Shown in pieces: positions 1 to 47,493 of a stretch of 47,493 nucleotides of DNA. The notes beneath the pieces were generated by a model, which was not told the DNA's origin, did no database searches, and saw nothing but the letters and a program-made list of their open reading frames with translations. Numbering within the stretch: the stretch's first letter is position 1; the number at the start of each line of letters is the position of its first letter. The stretch is from a bacterium (GTDB lineage Bacteria > Sysuimicrobiota > Sysuimicrobiia > Sysuimicrobiales > Segetimicrobiaceae), in assembly GCA_035945995.1 (NCBI GenBank), contig DASYZR010000158.1, forward strand, positions 1 through 47,493. Reading direction: 5' to 3'. Made by a program: the position numbers and the translations under genes.

Positions 1-2
1 TT

Positions 3-497
3 CCGCTGCCGGCGCTCGCGGCGCTGGTCGCGGCCGCGGTATTGAGCCGCGGGCGCAGGCCGGCGGACGTCGGGTTCGGCCCGGGCTTCGTGCCGGCGGC
101 GGCCGCGGCGTTCGGGGCGGTTGCGCTCATCGTCGGGATCGCGGCGCAGGCGTTCACCGCGCACGGGGGCGCGATGGCGGTGACGCCGCCCCCGGGCGGG
201 TGGTGGCCGGGTACCGTCGCCCAGGTCGTGATCGTGGGGCTCGGGTTCGAGTGGTGGCTGCGTGGCGTGGTGTTCGCGGCCGCGACGGCGTGGCGCGGCC
301 CGGCCTGGGCCGTGGCCTGGAGCGCGGTCCTCGGGGCCGCGGCCGCCGCCGCGCGCGGCCCCGAGGCCGTCCTATGGGAGCTCGCCGCCGGCGCCGCATT
401 CGGAGTCATCCGCGCGCGATGGGCGCAGGTGCCGGCGCTCGCCCTCGCGCACGGGGCCGGGAGTGCGGTCCTCGGGTTTCTCGTCGGGTCGTGGTGA
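3..497 (+). CDS. CPBP-family-like membrane protein, 5' end cut by the window edge
   Basis: The reading frame is open from the first bases of the window and begins inside a hydrophobic stretch, so the true start lies upstream; the TTG at 42 is only the first possible start inside the window. About 164 codons are visible. The protein is Ala/Gly/Val-rich with several membrane segments. Near position 249 it has F-E-W-W-L-R-G, which resembles motif 1 of CPBP intramembrane proteases (EExxxR) but with the first Glu replaced by Phe. Near position 450 it has A-H-G-A-G, resembling the His of a later CPBP motif. CPBP proteins are membrane-embedded glutamic-type peptidases or immunity and processing proteins. 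With one of the paired glutamates missing, catalysis is doubtful. Family assignment is inference from these two motifs and the topology. Confidence 0.5.
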   Translation, partial: PLPALAALVAAAVLSRGRRPADVGFGPGFVPAAAAAFGAVALIVGIAAQAFTAHGGAMAVTPPPGGWWPGTVAQVVIVGLGFEWWLRGVVFAAATAWRGPAWAVAWSAVLGAAAAAARGPEAVLWELAAGAAFGVIRARWAQVPALALAHGAGSAVLGFLVGSW

Positions 498-522
498 ACC
501 GGCTGCCCGACGCACTGTGGGA

Positions 523-531
523 TGTTATAAT
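523..531 (+). promoter_or_regulatory. Extended -10 promoter of prfB, likely leaderless start
   Basis: TG at 523-524, one base, then a perfect TATAAT at 526-531. Transcription would begin about 538-539, at the GTG start codon of prfB (539), so the mRNA probably has no leader. There is no good -35 at the expected distance, and the extended -10 would compensate. No Shine-Dalgarno precedes 539. Confidence 0.7.
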
Positions 532-538
532 GGGGTCC

Positions 539-1694
539 GTGACGCCTGACGAACTCAAACGCTCATTGGCGACCTACCGCGAACGCCTGGACGGCATCGG
601 GAGGCATCTTTGACCTTCCGCACCAGCAGACCCGCCTGATCGAGCTCGAGCGACAGATGCAGCGTCCCGGTTTCTGGGACGCGCCGGAGAACGCGCGGCG
701 CGTGTCCCAGCAGGTCGCGCGCCTGCGAGAGCAACTGGACGACCTCAGCCGCCTGGACCGGGAGATTGCCGACCTCGCCGAGCTCGTGACCCTCGCCGGC
801 GCGGACGACAGCGTGCTGGCGGACGTCGAGCGGGAGAGCCGCGTGGTCGGCGAGGCCCTTGACCGCGTCGAACTGGCGACGCTGCTGTCGGGCGAGCATG
901 ACGGCAGCAACGCCATCCTGTCGGTTCACGCGGGGGCCGGCGGGACCGAGGCCCAGGATTGGGCGGAAATCCTCCTGCGCATGTACCTGCGGTGGGCGGA
1001 AACCCACGGGTACCGGACCGATGTCGTCGACATGTCCCCGGGCGAAGAGGCGGGGGTGAAGAGCGCCACCGTCATCATCGCGGCGCCGAGCGCCTACGGC
1101 TATTTGCGCGGGGAGCGGGGGGTGCACCGGCTCGTGCGGATTTCTCCGTTCGACGCCGCGCACCGCCGGCATACGTCGTTCGCCCTCGTCGACGTCATTC
1201 CGGAGGTCGAGCCCGAAGAGGTGACGGTTCGCGACGACGAATTGCGGATCGATACCTACCGTTCGGGCGGGGCGGGCGGCCAGAACGTCAACAAGGTCGA
1301 GACGGCGGTGCGAATCACGCACCTGCCGACCGGAATTGTCGTGCAGTGCCAGAACGAGCGGTCGCAGCACGCCAACAAGCTCACCGCGATGAAGCTGCTG
1401 CAGGCGCGGCTGTTCGAAGCCCAGCAGAAGGAGCACCTCGAGAAGATTTCCGCGATCCGCGGCGAGCACCGGGACGCCGCGTGGGGCAACCAGATCCGCT
1501 CGTACGTGCTCCAGCCGTACACCCTGGTCAAGGACCACCGCACCGGCCTCGAGGTCGGCAACACGCAGGGCGTGCTCGACGGCGCGATCGATCCCTTCAT
1601 CCACGCGTATCTGCGCCGCGGCCGGTCTCCCGAGACGCCCGACTCGCGCGGGGCAGGCGCGGCCGAGGTCCGGCCGGCCCCCCCGGCGTCATGA
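539..1694 (+). CDS. prfB: Peptide chain release factor 2, with +1 programmed frameshift
   Basis: RF2 reads UAA and UGA stop codons and triggers release of the finished peptide. The first 24 codons (539-610) end at an in-frame TGA (611-613). The ribosome shifts +1 at CTT and continues from 612, giving a protein of about 384 residues. Visible RF2 hallmarks are the S-P-F anticodon-like tripeptide (in [14 protein letters not shown]) and the catalytic G-G-Q loop in [13 protein letters not shown] at 539 is preferred because a perfect extended -10 lies seven bases upstream; ATG at 530 is the in-frame alternative. The C-terminus carries about 25 extra residues (from [10 protein letters not shown]), partly encoded by a palindromic repeat shared with other genes. 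The stop overlaps the next start (ATGA at 1691). Confidence 0.97.
599..614 (+). promoter_or_regulatory. prfB autoregulatory frameshift site
   Basis: The internal Shine-Dalgarno GGGAGG (599-604), CAT, slippery CTT (608-610) and TGA followed by C (611-614) have the same order and spacing as the classical prfB recoding site (AGGGGG-TAT-CTT-TGA-C). When RF2 is scarce, the UGA is read slowly and the ribosome slips +1, restoring RF2 synthesis. Confidence 0.95.
1640..1659 (+). repeat. Palindromic coding repeat, copy in the prfB tail
   Basis: The 20-base string from 1640 to 1659 ends in the 12-mer GCGGGGCAGGCG (1648-1659). It matches 40352-40371 in the Rieske fusion gene at 19 of 20 positions. Upstream GCCC pairs with the GGGC of the repeat. 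It is read as S-R-G-A-G in the C-terminal tail of RF2. Confidence 0.6.
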
Positions 1695-2467
1695 GCGTGT
1701 CGGCCAGGAGGGCGGCTGCCGTGCGACACCCCGCCGACGAGACGCGGCGCCGGCTTGGGGTGCTGTGGTCCGGCCTCGTCGCGGTGCTCGCCGCGGCCCT
1801 CGCCGCGAACCTCGCGGCCCCCTCGATGGCGGGCGCCGCGATCCGCGTGGCGCTCGGCCGGTCGTTCGGCACAGGCGACATCACGGTGACCGTCAAGTCA
1901 TGGCCGGCGCCGGCGCTGTGGTGGGGGGATATCGGCGTGCTGTCCGTGGCCGCGCGATCGCTCCGCGTGGGGCAGTTGGACGTCGCCGCGTTCGATGCGA
2001 TCCTGACCCGGGTCGACGTGGATCCGGGCCTCCTCTACGGCCGCCGGGTGCTCGCCGTGCGCTCGATCGGCTCCGGCATCGCCCGCGTCATGGTCACCGC
2101 GGATGATCTGGCGAGGCTCGTGCGCGCCCAGCCCGCCGTCAAGGCGGTCACGGTGCGGTTAAGTCCGGGGACGATGATCCTCGACGGGAGGGTCACGGTG
2201 TTGGGAACCGACATTCCGGCGGTGGTCGCCGGGCATCTGGTCGTGCGCGACGCCGTGCATGTCGATCTGGTCGTCGACCGCGTGACGGTGATGGGCGGTC
2301 TGCCGGTTCCGCCGGATGTCGTGACCCGGCTGGCGTCATCGATCAACCCCGTCCTCGACGTCGGCCGTCTGCCGTTCGATCTGCGGCTCACGAGGGTGGC
2401 GATCGGGAACGGCGTCGTGCTGCTACAGGCCGAGACGGGCCGCGGGCCGGCGGGGCAGGCGCCCTGA
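1691..2467 (+). CDS. DUF2993 (LmeA-type) lipid-binding envelope protein
   Basis: 258 residues. An N-terminal hydrophobic segment (about residues 25-48) could be a signal peptide or anchor, followed by a beta-rich domain that ends in [19 protein letters not shown] and IGNGVVLL, the usual ending of DUF2993 proteins. In actinobacteria the family member LmeA binds phospholipid and supports envelope glycolipid maturation, so a role at the cell envelope is likely here but not shown. The start codon overlaps the prfB stop and the stop overlaps the next start (ATGA at both ends), so it is co-transcribed and probably translationally coupled. The last residues (GRGPAGQAP) are written by another copy of the GCGGGGCAGGCG repeat. 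Confidence 0.75.
2450..2461 (+). repeat. Palindromic coding repeat, core copy at the end of the DUF2993 gene
   Basis: Exact 12-mer GCGGGGCAGGCG, preceded by GGGCCGCGGGCC. It is read as A-G-Q-A, a different frame from the prfB copy, and lies directly before the stop codon. Confidence 0.5.
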
Positions 2468-4563
2468 TGACGATGTGGCGGCAGGTCTGGCGGCGGGTGC
2501 CGGTCCTCGTCGCGTGCGTCGCGGCGGGTCTCGCGGCATCGGGTGTGCTCCTCGCGGGGCGGGCCGCGGTCGAGCGATCGTATCGGACCGTCGAGATCAC
2601 CGTGGATGGGGACGATTGGGCGACGCTTGCTGAGCTGCGGGGCGTGGACCGGGACGCGCTGTACGCGGATCTGTACCGCCGGGGCGTGCGCAGCGTCACC
2701 GTATACGCGGCCTCGCTGCGCCGGCTCGCGGACGCCGGCCTTGTCACCTACACCGCCGGCAGCGACGCGGTCGATCAGGCGCGCGCGCAGACCCTGACCG
2801 GGCCGCTCGGGACCCTGGCGCGCACCGGCCGCCTGCACGCGAACAGCACGTACGTGCAGGGGACGGCGCCGATCCTCGACGTGGTCCGCGCCGGGATCGC
2901 GCTGCAGCGGGGCCCGGGGGCGGCGACGTTCGCCGGTCCGGGTCTGCTCGAAATCGCCGGCCGCGGCCGCGACCTGGAGGATCTCTCGCTCGAGATGGTG
3001 CCGGCCGAAGTCGCCTCGGCGCGGCGGGCGCATCTCGCGGCGGAGGTCCGCGTGCGGAACGTTCGGGAAGTCGCGCCGGGCGGGCTCGACGCGCTCTTCG
3101 CGTCGCTCGTCCGGTTCGGGCAGGCTTTCACCCTGATCTTCGATCGTGATCAGGTCCTCGGCTACGATGCCCTCGTTCCCGATGTGGCGGCCGCCATCAA
3201 GGCGCACGGGTTTGCCTTCGGGCAGATCGAGGCGTTCTCGTCGAGCCGGCGGCAAAAGGGCGAGGGGCAGCTCGCGGTACTGGCGGCGCCCCGCGTCATC
3301 CGCGTGTTCAGCCTGACGCCCCAAGAACTGGCGTCGCTCACGCCGCAGCAGGCGCGCGACAAGTACGTGCTGGCGGCCCACGAGCGAAACGTTCGTATCC
3401 TCTATGTCCGGCCCTTCCTCACCACGTCGGCGGGCGTGGATCCGATCCAGGCGAACCTGGACTACGTGGGCTCGATCGCCGACGAGTTGACGCGCAGCGG
3501 TTACAAGATGGGCAAGGCGGTGCCGCTGCCCTCCCTCGGCACGCCGGCGCCGTGGTTCGTCCTGGCGGCGCTCGGCGCTCTGGCCGCGGCGGCCCTGGCC
3601 GCCGCCGAAACCGGCGCCGCGCTCGGGTACGAAGTTCGGCCGCAATGGCTGTACGGCGGCGTCGCCGCCGGGTTGGCGATCACGCTCGGAGCGATGGCGG
3701 TCCACCACGTCACGCTGTGGCGAGAAGTGCTGGCGCTCCTGGCGGCGCTGGCGTTCCCGGTCCTGGCGATGCTTTGGTTCGTCCCGGGCGCGCGGCGCGA
3801 GACTTGGCCGGCCGTCCGGGCGGGCGGGGCCGGTGTGGTCGCGCGGAGCGTGGCGCAACTGTGGGCCGTCTCCGCCGCCTCCGCGTTGGGCGGGTTGATG
3901 GTGGGCGCGCTGCTGAGCGAATGGGCCTTCATGATGGAGATCCGGTTGTTCCTCGGCGTCAAGGCCGCGATCGTGGTGCCGATCGTGATCATCGGGCTGG
4001 CGGTCGCGGCGGCGCAGGCCGGACCCGAGGGGGTATGGCCGCGGGTACGGGAGTGGCTCCGGCAACCGCTGCGGCTCGAGTACGGCATCCTGCTCATCCT
4101 CATCGGCGGCGCCGCGCTGTTCGCGCTCGGCCGGACCGGCAACACCGGCCTGCCGGCGCTCGGCGGTCTCGAGATCAAGGCCCGCACCGTTCTCGAGCGG
4201 GTCTTGGTGGCGCGTCCGCGGACGAAGGAATTTCTGGTCGGCCACCCGGCGATGATGCTCGCCGTCGCCCTGGCGCTGCTCGGCGCCCGGCGCTGGGTGC
4301 TGCCCGCCGCGATGGTGGGCGCCGTCGGACAGACAGGGCTCATCGACTCCTTTGCGCACATCCACACGCCGCTCGTCTACACCGTCGAGCGGACCGTCTC
4401 TGCACTGATCATCGGCTCGCTGATCGGCGCGGTCCTGGTCGGGGTGCTGCTGTGGAGCCGGCGGTGGTGGCGGCTCACGGTGCCGGCGTCGGAGACCGCG
4501 GCCCCAGACGCCGAGCCCGCGGCCCGCCGTCACGGGGCGATCCGCGTGCCGGAAATTACGTAG
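2467..4563 (+). CDS. DUF5693 family polytopic membrane protein
   Basis: 698 residues in three parts: one N-terminal membrane helix (about residues 9-30), an extracytoplasmic soluble domain (about 35-355) and a C-terminal block of many membrane helices (about 360-680) ending in a charged tail. The soluble part begins with V-E-I-T-V-D-G-D-D-W, followed by alternating helix and strand segments. The family has no firm biochemical function. It is regularly found beside CsaB, as here, which suggests export or assembly of a pyruvylated secondary wall polymer; that role is inference. The start overlaps the DUF2993 stop (ATGA), and csaB begins seven bases after the stop, so this is one operon. Confidence 0.8.
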   Translation: MTMWRQVWRRVPVLVACVAAGLAASGVLLAGRAAVERSYRTVEITVDGDDWATLAELRGVDRDALYADLYRRGVRSVTVYAASLRRLADAGLVTYTAGSDAVDQARAQTLTGPLGTLARTGRLHANSTYVQGTAPILDVVRAGIALQRGPGAATFAGPGLLEIAGRGRDLEDLSLEMVPAEVASARRAHLAAEVRVRNVREVAPGGLDALFASLVRFGQAFTLIFDRDQVLGYDALVPDVAAAIKAHGFAFGQIEAFSSSRRQKGEGQLAVLAAPRVIRVFSLTPQELASLTPQQARDKYVLAAHERNVRILYVRPFLTTSAGVDPIQANLDYVGSIADELTRSGYKMGKAVPLPSLGTPAPWFVLAALGALAAAALAAAETGAALGYEVRPQWLYGGVAAGLAITLGAMAVHHVTLWREVLALLAALAFPVLAMLWFVPGARRETWPAVRAGGAGVVARSVAQLWAVSAASALGGLMVGALLSEWAFMMEIRLFLGVKAAIVVPIVIIGLAVAAAQAGPEGVWPRVREWLRQPLRLEYGILLILIGGAALFALGRTGNTGLPALGGLEIKARTVLERVLVARPRTKEFLVGHPAMMLAVALALLGARRWVLPAAMVGAVGQTGLIDSFAHIHTPLVYTVERTVSALIIGSLIGAVLVGVLLWSRRWWRLTVPASETAAPDAEPAARRHGAIRVPEIT

Positions 4564-4569
4564 GCCTGG

Positions 4570-5643
4570 GTGCCCCGGCTCGTCCTCTCGGGTTACTACG
4601 GCTTCGACAACCTGGGCGATGAGGCGGTGCTCGCGGCGACCGTCGCGGAGCTGCGGCGGCGCCGGCCGGGCCTCGACATCCTGGTGCTGTCGGCATCCCC
4701 CGAGGCCACGGCCCGCGCGCACGGGGTGACCGGCGTGCCGCGCGCCCGCCCGGGCGCGATCGCGGCGGCGCTCCGCGGCTGCGACCTGTTCCTCTCCGGC
4801 GGCGGCAGCCTCTTTCAGGACGCGACGAGCTGGCGCAGCCCCTGGTACTATCTCACCGTGCTCGCGGCGGCCCGGCGATGGTGCCGGAGGACGGCGGTCT
4901 ACGCGCAGGGGTTCGAACCCGCCCGACGGCCGTGGGTGCGGGCCGGCATCCGGCGCGTCCTGGAGGGAGTGGATCTCATCACGGTCCGCGACGCTGCCTC
5001 CGCACAGGTCCTCTCGGCGTCGGGGCTGCGCCGGCCCCGCGTCGTCGTCGGCGCCGATCCGTCGTTTCTGCTCGATCCGGAGCCGACGCCGGCCGTCGAG
5101 CGGGAGTGCGTCCGTTGGGGGGAGGGCCTCCGGTTCGGGCTGGCGGTGCGGCCGTGGGGTGATGGACGCGTGCTCGAGGCGATTGCCGCTGCGGCCCGCG
5201 AGGCCGGGACGCGGCTCGGCGCGCACTGGATCCTGCTGCCGATGCACCGGCCGGAGGACGTCCGGGCGGCGGAGGTCGTGGCCGCGCGGCTCGACGGTGC
5301 GGTGGTGGTGCGGGACGCCTTTAGACCGCAAGAGATGCTGGCCGCGATCGGGACGCTGGATCTCCTTGTCGGGATGCGCCTGCACGCCCTAATCTTTGCG
5401 GCCCTCCAGGGTGTGCCGATCGTACCCGTGGCCTACAACCGTAAAGTGGCGGCGCTGGCCGCGGAACTGCAGGAGGACGCCCCCCTCCAAGCGGCGGGAC
5501 TGGACCCCAGCGCGCTCGGGGCGAGGATCGCCGAGGTGGCGGCGGACCGGCCCGCCCGCCGCGACCGCCTCCGGCGCGTCGCGGCGGCGCTGCGCGAGCG
5601 CGCAGCGCTGAGCCCGGCGCTCGCCCTCGAGTTACTGGAATGA
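4570..5643 (+). CDS. csaB: Polysaccharide pyruvyl transferase CsaB
   Basis: 357 residues. CsaB adds ketal-linked pyruvate from PEP to a secondary cell-wall polysaccharide, which then anchors S-layer proteins through SLH domains. Family signs are the N-terminal GYYGFDNLGDEA, the glycine-rich G-G-G-S-L-F-Q-D near residues 77-84 and the C-terminal G-M-R-L-H-A-L-I-F-A (about 265-274), typical of the GT-B-like pyruvyl-transferase fold. GTG at 4570 is used because it places GYYGFDNLGDEA at the usual distance from the N-terminus. It lies seven bases after the DUF5693 gene and overlaps wecG by four bases. The length is normal. Confidence 0.92.
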   Translation: MPRLVLSGYYGFDNLGDEAVLAATVAELRRRRPGLDILVLSASPEATARAHGVTGVPRARPGAIAAALRGCDLFLSGGGSLFQDATSWRSPWYYLTVLAAARRWCRRTAVYAQGFEPARRPWVRAGIRRVLEGVDLITVRDAASAQVLSASGLRRPRVVVGADPSFLLDPEPTPAVERECVRWGEGLRFGLAVRPWGDGRVLEAIAAAAREAGTRLGAHWILLPMHRPEDVRAAEVVAARLDGAVVVRDAFRPQEMLAAIGTLDLLVGMRLHALIFAALQGVPIVPVAYNRKVAALAAELQEDAPLQAAGLDPSALGARIAEVAADRPARRDRLRRVAAALRERAALSPALALELLE

Positions 5644-6437
5644 CCGAGTCCGCGCCGGGCTCGCGGGCCGGTGCGCCTGCCCCCTCGGCCCGCCGGATCG
5701 ACATTCTCGGCGTCGGGTTCGACCCCGTGGATCTCGACGGCGCCGTCGCGCGCGTCGCGTCCCTCGTGGCAGACGGAGCGCCGGCGCTCGCGGTGACGGC
5801 CAACACCGAGATTGTCATGACGGCGCGGCGGGCCGCCGATCTTGCCGCCGTGCTCGCCGGGGCCGCCCTCGTCGTCGCCGACGGCGTCGGCGTCGTCTGG
5901 GCCTCGCGGTACCTCGGCCGGCCCCTCCCGGCGCGGGTCCCCGGCATCGAGCTGGCAGAACGGCTGCTGGCCGAGGCCGCGCGGCGCCGCTGGGCGGTGT
6001 ATCTCCTCGGCGGGCGCCCGGGCACCGCGGAGCAGGCGGCCGCGCGGCTCCGGGAGCGGTACCCGGGCCTGTGGATCGTCGGCTGCGGGCACGGCTACTT
6101 CGGCCGGGAGCAGGAGGCGCGCGTCGTCGAGACGATCCGGACGACCGGGCCCGCACTCCTGCTGGCCGGGCTCGGCATGCCGCGGCAGGAACGGTGGCTG
6201 GCGCGGCACCTCCCGGCGCTTGGCGTGCCGGTGGCGATGGGCATCGGCGGTTCGCTCGATGTCTGGGCCGGCCATGCGCACCGGGCGCCGCGCGCGATGC
6301 AGACGCTCGGCCTCGAATGGCTCTACCGGCTGGCGCGCGAGCCGCGGCGCCTCGGCCGGCAGCTGAGCATCCCGCACTTCATGGCGTTGACCGTTGCCCA
6401 GCGGGCGCGGGGAGCGAGCGGCGGACGGAGGCGCTAA
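5640..6437 (+). CDS. WecG/TagA/CpsF family glycosyltransferase
   Basis: 265 residues. Members transfer N-acetylmannosamine-type sugars to lipid-linked intermediates at the start of wall polymer synthesis. Motifs seen are IDILGVGFDPVDLD near the start of the fold, T-A-N-T-E-I-V (about 50-56), V-V-A-D-G-V-G-V-V-W-A (about 79-89) and G-M-P-R-Q-E-R-W (about 180-187), all typical of the family. It overlaps csaB by ATGA, and together they suggest synthesis of a pyruvylated wall glycan. The N-terminal 20 residues (SAPGSRAGAPAPSARR) are an unstructured extension partly encoded by a reverse-oriented copy of the palindromic repeat. Confidence 0.9.
   Translation: MTESAPGSRAGAPAPSARRIDILGVGFDPVDLDGAVARVASLVADGAPALAVTANTEIVMTARRAADLAAVLAGAALVVADGVGVVWASRYLGRPLPARVPGIELAERLLAEAARRRWAVYLLGGRPGTAEQAAARLRERYPGLWIVGCGHGYFGREQEARVVETIRTTGPALLLAGLGMPRQERWLARHLPALGVPVAMGIGGSLDVWAGHAHRAPRAMQTLGLEWLYRLAREPRRLGRQLSIPHFMALTVAQRARGASGGRRR
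5674..5684 (-). repeat. Palindromic coding repeat, reverse copy in wecG
   Basis: CGCCTGCCCCC on the plus strand, that is GGGGGCAGGCG on the minus strand, identical over 11 bases to the gltX copy (8961-8971). It lies in the dispensable-looking N-terminal tail of WecG and is the only copy found in reverse orientation. Confidence 0.45.
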
Positions 6438-6556
6438 CACTAGCACACCCGCGGCCGGAGGTCCCGCACGAGACGGGGCAGGAGTTGTGTCGCGGGTGAT
6501 GGAAATGGGGTCGTCCGGCCAACCGGCCGCGGCAGGCCTGGAGGGCAGGACGCGCG

Positions 6557-6820
6557 ATGGGGGAAGTCCTCAGAGTCTCCGCCGACTCGAAGCCCAAGGC
6601 CGTCGCCGGCGCGCTCGCGGCCGTGCTGCGCGAGCGCGGCGCTGTGGAACTCCAGGCGGTGGGCGCCGGCGCGGTCAACCAAGCCGTCAAGGCCATCGCC
6701 ATCACCCGGGGCTTCGTCGCGCCGAACGGCATCGATCTCATCGCCATCCCGGCGTTCACGAAGGTGGAGATTGACGGGGAAGAGCGGACCGCGATTCGCT
6801 TCCTGGTACAAGCCCGCTGA
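6557..6820 (+). CDS. spoVS: Stage V sporulation protein S (SpoVS)
   Basis: 87 residues, an almost exact fit in length to SpoVS (about 86), with its characteristic start (LRVSADSKPKAVAGALA) and the A-V-G-A-G-A-V-N-Q-A-V-K-A-I-A-I-T-R-G core. SpoVS is a small Alba-like protein that may bind nucleic acid. In Bacillus it affects sporulation and septation, but it also occurs in non-sporulating thermophiles, so it does not prove sporulation here. A purine-rich ribosome site (GGAGGG and AGGA, 6540-6550) precedes ATG 6557. The 119-base gap after wecG holds several GGCAGG-containing stretches and a GGCC-rich inverted repeat but no clear terminator. Confidence 0.93.
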   Translation: MGEVLRVSADSKPKAVAGALAAVLRERGAVELQAVGAGAVNQAVKAIAITRGFVAPNGIDLIAIPAFTKVEIDGEERTAIRFLVQAR

Positions 6821-6878
6821 GGCCGGCTCACCGCTCTCGCGTCGCGCGCCTGGATGGACACCCGCCGCCGAGCGCGAG

Positions 6879-7805
6879 ATGAAGGTGTTCTGCGGCACGG
6901 CCAACCGGGCCCTCGGCGAAGAGATCGCCGCCGAGCTCGGGTTTCCCCTGGGCCGCGTGACCGTGCGCCGGTTCGAAGACGGGGAGATCTACGCCCGTTT
7001 CGAGGAGAGCGTCCGCGGCGCGGACGCGTTCGTCATCCAGCCGACGTGTCCGCCGGTCAACGAAAACCTGATGGAGCTGCTGGTGATGGTCGATGCGCTG
7101 CGGCGCGCGTCGGCCGGACGGATCACCGCGGTCATCCCGTACTACGGGTACGCGCGGCAGGACAAGAAGCACGGTCCGCGCGAGCCGATCACCGGGCGCC
7201 TTGTGGCGGATCTGCTGCAGGCCGCCGGCGTGCACCGCGTGCTCGCGCTCGACCTCGACGCCGACCAGATCGAAGGCTTCTTCAGCATTCCGGTCGACCA
7301 CCTGCGGGGGCTGCCGCTCTTCGCCGAGTACCTCCGGGAGCACGATCTGGCGCGGGGCATCGTGGTGGCGCCGGACGACGGCGCGGTCAAGAGCGCGCAC
7401 CGGCTCGCGGAGCGGCTGCACCTGCCGCTCGCCGTTGTGTTCCAGCGCCGCGTGTCGGACGTGAAGCAGGTCGTGCAGGTCGTAGGCGACGTGGAGGACT
7501 GCGTGCCGATCCTGATCGACCGGATGATTACCACCGGCGGCACGATTCGCTCGGCCCTCGATGCGCTCGTCGCCGCCGGGGCCCGGCCGGAGGCCTACGT
7601 GTGCGCGACCCACCCGGTGTTCGTGGAGGGCGTGACGGGGGCGCTCGCGCGGCCGGACGTCCGGGAAGTGGCGGTGACGAACAGCATCCCGCTCGCCATC
7701 GATGGGCGGGTGCCACGGCTGCGCGTGCTCTCCGCCGCGCCGCTGCTTGCCCAGGCGATGCGCAGCATCCACCGGAACGAGTCGGTCAGCACGCTCTTCA
7801 CCTAG
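6879..7805 (+). CDS. Ribose-phosphate pyrophosphokinase homologue with altered catalytic residues
   Basis: 308 residues, full length for the PRPP synthetase family, with the family scaffold intact: RFEDGEIYAR near 31-40, ESVRGADAFVIQ (43-54), IPYYGYARQDKK (86-97) and REPITGRLVADLL (101-113). However, the conserved catalytic His of the D-L-H-A segment is Asp127 here (LDLDADQIEGFF). The flexible-loop Lys of the K-R-R motif is Gln189 (FQRR), and the PRPP-binding loop D-D-M-I-D-T-x-G-T reads D-R-M-I-T-T-G-G-T (214-222). These changes suggest a regulatory pseudo-enzyme or a shifted activity; a normal prs would be expected elsewhere. ATG 6879 is chosen because it starts at MKVFCGTANRALGEEIA; an upstream in-frame start at 6771 would overlap spoVS. 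Confidence 0.85.
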   Translation: MKVFCGTANRALGEEIAAELGFPLGRVTVRRFEDGEIYARFEESVRGADAFVIQPTCPPVNENLMELLVMVDALRRASAGRITAVIPYYGYARQDKKHGPREPITGRLVADLLQAAGVHRVLALDLDADQIEGFFSIPVDHLRGLPLFAEYLREHDLARGIVVAPDDGAVKSAHRLAERLHLPLAVVFQRRVSDVKQVVQVVGDVEDCVPILIDRMITTGGTIRSALDALVAAGARPEAYVCATHPVFVEGVTGALARPDVREVAVTNSIPLAIDGRVPRLRVLSAAPLLAQAMRSIHRNESVSTLFT

Positions 7806-7831
7806 CCCCCACCGGCCCCGCGCCGCTGCGT

Positions 7832-7860
7832 TTGCGCCGGTATCGCGGCTTTGCTACCTT
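7832..7860 (+). promoter_or_regulatory. Promoter of gltX, leaderless
   Basis: -35 TTGCGC (7832-7837), 17-base spacer, extended TG (7852-7853), -10 TACCTT (7855-7860). The next six bases lead straight to ATG 7867, so the transcript would start at or next to the start codon. No Shine-Dalgarno is present. Confidence 0.6.
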
Positions 7861-7866
7861 TGAGTC

Positions 7867-9405
7867 ATGGCCGTCCGCACCCGGTATGCCCCCAGCCCGA
7901 CCGGTTACCTGCACGTCGGCGGCGCCTGGATGGCGTTTTTCACCTGGCTGTTCACCCGCCACGAGGGCGGGCAGTTTGTGCTCCGCATCGAGGACACGGA
8001 CCGCAGCCGCTCGACGGAAGCCTTCGAGGCCGCGATCCTCGAGGATTTGCGGTGGCTCGGAATCACCTGGGACGAGGGTCCCGATGTCGGCGGCCCGGTC
8101 GGGCCCTACCGGCAGACCGAGCGCGCGGAGCTGTATCGGGAGCACGCCGGCACTCTCGTCGTCCTGGGGGCGGCCTATCCGTGCTACTGCCTACCGGAGG
8201 AGTTGGAGGCGGAGCGCCGCCGGGCGGCCGCGGAGCGCCGTCCGTACCGGTATTCGGGGCGCTGCCGTGAACTGACCGCCGCCGGGCGCGCGGAGATGGA
8301 GGCGGCGGGACGCCGGGCGACGCTGCGCTTTCGCGTCCCGTCCCTGCACGGGCCGCTCCTCGTGGACGACCTCGTGCTGGGCCGTGTCGAGTTTGCCGCC
8401 GAAGACCTCGACGACTTCATCATCCAGCGCTCGGACGGCACGCCGCTCTACAACTTCGCCAACGTTGTCGACGACCACGCGATGCGTATCACGCACATCA
8501 CGCGCGGCGCCGAGCATCTCTCCAACACCCCGCGCCAGTTCCTCATGTACGAGGCGTTCGGGTGGGACCAGCCGCGGGTCGCGCACTTCCCGTCGCTCCT
8601 AGGCGTCGACCGCAAAAAGCTGAGCAAACGCCACGGCGACACGGCGGTGCGCGAGTACAAGGCACAGGGCTACCTGCCCGAGGCGCTGGTGAACTTCTTC
8701 GCCCTCATGGGCTGGTACCCCGAAGACGGCCGCGAGATCTTCAGCGTCGAGGAGATGATCGCGAGGTTCCGCATCGAGGACGTCGGCAAGAGTGGGGCCG
8801 TGTTCGACGCCCAAAAACTGACCTGGATGAACGGCGTGTACCTCCACCAGGCGCTGCGGCGCACCCCCGAGCGCGTCGTGGATCTGGTCGTCGACGCGCT
8901 CCGGCAGGCCGGCCTGTTCGACGGCCTGGGCCTACGGCGTGAGCCAGAGGCGTCCCCGTCGGGGGCAGGCGGGCCGGAGCGGCGGGCGTACGTCGCCCGG
9001 GTCGTCGAGATCATGGGGGAGCGGCTCCGGCTGCCGAAGGACCTGCTGACCTACGGCGATTTCTTCTTCACGGAGGAAGTTGCCTACGATCCGCAGGCCG
9101 TGCGCAAGCAATTCCACGGCGCCGCGACGGTCGCGATGCTCGGCCGCCTGCGCGACGCGCTGGCCCGAGTGGCGCCCTTCAACCTCGGCGGGATCGAGCA
9201 GGCGGTCCGTGACACCGCGGCGGCGCTGGGAGTCGAGAGCAAAGACGTGATCCATCCGCTGCGCGTGGCGCTCACCGGGAAGACGGTCGGGCCGGGGCTC
9301 TTCGAGCTCATCGAGGTGCTCGGTAAGGACCGCGTTCTCGCCCGTCTCGAGCGCGCGATGCGGCTCGCCGATGAGACCGCGGCGTGCGGAGGTGGAGCGC
9401 AGTAA
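7867..9405 (+). CDS. gltX: Glutamyl-tRNA synthetase
   Basis: 512 residues. It charges tRNA-Glu; in bacteria without GlnRS it also mischarges tRNA-Gln for amidation by GatCAB. The class I HIGH motif appears as H-V-G-G (about 16-19) after RYAPSPTGYL, and the KMSKS-type motif as K-K-L-S-K-R-H-G (about 247-254). The C-Y-C at about 106-108 with a later Cys in S-G-R-C resembles the zinc-knuckle region. Between the catalytic and anticodon-binding parts, around residues 355-375, lies a Gly/Pro/Ser-rich stretch (EPEASPSGAGGPE) encoded by the palindromic repeat. The start at 7867 fits the leaderless promoter. The gene lies about 400 bases before a tRNA-Gln gene. Confidence 0.97.
   Translation: MAVRTRYAPSPTGYLHVGGAWMAFFTWLFTRHEGGQFVLRIEDTDRSRSTEAFEAAILEDLRWLGITWDEGPDVGGPVGPYRQTERAELYREHAGTLVVLGAAYPCYCLPEELEAERRRAAAERRPYRYSGRCRELTAAGRAEMEAAGRRATLRFRVPSLHGPLLVDDLVLGRVEFAAEDLDDFIIQRSDGTPLYNFANVVDDHAMRITHITRGAEHLSNTPRQFLMYEAFGWDQPRVAHFPSLLGVDRKKLSKRHGDTAVREYKAQGYLPEALVNFFALMGWYPEDGREIFSVEEMIARFRIEDVGKSGAVFDAQKLTWMNGVYLHQALRRTPERVVDLVVDALRQAGLFDGLGLRREPEASPSGAGGPERRAYVARVVEIMGERLRLPKDLLTYGDFFFTEEVAYDPQAVRKQFHGAATVAMLGRLRDALARVAPFNLGGIEQAVRDTAAALGVESKDVIHPLRVALTGKTVGPGLFELIEVLGKDRVLARLERAMRLADETAACGGGAQ
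8954..8971 (+). repeat. Palindromic coding repeat, copy in gltX
   Basis: A small hairpin (CCCC, GTCG loop, GGGG) followed by GCAGGCG, giving the 11-mer GGGGGCAGGCG at 8961-8971. It is read as S-G-A-G-G in an interdomain linker of GluRS. Confidence 0.5.
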
Positions 9406-9481
9406 CCGGCGTCGAAAAAGTCGAACCAGTCCTGTGCGACCTGCCGTCCGCGCACGTACCAAATCGCCCGAGGAGGGTCAT

Positions 9482-9757
9482 ATGCCGAAGTATGTGATCG
9501 AGCGCGAGATTCCGAACGCCGGGAAGCTGTCCCCCGCCGAACTGCGCGGCATCTCACAAAAGTCGTGCGGCGTGCTCGGCAAGATGGGCCCGCAGATACA
9601 GTGGGTCCAGAGCTATGTGACCGACGACAAGATCTACTGCGTGTACATCGCGCCGAACGAGGAGATGGTTCGCGAGCATGCCCGCCAGGGCGGTTTCCCC
9701 GCGAACCGGGTGTCCGCGGTCGCGACGATGATCGACCCGACTACCGCGGAGACCTAG
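9482..9757 (+). CDS. DUF4242 small ferredoxin-like-fold protein
   Basis: 91 residues with the DUF4242 pattern: M-P-x-Y-V-I-E-R-E-I-P-N-A-G at the start, W-V-Q-S-Y-V-T-D-D-K-I-Y-C-V-Y near the middle and H-A-R-Q-G-G-F-P-A-N-R-V at the end. The family forms small alpha/beta-barrel dimers, some of which bind nickel; the role in the cell is unknown. A strong ribosome site AGGAGG (9471-9476) lies five bases before ATG 9482, in contrast to the leaderless gltX just upstream, so this gene is translated from an internal site on the gltX mRNA or from its own message. Confidence 0.85.
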   Translation: MPKYVIEREIPNAGKLSPAELRGISQKSCGVLGKMGPQIQWVQSYVTDDKIYCVYIAPNEEMVREHARQGGFPANRVSAVATMIDPTTAET

Positions 9758-9784
9758 CGGCGCCGCCGGCCGCGGGGGCACGCG

Positions 9785-9793
9785 TGGTATAAT
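9785..9793 (+). promoter_or_regulatory. Extended -10 promoter of tRNA-Gln
   Basis: TG at 9785-9786, one base, perfect TATAAT at 9788-9793. Predicted start is near 9800, nine bases before the mature tRNA. No good -35 is seen, the same design as at prfB. Confidence 0.7.
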
Positions 9794-9808
9794 TTGCTAC
9801 GGTCGCGC

Positions 9809-9882
9809 TGGGGGATCGTCTAGCGGTAGGACGACGGGCTCTGGACCCGTTAGCGGGGGTTCGAATCCTCCTCCCCCAGCCA
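9809..9882 (+). tRNA. tRNA-Gln (anticodon CTG)
   Basis: The acceptor stem TGGGGGA (9809-9815) pairs with TCCCCCA (9872-9878), followed by discriminator G and an encoded CCA (9880-9882). The anticodon stem ACGGG/CCCGT encloses loop CTCTGGA with anticodon CTG (codon CAG). The T loop TTCGAAT is present. Length is 74 bases including CCA. Confidence 0.96.
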
Positions 9883-9920
9883 CGCACTCCGGTGCACTCC
9901 CCAACGGCAAGAACCGGCGC

Positions 9921-9933
9921 CCGGCCCTAATTT
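9921..9933 (+). promoter_or_regulatory. Diverged copy of the livK/dppB promoter motif
   Basis: CCGGCCCTAATTT agrees at 11 of 13 positions with CCGGCCTAAATTT at 14851-14863, and TAATTT (9928-9933) fits a TANNNT -10 box. It lies in the 186-base gap between tRNA-Gln and livG. The rest of that gap shows no gene; a small GCAAC/GTTGC inverted repeat lies near 10000. Confidence 0.35.
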
Positions 9934-10068
9934 GCAAGGCTTTGTGGGCTTCATCGCGGCGACCCTGGAAACAGGCGGGCGGTCGTGCGATCTTGCAACG
10001 AGTTGCGCCCAGCGCAGGAGTCCCTCCTTGGTCCGGCGAACGCGGTGCGACACACTTCACCCGGAGCC

Positions 10069-10881
10069 ATGATGCTCAGCGGGGACCGCGGTCCGAGGCT
10101 TCGAGCGGAGGACGTGCTCGTCCGATTCGGCGGCGTGACGGCCCTCTCGGGAGTCACTGTCGACGTTCGCGGCGGCGAGATCCTCGCCCTCATCGGTCCG
10201 AACGGCGCCGGGAAGACGACGCTGATCAACACGATCAGCGGGGTCTACCGTCCGGCGGCGGGCCGGGTCTTCCTCGACGGCCGCGAGATCACCGGCAGGT
10301 CTCCCGATGAGGTCGCCCGCCGCGGCGTCGCCCGGACGTTCCAAAACGTCTTGCTGTTCGGCGGGATGACCGTCCTCGAGAACATCCTGGTAGGACGGCA
10401 CATCCACATGCGCGCCGGCATCCTGGCCTCCGGCATCTACTGGGGGTGGGGCGAGCGGGAGGAGCTCCGGCACCGCGAAACCGCCGAGCGCATCATCGAC
10501 TTTCTCGAGATCTCGCACATCCGGAGATCACCCGCGGGGACGCTGCCATACGGCCTGCGCAAGCGCGTGGACCTCGGACGGGCGCTCGCGGCTGGGCCGA
10601 CCGTCCTGCTGCTGGACGAGCCGATGACCGGGATGAACCGCGAAGAGAAAGAGGACATGGTCCGATTCATTCTCGACATCAGCGACGAGTGGACGCCGGC
10701 GATCGTGTTGATCGAGCACGACATGGGCGTGGTGATGGACATCTCGCACCGCGTCGTCGTGCTGGACCACGGCCGGAAGATCGCCGAAGGCGCGCCGGAT
10801 CAGATCCGCACCAACACCGACGTGCTGCGCGCCTACCTCGGGGAGGCGCCGGTGGCGCCTGCGGCCGGCGCCGTGAGATGA
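10069..10881 (+). CDS. livG: Branched-chain-type ABC importer ATPase LivG
   Basis: 270 residues. This is a cytoplasmic ATPase that powers uptake through LivH/LivM. Walker A G-P-N-G-A-G-K-T-T is near residues 43-51, the Q-loop in A-R-T-F-Q-N-V, the signature is L-P-Y-G-L-R-K-R-V (a variant of LSYGxQR) and Walker B is V-L-L-L-D-E-P near 179-185, with the LivG-type M-T-G-M-N after it. The switch His is in I-E-H-D-M. Two adjacent ATGs (10069 and 10072) are possible; no strong ribosome site separates them. It is the first gene of a seven-gene operon and overlaps the following acyl-CoA synthetase by ATGA. The loop GILASGIYWGWGEREEL is typical of LivG. Confidence 0.92.
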   Translation: MMLSGDRGPRLRAEDVLVRFGGVTALSGVTVDVRGGEILALIGPNGAGKTTLINTISGVYRPAAGRVFLDGREITGRSPDEVARRGVARTFQNVLLFGGMTVLENILVGRHIHMRAGILASGIYWGWGEREELRHRETAERIIDFLEISHIRRSPAGTLPYGLRKRVDLGRALAAGPTVLLLDEPMTGMNREEKEDMVRFILDISDEWTPAIVLIEHDMGVVMDISHRVVVLDHGRKIAEGAPDQIRTNTDVLRAYLGEAPVAPAAGAVR

Positions 10882-12806
10882 CGGCCGCCACGCTGCCCGC
10901 GGTACTCCTTGCCCAAGCGGAAACTCGCGGCACGCGGGTCGCCATGCGTGAGAAGGAGTACGGGATCTGGCAATCCTACACGTGGGCGCAGACTCTCGAG
11001 TGCGTCCACGCGCTCGCGAAGGGGCTCGCGCGGCTCGGCTTCGGGCGCGGGGACCGGCTCGCCCTCGTCGGGGACAACCGGCCGGAACTCTACTGGGCGC
11101 TGCTCGCCGCGCAGGCGCTGGGCGGGATGCCTGTCCCAGTCTACCAGGATGCGACGGCTGGCGAGCTCCAATACGCGATCGCGCATGCCGGCGCGCGGAT
11201 CGTCGTGGCTGAAGACCAGGAACAGGTCGACAAGATCCTGGCAGTGCGCGGGCAGCTCCAGGCCGTCGAGCACGTGCTCTACGAAGATCCGAAAGGCCTG
11301 CGCCACTATGCCGAACCGGGCCTCCGGAGTCTCGACGGCGTCCTCGCCCTCGGCCGAGAGGGCGACGGCGGCGGCCTCTCGGCGTTTCGCGCGCTCGTCG
11401 AAGGCATCGGCCCCGAAGACGTCGCGCTGATCAGCTACACGTCCGGGACCACCGGGGCGTCCAAGGGCGTGATGCTCTCGCACCGGGCGCTCATCGCCAC
11501 CGGCCGGAGCTTCCTCCAGGTGGTTCCGGTCGGACCCGCCGACGAGATGCTGGCGTACCTGCCGATGGCCTGGGTCGGCGACACGTTCTTCTCGGTGGTT
11601 GTCGGGCTGCTGAGCGGCGCAGCAGTCAACTGCCCGGAGAGCGCGGAGACCGTCCGCGCGGACTTCCGTGAGATCGGCCCGACTGTGACGTTTGCGCCCC
11701 CGCGTATCTGGGAGAGCCTGCTGGCCCAGTGCCAGGTCAAGATCGAGGACGCCGACTGGCTCAAGCGCGGAGTCACCCGCCGGCTCGTCGCCGCGGCGAT
11801 GCTGGCGGCCCGCCGGACCCTGCAGGGCGGCAGCCCCACGGCGGCCGACTGGGTGCGCCGCGCCGTCGGCGAGCCGCTCGTGTTCGCGGCCCTCCGCGAT
11901 CAACTCGGCCTGCGCCGCATTCGAGTGGCCATCACCGGCGGCGCGCCCATCGCCCCGGAGGTGCTCGAGTTCTTCCGGGGCATCGGGGTGAATCTCACGC
12001 AGCTCTACGGGATGACTGAATGCAGCACGCCGGCGACCGTCCAGCCCGGCGACCAGGTCAAGCCGGACACGGTGGGCCCGCCGATTCCCGGCGTGCAGCT
12101 CCGCATCGACGAACGCGGGGAAATCCTCATCGCCTCCCCGGGCCTGTTCTCCGGGTACTTTCATGACCCCGCGGCGACGGCCGAGGCGCTGCGCGACGGC
12201 TGGCTCAGGACCGGCGACGCGGGCCTGCTCGATCCGGACGGCCACCTCGTGATCCTCGACCGGGCCAAGGATGTCTCGCACCTCGAGGACGGCACGGTGT
12301 TCGCGCCGCAGTACGTCGAGAACAAGTTGAAGTTCAGTCCCTACATTAAAGAAGCGGTGGCGGTTGGACACGCGCGGCCTTACGTCGCCGCGATGATCAA
12401 CATCGACCCCGAGGTCGTCGGCAACTGGGCCCAGCGGCGTCGGGTGACCTACTCGGGGTACACCGACCTCGCCCAGAACCCCCGCGTCTCGGACCTCGTC
12501 GCGGACGAGATCCGGCGCGTCAACGCGCTGCTGGCGCCCGCGCTCCGCGTGCGGCGCTTTGTCGTCCTCCATAAGGAGCTGGATCCGGACGACGCCGAGA
12601 TCACCCGCACCCGCAAAGTACGCCGGCGGTTCGTCGCGGAGAAGTACGCGCCGATCATCGAGGCCCTGTACGACCCCGCCGCGGCGGAGATCGCGGTGCG
12701 CGCGGCCGTCCGCTACGACGACGGCCGCGAGGCGGAGGTCTCGCGCTCGCTGCGGATCCACACCCTCGACCCCGTCTTCGCGGGGCGGGACGGGACAGCG
12801 ACCTAG
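10878..12806 (+). CDS. Long-chain-type acyl-CoA synthetase (AMP-forming)
   Basis: 642 residues, typical of the long FadD/ACSL-like branch. It activates a carboxylic acid with ATP to acyl-AMP and then acyl-CoA. Visible motifs are the P-loop S-Y-T-S-G-T-T-G-A-S-K-G (about 185-196), T-G-G-A-P-I (about 355-360), the A5-type L-Y-G-M-T-E (about 374-379), T-G-D-A-G (about 444-448) and D-R-A-K-D (about 459-463). It sits between livG and livH with a four-base overlap upstream and two bases to livH, so import and CoA activation are co-expressed. This suggests that the imported substrate is a fatty or aromatic acid rather than an amino acid. Substrate length cannot be read from the sequence. Confidence 0.92.
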   Translation: MTAATLPAVLLAQAETRGTRVAMREKEYGIWQSYTWAQTLECVHALAKGLARLGFGRGDRLALVGDNRPELYWALLAAQALGGMPVPVYQDATAGELQYAIAHAGARIVVAEDQEQVDKILAVRGQLQAVEHVLYEDPKGLRHYAEPGLRSLDGVLALGREGDGGGLSAFRALVEGIGPEDVALISYTSGTTGASKGVMLSHRALIATGRSFLQVVPVGPADEMLAYLPMAWVGDTFFSVVVGLLSGAAVNCPESAETVRADFREIGPTVTFAPPRIWESLLAQCQVKIEDADWLKRGVTRRLVAAAMLAARRTLQGGSPTAADWVRRAVGEPLVFAALRDQLGLRRIRVAITGGAPIAPEVLEFFRGIGVNLTQLYGMTECSTPATVQPGDQVKPDTVGPPIPGVQLRIDERGEILIASPGLFSGYFHDPAATAEALRDGWLRTGDAGLLDPDGHLVILDRAKDVSHLEDGTVFAPQYVENKLKFSPYIKEAVAVGHARPYVAAMINIDPEVVGNWAQRRRVTYSGYTDLAQNPRVSDLVADEIRRVNALLAPALRVRRFVVLHKELDPDDAEITRTRKVRRRFVAEKYAPIIEALYDPAAAEIAVRAAVRYDDGREAEVSRSLRIHTLDPVFAGRDGTAT

Positions 12807-12808
12807 CC

Positions 12809-13699
12809 GTGCCGGCGGATCTGAGCTACGGCCTCGAACTGCTCGTGAGCGGCCTGCTCGTCGGCGTGCTCTACGCCATGGTCGCGCTGGGATTCGTCCT
12901 CATCTACAAGGCGTCGGACGTGTTCAACTTCGCCCAGGGTGCGATGACGTTCTTCGCCGCCCTCGCGCTGGTGAGCGTCCTGCCGCGTCTCGGCTGGCCG
13001 CTCAGCCTCCTCTTCGTCGTAGCGTTGATGGTGGCGCTCGCGATCGCGGTCGAGCGGTTCGCGCTCCGGCCGCTCGCGGGCCGGCCGCCGCTGGCGCTCG
13101 CCATGTCCACGCTCGGCGTCACGTTCGCGCTCGGGGGCCTCGCGCAGGCCCTCTGGGGCACCGAGCCGCGGCGGCTCTCGCTCGGGATCGCCGCGGAGCC
13201 GATCCAGGCCGCCGGCATTCTCGTCAATCGCGTGGACCTGTTCGCTGCCGGCGCGGTGACGGTCATCGTCGCCGCGCTCATCTGGTTCTTTCAGCGGACC
13301 AAGCTCGGGCTGGGCCTGCGCGCCGTCGCCGACGACCACGAAGCGGCCATGTCGGTCGGCATCGCCCTGCGCCAGGTGTGGGTGGTCGCGTGGACGCTCT
13401 CCGGGCTCGTCGCCATCGCCGCGGGAATCCTGTGGGGGAACCGCATCGGCGTCGGGTTCGCCGTCTCCCTGATTGCCTTCAAGGCGCTGCCGGTGCTCAT
13501 CATTGGCGGTATCGACAGCATCCCGGGCGCGATCGTCGGCGGTCTGATCGTCGGCGCGACGGAGAGCCTGGCGGAAGGCTTCATCGGGCCCCTGGTCGGG
13601 GGCGGCGTGCAGGAGATCTTCCCCTATCTCGTGGCTCTCGTCTTTCTGATGGTGCGGCCATACGGACTGTTCGGGCGTCCGGTCATCGAGCGCGTCTAG
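12809..13699 (+). CDS. livH: Branched-chain-type ABC permease LivH
   Basis: 296 residues, about eight membrane helices. It forms the membrane channel with LivM. The N-terminal G-L-L-V-G-V-L-Y-A-M-V-A-L-G-F-V-L-I-Y-K and the F-N-F-A-Q-G-A-M motif are diagnostic of LivH; a further conserved stretch is VADDHEAAMSVGI (cytoplasmic coupling region, about 171-183). The GTG start at 12809 lies two bases after the acyl-CoA synthetase stop, so translation is probably coupled. Length is normal. Confidence 0.93.
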   Translation: MPADLSYGLELLVSGLLVGVLYAMVALGFVLIYKASDVFNFAQGAMTFFAALALVSVLPRLGWPLSLLFVVALMVALAIAVERFALRPLAGRPPLALAMSTLGVTFALGGLAQALWGTEPRRLSLGIAAEPIQAAGILVNRVDLFAAGAVTVIVAALIWFFQRTKLGLGLRAVADDHEAAMSVGIALRQVWVVAWTLSGLVAIAAGILWGNRIGVGFAVSLIAFKALPVLIIGGIDSIPGAIVGGLIVGATESLAEGFIGPLVGGGVQEIFPYLVALVFLMVRPYGLFGRPVIERV

Positions 13700-13711
13700 C
13701 GGGGGGACGGC

Positions 13712-14779
13712 ATGCTCTACCGGGAGTGCGGAGTCTACCGGACATCCTACGCCAAGGACACCGTGCTGTTTCCGCTGCGGGCGGACCGTCTCGGCACGGC
13801 GGCGCTCGTCCTAGCCGCGGTGCTCCTGCCGCCGCTGCTCGGCACGTACTGGCTGCGCGGCATCCTGATTCCGTTTCTCGTCTTCTCGCTCGCCGCCCTC
13901 GGCTTGAACTTCCTGACCGGCTACGCCGGCCAGTTGTCGCTCGGGCAGTCCGCGTTCATGGCGGTGGGCGCCTATACCGGCGTGATTCTCTACGGCCGAT
14001 ACGCGGTGCCGCTGCCGCTCGCGCTCCTCGGGGCGGGCCTCGTCGCCGCGGCCACCGGCGCCGTCGCCGGCACGCCGTCGCTGCGGATCAAGGGATTCTA
14101 CCTCGCGGTGGCCACGCTCGCCGCGCAGTTTCTCATCACGTGGACGATCCAGCACGTACGGTGGATCAGCGGCGGCGTGTTCGCCACGATCAACACCCCG
14201 GCGGTCCGCGTGGGCAGCCTCGTGCTCGACACGGCGCTCAGACAGTATTATCTGGCGCTCGCCACCGTCGCCCTGCTCACGACGTTCGGGATGAACCTCG
14301 CGCGCAGCCGGATTGGCCGCGCGTGGATGGCGATCCGCGACCGGGATATCGCCGCGCAGATCATCGGCATTCGCCTCCTACCCTACAAGGTGCTGGCGTT
14401 CGTCGTCAGCGCCTTCTACGCCGGCGTGGCGGGCGCGCTGGTGGTGTTCTGCTGGTACGGCTCCGCCAACATCGAAGAGTTCGACCTGGTCGGGTCGGTG
14501 CGGATCCTCGGCATGGTCATTATCGGCGGCATGGGCAGCGTCGTCGGCTCGTTCCTCGGCGCCGGCTTCGTCACGCTGCTGCCCATCCTGGTCAGCGTCA
14601 CCGTCCACCGGATCGGCGCCCTGAGCGGCGGGCCGGCGCTGAGCGGTCTCATCTCGAGCGTCGAAGACGTAATCTTCGGCACGGCGATCATCTTGTTTCT
14701 CGTGCTCGAACCGCTCGGGCTCGCACGGCTGTGGAAGACGATCAAGGACTACCTGCGGCTGTGGCCGTTCCCGTACTGA
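13712..14779 (+). CDS. livM: Branched-chain-type ABC permease LivM
   Basis: 355 residues. It is the second channel subunit, with about ten hydrophobic segments after an N-terminal hydrophilic stretch of about 30 residues. LivM hallmarks are A-L-G-L-N-F-L-T-G-Y-A-G-Q-L-S-L-G-Q-S-A-F-M-A (split across two helices, about 64-85), A-I-R-D-R-D-I-A-A-Q-I-I-G (about 209-221) and the later G-G-M-G-S-V-V-G. A G-rich ribosome site (GGGGGGA, 13700-13706) precedes ATG 13712. It follows livH by 12 bases. Confidence 0.93.
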   Translation: MLYRECGVYRTSYAKDTVLFPLRADRLGTAALVLAAVLLPPLLGTYWLRGILIPFLVFSLAALGLNFLTGYAGQLSLGQSAFMAVGAYTGVILYGRYAVPLPLALLGAGLVAAATGAVAGTPSLRIKGFYLAVATLAAQFLITWTIQHVRWISGGVFATINTPAVRVGSLVLDTALRQYYLALATVALLTTFGMNLARSRIGRAWMAIRDRDIAAQIIGIRLLPYKVLAFVVSAFYAGVAGALVVFCWYGSANIEEFDLVGSVRILGMVIIGGMGSVVGSFLGAGFVTLLPILVSVTVHRIGALSGGPALSGLISSVEDVIFGTAIILFLVLEPLGLARLWKTIKDYLRLWPFPY

Positions 14780-14849
14780 CGCCGCAGGCCGTATGGTGCT
14801 CGGGCACGACATCTCGCTCTCATCGCATGCTTGCCGGTCGGGAATTCGG

Positions 14850-14862
14850 TCCGGCCTAAATT
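14850..14862 (+). promoter_or_regulatory. Shared 13-mer with -10 box in front of livK
   Basis: TCCGGCCTAAATT is identical to 33809-33821 before the dppB-like gene. TAAATT (14857-14862) fits a TANNNT -10 box. Transcription would start near 14869, giving livK an extra promoter inside the operon and a short leader that contains the hairpin at 14871-14892. Confidence 0.5.
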
Positions 14863-14870
14863 TCATGATG

Positions 14871-14892
14871 GCCCGCCGCGAAGTCGGCGGGC
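14871..14892 (+). promoter_or_regulatory. Perfect hairpin directly before the livK ribosome site
   Basis: GCCCGCCG (14871-14878), loop CGAAGT, CGGCGGGC (14885-14892): an 8-bp perfect stem ending just before AGGGAGGG and ATG 14907. There is no T-run after it, so it is more likely an mRNA-stabilising or segmental-expression structure than a terminator. Confidence 0.65.
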
Positions 14893-14906
14893 AGGGAGGG
14901 ATCTCG

Positions 14907-16208
14907 ATGAGGACGCGTCGTCTGTGGAATGTCTCCGCAATGGCAAGTCTCGCGGCCATGCTGGCCCTGCTCATGGCGTCCGGACCGGCGCCGGGTGCCT
15001 CATCGGGCGGCGTGCTCAACGTTCCGATGCCGATCTACCGGACCGGTCCGTACGCGGCAGGGGGCAGCGGCTTCGCCGGCGGGCGCGAGGATTACTTTGC
15101 GCTGTTGAACTCCAAGGGCGGGCTCGACGGATTGAAGATTCAGTGGAGCGAGTGCGAAGACGCCTACGACACCGCCCGCGGCGTCGAGTGCTACGAGCGC
15201 ACGAAGAAGGACATGGTGGCCGTCTGGCCCGCGAGCACCGGGATCACGTACGCGCTCGTCGACCGGACGATCAAGGACAAGGTCCCGATGATCACGCTCG
15301 GCTACGGACGGTCGGACGCCACCGACGGCAAGACCTTCCCGTGGATCTTCCCGGTGCTCGGCAACTACTGGAGCCAGGCGTCCAGTTTCATCCGGTACAT
15401 TGCCGCATCCGTCGGCGGCGAGAGCAACCTCAAAGGCAAGCGGATCGCTCTCCTCCACCTCGACATCCCATACGGACGGGAGCCGATCCCGATGTTCCAG
15501 GACCTCGCGACGAAGTTCGGCTTCGAGTTCCGGAACTTCCCGCTGCCCGCGCCGGGGCTCGAGCAGACGCCGGCGTGGGTCGACATAGCCCGGCGGTTCC
15601 GCGCGGACTACGTCATCCAGTGGAACTTCGGCCAGTCGTGCACCGTGCCGTTCACGGCGATGCGCCAGGTCGCGTTCCCGATCGAGAAGTTCATGGGCGT
15701 GTGGTGGTGCGGATCCGAGGAAGACGTCCGGCCGGCCGCCGACCTGTCCAAGGGGTACGTCACTTCGAACTTCACCGGCGTCGGGCGGAACTTCCCGGTG
15801 ATCCAGACCATCCTCGCGACCGTCTACAAGGACGGCAAGGGCAACATCGACGAGGCGCGCGTCGGCACCGTGTACTACAACCGCGGCGTGATCGAAGCCG
15901 CGATCTTCGCGGAAGCCGTCCACAACGGGATCAAACAGTTCGGCCTGCCCGTCACCGGCGAGAAGGTCCGCTGGGGACTGGAGCACCTGAACTTCACCGA
16001 GACCCGGCTGCACCAACTCGGGCTCACGGGGCTGATCCCGCCGGTTCAGACCACGCCGGACGATCACGGCGGCGTCTCGAGCGCGTACTTCCAGCGGTGG
16101 GACGGCAAGGCGTGGGTGCGCATTCCGGGGCTCTGGCAGCCGTACAGCGATCTGGTGCGGGCGCAGATCGCGAAGTCGGCGGCCGACTACCGCCAGCAGA
16201 AGCGGTAG
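14907..16208 (+). CDS. ABC importer substrate-binding protein LivK-type
   Basis: 433 residues, periplasmic-binding fold type I (Peripla_BP_6). An N-terminal signal peptide (MRTRRLWNVSAMASLAAMLALLMASGPAPGA, cleavage near residue 32) precedes the mature domain, which begins V-L-N-V-P-M-P-I-Y-R-T-G-P-Y. The mature sequence contains G-G-L-D-G-L-K-I-Q-W, typical of long LivK-like proteins in operons with CoA ligases. A ribosome site GGAGGG (about 14894-14899) fits ATG 14907; ATGs at 14865 and 14868 are in frame but lie at or before the predicted transcript start. As the receptor it sets substrate choice, which is unknown. Confidence 0.9.
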   Translation: MRTRRLWNVSAMASLAAMLALLMASGPAPGASSGGVLNVPMPIYRTGPYAAGGSGFAGGREDYFALLNSKGGLDGLKIQWSECEDAYDTARGVECYERTKKDMVAVWPASTGITYALVDRTIKDKVPMITLGYGRSDATDGKTFPWIFPVLGNYWSQASSFIRYIAASVGGESNLKGKRIALLHLDIPYGREPIPMFQDLATKFGFEFRNFPLPAPGLEQTPAWVDIARRFRADYVIQWNFGQSCTVPFTAMRQVAFPIEKFMGVWWCGSEEDVRPAADLSKGYVTSNFTGVGRNFPVIQTILATVYKDGKGNIDEARVGTVYYNRGVIEAAIFAEAVHNGIKQFGLPVTGEKVRWGLEHLNFTETRLHQLGLTGLIPPVQTTPDDHGGVSSAYFQRWDGKAWVRIPGLWQPYSDLVRAQIAKSAADYRQQKR

Positions 16209-16226
16209 GCGGGTCCCACGCTCGAC

Positions 16227-17036
16227 GTGTCCGCCGCGCCGCTCCTCGACGTCAACAACATCGAGGTCGTTTACGACCGTGTGATCCTCGTGCTCAAGGG
16301 CGTCTCGATCGCGGTCCCCGAGGGGGGCATCGTCGCCCTCCTCGGGGCCAACGGCGCCGGTAAGAGCACGACCCTGAAGGCGATCTCGAATCTCGTCCGC
16401 GTGGAACGCGGGGCGGTGACGCGCGGCACCATCGAGTTTGCCGGCGGCCGCCTCGACACGTGCGATCCGGCGGACATCGTGCGGCGCGGTGTGGTGCAGG
16501 TGATGGAGGGCCGCCGGCCGTTCGAACACCTGACCGTCGAGGAAAACCTGCTGACCGGCGCCTACGTCCGTCGTGACGCGGCGGGCGTGCGCCGAGATCT
16601 CGAGACCGTCTACCGCTACTTCCCGCGCCTTGCGGAGCGGCGCCGCGTGCGGGCCGGCTATACTTCCGGCGGGGAGCAGCAGATGCTGGCGATCGGCCGC
16701 GCGCTCATGGCGCGGCCGCGCCTTATGCTGCTGGACGAGCCGTCGATGGGCCTTGCGCCGCTGCTCGTCGCGGAAATTTTCGACATCATCCTCCGGCTCA
16801 ACCGCGAGGAGCACGTGGCGATCCTGCTCGCGGAGCAGAACGCGGCGCGCGCGCTCGAGATCGTCGAGTACGGCTACGTGCTCGAGAACGGCCGCATTGC
16901 CCTGGACGGCACGGCGGCGTCCCTTAGGGACAACGAGGACATCAAAGAGTTCTATCTGGGCCTCTCCGGGGCGGGACGGCGGCGCAGCTACCGCGAGGTG
17001 AAGCACTACCGGCGCCGCAAGCGATGGCTCTCCTGA
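16227..17036 (+). CDS. livF: Branched-chain-type ABC importer ATPase LivF
   Basis: 269 residues. It is the partner of LivG. Walker A G-A-N-G-A-G-K-S-T is near residues 38-46, the signature is T-S-G-G-E-Q-Q-M-L (about 149-157), Walker B is L-M-L-L-D-E-P-S-M-G-L-A-P (about 167-179) and the switch region is A-E-Q-N-A. The M-E-G-R-R-P-F-E-H-L-T segment after the Q-loop position is characteristic of LivF. An unusual basic tail (about 20 residues, GRRRSYREVKHYRRRKRWLS) extends beyond the normal end. GTG 16227 follows livK by 18 bases, and the stop overlaps the next start (TGATG). Confidence 0.93.
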   Translation: MSAAPLLDVNNIEVVYDRVILVLKGVSIAVPEGGIVALLGANGAGKSTTLKAISNLVRVERGAVTRGTIEFAGGRLDTCDPADIVRRGVVQVMEGRRPFEHLTVEENLLTGAYVRRDAAGVRRDLETVYRYFPRLAERRRVRAGYTSGGEQQMLAIGRALMARPRLMLLDEPSMGLAPLLVAEIFDIILRLNREEHVAILLAEQNAARALEIVEYGYVLENGRIALDGTAASLRDNEDIKEFYLGLSGAGRRRSYREVKHYRRRKRWLS

Positions 17037-18265
17037 TGCGCGCGGATTCGCTCTACTCGCCCGACGAAGCCGACCCGTCCGATGTCCGCCTGGCCCGCCA
17101 GCTCCGGCGGCTGGGCGAGGTGCTCGCAGAGACGTCCGCGCCGGCCGCGCGGCAGGCGGCCCAGCAGGCGGGACTCCTCGATGGAACACCCACACTCGAG
17201 CGGCTGCGCCAGGTCCCCTTGCTCCGGAAGGAGGCCCTGCCGGCGCACCAGGCGAACGCCCCGCCGCTCGCCGGATGGGCGGCCCGGGAGCGGGTGCGCA
17301 AACTCTTCGCCTCGCCGGGACCGATCTACGAGCCGGAAGGCCCGGCGCCGGACCCCTGGGCCTGCGCGCCGGCTTTGCACGCGGCCGGGATCCGCGCGGG
17401 CGACGTGGTCCTGAACTCCTTCTCCTACCATCTGACGCCGGCCGGCTCCATCATGGAGGGCGGGCTGCTCGCGCTGGGCGCGGTCGTGATTCCGGGCGGC
17501 ACGGGCAATGCGGAGATCCAGTGCCGCGCCGCGGCGCATCTGCGCGCCACGGGATACACCGGCACGCCGAGTTTCTTCGCGACGTTGTTGGGAAAGGCCG
17601 ACGAATTGGGCATCACCCTTGCGCCGGAGGTGGCGCTCGTCTCCGCGGAGCCGCTGCCGGACTCGCTACGGCGGCGGTTCGCCTCGCGCGGGGTGCGCAC
17701 GCAGCAGGCCTACGCCACCGCCGACGCGGGGATCATCGCCTACGAATGTCCCTGCACGAACGGGCTGCACGTCGGCGATCGCTGCCTCGTGGAACTCGTC
17801 GATCCGGAGACCCAGGCACCGGTGGGCGCCGGCGACCCGGGCGAGGTCGTGATCACGGTGCTCGATCCGACGTACCCGCTGCTGCGCCTGGCCACCGGCG
17901 ATCTGTCCGTCTATGCCGGCGGTCCCTGCCGCTGCGGCCGGACCGCGCCGCGCCTGCGTGGCATCCTCGGGCGGACCGGTGACGCGGTCAAGGTGCGGGG
18001 GCTGTTTGTCCATCCCTCCACGCTCAAGTCGGCGATGGCGGGCCACCCGGAGGTGGCGCGATACCAGTTCGTCGTACGCCGCAGCGGCCACGTGGACGAG
18101 CTCATCGCCCGGCTGGAAGCGGCACGTTCCGATGACGCGCTCGCTCAACGGGTGCAGGCTTCGGTTCAGGACGCCACGCGTCTGCGGTCCGAGGTTGAGT
18201 TCGTGGCACCGGGCGCTTTAGCCGGCGCGGAGCGCATCCTCGTCGACGAGCGCCGCTGGTCCTAG
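17036..18265 (+). CDS. Phenylacetate-CoA ligase-like AMP-forming enzyme
   Basis: 409 residues, PaaK-like. It probably forms acyl-AMP and then a CoA thioester. Family signs are the N-terminal helical part with LERLRQVPLLRKE, the S-F-S-Y-H-L-T-P-A-G region (about 129-138), Y-T-G-T-P-S-F-F-A-T-L-L (about 176-187) and the C-terminal T-G-D-L-S and R-I-L-type stretches. The usual Ser/Thr/Gly-rich ATP loop is replaced by F-A-S-P-G-P-I-Y-E-P-E-G (about 85-96), which marks a divergent PaaK branch. Cys-rich C-P-C and C-R-C-G motifs (about 236-238 and 300-303) could bind metal. ATG 17036 overlaps the livF stop; ATG 17024 is in frame. It is the last gene of the operon. Confidence 0.8.
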   Translation: MRADSLYSPDEADPSDVRLARQLRRLGEVLAETSAPAARQAAQQAGLLDGTPTLERLRQVPLLRKEALPAHQANAPPLAGWAARERVRKLFASPGPIYEPEGPAPDPWACAPALHAAGIRAGDVVLNSFSYHLTPAGSIMEGGLLALGAVVIPGGTGNAEIQCRAAAHLRATGYTGTPSFFATLLGKADELGITLAPEVALVSAEPLPDSLRRRFASRGVRTQQAYATADAGIIAYECPCTNGLHVGDRCLVELVDPETQAPVGAGDPGEVVITVLDPTYPLLRLATGDLSVYAGGPCRCGRTAPRLRGILGRTGDAVKVRGLFVHPSTLKSAMAGHPEVARYQFVVRRSGHVDELIARLEAARSDDALAQRVQASVQDATRLRSEVEFVAPGALAGAERILVDERRWS

Positions 18266-18275
18266 TCCCGTGATC

Positions 18276-18298
18276 CTTAGAGGCCGGCGGCCTTAAAC
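18276..18298. terminator. Possible bidirectional terminator hairpin
   Basis: The inverted repeat AGGCC-GGC-GGCCT is flanked by TTAG and TTAA between the convergent ends of the PaaK-like gene (+) and livF2 (-). It overlaps the livF2 stop codon. The stem is short, so confidence is low. Confidence 0.35.
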
Positions 18299-19024
18299 AC
18301 CCAGGAACCGCGCCCGCACGTCGGGCGCGCCGTCGAGATCCGCGGGCGTGCCTTCGAACACCACGCGTCCCTTGTTGAGAACGTACAGACGGTCGGCCAC
18401 GGCGTGGGCGAGCGCGAGGTTCTGCTCGACGAGGAGCACGCCCAGGCCCTCTGTGCGCATGTCCAGGAGAATATCCCGGACCTTCGCGACAAACAGCGGC
18501 GCGAGGCCGTCGCTCGGTTCGTCCAGAATGACGAGTCGCGGGCCCATCACCAGCGCGCGCGCAATCGCGAGCATCTGCTGCTCGCCGCCCGAGAGCAGCC
18601 CGGCCGGCTGTTGCCCCCGCTCCTGGAGGATCGGGAACCGCGCACACGCCCTGTCCACGGACCATCCGCCCGGGCGATCCGCGAGCGTGAGGTGCTGCCG
18701 CACCGTGAGGTCGGCGAAGATGCCCCGTCCCTGGGGCACAAGTGCGATTCCAAGCCGGGCCACGCGGTGCGGTGGCGTGCCGGTGATCGGCCGGCCATCG
18801 TACGCGATCCGGCCGCCGCGCGGGGGAGTGAACCCCATTACCGTTCGCACAGTCGTTGTCTTTCCCGCGCCGTTGCGGCCGACGAGGCACGTTATGCGGC
18901 CGGCCTCCACGTGCAGGGTCACGCCTTGCAGCACGTGGGACTCGCCGTAGTACGTGTGTACCGCCTCGAGATCGAGGAGCGGCGCAGGCGGAATGCCTGA
19001 CGCGCCTCCGCCCGGGGGTGTCAT
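18293..19024 (-). CDS. Second ABC importer ATPase, LivF-type
   Basis: 243 residues on the minus strand. Walker A G-R-N-G-A-G-K-T-T is near 46-54, the Q-loop in V-P-Q-G-R-G-I-F-A (LivF type), the signature is L-S-G-G-E-Q-Q-M-L (about 146-154) and Walker B is L-V-I-L-D-E-P-S-D-G-L-A-P (about 164-176). It is the last gene of the second liv cluster and overlaps the LivG-type gene by four bases. Sequence details differ enough from the livF at 16227 that this is a paralogue, not a recent duplicate. Confidence 0.93.
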   Translation of the reverse strand: MTPPGGGASGIPPAPLLDLEAVHTYYGESHVLQGVTLHVEAGRITCLVGRNGAGKTTTVRTVMGFTPPRGGRIAYDGRPITGTPPHRVARLGIALVPQGRGIFADLTVRQHLTLADRPGGWSVDRACARFPILQERGQQPAGLLSGGEQQMLAIARALVMGPRLVILDEPSDGLAPLFVAKVRDILLDMRTEGLGVLLVEQNLALAHAVADRLYVLNKGRVVFEGTPADLDGAPDVRARFLGV

Positions 19025-19779
19025 ACGTCGAGGCCCTCCCCGGTCCCGAGATAGACTTCCTGGACCCGCGGATCGGCCCGCACCGTTTCGGGGGTCCCGC
19101 AGGCGATCACTTCGCCGAGGTGCAGGACCGTGATCCGGTCCGCGAGCGCGAACACAACGTCCATGTCGTGCTCGATGATGACCACCGTCTGCCCGCGTCC
19201 GACGCGGTCCAGCAGAGCCGTCATGCGGGTGGTTTCCGCCGGCGACATTCCCGACGTCGGCTCGTCAAGGAGGAGGACGCGCGGACGTCCGGCCAGCGCA
19301 ATTGCCACCTCGAGCTGCCGCTGCTCCCCATACGAAAGGATGCGCGCCGGCACCGCGGCGCGATCCGCAAGGTCCATCCGATCGAGCAGCGCTCGAGCGT
19401 GCTCCTCAAGGTCCGGCAGCCGGTGGACAGGCGTGAGCAGCCGCCGCGTTGCGGCCGTGTGGGCCTGGACGGCGAGGCGCACGTTCTCCAGCGTGGTCAG
19501 GCTGAACAGCAGATTGTTGCGCTGGAACGTGCGCGTGAGGCCTCTCCGGGCGATCTCGTGCGTCTGGAGGCCGGTGACCGGCTGGCCGAGCAGGTTCACG
19601 CGGCCGGACGTCGGCGTGAGTTCGCCGCTCACCACGTTGAAGAGCGTTGTCTTGCCGGCGCCGTTGGGACCGATGATCGCGTGGCACTCGCCGGCCGTGA
19701 CGGACCACGATACGTCGCGAAGGGCTACCAAACCGCCGAACCGGCGCGTCACATGCTCGATCGAGAGGATCGCGTCCAC
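19021..19779 (-). CDS. Second ABC importer ATPase, LivG-type
   Basis: 252 residues. Walker A G-P-N-G-A-G-K-T-T is near 38-46, the Q-loop in T-R-T-F-Q-R-N, the signature is L-S-Y-G-E-Q-R-Q-L (about 149-157) and Walker B is V-L-L-L-D-E-P-T-S-G-M-S-P (about 168-180). It overlaps the LivF-type gene by four bases and lies five bases after the livM-type stop, inside one minus-strand operon. Confidence 0.93.
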   Translation of the reverse strand: MDAILSIEHVTRRFGGLVALRDVSWSVTAGECHAIIGPNGAGKTTLFNVVSGELTPTSGRVNLLGQPVTGLQTHEIARRGLTRTFQRNNLLFSLTTLENVRLAVQAHTAATRRLLTPVHRLPDLEEHARALLDRMDLADRAAVPARILSYGEQRQLEVAIALAGRPRVLLLDEPTSGMSPAETTRMTALLDRVGRGQTVVIIEHDMDVVFALADRITVLHLGEVIACGTPETVRADPRVQEVYLGTGEGLDV

Positions 19780-19784
19780 GGGCC

Positions 19785-20819
19785 CTACGGCGCCGTGCCT
19801 TCAGACGATGAGGCCGGCGGGAGGGTCCCGGCCCCCGGATCGGCGATAGGAAGCCAGCGTAGCGACGCGCCGAGCCGCGTCAACAGGCCGGCCAGACCGC
19901 TCGGTGCCGCCAGCACGACGAGAATGAACGCGGCGCCGAGGATCAGCGTCCAGCGCTCCGTATACGAACTGGCCAGATTTTGCAGGAGCAGGACCGCGGC
20001 GGCTCCGGCGGCGGGCCCGGCGAGCGTGCCGGCACCGCCGAGCAGCACCATCACGAGCACCTGCCCAGAGGTCGTCCAGTACAAGACATCCGGCGAGACG
20101 AAGCCGTTGTAATACGCATACAGCGCGCCGCTCAGCGCCGCGGCCGAGCCTGCGATGACGAAGGCGACGAATTTGAGCCGGAAGGTATCGTATCCCATCG
20201 CGCGCATCCGGCCTTCATTCTCACGCACGCCGGCGAGCGCCGCGCCGAATGGAGACGCCGTGATCCGCCCCAGCGCGGCGGCCGTCAGCCCCGCGAGCAG
20301 CAGGACGAAGTAGTAGAAAGGCACGACGCCGCCGAGGTCGACGCCGGGCACCGCCGGCCGTGGAATGCCAGACAGGCCGTTGGTCCCGCCGGTCACACCG
20401 GCCCATTCGTGGGCCACGGCGAAGGCCATCTGCGCGAACGCCAGCGTGAGCATGAGGAAATAGACGCCGGCGGCCCTCAACGCGAACACGCCGATGATCG
20501 CGGCGGCGGCCGTGCCGGCAACAATCCCGGCCGGCAGCGTCGCGGCCAGCGCGACGATCCCGTGCGTGCTGAGGAGGGCGACGGTGTAGGCCGCCACGCC
20601 GAAGAACGCGGCGTGGCCCAGCGACACGAGCCCCGTGTAGCCGACGAGCAGGTCAAGGCTCATCGCGAAGGTGGCAAAAACGAGAATCTCGGTCACCGTG
20701 GTCGCGGCGAATCGCGAGCCCGTCAACGGCAAGAGCACGAGCGCCAGCGCGATCACGGTCCATGCGATTCGCCGGCCGGGCCCGCGGAGGAACGCGGGCG
20801 CGCCGTGCGCGCGGGTCAT
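19785..20819 (-). CDS. Second ABC permease, LivM-type
   Basis: 344 residues, about ten membrane helices. LivM motifs are D-L-L-V-G-Y-T-G-L-V-S-L-G-H-A-A-F-F-G-V-A-A-Y (about 54-76) and V-R-E-N-E-G-R-M-R-A-M-G-Y (about 202-214). ATG at 20819 is chosen because it overlaps the livH-type stop (ATGA), although the frame is open further upstream. A hydrophilic tail of about 25 residues (GAGTLPPASSSEG) follows the last helix. Confidence 0.92.
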   Translation of the reverse strand: MTRAHGAPAFLRGPGRRIAWTVIALALVLLPLTGSRFAATTVTEILVFATFAMSLDLLVGYTGLVSLGHAAFFGVAAYTVALLSTHGIVALAATLPAGIVAGTAAAAIIGVFALRAAGVYFLMLTLAFAQMAFAVAHEWAGVTGGTNGLSGIPRPAVPGVDLGGVVPFYYFVLLLAGLTAAALGRITASPFGAALAGVRENEGRMRAMGYDTFRLKFVAFVIAGSAAALSGALYAYYNGFVSPDVLYWTTSGQVLVMVLLGGAGTLAGPAAGAAAVLLLQNLASSYTERWTLILGAAFILVVLAAPSGLAGLLTRLGASLRWLPIADPGAGTLPPASSSEGTAP

Positions 20820-21679
20820 CGCGCCCGTCCTCCAAAGAGGCCGGAGGGTCGTGCGAGCAGGACCGCCGCCATCACGAGGTAGATGACGACGAGCGCGGCC
20901 TGGGGCACGAGCACCTTTCCAAACGTCTCGGCCTCGCCGATGAGCAGGGCGCCCCAGAACGCGCCGCTGAAGGTGCCCAGTCCGCCGACGACGACCACGA
21001 TGAGCGTCACGATGAGCGTCTCGAAATCGACGCCGGGGAATACGCCCAGGATGGGGGCGGCCGCTACGCCGGCCAGTCCGGCCAGCCCGGTGCCGAAGGC
21101 AAATACGCCTGTGAACACCGCCGCGATGTCGATCCCGAGCGCCTGGGTCATTTCCCGATTCGCCACGCCGGCCCGAACGATCGCGCCCAGGCGCGATCGG
21201 ACGAGGCCGAGCCAGAGGCCCAGGCCGAGCGCGGCGCCGGCGCCGATGACGAACAGACGATAGACCGGGAACAGCGTGCCCAGGACGACGACCGACTGAT
21301 CCAGACCGCGGGGCGCGGGCAGGGATTGAACGTCGGCCCCCCACAGCCAGCGCGTGACGTCGGTGAGGACGAACGCGAAACCAAACGTGAGCAGGATCTG
21401 ATCGAGACGCGTGCGCCGGTACAGCGGGCGTAGAAAGGGCCACTCGAGCAGGAACCCGGCGCCGGCGGTCAGGAGCGGTGCCAGCGCGAGTGCGAGCCAG
21501 AACGAGCCGGTCCACCGCACGATCGAGAGGCCCAGGTACGCGCCGAGCAGGTAGAAGCCGCCGTGGGCGAGGTTCACGACCTCCATGAGTCCGAAAATCA
21601 AGGAGAGGCCTGCCGCCAGCAGAAACAGCAGCATGCCGTAGGCGCACCCGTTCAGCGCCTGCAGGAGGTAGAACGTCAC
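20816..21679 (-). CDS. Second ABC permease, LivH-type
   Basis: 287 residues, about eight helices. LivH motifs are L-N-G-C-A-Y-G-M-L-L-F-L-L-A-A-G-L-S-L-I-F-G (about 9-30), V-V-N-L-A-H-G-G-F-Y-L-L-G-A-Y (about 34-48) and A-N-R-E-M-T-Q-A-L-G-I-D. It lies about 70 bases after the receptor gene; the gap shows no clear terminator. Confidence 0.92.
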   Translation of the reverse strand: MTFYLLQALNGCAYGMLLFLLAAGLSLIFGLMEVVNLAHGGFYLLGAYLGLSIVRWTGSFWLALALAPLLTAGAGFLLEWPFLRPLYRRTRLDQILLTFGFAFVLTDVTRWLWGADVQSLPAPRGLDQSVVVLGTLFPVYRLFVIGAGAALGLGLWLGLVRSRLGAIVRAGVANREMTQALGIDIAAVFTGVFAFGTGLAGLAGVAAAPILGVFPGVDFETLIVTLIVVVVGGLGTFSGAFWGALLIGEAETFGKVLVPQAALVVIYLVMAAVLLARPSGLFGGRAR

Positions 21680-21751
21680 GGGGCCGCGTCCTGCGGCCGG
21701 ACGCGTGCCGCCGCCGGCGTCACGCGGTGCGCCATCGGACCGGGCGGGCCC

Positions 21752-22999
21752 TTACTTGCCCGGGTCGGCGATCCGGCCGAGGTTGACGAACGCGACGTTC
21801 GCGATGTCCCGGCCGACCTGCCGGACCTGCCGGACGTAGACGTTCTGGATCACGTTGTGCGTGTTCGGGTCGAACTCGAACTGGCCCCGCGGGCTCGCGA
21901 ACCGGACCCCGGCCATCGCCTCGATGAGCCGATCCTTGTCCGCGGTCGTGCCGCCGGTGCGGTTGAGTCCCTCGACGATCACGCGCGCCGCGTCGTAGCC
22001 CTGCATCGCGAACACGCTGGCATCGCGCTTGAAGCGCGCCTTGTACGCACGGGTGAAGGCGAGGTTCTCGGGGTTTTGCAGCGTGAGCGCCCAATGGAGC
22101 GGGCTGTAGATGCCGAGCGCCGCCGGGCCCTCGGCCGGGAGCACGTCTTGCTCCACCATGAACCCCGCCCCGGTCGTCCGGCTCGTCTTGGTCAACCCGT
22201 ACTGCTGCGCCGCCTGGAGAAACCGCACCGCATCGCTGCCGCTGTAGAAATTGTAGGTCGCCTCCGCGCCGAGTTTCTGCACCTGCGCGATATACGGCGC
22301 ATAGTCCGTGTTGTTGAGCGGCGGGAGCACCTCCCCGACGACCCGGCCGCCCGCCGGGACGAACGTCTCCTTGAACGCCGCGAGGGACTCGGTGCCGAAG
22401 CCGTAGTTCGCCGCGGTCAGCACCGCGGCCCGGGCGACGTTGTCGTAGAACCATTTGCCGAACGGCGCGCTCACCTGCCACGATGTGAACGAGACTCGGA
22501 AGATGTACGGACTCCGCCGCGCGCGCGTCAACAGATTGCCACCGGCGTTGCTCACGACGAGGATCGTCTTGCTGCTGTGCACCATGTCCCGGATCGCGTA
22601 CGCGGTGGGCGTGGCGACGATCCCGGTGAGGAAGTCCACGCGGTCGGCCTCGATGAGCTTGCGCGCCTTGCGGACGCCGACCTGAGGATCGATCTCCTCA
22701 TCCTCGCGGATCCACGTGATCCGCCGGCCTCCGGCCGTCCACCCCACGCTATCCAGGTACAGCGTCATCCCGGCCGTGATGTCTTCACCGAGTTGTCCGT
22801 AGACCTTGGAGTACGAGACGAGCAGGCCGACCTTGACCGGGCCGGCCGCCCGGACCGCCGGGACCCCGAACCCGCGCGCGCCCGGTCTTCCGACTCCGGC
22901 GAACGCCGCGCCGGCCAGGCCGATGCCGGCCGCCGCCCCACGCAGGAGCGTGCGGCGTGACATCGTCTTCTGCGAGCCCACCGTCCGACCGTCTGCCAT
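21752..22999 (-). CDS. Second LivK-type substrate-binding protein, Tat-exported
   Basis: 415 residues, Peripla_BP_6 family. The N-terminus has a twin-arginine signal (S-R-R-T-L-L-R-G followed by a hydrophobic, Ala-rich stretch), so it is probably folded in the cytoplasm and exported by Tat. The mature part starts near P-V-K-V-G-L-L-V-S-Y-S-K-V-Y and keeps the family motifs E-D-E-E-I-D-P-Q-V-G-V-R-K-A-R-K-L and Y-I-F-R. ATG 22999 is chosen because of the long G-run ribosome site just upstream; GTG 23008 is in frame. It is the first gene of the minus-strand operon, divergent from the alcohol dehydrogenase. Confidence 0.9.
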   Translation of the reverse strand: MADGRTVGSQKTMSRRTLLRGAAAGIGLAGAAFAGVGRPGARGFGVPAVRAAGPVKVGLLVSYSKVYGQLGEDITAGMTLYLDSVGWTAGGRRITWIREDEEIDPQVGVRKARKLIEADRVDFLTGIVATPTAYAIRDMVHSSKTILVVSNAGGNLLTRARRSPYIFRVSFTSWQVSAPFGKWFYDNVARAAVLTAANYGFGTESLAAFKETFVPAGGRVVGEVLPPLNNTDYAPYIAQVQKLGAEATYNFYSGSDAVRFLQAAQQYGLTKTSRTTGAGFMVEQDVLPAEGPAALGIYSPLHWALTLQNPENLAFTRAYKARFKRDASVFAMQGYDAARVIVEGLNRTGGTTADKDRLIEAMAGVRFASPRGQFEFDPNTHNVIQNVYVRQVRQVGRDIANVAFVNLGRIADPGK

Positions 23000-23135
23000 C
23001 TGTCCCACCCCCCCCGGAGGCTACTCCGGCCTGACGCATGAAACCTGCGCGCCGCCACCTCCACCGGCGACCTCCGTGGTCGTGTTCTGAGGGAGATCGG
23101 AGGGCGCGGAGAGAACTGGCGGGTGGTGGTGCCTG

Positions 23136-24239
23136 ATGAAGACGAAGGCCGCGGTGCTGTTCGAGGTCGGTGCCAAGCTCGAAATTCGGGACGTTGAGGT
23201 CGATCCTCCGCAGGCCGGAGAGGTGCTCGTCCGGATGGCGGCCGCGGGCGTGTGTCACACCGACCTGCACGTCATGACCGGTCATTTGCCCGCGCCGCTC
23301 CCGGCGGTGCTTGGACACGAGGGTGCGGGGATCGTCGCGGAGGTGGGGCCCGGCGTTGGATCCGTCCGGCCGGGAGACCACGTCATTCCGATGTGGCGGC
23401 TGAGTTGCGGGGAGTGCGAGTACTGCACCGGGGGACGTCCGGCGCTCTGCTCAGCCGGCACGGAGATCCGGACGACCGGGCGCCTCCTGGACGGCACCAC
23501 ACGCTTCGCGCTCGGAGATCGGGAGATCAAGCATTTCTGCGGCGTGTCGAGCTTCTCGGAGTTCTCCGTGATCCCCGAGCGGGCGCTGATCAAGATCCCC
23601 GACGACCTGCCCCTCGACCGGGCCGCCCTCTTCGGCTGCGCGGTGATCTGCGGGGTGGGCGCGGTGTTCAACGCGGCGCGGGTCAGGCCGGGGAGCCGCG
23701 TCGCCGTCTTTGGCGCCGGCGGGGTCGGCCTTAACGTCATCCAGGGGGCCGCGCTCGCGGGCGCGGGGCAGATCATCGCCGTGGACCTGCTGGACGGCAA
23801 GCTGGAGCACGCCCGGCGGTTCGGCGCCACGCATACCGTGAACGCGTCGTCCGGAAACCCGGTGGAGCAGGTCCGGGCGCTCACGGGGGGGCGGGGCGTG
23901 GACTACGCGTTCGAAGCGATCGGCGTCCCCGCCGTCATGCGCCAGGCGTACGACACGCTGGCCAAGCGGGGAACGGCGGTTATCATCGGGGTCACGCCGA
24001 TGACCGCGGAGGTCTCCCTGCCCACGATGCCGCTTGTCTTCGAGGAACGCACCCTGACAGGATCGCTGTACGGGGCGAGCCGTCCCCGCACCGACATCCT
24101 GATGCTCATCGATCTCTACCAAGCGGGCAAGCTGAAGGTCGACGAATTGCTGACGCGGACGTATCCGTTTGACGAGATTAACGAGGCATACGGCGCGCTC
24201 GAACGCGGCGCGGTGGCACGGACTGTCGTCATCTTTTGA
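23136..24239 (+). CDS. Zinc-dependent alcohol dehydrogenase (MDR family)
   Basis: 367 residues. It oxidises an alcohol with NAD(P), substrate unknown. Catalytic zinc ligands appear as C40 (G-V-C-H-T-D), H61-E62 (G-H-E-G-A-G) and C168 (F-G-C-A-V). The structural zinc loop has C91, C94, C97 and C105. The Rossmann motif G-A-G-G-V-G-L is near 194-200. The overall form resembles the long-chain or aryl-alcohol group of medium-chain dehydrogenases. It is divergent from the second liv operon with a 127-base shared gap, and stands 103 bases before the flavoprotein gene. Confidence 0.92.
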   Translation: MKTKAAVLFEVGAKLEIRDVEVDPPQAGEVLVRMAAAGVCHTDLHVMTGHLPAPLPAVLGHEGAGIVAEVGPGVGSVRPGDHVIPMWRLSCGECEYCTGGRPALCSAGTEIRTTGRLLDGTTRFALGDREIKHFCGVSSFSEFSVIPERALIKIPDDLPLDRAALFGCAVICGVGAVFNAARVRPGSRVAVFGAGGVGLNVIQGAALAGAGQIIAVDLLDGKLEHARRFGATHTVNASSGNPVEQVRALTGGRGVDYAFEAIGVPAVMRQAYDTLAKRGTAVIIGVTPMTAEVSLPTMPLVFEERTLTGSLYGASRPRTDILMLIDLYQAGKLKVDELLTRTYPFDEINEAYGALERGAVARTVVIF

Positions 24240-24342
24240 CCGCGCCAGCCCTGACGTCGCCGGTGCCGCAAGGCCGCCGGCCAATACCGTCAGCGCTCAC
24301 CAAGCGCGCTTCAACGGCGCCCTATGAGGGGGGGGATTCGGC

Positions 24343-25587
24343 GTGGCCGGTAAGATGATCGCGGTGCTCGGCGGCGGCGTGGGAGGGCTGATGGCCGCGA
24401 ACACGCTGCGGCACCTGCTCCCGCGGCAGCACCGCGTTGTGCTGATCGAAAAGGATCACCGTCACGCGTTCGCACCGTCCTTCCTGTGGTTAATGGTTGG
24501 GGCGCGCCGCGAGGATCAGATCGTCCGGGACCTGCGCACGCTCATAGTCCCGGGGGTCGAACTCGTCGGGGCCGAGGTCTCGAACATCGACCTGGCCAAC
24601 CGCCGTGTCGAAACGACCGGCCAACCCATCGGTTACGATTACCTCATTCTGGCCCTGGGCGCCGAGTACGCGCCGGACGCCGTCCCGGGGCTGGACCCGA
24701 CGGCGCATACCTTCTACACCGTAAGCGGCGCCGCGAGGTTGCAGCAAGCCCTCCAGGCGTTCCCCGAAGGAGAGGGCAGAGTCGCGGTCGCCGTGTGTGG
24801 GATGCCCTACAAGTGCCCGGCCGCACCGTACGAAGGGGCGATGTTGATCGCCGACTATTTTCACCGCCGGGGTCGTGGCCGGCGAGTCGAGGTGCATCTC
24901 TACACGCCCGAGCCGCAGCCAATGCCGGTCGCCGGTCCGACGCTGGGCGGGGCGGTCCAAGAGATGCTCAGTGCACGGGGTGTGGTCTTTCATCCGCTGC
25001 ACAAGGTCACGGCGGTGGACGGCCCCGCAAAGCGGCTGCAGTTCGAGGGACGCGAGCCCGCGGGGTGTGATCTGTTGGTAACGGTGCCGCCGCATCGCAG
25101 TCCGCGGGTCGTGCGCGAAGCGGGCCTGACAAACGACGCCGGCTGGGTGCCGGTCGATCGGGCAACGCTCAGAACGGGGCATGAGCACGTCTACGCGGTC
25201 GGCGACGTGACGGCCATCCCCATCCCCGGACGCTGGAAGGCCGACGTGCCGTTATTGCTACCGAAGGCCGGGGTCTTCGCCCACGCCCAGGGCGAAGTCG
25301 TGGCCCGCCGGATCGCCGCGGAGCTCACCGGCGCACGGCCGGCGGACTTCGACGGGTACGGGTACTGTATGCTCGAGGCCGGCGGGGGGATCGCCGGAAT
25401 GGCCTTTGGGAACTTCTTCGCCGAGCCCAGCCCGCAGGTTCGGCTGGGGCGGCCGGGGCAGGTCTGGCACTGGGGCAAGGTGCTCTTCGAGCAATGGTGG
25501 CTCACACCCATGGGGGCGCGGCGCAATGCCCTGAGGGCCGCCATGGTGCTCGGCGCGCGGTCCCTGGGTCTCCGGGCCGTGGCGTGA
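24343..25587 (+). CDS. Sulfide:quinone oxidoreductase-like flavoprotein
   Basis: 414 residues, two-dinucleotide-binding-domain fold. The FAD motif G-G-G-V-G-G-L-M-A-A-N is at 10-20, the second FAD motif T-G-H-E-H-V-Y-A-V-G-D-V-T about 280-292. C158 in M-P-Y-K-C-P-A-A-P and a Cys in G-Y-G-Y-C-M-L-E-A-G match the positions of the two SQR redox cysteines. SQR enzymes bind the inner face of the membrane and pass electrons from sulfide to quinone; the C-terminal hydrophobic and amphipathic stretch (WHWGKVLFEQWWLTPMG) fits membrane attachment. GTG 24343 follows a long G-run ribosome site. Whether sulfide is the true donor cannot be seen. Confidence 0.82.
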   Translation: MAGKMIAVLGGGVGGLMAANTLRHLLPRQHRVVLIEKDHRHAFAPSFLWLMVGARREDQIVRDLRTLIVPGVELVGAEVSNIDLANRRVETTGQPIGYDYLILALGAEYAPDAVPGLDPTAHTFYTVSGAARLQQALQAFPEGEGRVAVAVCGMPYKCPAAPYEGAMLIADYFHRRGRGRRVEVHLYTPEPQPMPVAGPTLGGAVQEMLSARGVVFHPLHKVTAVDGPAKRLQFEGREPAGCDLLVTVPPHRSPRVVREAGLTNDAGWVPVDRATLRTGHEHVYAVGDVTAIPIPGRWKADVPLLLPKAGVFAHAQGEVVARRIAAELTGARPADFDGYGYCMLEAGGGIAGMAFGNFFAEPSPQVRLGRPGQVWHWGKVLFEQWWLTPMGARRNALRAAMVLGARSLGLRAVA

Positions 25588-25709
25588 AGACGCGCCTTTG
25601 GGGTGTGCGCGGGGTGTGAGACGAGCGGCGACGGCGCTCGGCGTTGGCTAAGCGCGCGTGCTGTCAGGGAGCATGTTGCCGGTCCACTCGATGACTGGGG
25701 GGATGACAA

Positions 25710-26069
25710 GTGGAGAAGCTTCGGACGCCTTTGCTGGTGAGTGCGATCTACGTACTGCTGATTGGTCTTTCCACGCTGACGCCGGGGCTTGTGCGCGCCG
25801 TATTCGGCTACGATGTCAGGGATGCGGGAGTCCTCTTAGTTCTGTCGGCCACTTTCCTGGGATTCGGGGTGGTTCTATGGGGGATCGCCGGCGAGCCAGA
25901 GAAATATGGGGCCCTCGCGATGTCTGTGTTTATTGCCCTCGTCATCGCGATCGTGTTCCTGCTGTGGGGATGGCTGGCACACATGTTCACCGCTAGGAAT
26001 GTTCTCATTCCGGTCATCATCGACATCGTGCTGGCAGCCTGGATCTGGTCGGCGAGACCACAATCGTGA
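25710..26069 (+). CDS. Small four-helix membrane protein of unknown function
   Basis: 119 residues with four hydrophobic segments (about 8-28, 40-60, 68-90, 98-114) and short loops, no cysteine-based motif and no recognised family. A G-rich ribosome site (GGGGGGA, about 25694-25700) precedes GTG 25710. Base use looks clearly less GC-rich than its neighbours (codons such as ATT, CTT, TTA and AAT are common), which hints at a different history. It lies 122 bases after the flavoprotein gene and 117 before the sugar-importer receptor; both gaps show nothing else certain. Confidence 0.7.
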   Translation: MEKLRTPLLVSAIYVLLIGLSTLTPGLVRAVFGYDVRDAGVLLVLSATFLGFGVVLWGIAGEPEKYGALAMSVFIALVIAIVFLLWGWLAHMFTARNVLIPVIIDIVLAAWIWSARPQS

Positions 26070-26153
26070 CGACGGGTCCACCGTCCCGCGGCAGGGCTTC
26101 CGCGCGCAGGGGTGAAATGCCGCCCGGACGGCGCATGCATCCGCGCCCGTAGG

Positions 26154-26159
26154 TATCCT
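26154..26159 (+). promoter_or_regulatory. Possible -10 box of the sugar-importer operon
   Basis: TATCCT fits TANNNT, about 28 bases before ATG 26187. No -35 is evident. A ribosome site (AGGGGGG) follows, so this would be a leadered mRNA. Confidence 0.3.
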
Positions 26160-26186
26160 GTCGGCAGGCCTAGGGGGGTGGAACAC

Positions 26187-27542
26187 ATGGCATCGGAACG
26201 GCACCGAAGCATCTTGCCGGGCACGATGACCCGGCGCGACGCGTTACGACTCGGGGCCGGCGCGGCCGCCGCATTGGCGATGGCGCCCCTCGCGCCCACC
26301 CCGGCGCGAGCCGAGACCGTGAACTGGCAGAGGTACAAGGGCACCACGCTGTCGCTCCTCTTCTACAAGCACCCGTGGGTGGACGAGATCCAGAAGTACT
26401 TCCCCGAGTTCGAGTCGCTCACAGGCATGAAGCTGCAGGCGGAGGTCATCCCCGAGGTTCAGGGCCGCGAGAAGCTCGTCGTACAGATGACGGCCGGCGC
26501 CGGCGATATCGACGCCTGGCATGCGAGCATGCACGTGGAGAAACGCCGGTTCTGGAAAGCGGGATGGTTCCAGCCGGTCAACGGCTACCTCACCGACAAG
26601 AGCCTCACCGCGGAAGACTACGCCTGGAACGACGTGATCAAGGGAGCGGTCGAGGCCGTCACGCAGCCGGACAAGACGCTCAGCGCCCTGCCGACCTTCC
26701 CCGATCCGTTTGTCTTCTTCTACCGGAAAGACCTCTTCGACCAGAAAGGCTGGGGACCGCCGAAGACCCTGGACGAGGTGGAGGCCCGCGCCAAAGCGCT
26801 CCACAACCCGCCGAACATGTACGCCTTCGTGATGCGGGGGCTGAAAAACGCAAACGCCACGCCATGGGCGTTCGTGCTGTACGCGATGGGGGGCAAGTAT
26901 CTCACGCCGGACCGGAAATCGGCGATGAACACGCCTGAGTGGATCAAGAGCATGGACTGGTATGCGGGCATGCTCCGGAGATACGCGCCGCCCGGCGTCG
27001 TCAACTTCAACTGGTATGAGTGCAGCGCGGCGTTCATCCAGGGGCAGGTCGCCATGTATGTCGACGGGGTGAATTTCGCGAACCAGTTCGAGGATCCGGC
27101 CAAGTCGAAGGTCGTGGGCAAGGTCGGGTACGCGCCGCTGCCGGCGGGGCCCGCGGGACGCTTCGCACCGACGTTCACCAACGCGATGGCCGTCAGCGGC
27201 CAGAGCAAACACAAAGAAGCGGCGTACCTCTTCTGCGAATGGGCCACCAGCAAGCGCAGCTGCAGCCGCGAACTGCTAGGCGGCGTCGGGGTCGCCCGCG
27301 CCTCGACCTGGGGACTGCCCGAGATCAAGGTGAAACCAAAGATGCCGCTCAGCTGGTACCAGGCCTACCAGGAGAGTCTGAAGTTCAGCCGCGCCGGACT
27401 CCCAGAAATCGTCGATGTGACACAATACCGGGACATCATCGGCGTCGCGATCCAGAAGGCCATCGAAGGAGCCAAGTCGGCGGACGTTATTGCCGAGGCG
27501 CACAAGCAGTTTCAGCAGATGCTGGCCGAAACCGAGCGATAA
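26187..27542 (+). CDS. Family 1 (sugar-type) ABC substrate-binding protein
   Basis: 451 residues. A Tat-type signal (T-M-T-R-R-D-A-L-R-L-G and an Ala-rich core, ending near P-A-R-A) leads into a bacterial extracellular solute-binding domain: Y-F-P-E-F-E-S-L-T-G-M-K-L, A-G-A-G-D-I-D-A-W and L-P-T-F-P-D-P-F-V-F-F-Y-R-K-D-L-F. Such receptors bind sugars, glycerol-3-phosphate or polyols outside the cell. Two permeases follow, but no ATPase. ATG 26187 has a strong ribosome site (AGGGGGGTGG). A large hairpin lies in the 73 bases before the first permease. Confidence 0.88.
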   Translation: MASERHRSILPGTMTRRDALRLGAGAAAALAMAPLAPTPARAETVNWQRYKGTTLSLLFYKHPWVDEIQKYFPEFESLTGMKLQAEVIPEVQGREKLVVQMTAGAGDIDAWHASMHVEKRRFWKAGWFQPVNGYLTDKSLTAEDYAWNDVIKGAVEAVTQPDKTLSALPTFPDPFVFFYRKDLFDQKGWGPPKTLDEVEARAKALHNPPNMYAFVMRGLKNANATPWAFVLYAMGGKYLTPDRKSAMNTPEWIKSMDWYAGMLRRYAPPGVVNFNWYECSAAFIQGQVAMYVDGVNFANQFEDPAKSKVVGKVGYAPLPAGPAGRFAPTFTNAMAVSGQSKHKEAAYLFCEWATSKRSCSRELLGGVGVARASTWGLPEIKVKPKMPLSWYQAYQESLKFSRAGLPEIVDVTQYRDIIGVAIQKAIEGAKSADVIAEAHKQFQQMLAETER

Positions 27543-27557
27543 GTGAGTCTCATGGGA

Positions 27558-27611
27558 AGAGCCTGACCCGTCTGTCCGGCCGCGGGTCCTTCCGGCGGCG
27601 GGTCAGGCTCT
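27558..27611 (+). promoter_or_regulatory. Long intercistronic hairpin between receptor and permease genes
   Basis: AGAGCCTGACCCG (27558-27570) is perfectly complementary to CGGGTCAGGCTCT (27599-27611). The 28-base interior contains further CCGG/CCGG pairing. The right arm ends four bases before ATG 27616. There is no T-run. Such structures commonly protect receptor mRNA and lower permease expression. Confidence 0.8.
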
Positions 27612-27615
27612 GACA

Positions 27616-28551
27616 ATGGCCGGCACCCGTGTTGTCCGTTCGCCCGCCGTCCCGGTTCGTTTGGGATTTGGCGAGCGCTGCGCACGGTTCGCCCACCGCC
27701 ACGCCCGGTTTATTTTCCCTGCGCCGGCGGTGGCGGTGGTGGCGCTCATCATCGTCTATCCGGTGCTGTACACGGGATGGATGAGCCTGCACGAATGGTA
27801 CGCCTCCAGCCTGACGCCGCCGAGGTTCGTCGCGCTGGCGAACTACGGGCGCCTGCTCATCGCCGACGTGAGATTCCACGAGGCGTTCTACCGGACGCTG
27901 TACTTCGCCGCGCTGGTGGTGGCGGCGGAGACGACGCTCGGCGTCGCGATGGCGCTGCTGTTCAACCGGGAATTCTGGGGCCGCGGACTCGTCCGGACGC
28001 TCTCCATCCTTCCGATGGTGGCGACGCCCACCGCGATCGCCCTCATCTTCGTCATGATGTACCATCCCACGCTTGGCGTGATGAACTACCTGGCGGCCCA
28101 CGCTGGCCTCGGACCGCTCAAATGGACCTACAGTAGCCACACGGCGCTCTACGCCCTCGCGCTTGTCGACGTGTGGGAGTGGACGCCGCTCGTGATGCTC
28201 ATCGCGCTCGCAGGCCTCGCGGCTCTGCCGAAAGAGCCGTACGAATCGGCGGTGATCGACGGGGCCACCGCGCTCAGGATCCTGTGGCACATCACGCTGC
28301 CGCTGCTGCGCCCCATCATCATCGTCGCGGTGCTCTTTCGCGCCATCGACGCAATCAAGACGTTCGACATCATCTTCGTGATGACGCAGGGGGGCCCATC
28401 GAACGCCTCGGAGACGATCAACCTGCTCCTCTTCAACCAGGCGTTCGCATACTTCAACATCGGCTACGCTTCGTCGATGGCCGTGGCGCTGTTCGCGATC
28501 GTCATGGGGGCATCGCTCATCTTGATGAAGGTGCGGCGAACGGAATGGTAG
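27616..28551 (+). CDS. ABC sugar-type permease, MalF/UgpA-like
   Basis: 311 residues with six or seven helices. The cytoplasmic coupling loop reads E-S-A-V-I-D-G-A-T-A-L-R-I-L-W-H-I-T-L-P-L-L-R-P (about 213-236), the EAA motif of binding-protein-dependent permeases. Its ATG lies four bases after the big hairpin, and its stop TAG overlaps the next gene (ATGGTAG). No ribosome site is visible outside the hairpin arm, so translation should depend on whether that structure is open. Confidence 0.9.
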   Translation: MAGTRVVRSPAVPVRLGFGERCARFAHRHARFIFPAPAVAVVALIIVYPVLYTGWMSLHEWYASSLTPPRFVALANYGRLLIADVRFHEAFYRTLYFAALVVAAETTLGVAMALLFNREFWGRGLVRTLSILPMVATPTAIALIFVMMYHPTLGVMNYLAAHAGLGPLKWTYSSHTALYALALVDVWEWTPLVMLIALAGLAALPKEPYESAVIDGATALRILWHITLPLLRPIIIVAVLFRAIDAIKTFDIIFVMTQGGPSNASETINLLLFNQAFAYFNIGYASSMAVALFAIVMGASLILMKVRRTEW

Positions 28552-29414
28552 CGGCCACCCCCCCTTCCCGGACGATCCGGCCCGCACAGCGGTCCCGCGC
28601 GCTCGGCGCGGTCAGGACGGCCGGCTACTATGCCGTCGTGTGCGTCGTCATGCTGCCGACGGTCTTCGTGTTCTACTGGATGGTGACGCTGTCGCTGAAG
28701 ACTCAGGTGGAGGCGGCGGGCTATCCGCCGCACTTCTTCCGGTTCGCCGTGACGCTCACGAACTACGCCGAGGTGTTCCAGAAGAATCCGTTTCCCCAAT
28801 ACGTCTGGAACAGCTTCGTGGTGGCCGCCGGCAGCACGCTCGTCGGCTTGGCCGTAGGGTTGCCCGCGGCGTTCAGCATCGCCCGGTGGCGGCAACAGGG
28901 GCTCGCCCTCACCGTGCTGGTCGCCCGGATCATCCCCGGCATCAGTTACCTGATCCCTTGGTACGTGCTGTTCCGACGGTTCCACATGGTGGATACCTAT
29001 CAGGCGCTCATCCTCACCCACCTCGTGGTCGGGCTCCCGCTCATCATCTGGGTGATGGTCGGCTTCTTCGAGGACGTGCCCCGCGATCTGAGTGAGGCCG
29101 CCTTGATCGACGGGTGTTCGTACTACGGGGCGTTCCGGCGGATTGCCCTCCCGCTGGTGGGGCCGGGGATCGTGGCCGCGGCCATCCTGAGCTTCATCTT
29201 CTCGTGGAACAACTTTTTGTTCTCGGTGATCCTCGCAGGCCGGCACACCCGGACGCTGCCGATCGCGGTGTTCAACATGATCAACTACGAGGAGATCAGT
29301 TGGGGCCCGCTCGCCGCCGCGGCGACGATGATCACGGTGCCGGTGATCATTCTCACCCTCGTCGTGCAGCGGCACATAGTCTCGGGCCTGACTTTCGGGG
29401 CTGTCAAACAGTAG
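28545..29414 (+). CDS. ABC sugar-type permease, MalG/UgpE-like
   Basis: 289 residues, six helices. The EAA coupling motif E-A-A-L-I-D-G-C-S-Y-Y-G-A-F-R-R-I-A-L-P (about 185-204) and the terminal helix followed by Q-R-H-I-V-S-G-L-T-F-G-A-V-K are diagnostic of MalG-type permeases. It overlaps its partner by seven bases. No MsmX/UgpC-like ATPase gene follows; the next gene is on the other strand. Confidence 0.9.
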   Translation: MVAATPPSRTIRPAQRSRALGAVRTAGYYAVVCVVMLPTVFVFYWMVTLSLKTQVEAAGYPPHFFRFAVTLTNYAEVFQKNPFPQYVWNSFVVAAGSTLVGLAVGLPAAFSIARWRQQGLALTVLVARIIPGISYLIPWYVLFRRFHMVDTYQALILTHLVVGLPLIIWVMVGFFEDVPRDLSEAALIDGCSYYGAFRRIALPLVGPGIVAAAILSFIFSWNNFLFSVILAGRHTRTLPIAVFNMINYEEISWGPLAAAATMITVPVIILTLVVQRHIVSGLTFGAVKQ

Positions 29415-29471
29415 GGAAGGGCGGCCGGTTGGCGCCCTCCTCTCTCGGTGCGGCACCGACGCGGTGTTGGG

Positions 29472-29489
29472 GGCCGGGATTGTCCGGCC
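29472..29489. terminator. Hairpin between convergent permease and LCP genes
   Basis: GGCCGG (29472-29477), loop GATTGT, CCGGCC (29484-29489), followed by TT on the plus strand. It lies between two convergent genes and could end transcription from both sides, although T-runs are short. Confidence 0.45.
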
Positions 29490-29493
29490 TTGG

Positions 29494-30402
29494 CTACGGT
29501 TTCGGGTCCGGAAGAACGCCCGTCAGCAGCCACCGCACTTTCGCCCGTAGATCCTCGTTGTTCGGCACCCAGAAGTCGAGCCGGGACCGCGCCAGCGAAT
29601 CGTACAGGACCGCCGGATGGCCGTCGATCGACTCGGCGCTGATTTCGTCCGGGGTCAGCGGCTGAACACGCTGGAGCCATCCCAGGATCTGCGAGGTGGT
29701 GAGATCGGTTTCCACGTCGCCGCGCGCGGTCTGGATGATCTCCGGCATCCGGATCACGACCGACGGCTTGTGCGTCTGCTCCACCGCCGCCCGAAGAAAG
29801 CGCTGCTGGCGCCGGATCCGGCCGATGTCCCCCTCGGGATCGTTCCGGAACCGGAGGTACTGTTCGGCGTGCGCGCCGTCGAGGAGCTGCGGCCCGGGAT
29901 AGAGGTTGATGAAGAGTCCCTGCTGCCGGTCCGTATACACCATGCGCTTCTCGACGTCGAGCGGGACGCCGCCGAGCAGGTCCACGATGTGGCGCATGGC
30001 CGGCAGGCTGAAGACGACGTAGTGCGCGACCGGAACGTTGAGGAGCTTGACGACCGCGGCCCGGGCGCGGCCGACGCCCCCGGTGGAGTACGCATGGACG
30101 AGCTTGGTATTGCTGATCCCCGGCAGGGAGATGTTGATGTCGCGCGGGACGCCGAGGATGCGGACGCGGTGGTGCGCGTCGTCCCAATGGATGACCTCGA
30201 TGGTGTCGGTGCGGTGGCGGTCCTGCGTCAGTCCGACGACGAGAAACCGAGCGTCCCCGCGCGGAATGGCGGCCGGTTGAACGGGGGGCGCCCCCGCTTC
30301 CTTGGTGCTGCGGGTCCGCGGCGCCCATGGGACCACGAGCAGCGCGATCAGGACGAAGGCTGCGATTCGGCCGAGTAGCCGCGGGTTGAAGTGTATGTTC
30401 AC
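29494..30402 (-). CDS. LytR-CpsA-Psr (LCP) family wall-polymer ligase
   Basis: 302 residues. One N-terminal membrane helix (about 9-28) is followed by the LCP domain outside the membrane. Conserved stretches are D-T-I-E-V-I, R-I-L-G-V-P-R-D-I-N-I-S-L-P-G, the K-L-V-H-A-Y-S-T-G-G region, L-D-G-A-H-A-E-Q-Y-L-R-F-R and G-D-I-G-R-I-R-R-Q-Q. LCP enzymes move lipid-linked wall polymers onto peptidoglycan, which fits the csaB/wecG genes elsewhere in the window. GTG 30402 is chosen because it puts the helix at the N-terminus; the frame is open to GTG 30519 through a basic, AT-richer stretch. A possible -10 (TATCAT) sits too close to this start to be its leaderless promoter. Confidence 0.85.
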   Translation of the reverse strand: MNIHFNPRLLGRIAAFVLIALLVVPWAPRTRSTKEAGAPPVQPAAIPRGDARFLVVGLTQDRHRTDTIEVIHWDDAHHRVRILGVPRDINISLPGISNTKLVHAYSTGGVGRARAAVVKLLNVPVAHYVVFSLPAMRHIVDLLGGVPLDVEKRMVYTDRQQGLFINLYPGPQLLDGAHAEQYLRFRNDPEGDIGRIRRQQRFLRAAVEQTHKPSVVIRMPEIIQTARGDVETDLTTSQILGWLQRVQPLTPDEISAESIDGHPAVLYDSLARSRLDFWVPNNEDLRAKVRWLLTGVLPDPKP

Positions 30403-30583
30403 TAATGATAGTGTCCGGAATGGCTCGACGGTAATTCGCGCACCGGGGTAGGGTACCCTGCGGCGGCGCGAAATATTTCGGACATGACCTTCATATTCTT
30501 CATGGTTGTCATGCCTCACAGGTTACGGCCGCCGTGCCCGGCGCGGTCCGCGTACCGCGTGCCGTCCGGGGAACGATCGGCAC

Positions 30584-31273
30584 GTGGGGAGCGGTGACCG
30601 CCGGCGCGAGGCCGGCGGTGAGGCGGCGACGCGGTTCCTTATCGGGACCTCCGGGTGGAACTACCCGCACTGGCTGCGACGATTCTATCCCGCAACGCTA
30701 CCGCAGCACGCCTGGCTGAGCCACTACGCCCGGCACTTTCGCACGGTGGAAGTGAATTATACGTTCTATAAGTTACCCACAACGACCGAATTCGCCGCCT
30801 GGCGCCGGGCCGTCCCGAGGTCGTTCACCTTCGCGGTCAAGGCCAGCCGGTTCATCACACACATCAAACGGTTGCGCTCGGCGCGCCCCCCGGTGCGGCT
30901 GCTCCTCGCCCGCGCCGCGCCGCTGGCGGCCACGCTCGGCCCGATTTTGTTCCAGTTGCCGCCGACGATGCAGTTCGACGCCGAACGCCTCGTCGCGTTT
31001 CTCGCGGTCCTGCCGGCCGGACGGCGTTACGCGATGGAGTTCCGGCACGAATCGTGGCACCGCGACGAGGGACGGTACACCGACGACGGTCTGCGGCGGT
31101 GGGCGGAGCGGCTTCGCGAGATCAGCGAGGGTGCGCGGACGGCATACGTCTACTTCAACAACGACCAGCAGGCCTACGCGGTCCAGAATGCCGCGCGGCT
31201 CGCCGAGCTACTGCCGCTTCCCTCGCCGCCTCGGCCGCCTCGACGTTCGGTTGCCGCGGGATCGTGCGGCTGA
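30584..31273 (+). CDS. DUF72 (YecE-like) protein with an internal deletion
   Basis: 229 residues from GTG 30584. The DUF72 TIM-barrel pattern is clear: I-G-T-S-G-W-N-Y-P-H-W, T-V-E-V-N-Y-T-F-Y-K-L-P, F-A-V-K-A-S-R-F-I-T-H, G-P-I-L-F-Q-L-P-P, E-F-R-H-E-S-W and Y-V-Y-F-N-N-D. Between E-F-R-H-E-S-W and R-Y-T-D-D-G-L-R-R-W, however, only about five residues remain, where relatives normally have about 45-50 carrying the D-F-x-Y-x-R-F-H-G strand. The reading frame is preserved. A shortened barrel is unlikely to be fully functional. Its stop TGA (31271-31273) is also the TG-extension of the tRNA-Glu promoter. The exact start is uncertain; the frame is open to 30506. Confidence 0.75.
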   Translation: MGSGDRRREAGGEAATRFLIGTSGWNYPHWLRRFYPATLPQHAWLSHYARHFRTVEVNYTFYKLPTTTEFAAWRRAVPRSFTFAVKASRFITHIKRLRSARPPVRLLLARAAPLAATLGPILFQLPPTMQFDAERLVAFLAVLPAGRRYAMEFRHESWHRDEGRYTDDGLRRWAERLREISEGARTAYVYFNNDQQAYAVQNAARLAELLPLPSPPRPPRRSVAAGSCG

Positions 31274-31279
31274 TATACT
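31271..31279 (+). promoter_or_regulatory. Extended -10 promoter of tRNA-Glu
   Basis: TG (31271-31272), one base, then TATACT (31274-31279). Predicted start is near 31286, nine bases before the mature tRNA. The TGA here doubles as the DUF72 stop codon. Confidence 0.65.
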
Positions 31280-31294
31280 CGAGTCCTGCCGGAC

Positions 31295-31370
31295 GGCCCC
31301 ATCGTCTAGAGGCCTAGGACGCGGCCCTCTCAAGGCCGAAACGGGGATTCGAATTCCCCTGGGGCCACCA
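31295..31370 (+). tRNA. tRNA-Glu (anticodon CTC)
   Basis: The acceptor GGCCCCA (31295-31301) pairs with TGGGGCC (31360-31366), with discriminator A and encoded CCA (31368-31370). The anticodon stem CGGCC/GGCCG encloses loop CTCTCAA, anticodon CTC (codon GAG). The T loop ATTCGAA is present. Length is 76 bases. The last 41 bases lie antisense to the 3' end of the gene on the minus strand. Confidence 0.96.
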
Positions 31371-32064
31371 GCGACGATCCTGAGATGTCCCGAACCCGGG
31401 CGGGTGGCGTCGCCTCTCCGCCGGCCGTGAATGTTAGCGGATCTCCGTCCGCGCCGTCCAGGAACGCCGCCTCCAGGTCCACGACACTGAGCTCCAGTCG
31501 CGAGGCCACCGCGGCAACGTCCTGCTCCACGGACCGTTGGGCCTGCTGGAACGTGTGGTGCGTTTCACCGACCAGCCGATCCGCTTCGGCCCGCAGGCGG
31601 GCCAACCAGGCCGCGGTTCGATGCCTCGCGGCCCCCACGATCTCGTCCGCGTCCTGCCGGGCCTTCCGGACGATCTCCGACGCGTCCCTCCGGCCGGTCT
31701 CGACGATATCGCCGGCCGCCGTTTCCGCCCGGGCGACGATCGTCTCAGCTTCCGCCCGTGCGGTCCGGACGACGTCCTCCGCGCTCTTCTGCGCGGTCAG
31801 CAGGGTGCGGGCGATCAGGGACTCCTCATCGCGTCGGCCGCCGGCAACCTGCGCGGCGGGTTTCGCGTCGGCCGGCGCCCCAGGCCCCGACTGACGCGGG
31901 GGAGCCGCGGTCACCGGCGGCGCCGATGCGGTTGCATCCTGGTCGCGCCGCGAGCGCGACGCATGCCGGACCATGCCTCCCCACAAACGGTAGATTCCGG
32001 CCCCCGAAACCACAATTCCCACGATCAAGACGACAGAGCCGAAGATGCCCAAGACGTCATTCAC
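31330..32064 (-). CDS. Membrane-anchored coiled-coil protein
   Basis: 244 residues: one N-terminal helix (about 5-27), a Pro/Ala-rich linker (about 40-75) and a long heptad-like coiled coil (about 80-190) made of repeated A-E-x-I-V-x-x-A units (TARAEAETIVARAETAAGDIV, DASEIVRKARQDADEIV). It resembles the DivIVA C-terminal or ATP-synthase-b type of coiled coil but has no DivIVA N-terminal motif, so the function is open; a scaffold role at the membrane is plausible. The last 13 or so residues (L-V-A-P-G-E-F-E-S-P-F-R-P) are translated from the antisense strand of tRNA-Glu, so the original C-terminus may have been replaced. ATG 32064 is preceded by a GAGGG ribosome site. Confidence 0.75.
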   Translation of the reverse strand: MNDVLGIFGSVVLIVGIVVSGAGIYRLWGGMVRHASRSRRDQDATASAPPVTAAPPRQSGPGAPADAKPAAQVAGGRRDEESLIARTLLTAQKSAEDVVRTARAEAETIVARAETAAGDIVETGRRDASEIVRKARQDADEIVGAARHRTAAWLARLRAEADRLVGETHHTFQQAQRSVEQDVAAVASRLELSVVDLEAAFLDGADGDPLTFTAGGEATPPARVRDISGSSLVAPGEFESPFRP

Positions 32065-32245
32065 GGTCGCCCTCCCGTTTGCGGCCGAGACACTGTTCGC
32101 CGAATGCCCATGTCATGCACATTTCCGGCGCCGGGGAGGACATGCCGCCGGCCCGATGCAGGGAGGCCGTCGCCCCGAAGCAAACAGACGCGGCGGGACG
32201 GAGACACACAAAGCGTCCCGACACCATCACACGGAGGCCCGGGGG

Positions 32246-33784
32246 ATGAACAGGCGTGCGGTGCTCGTGCTCGCTCTGTGCGCAGCCATGACGATCGGGA
32301 CCGGCGGCGCGGTCAACGCGCAGTCGCCCGCCCAGAGCCGCGGACGGTCGCTCGTGATCGTCCAGGGTCAGGACCCGCAGAACTGGGACCCGATCGCGAC
32401 GTTTCTGCTGTCGTGGGGGGCGGTGGGCTGCCAGATCTTCGACGGGCTGGTCGATCGCGGATCGGACCTTCGCCTGCGCCCCGGTCTGGCCACGAGCTGG
32501 TCCACACCGGACGACGGGCTCACCTGGATCTTCAAGCTCCGTCAGGGCGTGACGTTCCACGACGGCGAGCCGTTCAACGCCGCGGCCGTGAAGTTCACAT
32601 TCGACCGGCTGCTCGGGCCGGAAGGCGCCAAGGGCCCGCAGCAGGGCAACTACACGTCGATCGACCACGTTCAGGTGGTCGATCCCGCCACGGTGAAAAT
32701 GGTGATGAAGGTCAAGGACCCCGTCATCATCACGAAGCTGGCCGGGTACGGCGCGATGGTCGTGCCGCCCAAGTACGTTCAAGAACACGGCGGCGCGTAT
32801 TTCGGCGCGAACCCGGTCGGCACCGGCCCGTTCAAGTTCGTCGAGTACCGCAAGGACGATCATCTCACGCTGGCCGCCAACAGCGCGTACTGGAACGGCG
32901 CGCCGCGCGTGTCGGCGCTGACCTACCGGTTCGTGCCCGAAGCCGCGACGCGGGTCGCCGAGCTGCAGGCCGGGCGCGCCGACATCGCGTCGGGGGTCCC
33001 GGTGAGCCAGTCGAGCGTCGTCAAAGGCGACCCGAACCTCGTGCTGCTCCCGGTCGGGAGTCCGACGGTCGTCGAGATCCGCTTCGATCCCTCGAAGGCG
33101 CCCGCCGGCGACGCGCGGTTTCGCAAGGCCGTGGTCGCGGCCATCGACGTTCAGAAGATCATCGACACGATTCTGCAGGGATACGGGCATCGGGTGTCCA
33201 CGTTCCAGAGCCCGCTCTCGTTCGGCGACGACGCGTCGCTCAAGCCCTACCCGTACGATCCGGCCCACGCGAAGCAGCTGCTGGCCGAAGCCGGGGTCAA
33301 GCCCGGCGCCGACGTGTCGCTGAGCTTCCCGAGCAACAACGCCGACTTCCGCGAGGCGGGCCAGGCGATGGTGAGTTATCTCGCGGCGGTCGGCCTCAAG
33401 CTGACCCTCGTACCGGTCGAGCAGGTGACATACTTTAGCGACGTGATCCCGCACGCCAAGACCGGCCAGATCTACGAGTTCGGCTGGGGCGGGTGGACGC
33501 TCGACTTCGACAACACGGCCTATCTCCTCTACCACAAGGGCCAGTACTGGAACCCGGTGTTCACCGACGCCGACGTCGAGAAGTACCTCCAGGCCGAGCG
33601 CACCACCAACGACCGGAAGGTCCGGTTGAAGGCGTTCTTGAGTCTGGACCGGCGCCTCTACGACCTTGCGATCGACTTCCCGCTGTGGCAGAGCGTGAAT
33701 CTGTGGGGCGCGAACAAGCGGGTCCAGGGGTTCGTGGCACCGCCCGACGACCGGATGCGGCTCGCCGCGGTCTCCGTGAAGTAG
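32246..33784 (+). CDS. Family 5 (peptide-type) ABC substrate-binding protein
   Basis: 512 residues, the normal size for DppA/OppA relatives. A Sec signal peptide (MNRRAVLVLALCAAMTIGTGGAVNAQ, cleavage near 26) precedes S-L-V-I-V-Q-G-Q-D-P-Q-N-W-D-P, the family's W-T-F-K-L-R-Q-G-V-T-F-H-D-G-E-P-F equivalent (about 90-105) and the G-T-G-P-F-K-F pocket segment. Substrates of this family are short peptides, nickel or sugars and cannot be told here. ATG 32246 follows ACGGAGG (32231-32237). The 182-base gap to the divergent coiled-coil gene holds no other gene. Confidence 0.9.
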   Translation: MNRRAVLVLALCAAMTIGTGGAVNAQSPAQSRGRSLVIVQGQDPQNWDPIATFLLSWGAVGCQIFDGLVDRGSDLRLRPGLATSWSTPDDGLTWIFKLRQGVTFHDGEPFNAAAVKFTFDRLLGPEGAKGPQQGNYTSIDHVQVVDPATVKMVMKVKDPVIITKLAGYGAMVVPPKYVQEHGGAYFGANPVGTGPFKFVEYRKDDHLTLAANSAYWNGAPRVSALTYRFVPEAATRVAELQAGRADIASGVPVSQSSVVKGDPNLVLLPVGSPTVVEIRFDPSKAPAGDARFRKAVVAAIDVQKIIDTILQGYGHRVSTFQSPLSFGDDASLKPYPYDPAHAKQLLAEAGVKPGADVSLSFPSNNADFREAGQAMVSYLAAVGLKLTLVPVEQVTYFSDVIPHAKTGQIYEFGWGGWTLDFDNTAYLLYHKGQYWNPVFTDADVEKYLQAERTTNDRKVRLKAFLSLDRRLYDLAIDFPLWQSVNLWGANKRVQGFVAPPDDRMRLAAVSVK

Positions 33785-33808
33785 CCTCGGCGATCGGGCC
33801 CTGGGTTC

Positions 33809-33821
33809 TCCGGCCTAAATT
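33809..33821 (+). promoter_or_regulatory. Shared 13-mer with -10 box; leaderless start of the dppB-like gene
   Basis: TCCGGCCTAAATT is identical to 14850-14862 before livK. TAAATT (33816-33821) would place the transcript start at GTG 33828, six bases on, so the permease gene can be made from its own leaderless mRNA as well as from the receptor message. Confidence 0.5.
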
Positions 33822-33827
33822 CGGCCA

Positions 33828-34751
33828 GTGATCCAGTTCCTCGCCGCGAGGGCGGGAGGCGCGCTCGCCGTCCTGGCGGCGATCACGCTCTTTGTCGCGT
33901 TCGGTATCCGGTTGAGCGGCGATCCCGCGGTCGTCTTGTTCGAAGGCTCGGCGCCGAGCGCCGAGGACATCACGCGGATCCACCGGGCGCTCGGCACCGA
34001 CCGCCCGTTCCTCGCGCAGTACACGACGTTTCTAGGCGAGGCGCTCCGCGGCAATCTCGGGACGTCGTTTCGAAGCGGCGAACCCGTCGGCGGCCTGATC
34101 CGGGAGCGGGCAGGCGCGACGCTCGCCCTGGCCGTCGGCGGGATGGTGGTCGGGCTCGCGGCGGCGTTCCCGCTCGGCGCCTACGCGGCGATGCATCGCA
34201 ATGCGCTGGCGGATTTCCTGATCCGGGTCGGAAGTCTGCTCGGCCTGTCCTTTCCGAACTTCTGGCTCGGCATCATGCTCATTTTGATCGTCGCCGTGCG
34301 CCTGCGGTGGCTGCCGCCGTCCGGCTACAGCGGGCCCGGATCGCTCGTACTGCCGTGCACGACGCTCGGCATTATCCTCGCCAGTACGCTCGTGCGGCTC
34401 GTCCGGGCGTCGCTGCTCGACACGCTCGGGCAGCCGTACATCCGCACCGCCCGCGCGAAGGGCCTGCGTGAGACCCGCGTCGTCGTGCGTCACGGCCTAC
34501 GGAACGCGCTCTTGCCGGTCGTGACGTTCGTCGGCCTGCAGTTCGGCGCCCTGCTCGGCGGGGTCGTCGTCCTCGAGAACGTCTTCGCGTGGCCCGGCCT
34601 GGGCCGGCTGGCCCTTCAGGCCGTCACCTACCGCGACTATCCCGTGGTGCAGGGCGTGGTGGTCGTGCTCGCCCTGGTGGTCGTCCTGATCAACCTCCTC
34701 GTGGATCTCAGCTACGGTCTGCTGAATCCGCGGGTGCGCCTCGGATCGTGA
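33828..34751 (+). CDS. ABC peptide-type permease, DppB-like
   Basis: 307 residues, six helices. Family signs are D-P-A-V-V-L-F-E-G-x-A-P near the N-terminus, the L-G-T-S-F-R-S-G-E-P-V region (about 77-87) and the coupling motif Y-I-R-T-A-R-A-K-G-L-R-E-T-R-V-V-V-R-H-G-L-R-N-A-L-L-P-V (split, about 205-232). GTG 33828 lacks a Shine-Dalgarno but has a -10 box six bases upstream. It overlaps the next gene by GTGA. Confidence 0.92.
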   Translation: MIQFLAARAGGALAVLAAITLFVAFGIRLSGDPAVVLFEGSAPSAEDITRIHRALGTDRPFLAQYTTFLGEALRGNLGTSFRSGEPVGGLIRERAGATLALAVGGMVVGLAAAFPLGAYAAMHRNALADFLIRVGSLLGLSFPNFWLGIMLILIVAVRLRWLPPSGYSGPGSLVLPCTTLGIILASTLVRLVRASLLDTLGQPYIRTARAKGLRETRVVVRHGLRNALLPVVTFVGLQFGALLGGVVVLENVFAWPGLGRLALQAVTYRDYPVVQGVVVVLALVVVLINLLVDLSYGLLNPRVRLGS

Positions 34752-35593
34752 CGCCCGTCCGCCGTCCGCCGATCGGGCTGCGGCTCACGCTCCTCGTCGG
34801 TCTCGGCCTGGTTGTCCTTTCCGCGCTCGCCGCGATCGGCGCACCGGTCCTCGCGCCGCACGCGCCCGAGGCCGCGGATCTCGGCGCGCGTCTCCTGCCG
34901 CCGGCGTGGCTCCGCCCGGGAACCCCGTATCTACTGGGGACCGACGCGATCGGGCGGGACCTGCTGAGCCGCATCATCTATGGATCGCGGATCTCGCTCG
35001 AAGTCGGCGTCCTGAGCGTCGCCGCGAGCGGCCTCGCGGGAACCTGTCTCGGGCTCCTCGCCGGCTACTACGGCGGGTGGTGGAGCGAGCTCGTGATGCG
35101 GACGGCCGACCTTCAGCTGAGCTTTCCGTTCATCCTGTTCGCCATCGTCGTGATCGCGGTGCTGGGACCGGGCCTGAGCCGCATCGTGCTGGTGCTGGCG
35201 GTCACGCAGTGGGCGTTGTACGCGCGGCTGGTGCGAAGCGAGACGCTGGCGGTGCGGGAAACTGACTACATTCACGCCGCGCGTGCGATCGGCCTGGCCG
35301 ACCGGCGCATCATCTGGAAACACGTGCTGCCGAATGCGCTCGGCGCGGTGTCCGTCCTGGCCACGCTGAGCGTCGCCAACAACATCCTGCTCGAAGCGGC
35401 CCTTACGTTCCTCGGGCTCGGCGTCGACCCGTCGATTCCGTCCTGGGGCGGGATGCTGGCCGACAGCCGCAATTACATTCAAACGGCGTGGTGGGACTCG
35501 ACGTTTCCCGGGCTCGCGATCATGCTGACGGTCATGGGGTTCAACCTCGTCGGGGACTGGTTGCGCGACCGGTTGAGCCCCGAGGCGGCCTAG
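34748..35593 (+). CDS. ABC peptide-type permease, DppC-like
   Basis: 281 residues. Typical DppC features are P-Y-L-L-G-T-D-A-I-G-R-D-L-L-S-R-I-I-Y-G-S-R-I-S-L (split, about 58-82) and the coupling stretch Y-I-H-A-A-R-A-I-G-L-A-D-R-R-I-I-W-K-H-V-L-P-N (split, about 174-196), then L-G-L-G-V-D-P-S-I-P-S-W-G-G-M-L. It overlaps the DppB-like gene by four bases. The expected DppD/DppF ATPases do not follow; the next gene is a peptidase homologue. Confidence 0.92.
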   Translation: MTPVRRPPIGLRLTLLVGLGLVVLSALAAIGAPVLAPHAPEAADLGARLLPPAWLRPGTPYLLGTDAIGRDLLSRIIYGSRISLEVGVLSVAASGLAGTCLGLLAGYYGGWWSELVMRTADLQLSFPFILFAIVVIAVLGPGLSRIVLVLAVTQWALYARLVRSETLAVRETDYIHAARAIGLADRRIIWKHVLPNALGAVSVLATLSVANNILLEAALTFLGLGVDPSIPSWGGMLADSRNYIQTAWWDSTFPGLAIMLTVMGFNLVGDWLRDRLSPEAA

Positions 35594-35634
35594 CCGGCAA
35601 TCTGGGAAGAACCCGAACGGGAAGGAGTTCGCAA

Positions 35635-36603
35635 GTGCGACACAGTCCTGCACGCTGCCCGGCCGGCGCGGAGATGCGGGAGATGACGCCCGGCCGCCGC
35701 TCGCATCCGCCGCTCCCGCGGCGCGTCGCGCGATGGGCCCTGACCGCCGCGCTCCTGCCGCTGGTGGCGGCGGTGATCCTGCCCGCCGCGGCGCCGGGCG
35801 CCGCGGCGGGCACGCTGACGGTCACCCCGGCCGCTCCCGTGCAGGGAGACACACTCGCGATCGTGGTCCACGCGGCTCCCGGCTCGAAGATCACGGTGCG
35901 GTTCGGCGGGGCATCCTTGCCGGTGTTTGTGGTGGGGGAGGGGACGTGGCGGGCGCTGCGCGGCACGGACCCGGACACCCCGCCGGCGTCCTACGTCGTC
36001 ACCGCCAAGATCATCCCGCCCAACAGAGCCGCCGTGTCGCTGCTCCAAACGGTGCGGGTCGCGCGGAAACAATTTGCCGAGCGGCACCTGACGCTGTCGC
36101 CGGGGACGATGGGCCTCATCACCCCGAAGAACCTCGCGATCGAGCGGGACGCGCTTGACTCGGTACTCGGCCGGCGCACGCCGGAGGCGCTGTGGCGCGG
36201 GCCGTTCGTGGCGCCCGTCGAAGGACCGATGGATTCGCCGTACGGCTACCAGGGTTTCTACAACGGGGTCCGCGAGTGGTGGCACCAGGGCGTGGATTTC
36301 GACGTGCCGGCCGGCGCGCCGGTCACCGCACCCAACGCCGGGATCGTCGTGCTCGCGCGGGCCCTTCCCCTCGGCGGCAACACCGTCGTGCTCGACCACG
36401 GCCAGGGCGTCCTGACCGAATACCTGCATCTATCCGCGTTCACCGTGCAGGCCGGCCAGCGCGTGGCACAGGGTGACCTGATTGCCCGCATCGGGGCCAC
36501 CGGTTTGGTGACGGGCCCCGGCCTGCATTGGGGACTCTACGCCGATGGCCACTGGGTCAATCCGTTGTTCTGGATGACATCACGGCCCGGTCTGACAGAC
36601 TAG
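35635..36603 (+). CDS. Secreted M23-type peptidase homologue with altered active site
   Basis: 322 residues. After about 25 basic residues comes a signal or anchor helix (WALTAALLPLVAAVILPAAAPGAAA), a beta-rich domain (about 60-160), a linker and the M23/LytM domain (about 180-320). The zinc site has H217 and D221 (HQGVDFDV) and H298 (L-H-W-G). The first His of the usual H-L-H is Gly296 here (T-G-P-G-L-H-W), removing the proposed catalytic base while keeping the metal ligands. It may bind peptidoglycan or act as an amidase activator instead of cutting it. GTG 35635 has a good ribosome site GAAGGAG (about 35621-35627). The stop overlaps the convergent fragment gene by four bases. Confidence 0.85.
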   Translation: MRHSPARCPAGAEMREMTPGRRSHPPLPRRVARWALTAALLPLVAAVILPAAAPGAAAGTLTVTPAAPVQGDTLAIVVHAAPGSKITVRFGGASLPVFVVGEGTWRALRGTDPDTPPASYVVTAKIIPPNRAAVSLLQTVRVARKQFAERHLTLSPGTMGLITPKNLAIERDALDSVLGRRTPEALWRGPFVAPVEGPMDSPYGYQGFYNGVREWWHQGVDFDVPAGAPVTAPNAGIVVLARALPLGGNTVVLDHGQGVLTEYLHLSAFTVQAGQRVAQGDLIARIGATGLVTGPGLHWGLYADGHWVNPLFWMTSRPGLTD

Positions 36604-37073
36604 GGGACGGCCCCGCCGACGGTTTGAGCGGCGACCCCGAAGCTCCGGGCGAAGCCGGGAATGTCGATCGGCGGGGCGTCGAGGTCCATCCCTACCAGGC
36701 GGTCCGGCGGCACGGTCCCTCCTTTATATGCGGCCATGCCGGACTTGAGCACCTCGTAGGCCCGGTTGTCGACCACAAGGACCGTGACCGGAATGTGGTA
36801 GCGCGCCGCGGTCCACAATGCCTGGACCGTGTACATCAACGACCCGTCGCCGATGGTACAGATGACCCGCCGATCGGGCCAGGCCATCTGCGCGCCGAGC
36901 GCGGCAGGGAGGCCGAGGCCCAGAGAGCCGGCGGCGATCCCCAGGTAGGACCGTTCGGTGCGCAACGGCAGGTACCGGTCGACGATGCGCGCGGCCGTCA
37001 CGGCCTCGTCGACCACCGTCGTCCGGTCGTCCATCGCCTCGCCGAGGATCCGGTAAGCGCACGCGGCGCTCAT
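36600..37073 (-). pseudogene. Fragment of a thiamine-diphosphate enzyme (C-terminal TPP domain)
   Basis: 157 residues that match only the third (TPP-binding) domain of acetolactate-synthase/benzoylformate-decarboxylase-type enzymes, which normally have over 500. The TPP motif G-D-G-S-L-M with D-N about 26 residues later is intact, as are G-S-L-G-L-G-L-P-A-A-L-G and Y-E-V-L-K. The first two domains are absent, and the last 30-40 residues are cut off at the M23 gene border. An in-frame stop lies just upstream of ATG 37073. It may be a remnant left by rearrangement. A small beta-subunit like that of sulfopyruvate decarboxylase is a less likely alternative, since no alpha-subunit is present. Confidence 0.7.
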
Positions 37074-37106
37074 CCGCTCGCCCGGCCTGGGCAGCGCCGC
37101 CGCCGC

Positions 37107-37796
37107 CTATCTCCGCCTGAGGTAGATCGCCTCGAGGCCTTCGCGCGTGAAGTCGGGACGCCGGCAGTAGGCGAGGACTTCCTGCTCGGACTGATTCACC
37201 CGTTCGACCGCGTCGTCGAGCCGGCCGGCGACCACGTGGGGAATCGCCAGCACGCCGTGCCGGTCGCCGTGCAGCAGGTCGCCGGGGCGCGCCGGCAGGC
37301 CGTCGATCTCGACCGGGCCGCCGACGTCGACGAGGTGGACGTAGGCGTGGGAGACCACGACGCTCCCGGCGAAAAAGTGGAAACCGAGGGCCCGGACCTC
37401 GTCGAGGTCCCGCACCCCGCCGTTCGTGACGGTGCCGACGCAGCCGAGCGCGTGATGAATCGTGCTCTGCACCTCGCCCCAGAACGCGCCGATCCCCGGT
37501 GGATCGTCGAGGTCCTGGATCACCACGATCCGCGGCGCCGGCGTCGCTTCGACCGCGCGCCACAGCGCGGCGCGGCGGGCGGTGGCGTCGGCGGGCGGGG
37601 CCTGGCTCGCGCGGCACGTCGCGGTCACGGCGTAGCCGACCATGGGGCCGAGATCGGGAAAGATGCAGCGAACCCGTCCGGCCGTGAAGCCGGCCGTCCG
37701 CGGCCGGACGTTGAACGTTTCGATCGCGTTGGCGAGCGTCGGCGTCGTGTACGTGCGGAGCCGAGCGAGCGCGTCGGGTCCGAGCGGCTGGGGCAT
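37107..37796 (-). CDS. RraA-like / HMG-aldolase family protein
   Basis: 229 residues. The RraA-like fold covers aldolases of 4-hydroxy-4-methyl-2-oxoglutarate and similar acids, and regulators of RNase E. The motif G-T-V-T-N-G-G-V-R-D-L-D-E-V (about 121-134) carries the conserved Arg and Asp, and G-D-L-L-H-G-D-R-H-G-V-L-A-I-P (about 172-186) replaces the usual G-D-x-V-x-A-D-x-D-G-V. An aldolase or decarboxylase role is more likely than an RNase regulator role. ATG 37796 has a clear GGAGG ribosome site six bases upstream. It lies 33 bases before the TPP-enzyme fragment, once probably a partner. Confidence 0.8.
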   Translation of the reverse strand: MPQPLGPDALARLRTYTTPTLANAIETFNVRPRTAGFTAGRVRCIFPDLGPMVGYAVTATCRASQAPPADATARRAALWRAVEATPAPRIVVIQDLDDPPGIGAFWGEVQSTIHHALGCVGTVTNGGVRDLDEVRALGFHFFAGSVVVSHAYVHLVDVGGPVEIDGLPARPGDLLHGDRHGVLAIPHVVAGRLDDAVERVNQSEQEVLAYCRRPDFTREGLEAIYLRRR

Positions 37797-37913
37797 TCGT
37801 GCCTCCGTCGGCGCGAGGTGGGTTGCCCGCACACATTCTGGCGGCCGGACGTAGAGACCTCCCCCGCGCACGCGACGCCCGGCGGGAGAATGCGGGATGC
37901 GGCGGTGGACGCC

Positions 37914-37936
37914 GTAGGCAGGGGACGACGCGATCG
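37914..37936 (+). repeat. GTAGGCAGG-type repeat before the MFS gene
   Basis: Bases 37914-37936 match leuS 44145-44165 except for one two-base indel and one substitution. They share the G-G-C-A-G-G core of the palindromic coding repeat, so this may be a second subtype. Confidence 0.4.
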
Positions 37937-39129
37937 CACAGTGGCAGAAAAACCTGTACTCGTTGTGGGCCGCCCAGTTTCTGGCGATGGTCGGCCTCAC
38001 GCTGATCGTGCCGTTCATGCCCCTCTACATCGGTACGCTGGGGGTGCGCCGGCCCGAAGACGTCGAGCGGTGGAGCGGCATTCTGTTCGCGGCGCCGTTC
38101 CTTGCGCAAACCCTGATCGCGCCCCTGTGGGGCGTGGTCGGCGACCGTTACGGGCGCAAGATCATGGTGCTGCGTGCGCTCACCGGCATCGGCGTCACGA
38201 ACATGCTCGCCGCGGCCGTCGGCGCGGTCTGGCAACTGCTCGCGCTGCGCATGGTGCAGGGCGGCGTGAGCGGCTTCGTGGCCGCGACGAACGCGCTGGT
38301 GTCGTCCTCGATTCCGCGCGATCGCCTGGGCACGGTGATGGGCCTGCTCCAGTCCTCCCTGACCGCGGGCGGCATCATCGGTCCGCTGATCGGCGGCGCG
38401 CTGGCCGATGCGATCGGGTTCCGGTGGGTCTTCGTCGTCACCGGGCTGATGTGCTGGATGGGGACCGGCGTCGTGCTGGTCGCGACGCGTGAGCCCGCGC
38501 CGCCGCAGTCCAGCGCGCGCGGGCCGGGTGTACGCGATAATCTGGCCTTCTTTCTCCGGTCGCCGGTGCTGCGGACCGTAGGGCTGCTCCTGTGCACCAG
38601 CAACCTCGCGGTCATGGCGATCGAACCGATTTTTCCGATCTTTGTCGGCACCCTCGGGGTGCCGGCGGGGCGGGTCGCGACGGTGGCCGGCGTGCTGTTC
38701 TCCGCGACGGGCTTCGCCTCGATGGTGGGAGCCGCCATGTGGGGCCGGGTCTCGGACCGCGTCGGCGAAGGCCGGGTCCTCGGCTTGGTCTTCTCCGGCG
38801 CCTGCGTCGCCTACATCGCGCAGGCCGCGGCACGGGGTCCGCTGACGTTGTTTGTGCTGCGCGTCGCGCTCGGCTTGGCGGTCGGGGGCCTGATGCCGCC
38901 GCTCTACGCGATCGTGGCGCGCCGGACGCCGCCGGAGCGCCTCGGCGGGATCATGGGCCTGACCAGCAGTTCGATCATGATCGGCAATCTGGTGGGGCCG
39001 ATCGCCGGCGGGGTGTTCGCGGCCGCCGCCGGCATCCGGCCGGTGTTTGTGGCGTCCGGCGCGCTGCTCGGCCTCGCTGCGCTGGCCACGCGCGGGCTGG
39101 CGTCCGTCTCCGAGGCCGGCAGCGAGTAG
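37933..39129 (+). CDS. Major facilitator superfamily transporter (multidrug-exporter type)
   Basis: About 398 residues, twelve membrane helices. The MFS signature loop between helices 2 and 3 reads G-V-V-G-D-R-Y-G-R-K, and the matching loop in the second half reads G-R-V-S-D-R-V-G-E-G-R. The start is unclear. Homologues begin with a short stretch like W-Q-K-N-L-Y-S-L-W before helix 1, but the only standard in-frame start is TTG 37963, inside that conserved stretch. ATC 37933, a rare start codon, has a good GGGG ribosome site eight bases upstream and keeps the stretch; a stop codon lies in frame at 37915. The coordinates given use ATC. It is divergent from the RraA-like gene. Confidence 0.85.
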   Translation: MAQWQKNLYSLWAAQFLAMVGLTLIVPFMPLYIGTLGVRRPEDVERWSGILFAAPFLAQTLIAPLWGVVGDRYGRKIMVLRALTGIGVTNMLAAAVGAVWQLLALRMVQGGVSGFVAATNALVSSSIPRDRLGTVMGLLQSSLTAGGIIGPLIGGALADAIGFRWVFVVTGLMCWMGTGVVLVATREPAPPQSSARGPGVRDNLAFFLRSPVLRTVGLLLCTSNLAVMAIEPIFPIFVGTLGVPAGRVATVAGVLFSATGFASMVGAAMWGRVSDRVGEGRVLGLVFSGACVAYIAQAAARGPLTLFVLRVALGLAVGGLMPPLYAIVARRTPPERLGGIMGLTSSSIMIGNLVGPIAGGVFAAAAGIRPVFVASGALLGLAALATRGLASVSEAGSE

Positions 39130-39230
39130 GAACCTGTCCTAACGGCCGGGGATGGTGGTCCAAGGGGCCGGTGCGCGGTGCCCGTCGCCGTGGTGTGATG
39201 GTCGAGAAGAGGCACATCGTGGAGGGGCGC

Positions 39231-41096
39231 ATGGAGACTCCGGTGCGGCAATGGGTGCGGGCGGCGCGGGCCGCCGACGTGCAGGCCGCCGGGCGCCTCG
39301 CGGTGTCCGTCGACGGACACACGATCGCGCTCTTTGCGTGGGACGGCCGCCTGTACGCGGTGGATAATCGTTGTCCTCACATGGGCTTCCCGCTGGATCG
39401 CGGTACCGTCGCGGACGGCATTCTCACCTGCCACTGGCATCACGCGCGGTTCGATCTTGCCGGCGGCGGCACGTTCGATCAGTTCGCCGACGACGTGCGG
39501 GCATATCCGGTCGAGGTGCGCGGCGGGGACGTCTACGTCGATCTGTCGCCGCGGGGGGACCCGGGCGCCCACCACCGCCGGCGTCTTCGCGACGGCCTCG
39601 AGCGTGACATCCCGCTGGTCATCGCGAAGGCCGCGCTCGTCCTGGCCGGCGACCCCGCTGATCGCGGGGCAGGCCCCGTTCGTCACGGGCCAGGCCCCGC
39701 TGATCGCGGGGCGGATCCGGCGACCGACGCCCCGTCTGGCGCGGGGCAGGCGGTCCGGATCGGCCTCGACTTCGGCACCCGGTACCGCGCCGGGGGATGG
39801 GGGCAGGGCCTCACCATCCTCACGTGCTACGCGAACCTCCTGCCGCACCTCGACGCCCCGGACCGGCCATGGGCGCTCTACCACGGCCTGAGCGCGGTCG
39901 CCCGGGATACCGATGGAGCGGCGCCGCGGTTTGCGATCGCCCCGCTCCCGGACGGCTCCGCGGACATCGACCGGCTCACCGGCTGGTTCCGGCGGTTCGT
40001 GGAGGTGCGCGACGCCGAGGGCGCCGAGCGGTGCATCGTGTCCGCGGTGCGCGCCGGCGGGGACGGGGCGGCCCTTGCGCGGATGCTGTTCGCGGCCGCC
40101 ACGGACCACCGCTTCATCCAGATCGGGCACGTGCTCGACTTTACGAACAAAGCCTTCGAAGCCCTCGATCTCGCCGGATGGGCCCACGCCGAAGCGACGC
40201 TCGCCAGCCTCGCGACGGCCTACGCGGCCGCCGATCGGATGGAAGAGTCGAATGCCTGGCGCCATCCCATCGATCTGGTCGCCATCGTGGAAGCGGCCGC
40301 GGACCGACTCCCGGCGGCGCTCGAGGCGGGTCGCGGGCGGCGCGCGGCCCCCGACTCTCGCGGGGCAGGCGGCCCTGACGGTCTCGGCGCGGCCCCCGGC
40401 GGGGGGCAGGACGGGCTGGGGCCCGTGCTGCTCGCCGACGACCCGCAGGCGATCGCGGATGCGCTGCTCGACGCGCTGCGCGACGGGACGGATCCCCTCG
40501 ACGTCGCCGGCGCCGTGGCGTATGCGGCGGCGCTTCGCATCGCGCAGTTTCCACAGTCCAACGAGTTCGGCGACTGGGACACCGCACTCCACACGTTCAC
40601 GTTTGCCAACGCCGTGGAGCAGGGGCTGCGCCGGAGCGGTTCGGTGCCGCTCCTGCGTGGGATCTTCGATGCCGCGATGAGCGTGTACCTCGACCGGTTT
40701 CTCAACGTCCCGCCGGCGCGGCTGCCGGACCCGGATCCGGCGGCGCCCGCCGACCTCCTCGCCGCGCTCGGCGCCGCGCTCGACCGCCAACAGCAGGTGA
40801 CGGCCGGCGCGCGCCTCGTTGTCACCCACGTGGCCCGCGGCGGCTCGGTGGAACGCCTGCTCGCGACGCTCGGGCACCTGCTCGTGCGCGAAGACCGCAA
40901 CTTCCACACCATCCAGATGGTGGAAGCGGCCGTCCGTCAATACGCCGGCCTGCGTGCCAAGCCCGACGGCGCCGTTGTCCTGATTGCGGCCGTTCGGTAT
41001 CTTGCGGCCCACGCCCCGACGGTGCGGGCCGAAGGCCAGACCTTTGACATCGCCCGGCGCCTCAATCGCGGGGAGCGTCTCTTCGAGGGGGACTGA
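39231..41096 (+). CDS. Rieske [2Fe-2S] domain fused to a large helical domain
   Basis: 621 residues. Residues 1-105 form a Rieske ferredoxin-like domain with cluster ligands C48-P-H50 and C67-H-W-H70. Residues 110-160 are a Gly/Pro/Ala linker written by four palindromic hairpins. From about 165 to the end is a mostly helical domain with no family I can name, containing conserved-looking His positions in Y-H-G-L, I-G-H-V-L-D-F-T, T-A-L-H-T-F-T-F-A-N-A-V and R-N-F-H-T-I-Q-M-V-E. The Rieske part may pass electrons to a metal centre or substrate in the helical part, which would make it an uncharacterised oxygenase-type enzyme; that is inference. ATG 39231 has ribosome site GGAGGGG; ATG 39198 is in frame. 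It follows the MFS gene by about 100 bases. Confidence 0.8.
   Translation: METPVRQWVRAARAADVQAAGRLAVSVDGHTIALFAWDGRLYAVDNRCPHMGFPLDRGTVADGILTCHWHHARFDLAGGGTFDQFADDVRAYPVEVRGGDVYVDLSPRGDPGAHHRRRLRDGLERDIPLVIAKAALVLAGDPADRGAGPVRHGPGPADRGADPATDAPSGAGQAVRIGLDFGTRYRAGGWGQGLTILTCYANLLPHLDAPDRPWALYHGLSAVARDTDGAAPRFAIAPLPDGSADIDRLTGWFRRFVEVRDAEGAERCIVSAVRAGGDGAALARMLFAAATDHRFIQIGHVLDFTNKAFEALDLAGWAHAEATLASLATAYAAADRMEESNAWRHPIDLVAIVEAAADRLPAALEAGRGRRAAPDSRGAGGPDGLGAAPGGGQDGLGPVLLADDPQAIADALLDALRDGTDPLDVAGAVAYAAALRIAQFPQSNEFGDWDTALHTFTFANAVEQGLRRSGSVPLLRGIFDAAMSVYLDRFLNVPPARLPDPDPAAPADLLAALGAALDRQQQVTAGARLVVTHVARGGSVERLLATLGHLLVREDRNFHTIQMVEAAVRQYAGLRAKPDGAVVLIAAVRYLAAHAPTVRAEGQTFDIARRLNRGERLFEGD
39653..39752 (+). 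repeat. Array of four palindromic hairpins in the Rieske fusion linker
   Basis: CCCCGCTGATCGCGGGG occurs twice (39653-39669 and 39695-39711, 42 bases apart), with GGCCCCG/CACGGGCC hairpin between (39672-39691) and GCCCCG...CGGGGC (39729-39747) after. Two of the four are followed by CAGGC; the last includes the core 12-mer GCGGGGCAGGCG (39741-39752). The reading frame is kept throughout. Confidence 0.8.
40352..40411 (+). repeat. Palindromic coding repeat, second site in the Rieske fusion
   Basis: 40352-40371 matches the prfB copy at 19 of 20 bases. A second hairpin, CCCCC-GGC-GGGGGG followed by CAGGACGGG, lies at 40393-40412. They encode a Gly/Pro/Asp-rich loop (DSRGAGGPDGLGAAPGGGQDG) within the helical domain. 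Confidence 0.7.
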
Positions 41097-41116
41097 GCCC
41101 CGCCGTGCCACACGTC

Positions 41117-41125
41117 TGTTACAAT
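41117..41125 (+). promoter_or_regulatory. Extended -10 promoter of the secreted Cys/His protein gene
   Basis: TG (41117-41118), one base, TACAAT (41120-41125). Transcript start is expected near 41132, next to a tandem ATGATG at 41134. Confidence 0.55.
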
Positions 41126-41133
41126 GGCTGCGG

Positions 41134-41205
41134 ATGATGGGGAATAATCTGCCGGCGCCCGCGGCCGGCAAATCCCTGCACGGACTGAAGGGGGCGAGAG
41201 TGTGA
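41134..41205 (+). CDS. Possible 23-residue leader peptide overlapping the next gene
   Basis: An open frame of 23 codons starts at ATG 41134, two bases after the predicted transcript start, and ends at TGA 41203-41205, which overlaps the GTG start (41202) of the secreted protein. The overlap would allow translational coupling. The peptide (MMGNNLPAPAAG, then K-S-L-H-G-L-K-G-A-R-V) has no known relative. Position is the only evidence. Confidence 0.3.
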   Translation: MMGNNLPAPAAGKSLHGLKGARV

Positions 41206-41657
41206 GGGTTTGGGGGGTCGGGTTGGTACTCGTCGTCTGTCTTGTCGCGCTTTCGGCGATGCCGTCGGGGGCCGCGTCGGACCTCGCCGCATCGATCAAG
41301 ACGCAACTCAAAACCGCGCATTTCCACGCCGGCGAACTGGCGCAAAAGGGCGCCATCGCCGCGACGCAGCTTCATCTGCACCATACGATCAACTGTCTCG
41401 AGGGGCCCTCCGGGCCGCACTTCTTCGCGGCGTCCGGGAATCCGTGTCAGGGTCAGGGGCATGGGATTCTGCCCGATCTGAAGGCCGCCGCCGCGGCCGG
41501 GGTCCCGGGTGCTCGGGCCGCGCTTGACGACGCGACCATCGCGCTGACCCTCGCCATGCAGGCGCAGAACATGACCGACGTCAACGAGGCGCAGCCCTGG
41601 GCGGCCGTGGTGGCGGAATATTTGCAGAAGGCGTCCGACGATCTCGGCGCGATGTAG
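41202..41657 (+). CDS. Secreted small helical Cys/His protein of unknown function
   Basis: 151 residues. A signal peptide (MRVWGVGLVLVVCLVALSAMPSGA, cleavage near 24) is followed by an all-helical mature domain that looks like a four-helix bundle. Residues T-A-H-F-H-A-G-E-L-A, L-H-L-H-H-T-I-N-C-L-E-G-P and N-P-C-Q-G-Q-G-H-G carry several His and two Cys, which suggests metal or haem binding or a disulfide; no CxxCH motif is present. GTG 41202 has ribosome site AAGGGGG (about 41188-41195). DUF2231, found next, often occurs with redox proteins, so the pair may act together at the membrane surface. No firm family. Confidence 0.75.
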   Translation: MRVWGVGLVLVVCLVALSAMPSGAASDLAASIKTQLKTAHFHAGELAQKGAIAATQLHLHHTINCLEGPSGPHFFAASGNPCQGQGHGILPDLKAAAAAGVPGARAALDDATIALTLAMQAQNMTDVNEAQPWAAVVAEYLQKASDDLGAM

Positions 41658-41707
41658 GGTCCGATTGACCTAAGGGTGCGGCCGCCGCGAGAGGGGGATC
41701 GGCGCCC

Positions 41708-42109
41708 GTGCTGATCCACCCTCTCGTCGTTCATTTCCCGATCGCCTTGTGGCTGACCGCGGCGTTCTTCGATGTCCTGGGTCTGCGGAGACCCGGCGAG
41801 GCGCTGTTCCGGGAGATGGCGTACTGGCTGCTCGGCCTCGGCGTGGCCGCGGCCTTCGTTGCCATCGCCGTCGGCTGGATCGATCTGTGGAATCTTGAGG
41901 CGCAGGGAGTCGGTACCGGAATCGAGCACCGCCACCTGGTGCACAGTTCCTCCGCGTACGTCACGACGGCCCTGTTTCTCGCCATTTTCCTGTGGCGCTG
42001 GCGCCGCCGGAACGACGTGCCGGCGTGGGCCGCCGTCCTCTCGATCATCGGGGCGCTGGCCGTCGCGCTGACCGGCTACCTCGGCCACGACATGCGCCAG
42101 CTCATGTGA
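41708..42109 (+). CDS. DUF2231 membrane protein
   Basis: 133 residues with four membrane helices and the DUF2231 start M-L-I-H-P-L-V-V-H-F-P-I-A-L-W. His residues at both ends of helices (H-P, V-H-F-P, E-H-R-H-L-V-H-S and G-H-D) could coordinate haem or metal in the membrane, as proposed for the family, but no activity is established. A ribosome site GAGGGGGA (about 41692-41699) precedes GTG 41708. The gap of about 50 bases from the secreted protein gene suggests one transcript. Confidence 0.85.
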   Translation: MLIHPLVVHFPIALWLTAAFFDVLGLRRPGEALFREMAYWLLGLGVAAAFVAIAVGWIDLWNLEAQGVGTGIEHRHLVHSSSAYVTTALFLAIFLWRWRRRNDVPAWAAVLSIIGALAVALTGYLGHDMRQLM

Positions 42110-42111
42110 CA

Positions 42112-42180
42112 CCGGGGCCCCTACCTCTTCCGGACCTTTTCAGGTAAGATGACCGGTGAGCCCCGGTCTCCGGGGCCCCT
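42112..42180 (+). promoter_or_regulatory. leuS control region: repeated CCGGGGCCCCT, -10 box and hairpin
   Basis: CCGGGGCCCCT occurs at 42112-42122 and 42170-42180, flanking a TAAGAT -10 box (42145-42150). CCCCGG-TCT-CCGGGG (42161-42175) is a perfect hairpin in the predicted short leader, about ten bases before ATG 42185. No Shine-Dalgarno is visible, so the hairpin probably controls translation or the GGGGCCCC palindromes bind a regulator. Confidence 0.45.
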
Positions 42181-42184
42181 GATC

Positions 42185-44680
42185 ATGACCGATTCATACG
42201 ATCCGACGGCCATCGAACAGAAATGGCGGGCCCGCTGGGAGGCGGACGCGCTCTACCGCGTCCGTGAGGATCCCGCGCGGCCGAAATTCTATTTCCTGAC
42301 GATGTACCCGTACCCGAGCGGCGATCTGCACATCGGACACTGGTACCCCATGACCCCGTCCGACGCCAAGGCCCGGTACCTTCGGATGCGGGGCTACAAC
42401 GTCCTGTTTCCGATCGGATTCGACGCCTTCGGGCTGCCCGCGGAGAACGCCGCGATCAGCCACGGCATCCACCCCTACAAATGGACGATGGCCAACATCG
42501 AACGTATGCGCGGGCAACTGCGCACGATGGGCACGATGTTCGACTGGTCGCGGGAGATTGTGACCTGCGATCCCGAGTACTACGTCTGGAACCAGTGGTT
42601 CTTCCTGAAGTTTTTCGAAGCCGGGCTGGCCTACCGGGCGATGGCGCCGGTCGACTGGTGCCCGAACTGCAACACGACGCTCGCGCGGGAACAGGTCGTG
42701 GGCCCGGAGCGGCGGTGCGAGCGGTGCGACACGCCCGTGATCAAGAAGGACCTCGAGCAGTGGTTCTTCCGGATCACCCGGTACGCCGAGGAGTTGCTGG
42801 ACTTCAGCAAGATGGAGTGGCCGGAGCGCGTCGAGACGCTGCAGCGGAACTGGATCGGCCGCAGCGACGGCGCGGAGATCGTGTACACGAGCGAGCAGGG
42901 CGATCCGATCACCGTGTTCTCGACGCGGCCGGACACCCTGTTCGGGGCGACGTTCCTCGTGCTCGCCCCGGAGCACCCGCTGGTCGAGAAGCTGACGACG
43001 GCCGCGCATCGGACCGAGGTCCAAACGTATGTCCACCGCGCGCGGCGGCAGTCCGAGATCGAGCGCCTCGCGGAGGACCGCGAGAAGACCGGGGTCTTCA
43101 TCGGCGCCTACGCCCGGCACCCGCTGACGAACGCGCGGATTCCGATCTACATCGGGGACTACGTGTTGCTCTCGTACGGCACCGGCGCGATCCACGCGGT
43201 TCCCGCCCACGACGCGCGCGACTGGGAGTTCGCGAAGAAGCACGGGCTGCCGATCCCGACCGTCATCGCGCCGCCCGACTGGGACGGGAAGCCGCTCGCG
43301 GAGGCCTACACGGGCGAAGGCACGATGGTGAACTCCGGTCCCTTCGACGGCACGCCGAGCGACCAGGGCCGCCGCCGGGTGACGGAGGCGCTCGAGCGAG
43401 CCGGCCGCGGCCGGGCGGCTGTGACGTACCGGCTCCGCGACTGGTTGATCAGCCGGCAGCGCTACTGGGGCACGCCCATCCCGATCATCTACTGTCCGGC
43501 CTGCGGGATGGTGCCGGTGCCCTACGAGGATCTGCCGGTGCGCCTGCCCGAGGACGCGGAGTTTCTCCCGACCGGCGAATCGCCGCTCAAGTACCACGAG
43601 AAGTTCCGCAAGACCACGTGTCCGCGGTGCGGGGGGCCGGCCGAGCGCGAGATCGACACGATGGACACGTTTGTGGACTCGTCGTGGTACCAGTATCGAT
43701 TCCTGAGTCCGCACGATGCGGGCCGGCCGTTCGATCCCGAGGCCGGCCGGCGGTGGCTGCCGGTGGACCAGTACACCGGCGGCATCGAGCATGCCGTGCT
43801 GCACCTCATGTATACGCGGTTCTTCACGAAAGTCATGCGCGACCTGAGCCTCGTCGCGTTTGACGAGCCGATGCTGAGGTTGTTCAATCAGGGGATCATC
43901 CTCGGACCGGACGGCAACAAGATGAGCAAGTCGCGCGGCAACGTCGTCAACCCGGACGACTACGTGGGGACGATGGGCGCCGACACGGTGCGGGCGTACC
44001 TCATGTTCATCGGCCCGTGGGACGGCGGCGGGCCGTGGAACCCCCGCGGCATCGAAGGCGTCCACCGCTTCCTGCACCGCGTCTGGCACCTCGTGCTCGG
44101 GTCCTCGGCCGGGGCCGCCGCCGGGGGACGTACTGGCTCACGCAGTAGGCAGGACGACGCGACCGGCAACGGAGCCCCCCTTGCGGGGGAGGTACGGCGT
44201 GCGACGCACCAGACGCTCAAACGGGTCACGGAGGACCTGGAAGCCTTCCGGTTCAACACGGCGATCGCGGCCCTCATGACCTTCACCAACCGGCTCGCCG
44301 AGTTGCGGGCGCCCCCCGCGCAAGGCGCGGGGGCGGTCGCGGAATGGACGGAGGCGCTGCGGACGCTCGTCCTGATGCTTGCGCCGCTCACGCCGCACAT
44401 CGCCGAGGAGTTGTGGGCGCGGCTCGGCCTGCCCTACAGCGTCCACCGGCAGCCATGGCCGGCGTGGGAGGAGGCCGCGGTCCGCGAGGACGTCGTCACC
44501 GTGGTGCTGCAGGTCAACGGCCGGGTCCGCGACCGGATCAGCGTCCCCGCCGGCCTCGACGAGGCGCGGCTGCGCGACGCCGCCTTGGAAAGCGAACGGG
44601 TGAGGAGATTCACCGACGGCAAAGCCGTTCAGGATGTCATTGTCGTTCCCGGGAAACTCGTCAACGTGGTCGCGCGGTAG
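42185..44680 (+). CDS. leuS: Leucyl-tRNA synthetase
   Basis: 831 residues. It charges tRNA-Leu and edits mischarged products. The N-terminus Y-D-P-T-A-I-E-Q-K-W, the HIGH motif in D-L-H-I-G-H (about 45-50), a zinc module C-P-N-C...C-E-R-C (about 159-182), the editing-domain S-T-R-P-D-T-L-F-G (about 245-253) and G-N-K-M-S-K-S-R-G (about 577-585) are present. Residues about 640-672 (S-S-A-G-A-A-A-G-G-R-T-G-S-R-S-R-Q) form an extra low-complexity insertion, and a second one lies at about 707-716 (A-P-P-A-Q-G-A-G-A-V); both coincide with palindromic DNA. ATG 42185 is chosen over ATG 42149 because homologues start near M-x-x-x-Y-D-P. Confidence 0.97.
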   Translation: MTDSYDPTAIEQKWRARWEADALYRVREDPARPKFYFLTMYPYPSGDLHIGHWYPMTPSDAKARYLRMRGYNVLFPIGFDAFGLPAENAAISHGIHPYKWTMANIERMRGQLRTMGTMFDWSREIVTCDPEYYVWNQWFFLKFFEAGLAYRAMAPVDWCPNCNTTLAREQVVGPERRCERCDTPVIKKDLEQWFFRITRYAEELLDFSKMEWPERVETLQRNWIGRSDGAEIVYTSEQGDPITVFSTRPDTLFGATFLVLAPEHPLVEKLTTAAHRTEVQTYVHRARRQSEIERLAEDREKTGVFIGAYARHPLTNARIPIYIGDYVLLSYGTGAIHAVPAHDARDWEFAKKHGLPIPTVIAPPDWDGKPLAEAYTGEGTMVNSGPFDGTPSDQGRRRVTEALERAGRGRAAVTYRLRDWLISRQRYWGTPIPIIYCPACGMVPVPYEDLPVRLPEDAEFLPTGESPLKYHEKFRKTTCPRCGGPAEREIDTMDTFVDSSWYQYRFLSPHDAGRPFDPEAGRRWLPVDQYTGGIEHAVLHLMYTRFFTKVMRDLSLVAFDEPMLRLFNQGIILGPDGNKMSKSRGNVVNPDDYVGTMGADTVRAYLMFIGPWDGGGPWNPRGIEGVHRFLHRVWHLVLGSSAGAAAGGRTGSRSRQDDATGNGAPLAGEVRRATHQTLKRVTEDLEAFRFNTAIAALMTFTNRLAELRAPPAQGAGAVAEWTEALRTLVLMLAPLTPHIAEELWARLGLPYSVHRQPWPAWEEAAVREDVVTVVLQVNGRVRDRISVPAGLDEARLRDAALESERVRRFTDGKAVQDVIVVPGKLVNVVAR
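44145..44190 (+). repeat. Repeat and hairpin in the leuS insertion
   Basis: 44145-44165 resembles 37914-37936 (GTAGGCAGG then ACGACGCGA). A hairpin CCCCCC-TTG-CGGGGG follows at 44175-44189. A further TACTG/CAGTA inverted repeat sits at 44131-44147. Confidence 0.45.
44310..44334 (+). repeat. Palindrome in the second leuS insertion
   Basis: CGCCCCCCGCG (44310-44320), loop CAAGG, CGCGGGGGCG (44325-44334) form a near-perfect hairpin. It encodes R-A-P-P-A-Q-G-A-G-A in the anticodon-binding part. Confidence 0.5.
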
Positions 44681-44718
44681 GCGAAACTTTCCGGTCGCAC
44701 TCAGCGTTAGACCGGGAG

Positions 44719-45345
44719 ATGAGCGACACAGCGGCTGCTCTGGCGGTCATGGCGCCACCTGAGGCCGTGCGGGCGCCCGCCTACACGCCCGAGGAGCTGG
44801 CGCGGTACGACACCATCGTCCAGCGGTACGCGCGGCACGTCTACAACATCGCGTACCGGATGACGGGCAACGAGGCCGACGCACGCGACCTCTCGCAGGA
44901 GGCGTTTCTCCGGGTGTACCGGGCGCTCCGGCGAGTCCAGCCGGGCGCGCCGCTCGAGAGCTGGCTGTACCGCATCGTCAGCAACCTCTACATCGATCTG
45001 CTGCGCCGGCGGCCGCGGGCGCGCGTCGAGTCGCTCGACGCGCCGATCGACACGCCGCGCGGCGAGATCACCCGCGAGTTTCCCGACGCGGCGGCCAACC
45101 CGGAGGCCGTCTTCGAGCGCCAGCACATCGACGCCGCGATCCAGCAGGCGCTCGGCGTGCTGAGCCCGGACCTGCGCATGGTGGTGGTCCTCAGCGACAT
45201 CGAAGGCTTCGCGTACGAAGAGATCGCGGCGATTTTGCGGGTACCGCTCGGCACCGTGAAGTCGCGCCTCCACCGCGCCCGTCAGGTGTTGCAGCATCGC
45301 CTCCGTCCGTACGTCGAGGCGCGGCGCCGGGGGTGGCAGCCGTGA
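44719..45345 (+). CDS. ECF (RpoE-type) RNA polymerase sigma factor
   Basis: 208 residues. Region 2 (Y-A-R-H-V-Y-N-I-A-Y-R-M-T-G-N-E-A-D-A-R-D-L-S-Q-E-A-F-L-R-V-Y, about 35-65) and region 4 (L-S-P-D-L-R-M-V-V-V-L-S-D-I-E-G-F-A-Y-E-E-I-A-A-I-L, then G-T-V-K-S-R-L-H-R-A-R) are complete and region 3 is absent, as in the ECF group. It directs transcription of an envelope-stress type regulon. It lies 38 bases after leuS; its stop overlaps the anti-sigma start (GTGA). A 35-residue N-terminal extension is unusual. Confidence 0.95.
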   Translation: MSDTAAALAVMAPPEAVRAPAYTPEELARYDTIVQRYARHVYNIAYRMTGNEADARDLSQEAFLRVYRALRRVQPGAPLESWLYRIVSNLYIDLLRRRPRARVESLDAPIDTPRGEITREFPDAAANPEAVFERQHIDAAIQQALGVLSPDLRMVVVLSDIEGFAYEEIAAILRVPLGTVKSRLHRARQVLQHRLRPYVEARRRGWQP

Positions 45346-45899
45346 ATCACCATCGCGCCGGCCGCCTGCTCTCCGCGTACCTCGACGGCGAGTTGACGGC
45401 AGCGGAGGTCCAGGCGGTGCAGGCGCATCTGCTGGACTGCGCGGTCTGCCGCGAGGCGCACGAGTCCCTGCGGACGACGCGTGACCTCCTCGCGGGGGTG
45501 GCGCCGGCCGAACCGCCGGCCGAGTTCTGGCGGACCGTGCGCGGTCCCATGATGCGGGGGGCGGCGGCGACGGCCCTGGACCCCGTCTGGCGCGGGGTGC
45601 GGGGTGCGTGGCGGGCGGCGTGGCAGGGGGCGTGGCGGCCGATCGTGCTGCGCCGGCCGGCCTGGGCGCTCGCCGCGGTCGTCGTCATGCTGGCGCTCGC
45701 AGCGCTGCCCCTCGTGAAAGGCACGGTCGACCGGCTGCACGCGACCGAGATCGGCGTCGACCTCTACGTGCACGATCACGCGATGCAGATGGGCACGGCG
45801 CCGCTGGTAGATCGCGCGTACATCGGGCTCGTGTCGGGGGACGCCGAGCTGGTGCTGGCCGGAGAAACCCCGCGCCCGGTGGGAGACAACGTCCGATGA
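45342..45899 (+). CDS. Anti-sigma factor with zinc-finger domain
   Basis: 185 residues. The cytoplasmic N-terminus has H29-x3-C33-x2-C36, the zf-HC2/ZAS motif that binds the partner sigma factor. One membrane helix lies at about 107-127 (PAWALAAVVVMLALAALPLVK), followed by a short outer domain. Before the helix is a Trp/Arg-rich tandem stretch (VWRGVRGAWRAAWQGAW) encoded by imperfect GCGTGG-type DNA repeats. It overlaps the sigma gene (GTGA) and the next gene (ATGA), so the three proteins are made in fixed ratio. GTG 45342 is chosen for this overlap and for the M-N-H-H start. Confidence 0.92.
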   Translation: MNHHRAGRLLSAYLDGELTAAEVQAVQAHLLDCAVCREAHESLRTTRDLLAGVAPAEPPAEFWRTVRGPMMRGAAATALDPVWRGVRGAWRAAWQGAWRPIVLRRPAWALAAVVVMLALAALPLVKGTVDRLHATEIGVDLYVHDHAMQMGTAPLVDRAYIGLVSGDAELVLAGETPRPVGDNVR

Positions 45900-47263
45900 G
45901 GCGCCCGGCGTCGAGAGCGCTCGCCGCGGCGGTCGTGCTGCTGATCGCCGGCACCGCCCCCGCATTCCCCGCCGCCCCGCCCTCGCCGGCGGCCTCGGGT
46001 GCGGCCACGCCGAGCACGCGCGCGATTCTCACGATGGCGCTCGACGCGCCGAAGCTCATCGATTATGAAGGCACGAAGATCATCTCCGCCCTCCGCAACG
46101 GCCAGATGGAGACCGTGACGGTCGCCGAATCGCACAAGCGGCCGAATCTCCTGCGGCTGGAGTACCTGTCGCCGGAGGACGTGGCGGGCCGCCTGATCGT
46201 CGACGACGGCAAGATCGCGCATCACTACGAGCCCGCGCTCAACATGGTGTTCGAGGATCGTAGCATCCAGGATGGCGGGACCGGCTCGAGCCTGACCCTG
46301 TTGACGCGCAATTACGACATCGTGCTGCTCGGGACCGACGAGGTCATCGGCCGGCAGGCCTACGTCCTCTCCCTCACGCCGCACCGCACGGGCGTACAGC
46401 GGCAGTTGTGGGTCGACCGGCTGACGGGAACCGTGCTCCGCGAGGAGGATCGCGACGCCTCGCGCGGCCTGGTGCTCAGCACGTACTTCTCGCGGATCAG
46501 CTTCAGCCTCAACCTGCCGCAGGCGTACTTCCGGTTCCGGCCGCCGGCCGGCGCGCGGGTCGTCGCGTTCCAGACGATGGAAGGCGGCGGGTTGAGCCCG
46601 GCCGAGTTGCAGCAGAAAGTGGGCTTCCCCGTGCTGGTGCCGCCGGCGTTGCCCGAGGGGTACACGTTCCGGGGCGGCGCGGTGAGCCGGTTCGGGAGCC
46701 TGGTATCCGCCTACCTCCGGTACAGCGACGGCGGCAACATCATCTCGTTCTTTGAAGCGCCGGCGGGCTCGATCGGCTGGCCGTCGCTGGGGGTCCCGGT
46801 CCGGGTGCAGTCGCAGCCCGGCCGGTTCATCGATCTCGGATACCTGCGCGTGCTGATCTGGGAGCAGCGCGGCCTGCGGATTACGGCGGTGGGGACCGCG
46901 CCGTCGGAGACCTTGATGCTCGTGGCCGGTCAATTGATCGCCGGCCGCGAGGAGGCCATGGTCACGGACGTCTCTTTGCGGGCGGCGGCCGATCCCGCGG
47001 TCGTGCGGCGGCTCCGCGGACAGGGCCTGACCTTCTCCGAGATCGCCCGCACCCTCGCCATCTCGCACGCGCTCGGCACGAGCGTCGACACCACGGTGCG
47101 GTTCGTGCGCGGATCGCTGTCGGTCGCCGACCTGGCGGCGCAGCTCCGCCTGCAGCCGGACGCCCTCCGCGCCGCGGTCCGCCGTGCCGTGGACGGCGCG
47201 TCAATGACGCCGGCGTTGCCGGCGTCCGCGCCCGACGGACCGGCGCGTCCCGCGACGCCGTAA
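45896..47263 (+). CDS. MucB/RseB-like (LolA-fold) envelope regulatory protein
   Basis: 455 residues. A signal peptide (about 1-29) and a Ser/Pro linker are followed by a MucB/RseB N-terminal-type domain (about 45-225: Y-E-G-T-K-I-I, R-L-E-Y-L-S-P-E and L-W-V-D-R-L-T-G-T-V-L-R). Then comes a domain like the sigma-regulatory DUF4367 group (P-P-A-L-P-E-G-Y-T-F, about 255-355) and a C-terminal pair of short helical repeats (V-R-R-L-R-G-Q-G-L-T-F-S-E-I-A and V-R-G-S-L-S-V-A-D-L-A). MucB-type proteins bind lipid or envelope signals and hold the anti-sigma factor in its inhibiting state. The ATGA overlap with the anti-sigma gene supports that role here. Confidence 0.85.
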   Translation: MRRPASRALAAAVVLLIAGTAPAFPAAPPSPAASGAATPSTRAILTMALDAPKLIDYEGTKIISALRNGQMETVTVAESHKRPNLLRLEYLSPEDVAGRLIVDDGKIAHHYEPALNMVFEDRSIQDGGTGSSLTLLTRNYDIVLLGTDEVIGRQAYVLSLTPHRTGVQRQLWVDRLTGTVLREEDRDASRGLVLSTYFSRISFSLNLPQAYFRFRPPAGARVVAFQTMEGGGLSPAELQQKVGFPVLVPPALPEGYTFRGGAVSRFGSLVSAYLRYSDGGNIISFFEAPAGSIGWPSLGVPVRVQSQPGRFIDLGYLRVLIWEQRGLRITAVGTAPSETLMLVAGQLIAGREEAMVTDVSLRAAADPAVVRRLRGQGLTFSEIARTLAISHALGTSVDTTVRFVRGSLSVADLAAQLRLQPDALRAAVRRAVDGASMTPALPASAPDGPARPATP

Positions 47264-47333
47264 CACCGATGTTCCGCATCCCAGGGTCGAGCCGCATGTG
47301 GCGAGGTCAGTGTACGGTAAGTCGCGGACGCCC

Positions 47334-47493
47334 GTGAGCGAGCGAACGGGGGACCGTCGACGCGACCGCATCGCCGGCCTGCTAGCGGCGGCCGCCGTCG
47401 CCGGCCTGCTCGCCGGTGGACCGGCCGCACCGGGCCCGGCTTCTCAGGCGCAGGCGGCCTCGATGGCCCCGGCGCCGCTCGCCCGCGGCTGGG
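47334..47493 (+). CDS. Start of a secreted protein, cut by the window edge
   Basis: 53 codons are visible from GTG 47334. Basic residues (ERTGDRRRDR) precede a hydrophobic core (IAGLLAAAAVAGLLAGG) and an Ala/Pro-rich cleavage region, a clear signal peptide. The family cannot be told. Position after sigma, anti-sigma and MucB genes makes an HtrA/DegP-type protease a natural guess, but nothing in the visible part shows it. The 70-base gap before it holds a weak TACGGT -10 box at 47313-47318. Confidence 0.6.
   Translation, partial: MSERTGDRRRDRIAGLLAAAAVAGLLAGGPAAPGPASQAQAASMAPAPLARGW

Follow-up and report, generated by a model that had tools for sequence, protein, structure and literature searches.

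The hairpin array within the Rieske fusion gene very probably arose in this species alone, when a dispersed, hairpin-forming micro-repeat inserted into a tolerant loop. Copies of the repeat are scattered through the genome, are absent from orthologous sites, form exact insertions of 21 or 24 bp and lie in linkers or at protein termini. The element would consist of the core hairpin CCCCGTCTGGCGCGGGG and a short tail, its unit being 21 bp long in the genome studied here (G000) and 24 bp elsewhere in the genus. Its copies may be mobile or copy-prone DNA of near-neutral effect, retained at sites that tolerate the peptide they encode (mostly APSG/AGQ or PVWRGA). The role of the hairpin would lie in spread or growth and not in a function after insertion. 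The analysed stretch (the window) is contig DASYZR010000158.1, 47,493 nt at ~70% GC, from a 4.15 Mb assembly of 181 contigs that is 98.8% complete and is the one genome of its species analysed here.

The array in the Rieske fusion gene

The gene joins a Rieske [2Fe-2S] domain to an all-helical C-terminal domain, and its probable start, ATG 39231, follows the G002 ortholog. The features of the window are listed below.

39231..41096, + strand: Rieske [2Fe-2S]/all-helical fusion gene carrying the array (PF00355 at residues 11-83 of protein P0001; orthologs; structure model)
39652..39672, + strand: copy 1 of the 21-bp AB unit, ACCCCGCTGATCGCGGGGCAG
39673..39693, + strand: copy 2, diverged, GCCCCGTTCGTCACGGGCCAG, with a 5-bp hairpin
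39694..39714, + strand: copy 3, GCCCCGCTGATCGCGGGGCGG, with a 17-mer in common with copy 1
39715..39728, + strand: 14-bp spacer ATCCGGCGACCGAC, similar to the putative ancestral linker (GGATCCGGCGGC in G005)
39729..39749, + strand: copy 4, exact consensus GCCCCGTCTGGCGCGGGGCAG, in a frame that differs from copies 1-3
40348..40368, + strand: further copy in the fusion gene, in a second disordered loop where relatives are shorter or different
31884..31904, + strand: probable extra copy, one core mismatch, antisense to a codon-supported frame
1636..1656, + strand: possible degenerate copy, in the C-terminal end of the gene for a peptide chain release factor (PCRF and RF-1 domains)
45581..45598, + strand: core-hairpin copy CCCCGTCTGGCGCGGGGT of another tail type, in a codon-supported frame (DPVWRG)

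The copy at 45581 was found by pattern match, and a simple inverted-repeat scan gave no flag there. The single match at 1636, like those at L023, L030 and L171/L182, may be due to chance and was left out of the key evidence.

The first-pass annotation had described an exact 17-base duplicate with its copies 42 bases apart, a third hairpin between them and a fourth after, and this description proved accurate. Exact copies of CCCCGCTGATCGCGGGG lie at 39653-39669 and 39695-39711, a spacing of 42 bp or 14 codons. The hairpin between these copies (CCCGT TCGTC ACGGG) is weaker, and the fourth, at 39730-39746 in copy 4, is canonical (CCCCG TCTGGCG CGGGG). The array pair (two overlapping 17-mers) is the sole exact 17-mer pair no more than 100 bp apart in the window, any such pair appeared in 4 of 300 dinucleotide shuffles of the window, and the pair is unexpected by chance. 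In folding, copies 1-3 form a single long nested hairpin (z = -5.2).

The array encodes approximately residues 141-173, counted from ATG 39231, at the join of the Rieske domain (Pfam PF00355) and the all-helical domain. Its earlier placement as the linker between the two domains is supported, and this join is disordered in the predicted structure. AlphaFold2 models the fusion protein (pLDDT 82) with only two internal segments below 50: residues 146-168, within the array, and 373-392, which starts at the copy at 40348-40368. The combination of Rieske and all-helical domains is itself widespread, with at least 572 confirmed stretches from Chloroflexota, cyanobacteria, Acidobacteria, Planctomycetes and others; a Pfam family covers the Rieske part only.

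Compared with the orthologs of three relatives, the array amounts to 78 bp net (26 codons) of additional sequence, and its 26 residues are missing in all seven aligned relatives. A linker constant in all relatives, named at first pass as evidence against amplification, is nearly what the relatives have (16 aa in 68 of 87 from many phyla, range 14-30 aa), yet the linker measures 42 aa in G000 and the insertion stands.

Repeat unit and growth in place

The repeat unit proper, GCCCCGTCTGGCGCGGGGCAG, is 21 bp long and is composed of a 12-bp module A (GCCCCGTCTGGC) and a 9-bp module B (GCGGGGCAG). Module A equals GCCCCGTCT plus GGC. Since GCCCCGTCT pairs with AGGCGGGGC over 9 bp (one wobble), spanning the B repeats, an A^nB^m array makes one long bulged hairpin. 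Arrays of 21-98 bp are laid out as AB, (AB)n or A^nB^m up to A5B4, with chimeras such as AB-AABBB. All modules are multiples of 3 and none of the six frames of the unit consensus contains a stop codon; insertions and local expansions therefore keep the reading frame. All 20 tabulated neighbour spacings are multiples of 3.

The earlier proposal of local amplification without loss of frame stands for the palindromic unit, in that the frame is kept and relatives are without the array, but the amplified unit is 21 bp and not 42 bp, and copy 4 probably lies outside the same amplification. Copies 1-3 look like the outcome of local amplification. Because copy 4 lies 77 bp from copy 1, it falls in a different codon frame and encodes DPADRGAG.., as compared with APSGAGQ in the frame of copies 1-3. 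Its canonical sequence, its other frame and the ancestral-like spacer before it suggest that copy 4 arrived separately, as a second arrival. The array had also been offered as a guide to how the element spreads; what it displays is growth in place, not a route to new sites.

Local amplification in place, with the A and B arms growing together, is supported statistically. Genome-wide, neighbouring copies within arrays resemble each other in their loop variants more closely than shuffled copies (1.40 vs 1.85 differences, p = 0.0004). Of the 41 A^nB^m blocks, 40 have numbers of A and B modules that differ by at most one (permutation p ~1e-4), and the n-m correlation is weaker without the single units (p = 0.08). 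Divergence is greater in outer than in inner B modules (p = 0.02), and a like trend in A is not significant. These data fit both insertion of AB nested in AB and duplication guided by the hairpin.

Pure local slippage or template switching, by which chance GC-rich, hairpin-prone seeds at many loci would have expanded independently, would also account for neighbouring copies being more similar than shuffled ones; the GC content of 70% and the known template switching at quasi-palindromes (PMC6649704) are in line with it. However, the same 21-mer, loop TCTGGC and tail CAG included, recurs exactly at unrelated sites, the insertions are clean, and the repeat is absent from two same-family genomes of similar composition. 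We consider independent expansion at each locus improbable and favor the arrival of a dispersed micro-repeat followed by growth in place.

Among the core-hairpin copies at the loci inspected, at least three tail types occur. The first is the 21-bp form. The second is a 24-bp form whose tail reads GAACGG or GAGCGG and which repeats in tandem every 24 bp, and the third is a longer form with spacings of 36 to 66 bp, largely outside genes or at gene edges; the 24-bp and longer forms are common to G000 and G002. Tandem 24-bp arrays of CCCCGTCTGACGCGGGGCGAACGG occur in G000 at loci L155 (1499-1590), L156, L157 and L158. L155 and L156 are contig ends whose array and right flank are near-identical, which suggests an assembly break or a duplicated end at the repeat. 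Near gene edges, at L159, L160 and L173 in G000 and at L185 and L188 in G002, lies a longer composite repeat (..CCTCCGGCCGCTTCGCGGCCTCCTGCCCCGTCTGGCGCGGGACCTCC..; spacing 36-66 bp), which may represent an older relative of this hairpin. Locus L021, on the 5047-bp contig C132 of G000, has one codon-supported gene flanked by two arrays opposed to each other, A4B3 and A2B2, which lie ~1 kb apart.

Dispersal, empty sites and protein context

With one mismatch allowed, the strict 21-bp unit has ~39 matches in G000 (totals for this genome are pattern counts) vs 2 for the reversed-pattern control, and nothing above background was found for it in 60 relatives. Doubled A and doubled B patterns number 23 and 17 in G000, respectively, vs 0 for either in the same-genus genomes G001 and G002. 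The looser core CCCCGNCTNNCGCGGGGC (one mismatch) gave 106 matches in G000, 24 in G002 and 6 in G001, against reversed controls of 6, 9 and 8; the G001 count is background only. The idea of a strictly species-specific family was dropped, as the looser core with other tails is present in the sister species G002, and only the 21-bp tail is restricted to one species. The ABB pattern has no exact match in genome_contigs or viral_contigs, from which the genome's own records may be excluded.

Comparison of orthologs reveals sites with and without the repeat. The tsaD gene of G000 carries exactly 21 bp more than its counterparts in G001, G002 and G005, and the G002 gene has a clean gain of exactly 24 bp vs G001 at a different place. 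Alcohol dehydrogenase (ADH) has gained 96 bp directly before its stop codon (vs G002); the gain in a HIRAN helicase is 51 bp, close to the C-terminus (vs G001). The junctions are uncertain by a few bases because the relatives are only ~80% identical. The two independent tsaD insertions in sister species, 24 bp in G002 (L175, 1562-1585) and 21 bp in G000 (L010, 3026-3046), are both antisense, in an essential tRNA-modification gene.

By Pfam domain boundaries, the array of lysyl-tRNA synthetase class I (LysS) sits between the catalytic and anticodon domains, and that of an ABC exporter between the membrane and ATPase parts. Arrays are N-terminal in RapZ, PFOR beta and an SDR, and C-terminal in ADH. 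Gene calls near many arrays rest on a codon model, and the N-terminal cases are possibly untranslated. The assigned copies occupy all six frames, antisense included, and further copies are found at apparently intergenic places. The sense APSG/AGQ frame is the commonest (12 of 27 assigned copies), and 21 of the 27 are on the gene's strand. This pattern of frames and strands fits DNA-level spread filtered by protein tolerance.

Selection at the protein level for flexible Ala-Pro-Ser-Gly/Ala-Gly-Gln linkers, with codons that converged or expanded by slippage and no mobile DNA, would likewise predict the excess of the APSG/AGQ frame and of the gene's strand, and many arrays do lie in linkers or at termini. 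This explanation is nonetheless highly improbable and largely refuted by the use of the same DNA in all six frames, in antisense and at apparently intergenic places; synonymous positions are conserved between unrelated genes, and G001 has no such arrays. A peptide motif as the unit of repetition was ruled out by the use of all six frames.

A functional RNA or DNA hairpin (an attenuator, or a nucleoid or replication signal) under selection at each site is very unlikely as well. The folds are stable, with z down to -5.2, and several copies are located at gene junctions. However, the stems show no compensatory changes (paired cells 90.7% vs 90.5% shuffled), evidence against any function being kept up once a copy has inserted; Rfam has no match at the Rieske array, and the interiors of unrelated coding genes are odd signal sites. 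A stem kept by selection was rejected as a candidate for lack of compensatory changes. Insertion of a micro-repeat, tolerated by the host protein, remains our preferred account of these sites.

Known palindromic repeats and the means of spread

As far as tested, none of the systems compared shares the repeat's sequence or end tags. Rickettsia palindromic elements (RPE) are selfish-looking palindromic DNA found in frame in conserved housekeeping proteins and also between genes, and their palindromes decay later (Ogata et al. 2000, reviewed in PMC2229807). The 21-bp repeat resembles them as a palindromic in-frame insertion in conserved protein genes that is absent from orthologs. RPE differ in being 105-146 bp (PMC2229807), with 12-bp terminal inverted repeats, as opposed to a 21- or 24-bp unit of 12- and 9-bp modules; no sequence relation was seen, and the phylum is different. 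Coding palindromes of Wolbachia and Methanocaldococcus are cited in the study that describes PARCEL (PMC2996958), palindromic DNA that encodes repeat peptide arrays; its 75-nt units belong to a conserved amphipathic domain and move together with whole ORFs. Palindromic DNA encoding repeat peptides is common to both, whereas the inserts here are short, frame-indifferent and placed in unrelated genes.

The small dispersed repeats (SDR) of Nostoc, associated with Elhai et al. 2008, are hairpins of 21-27 bp that were recently mobile in a narrow clade and nest in their own copies. By that definition, the clean 21- and 24-bp insertions in G000 and one sister species are a likeness. The balanced A^nB^m blocks would fit nesting, and would also fit local slippage. 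The Nostoc repeats, which we compare by description and which are mentioned in PMC3116915, belong to another phylum and probably differ in sequence, and here the modules are codon multiples that form balanced A^nB^m arrays inside proteins.

Intragenic REPs of the GTAG and CGTC classes are hairpins of 20-40 bp, tandem or grouped, some of them in tRNA synthetase and DNA-repair genes and sometimes twice per gene, and the CGTC class is without a dedicated transposase (PMC3733652). An element of the REP/REPIN type, moved by a RAYT (Y1 tyrosine transposase) since lost or lying outside the assembly, would agree with the repeat's size and hairpin, its dimers and tandem groups, its preference for gene ends and its copies within genes (PMC3733652). 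We regard such an origin as unlikely. PF01797 (Y1/RAYT), the one family covered by our transposase search, has no match in G000, G001 or G002; its absence from G000 is likely, not certain, because the assembly is 98.8% complete, and a missed gene is unlikely but possible. Neither end of the unit has a GTAG or CGTC tag. The consensus of 34 variants lacks a GTAG end tag and runs from GCCCC.. to ..CAG, and CGTC, which with a CCA tail marks the REP end in its class, is here internal to the hairpin (GCCCCGTC..) and followed by the tail CAG. GTAG REPs are mainly extragenic. Most inspected copies of the repeat lie in or against what the codon model, in place of curated annotation, reads as coding sequence.

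MITEs carry the terminal inverted repeats of a parent IS and are flanked by target-site duplications. No clear target-site duplication was seen at the compared insertions, and the IS search consisted of PF01797. A GC dinucleotide directly follows 21 of 32 arrays vs a background of 12.7%, and could be a 2-bp duplication or merely the element's end.

More tentatively, the repeat might be a micro-mobile element of 21-24 bp, among the smallest known, built of whole-codon modules, that would spread by inserting into its own copies without a RAYT-type transposase and would be lengthening the loops and ends of essential proteins across the genus. The balanced two-module design makes the growth step testable. 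For annotation, the repeat explains odd species-specific linkers and termini of essential proteins in G000. The clean insertions of 21 and 24 bp that two closely related species carry at separate sites in tsaD make it directly visible how palindromic DNA can extend proteins by whole codons.
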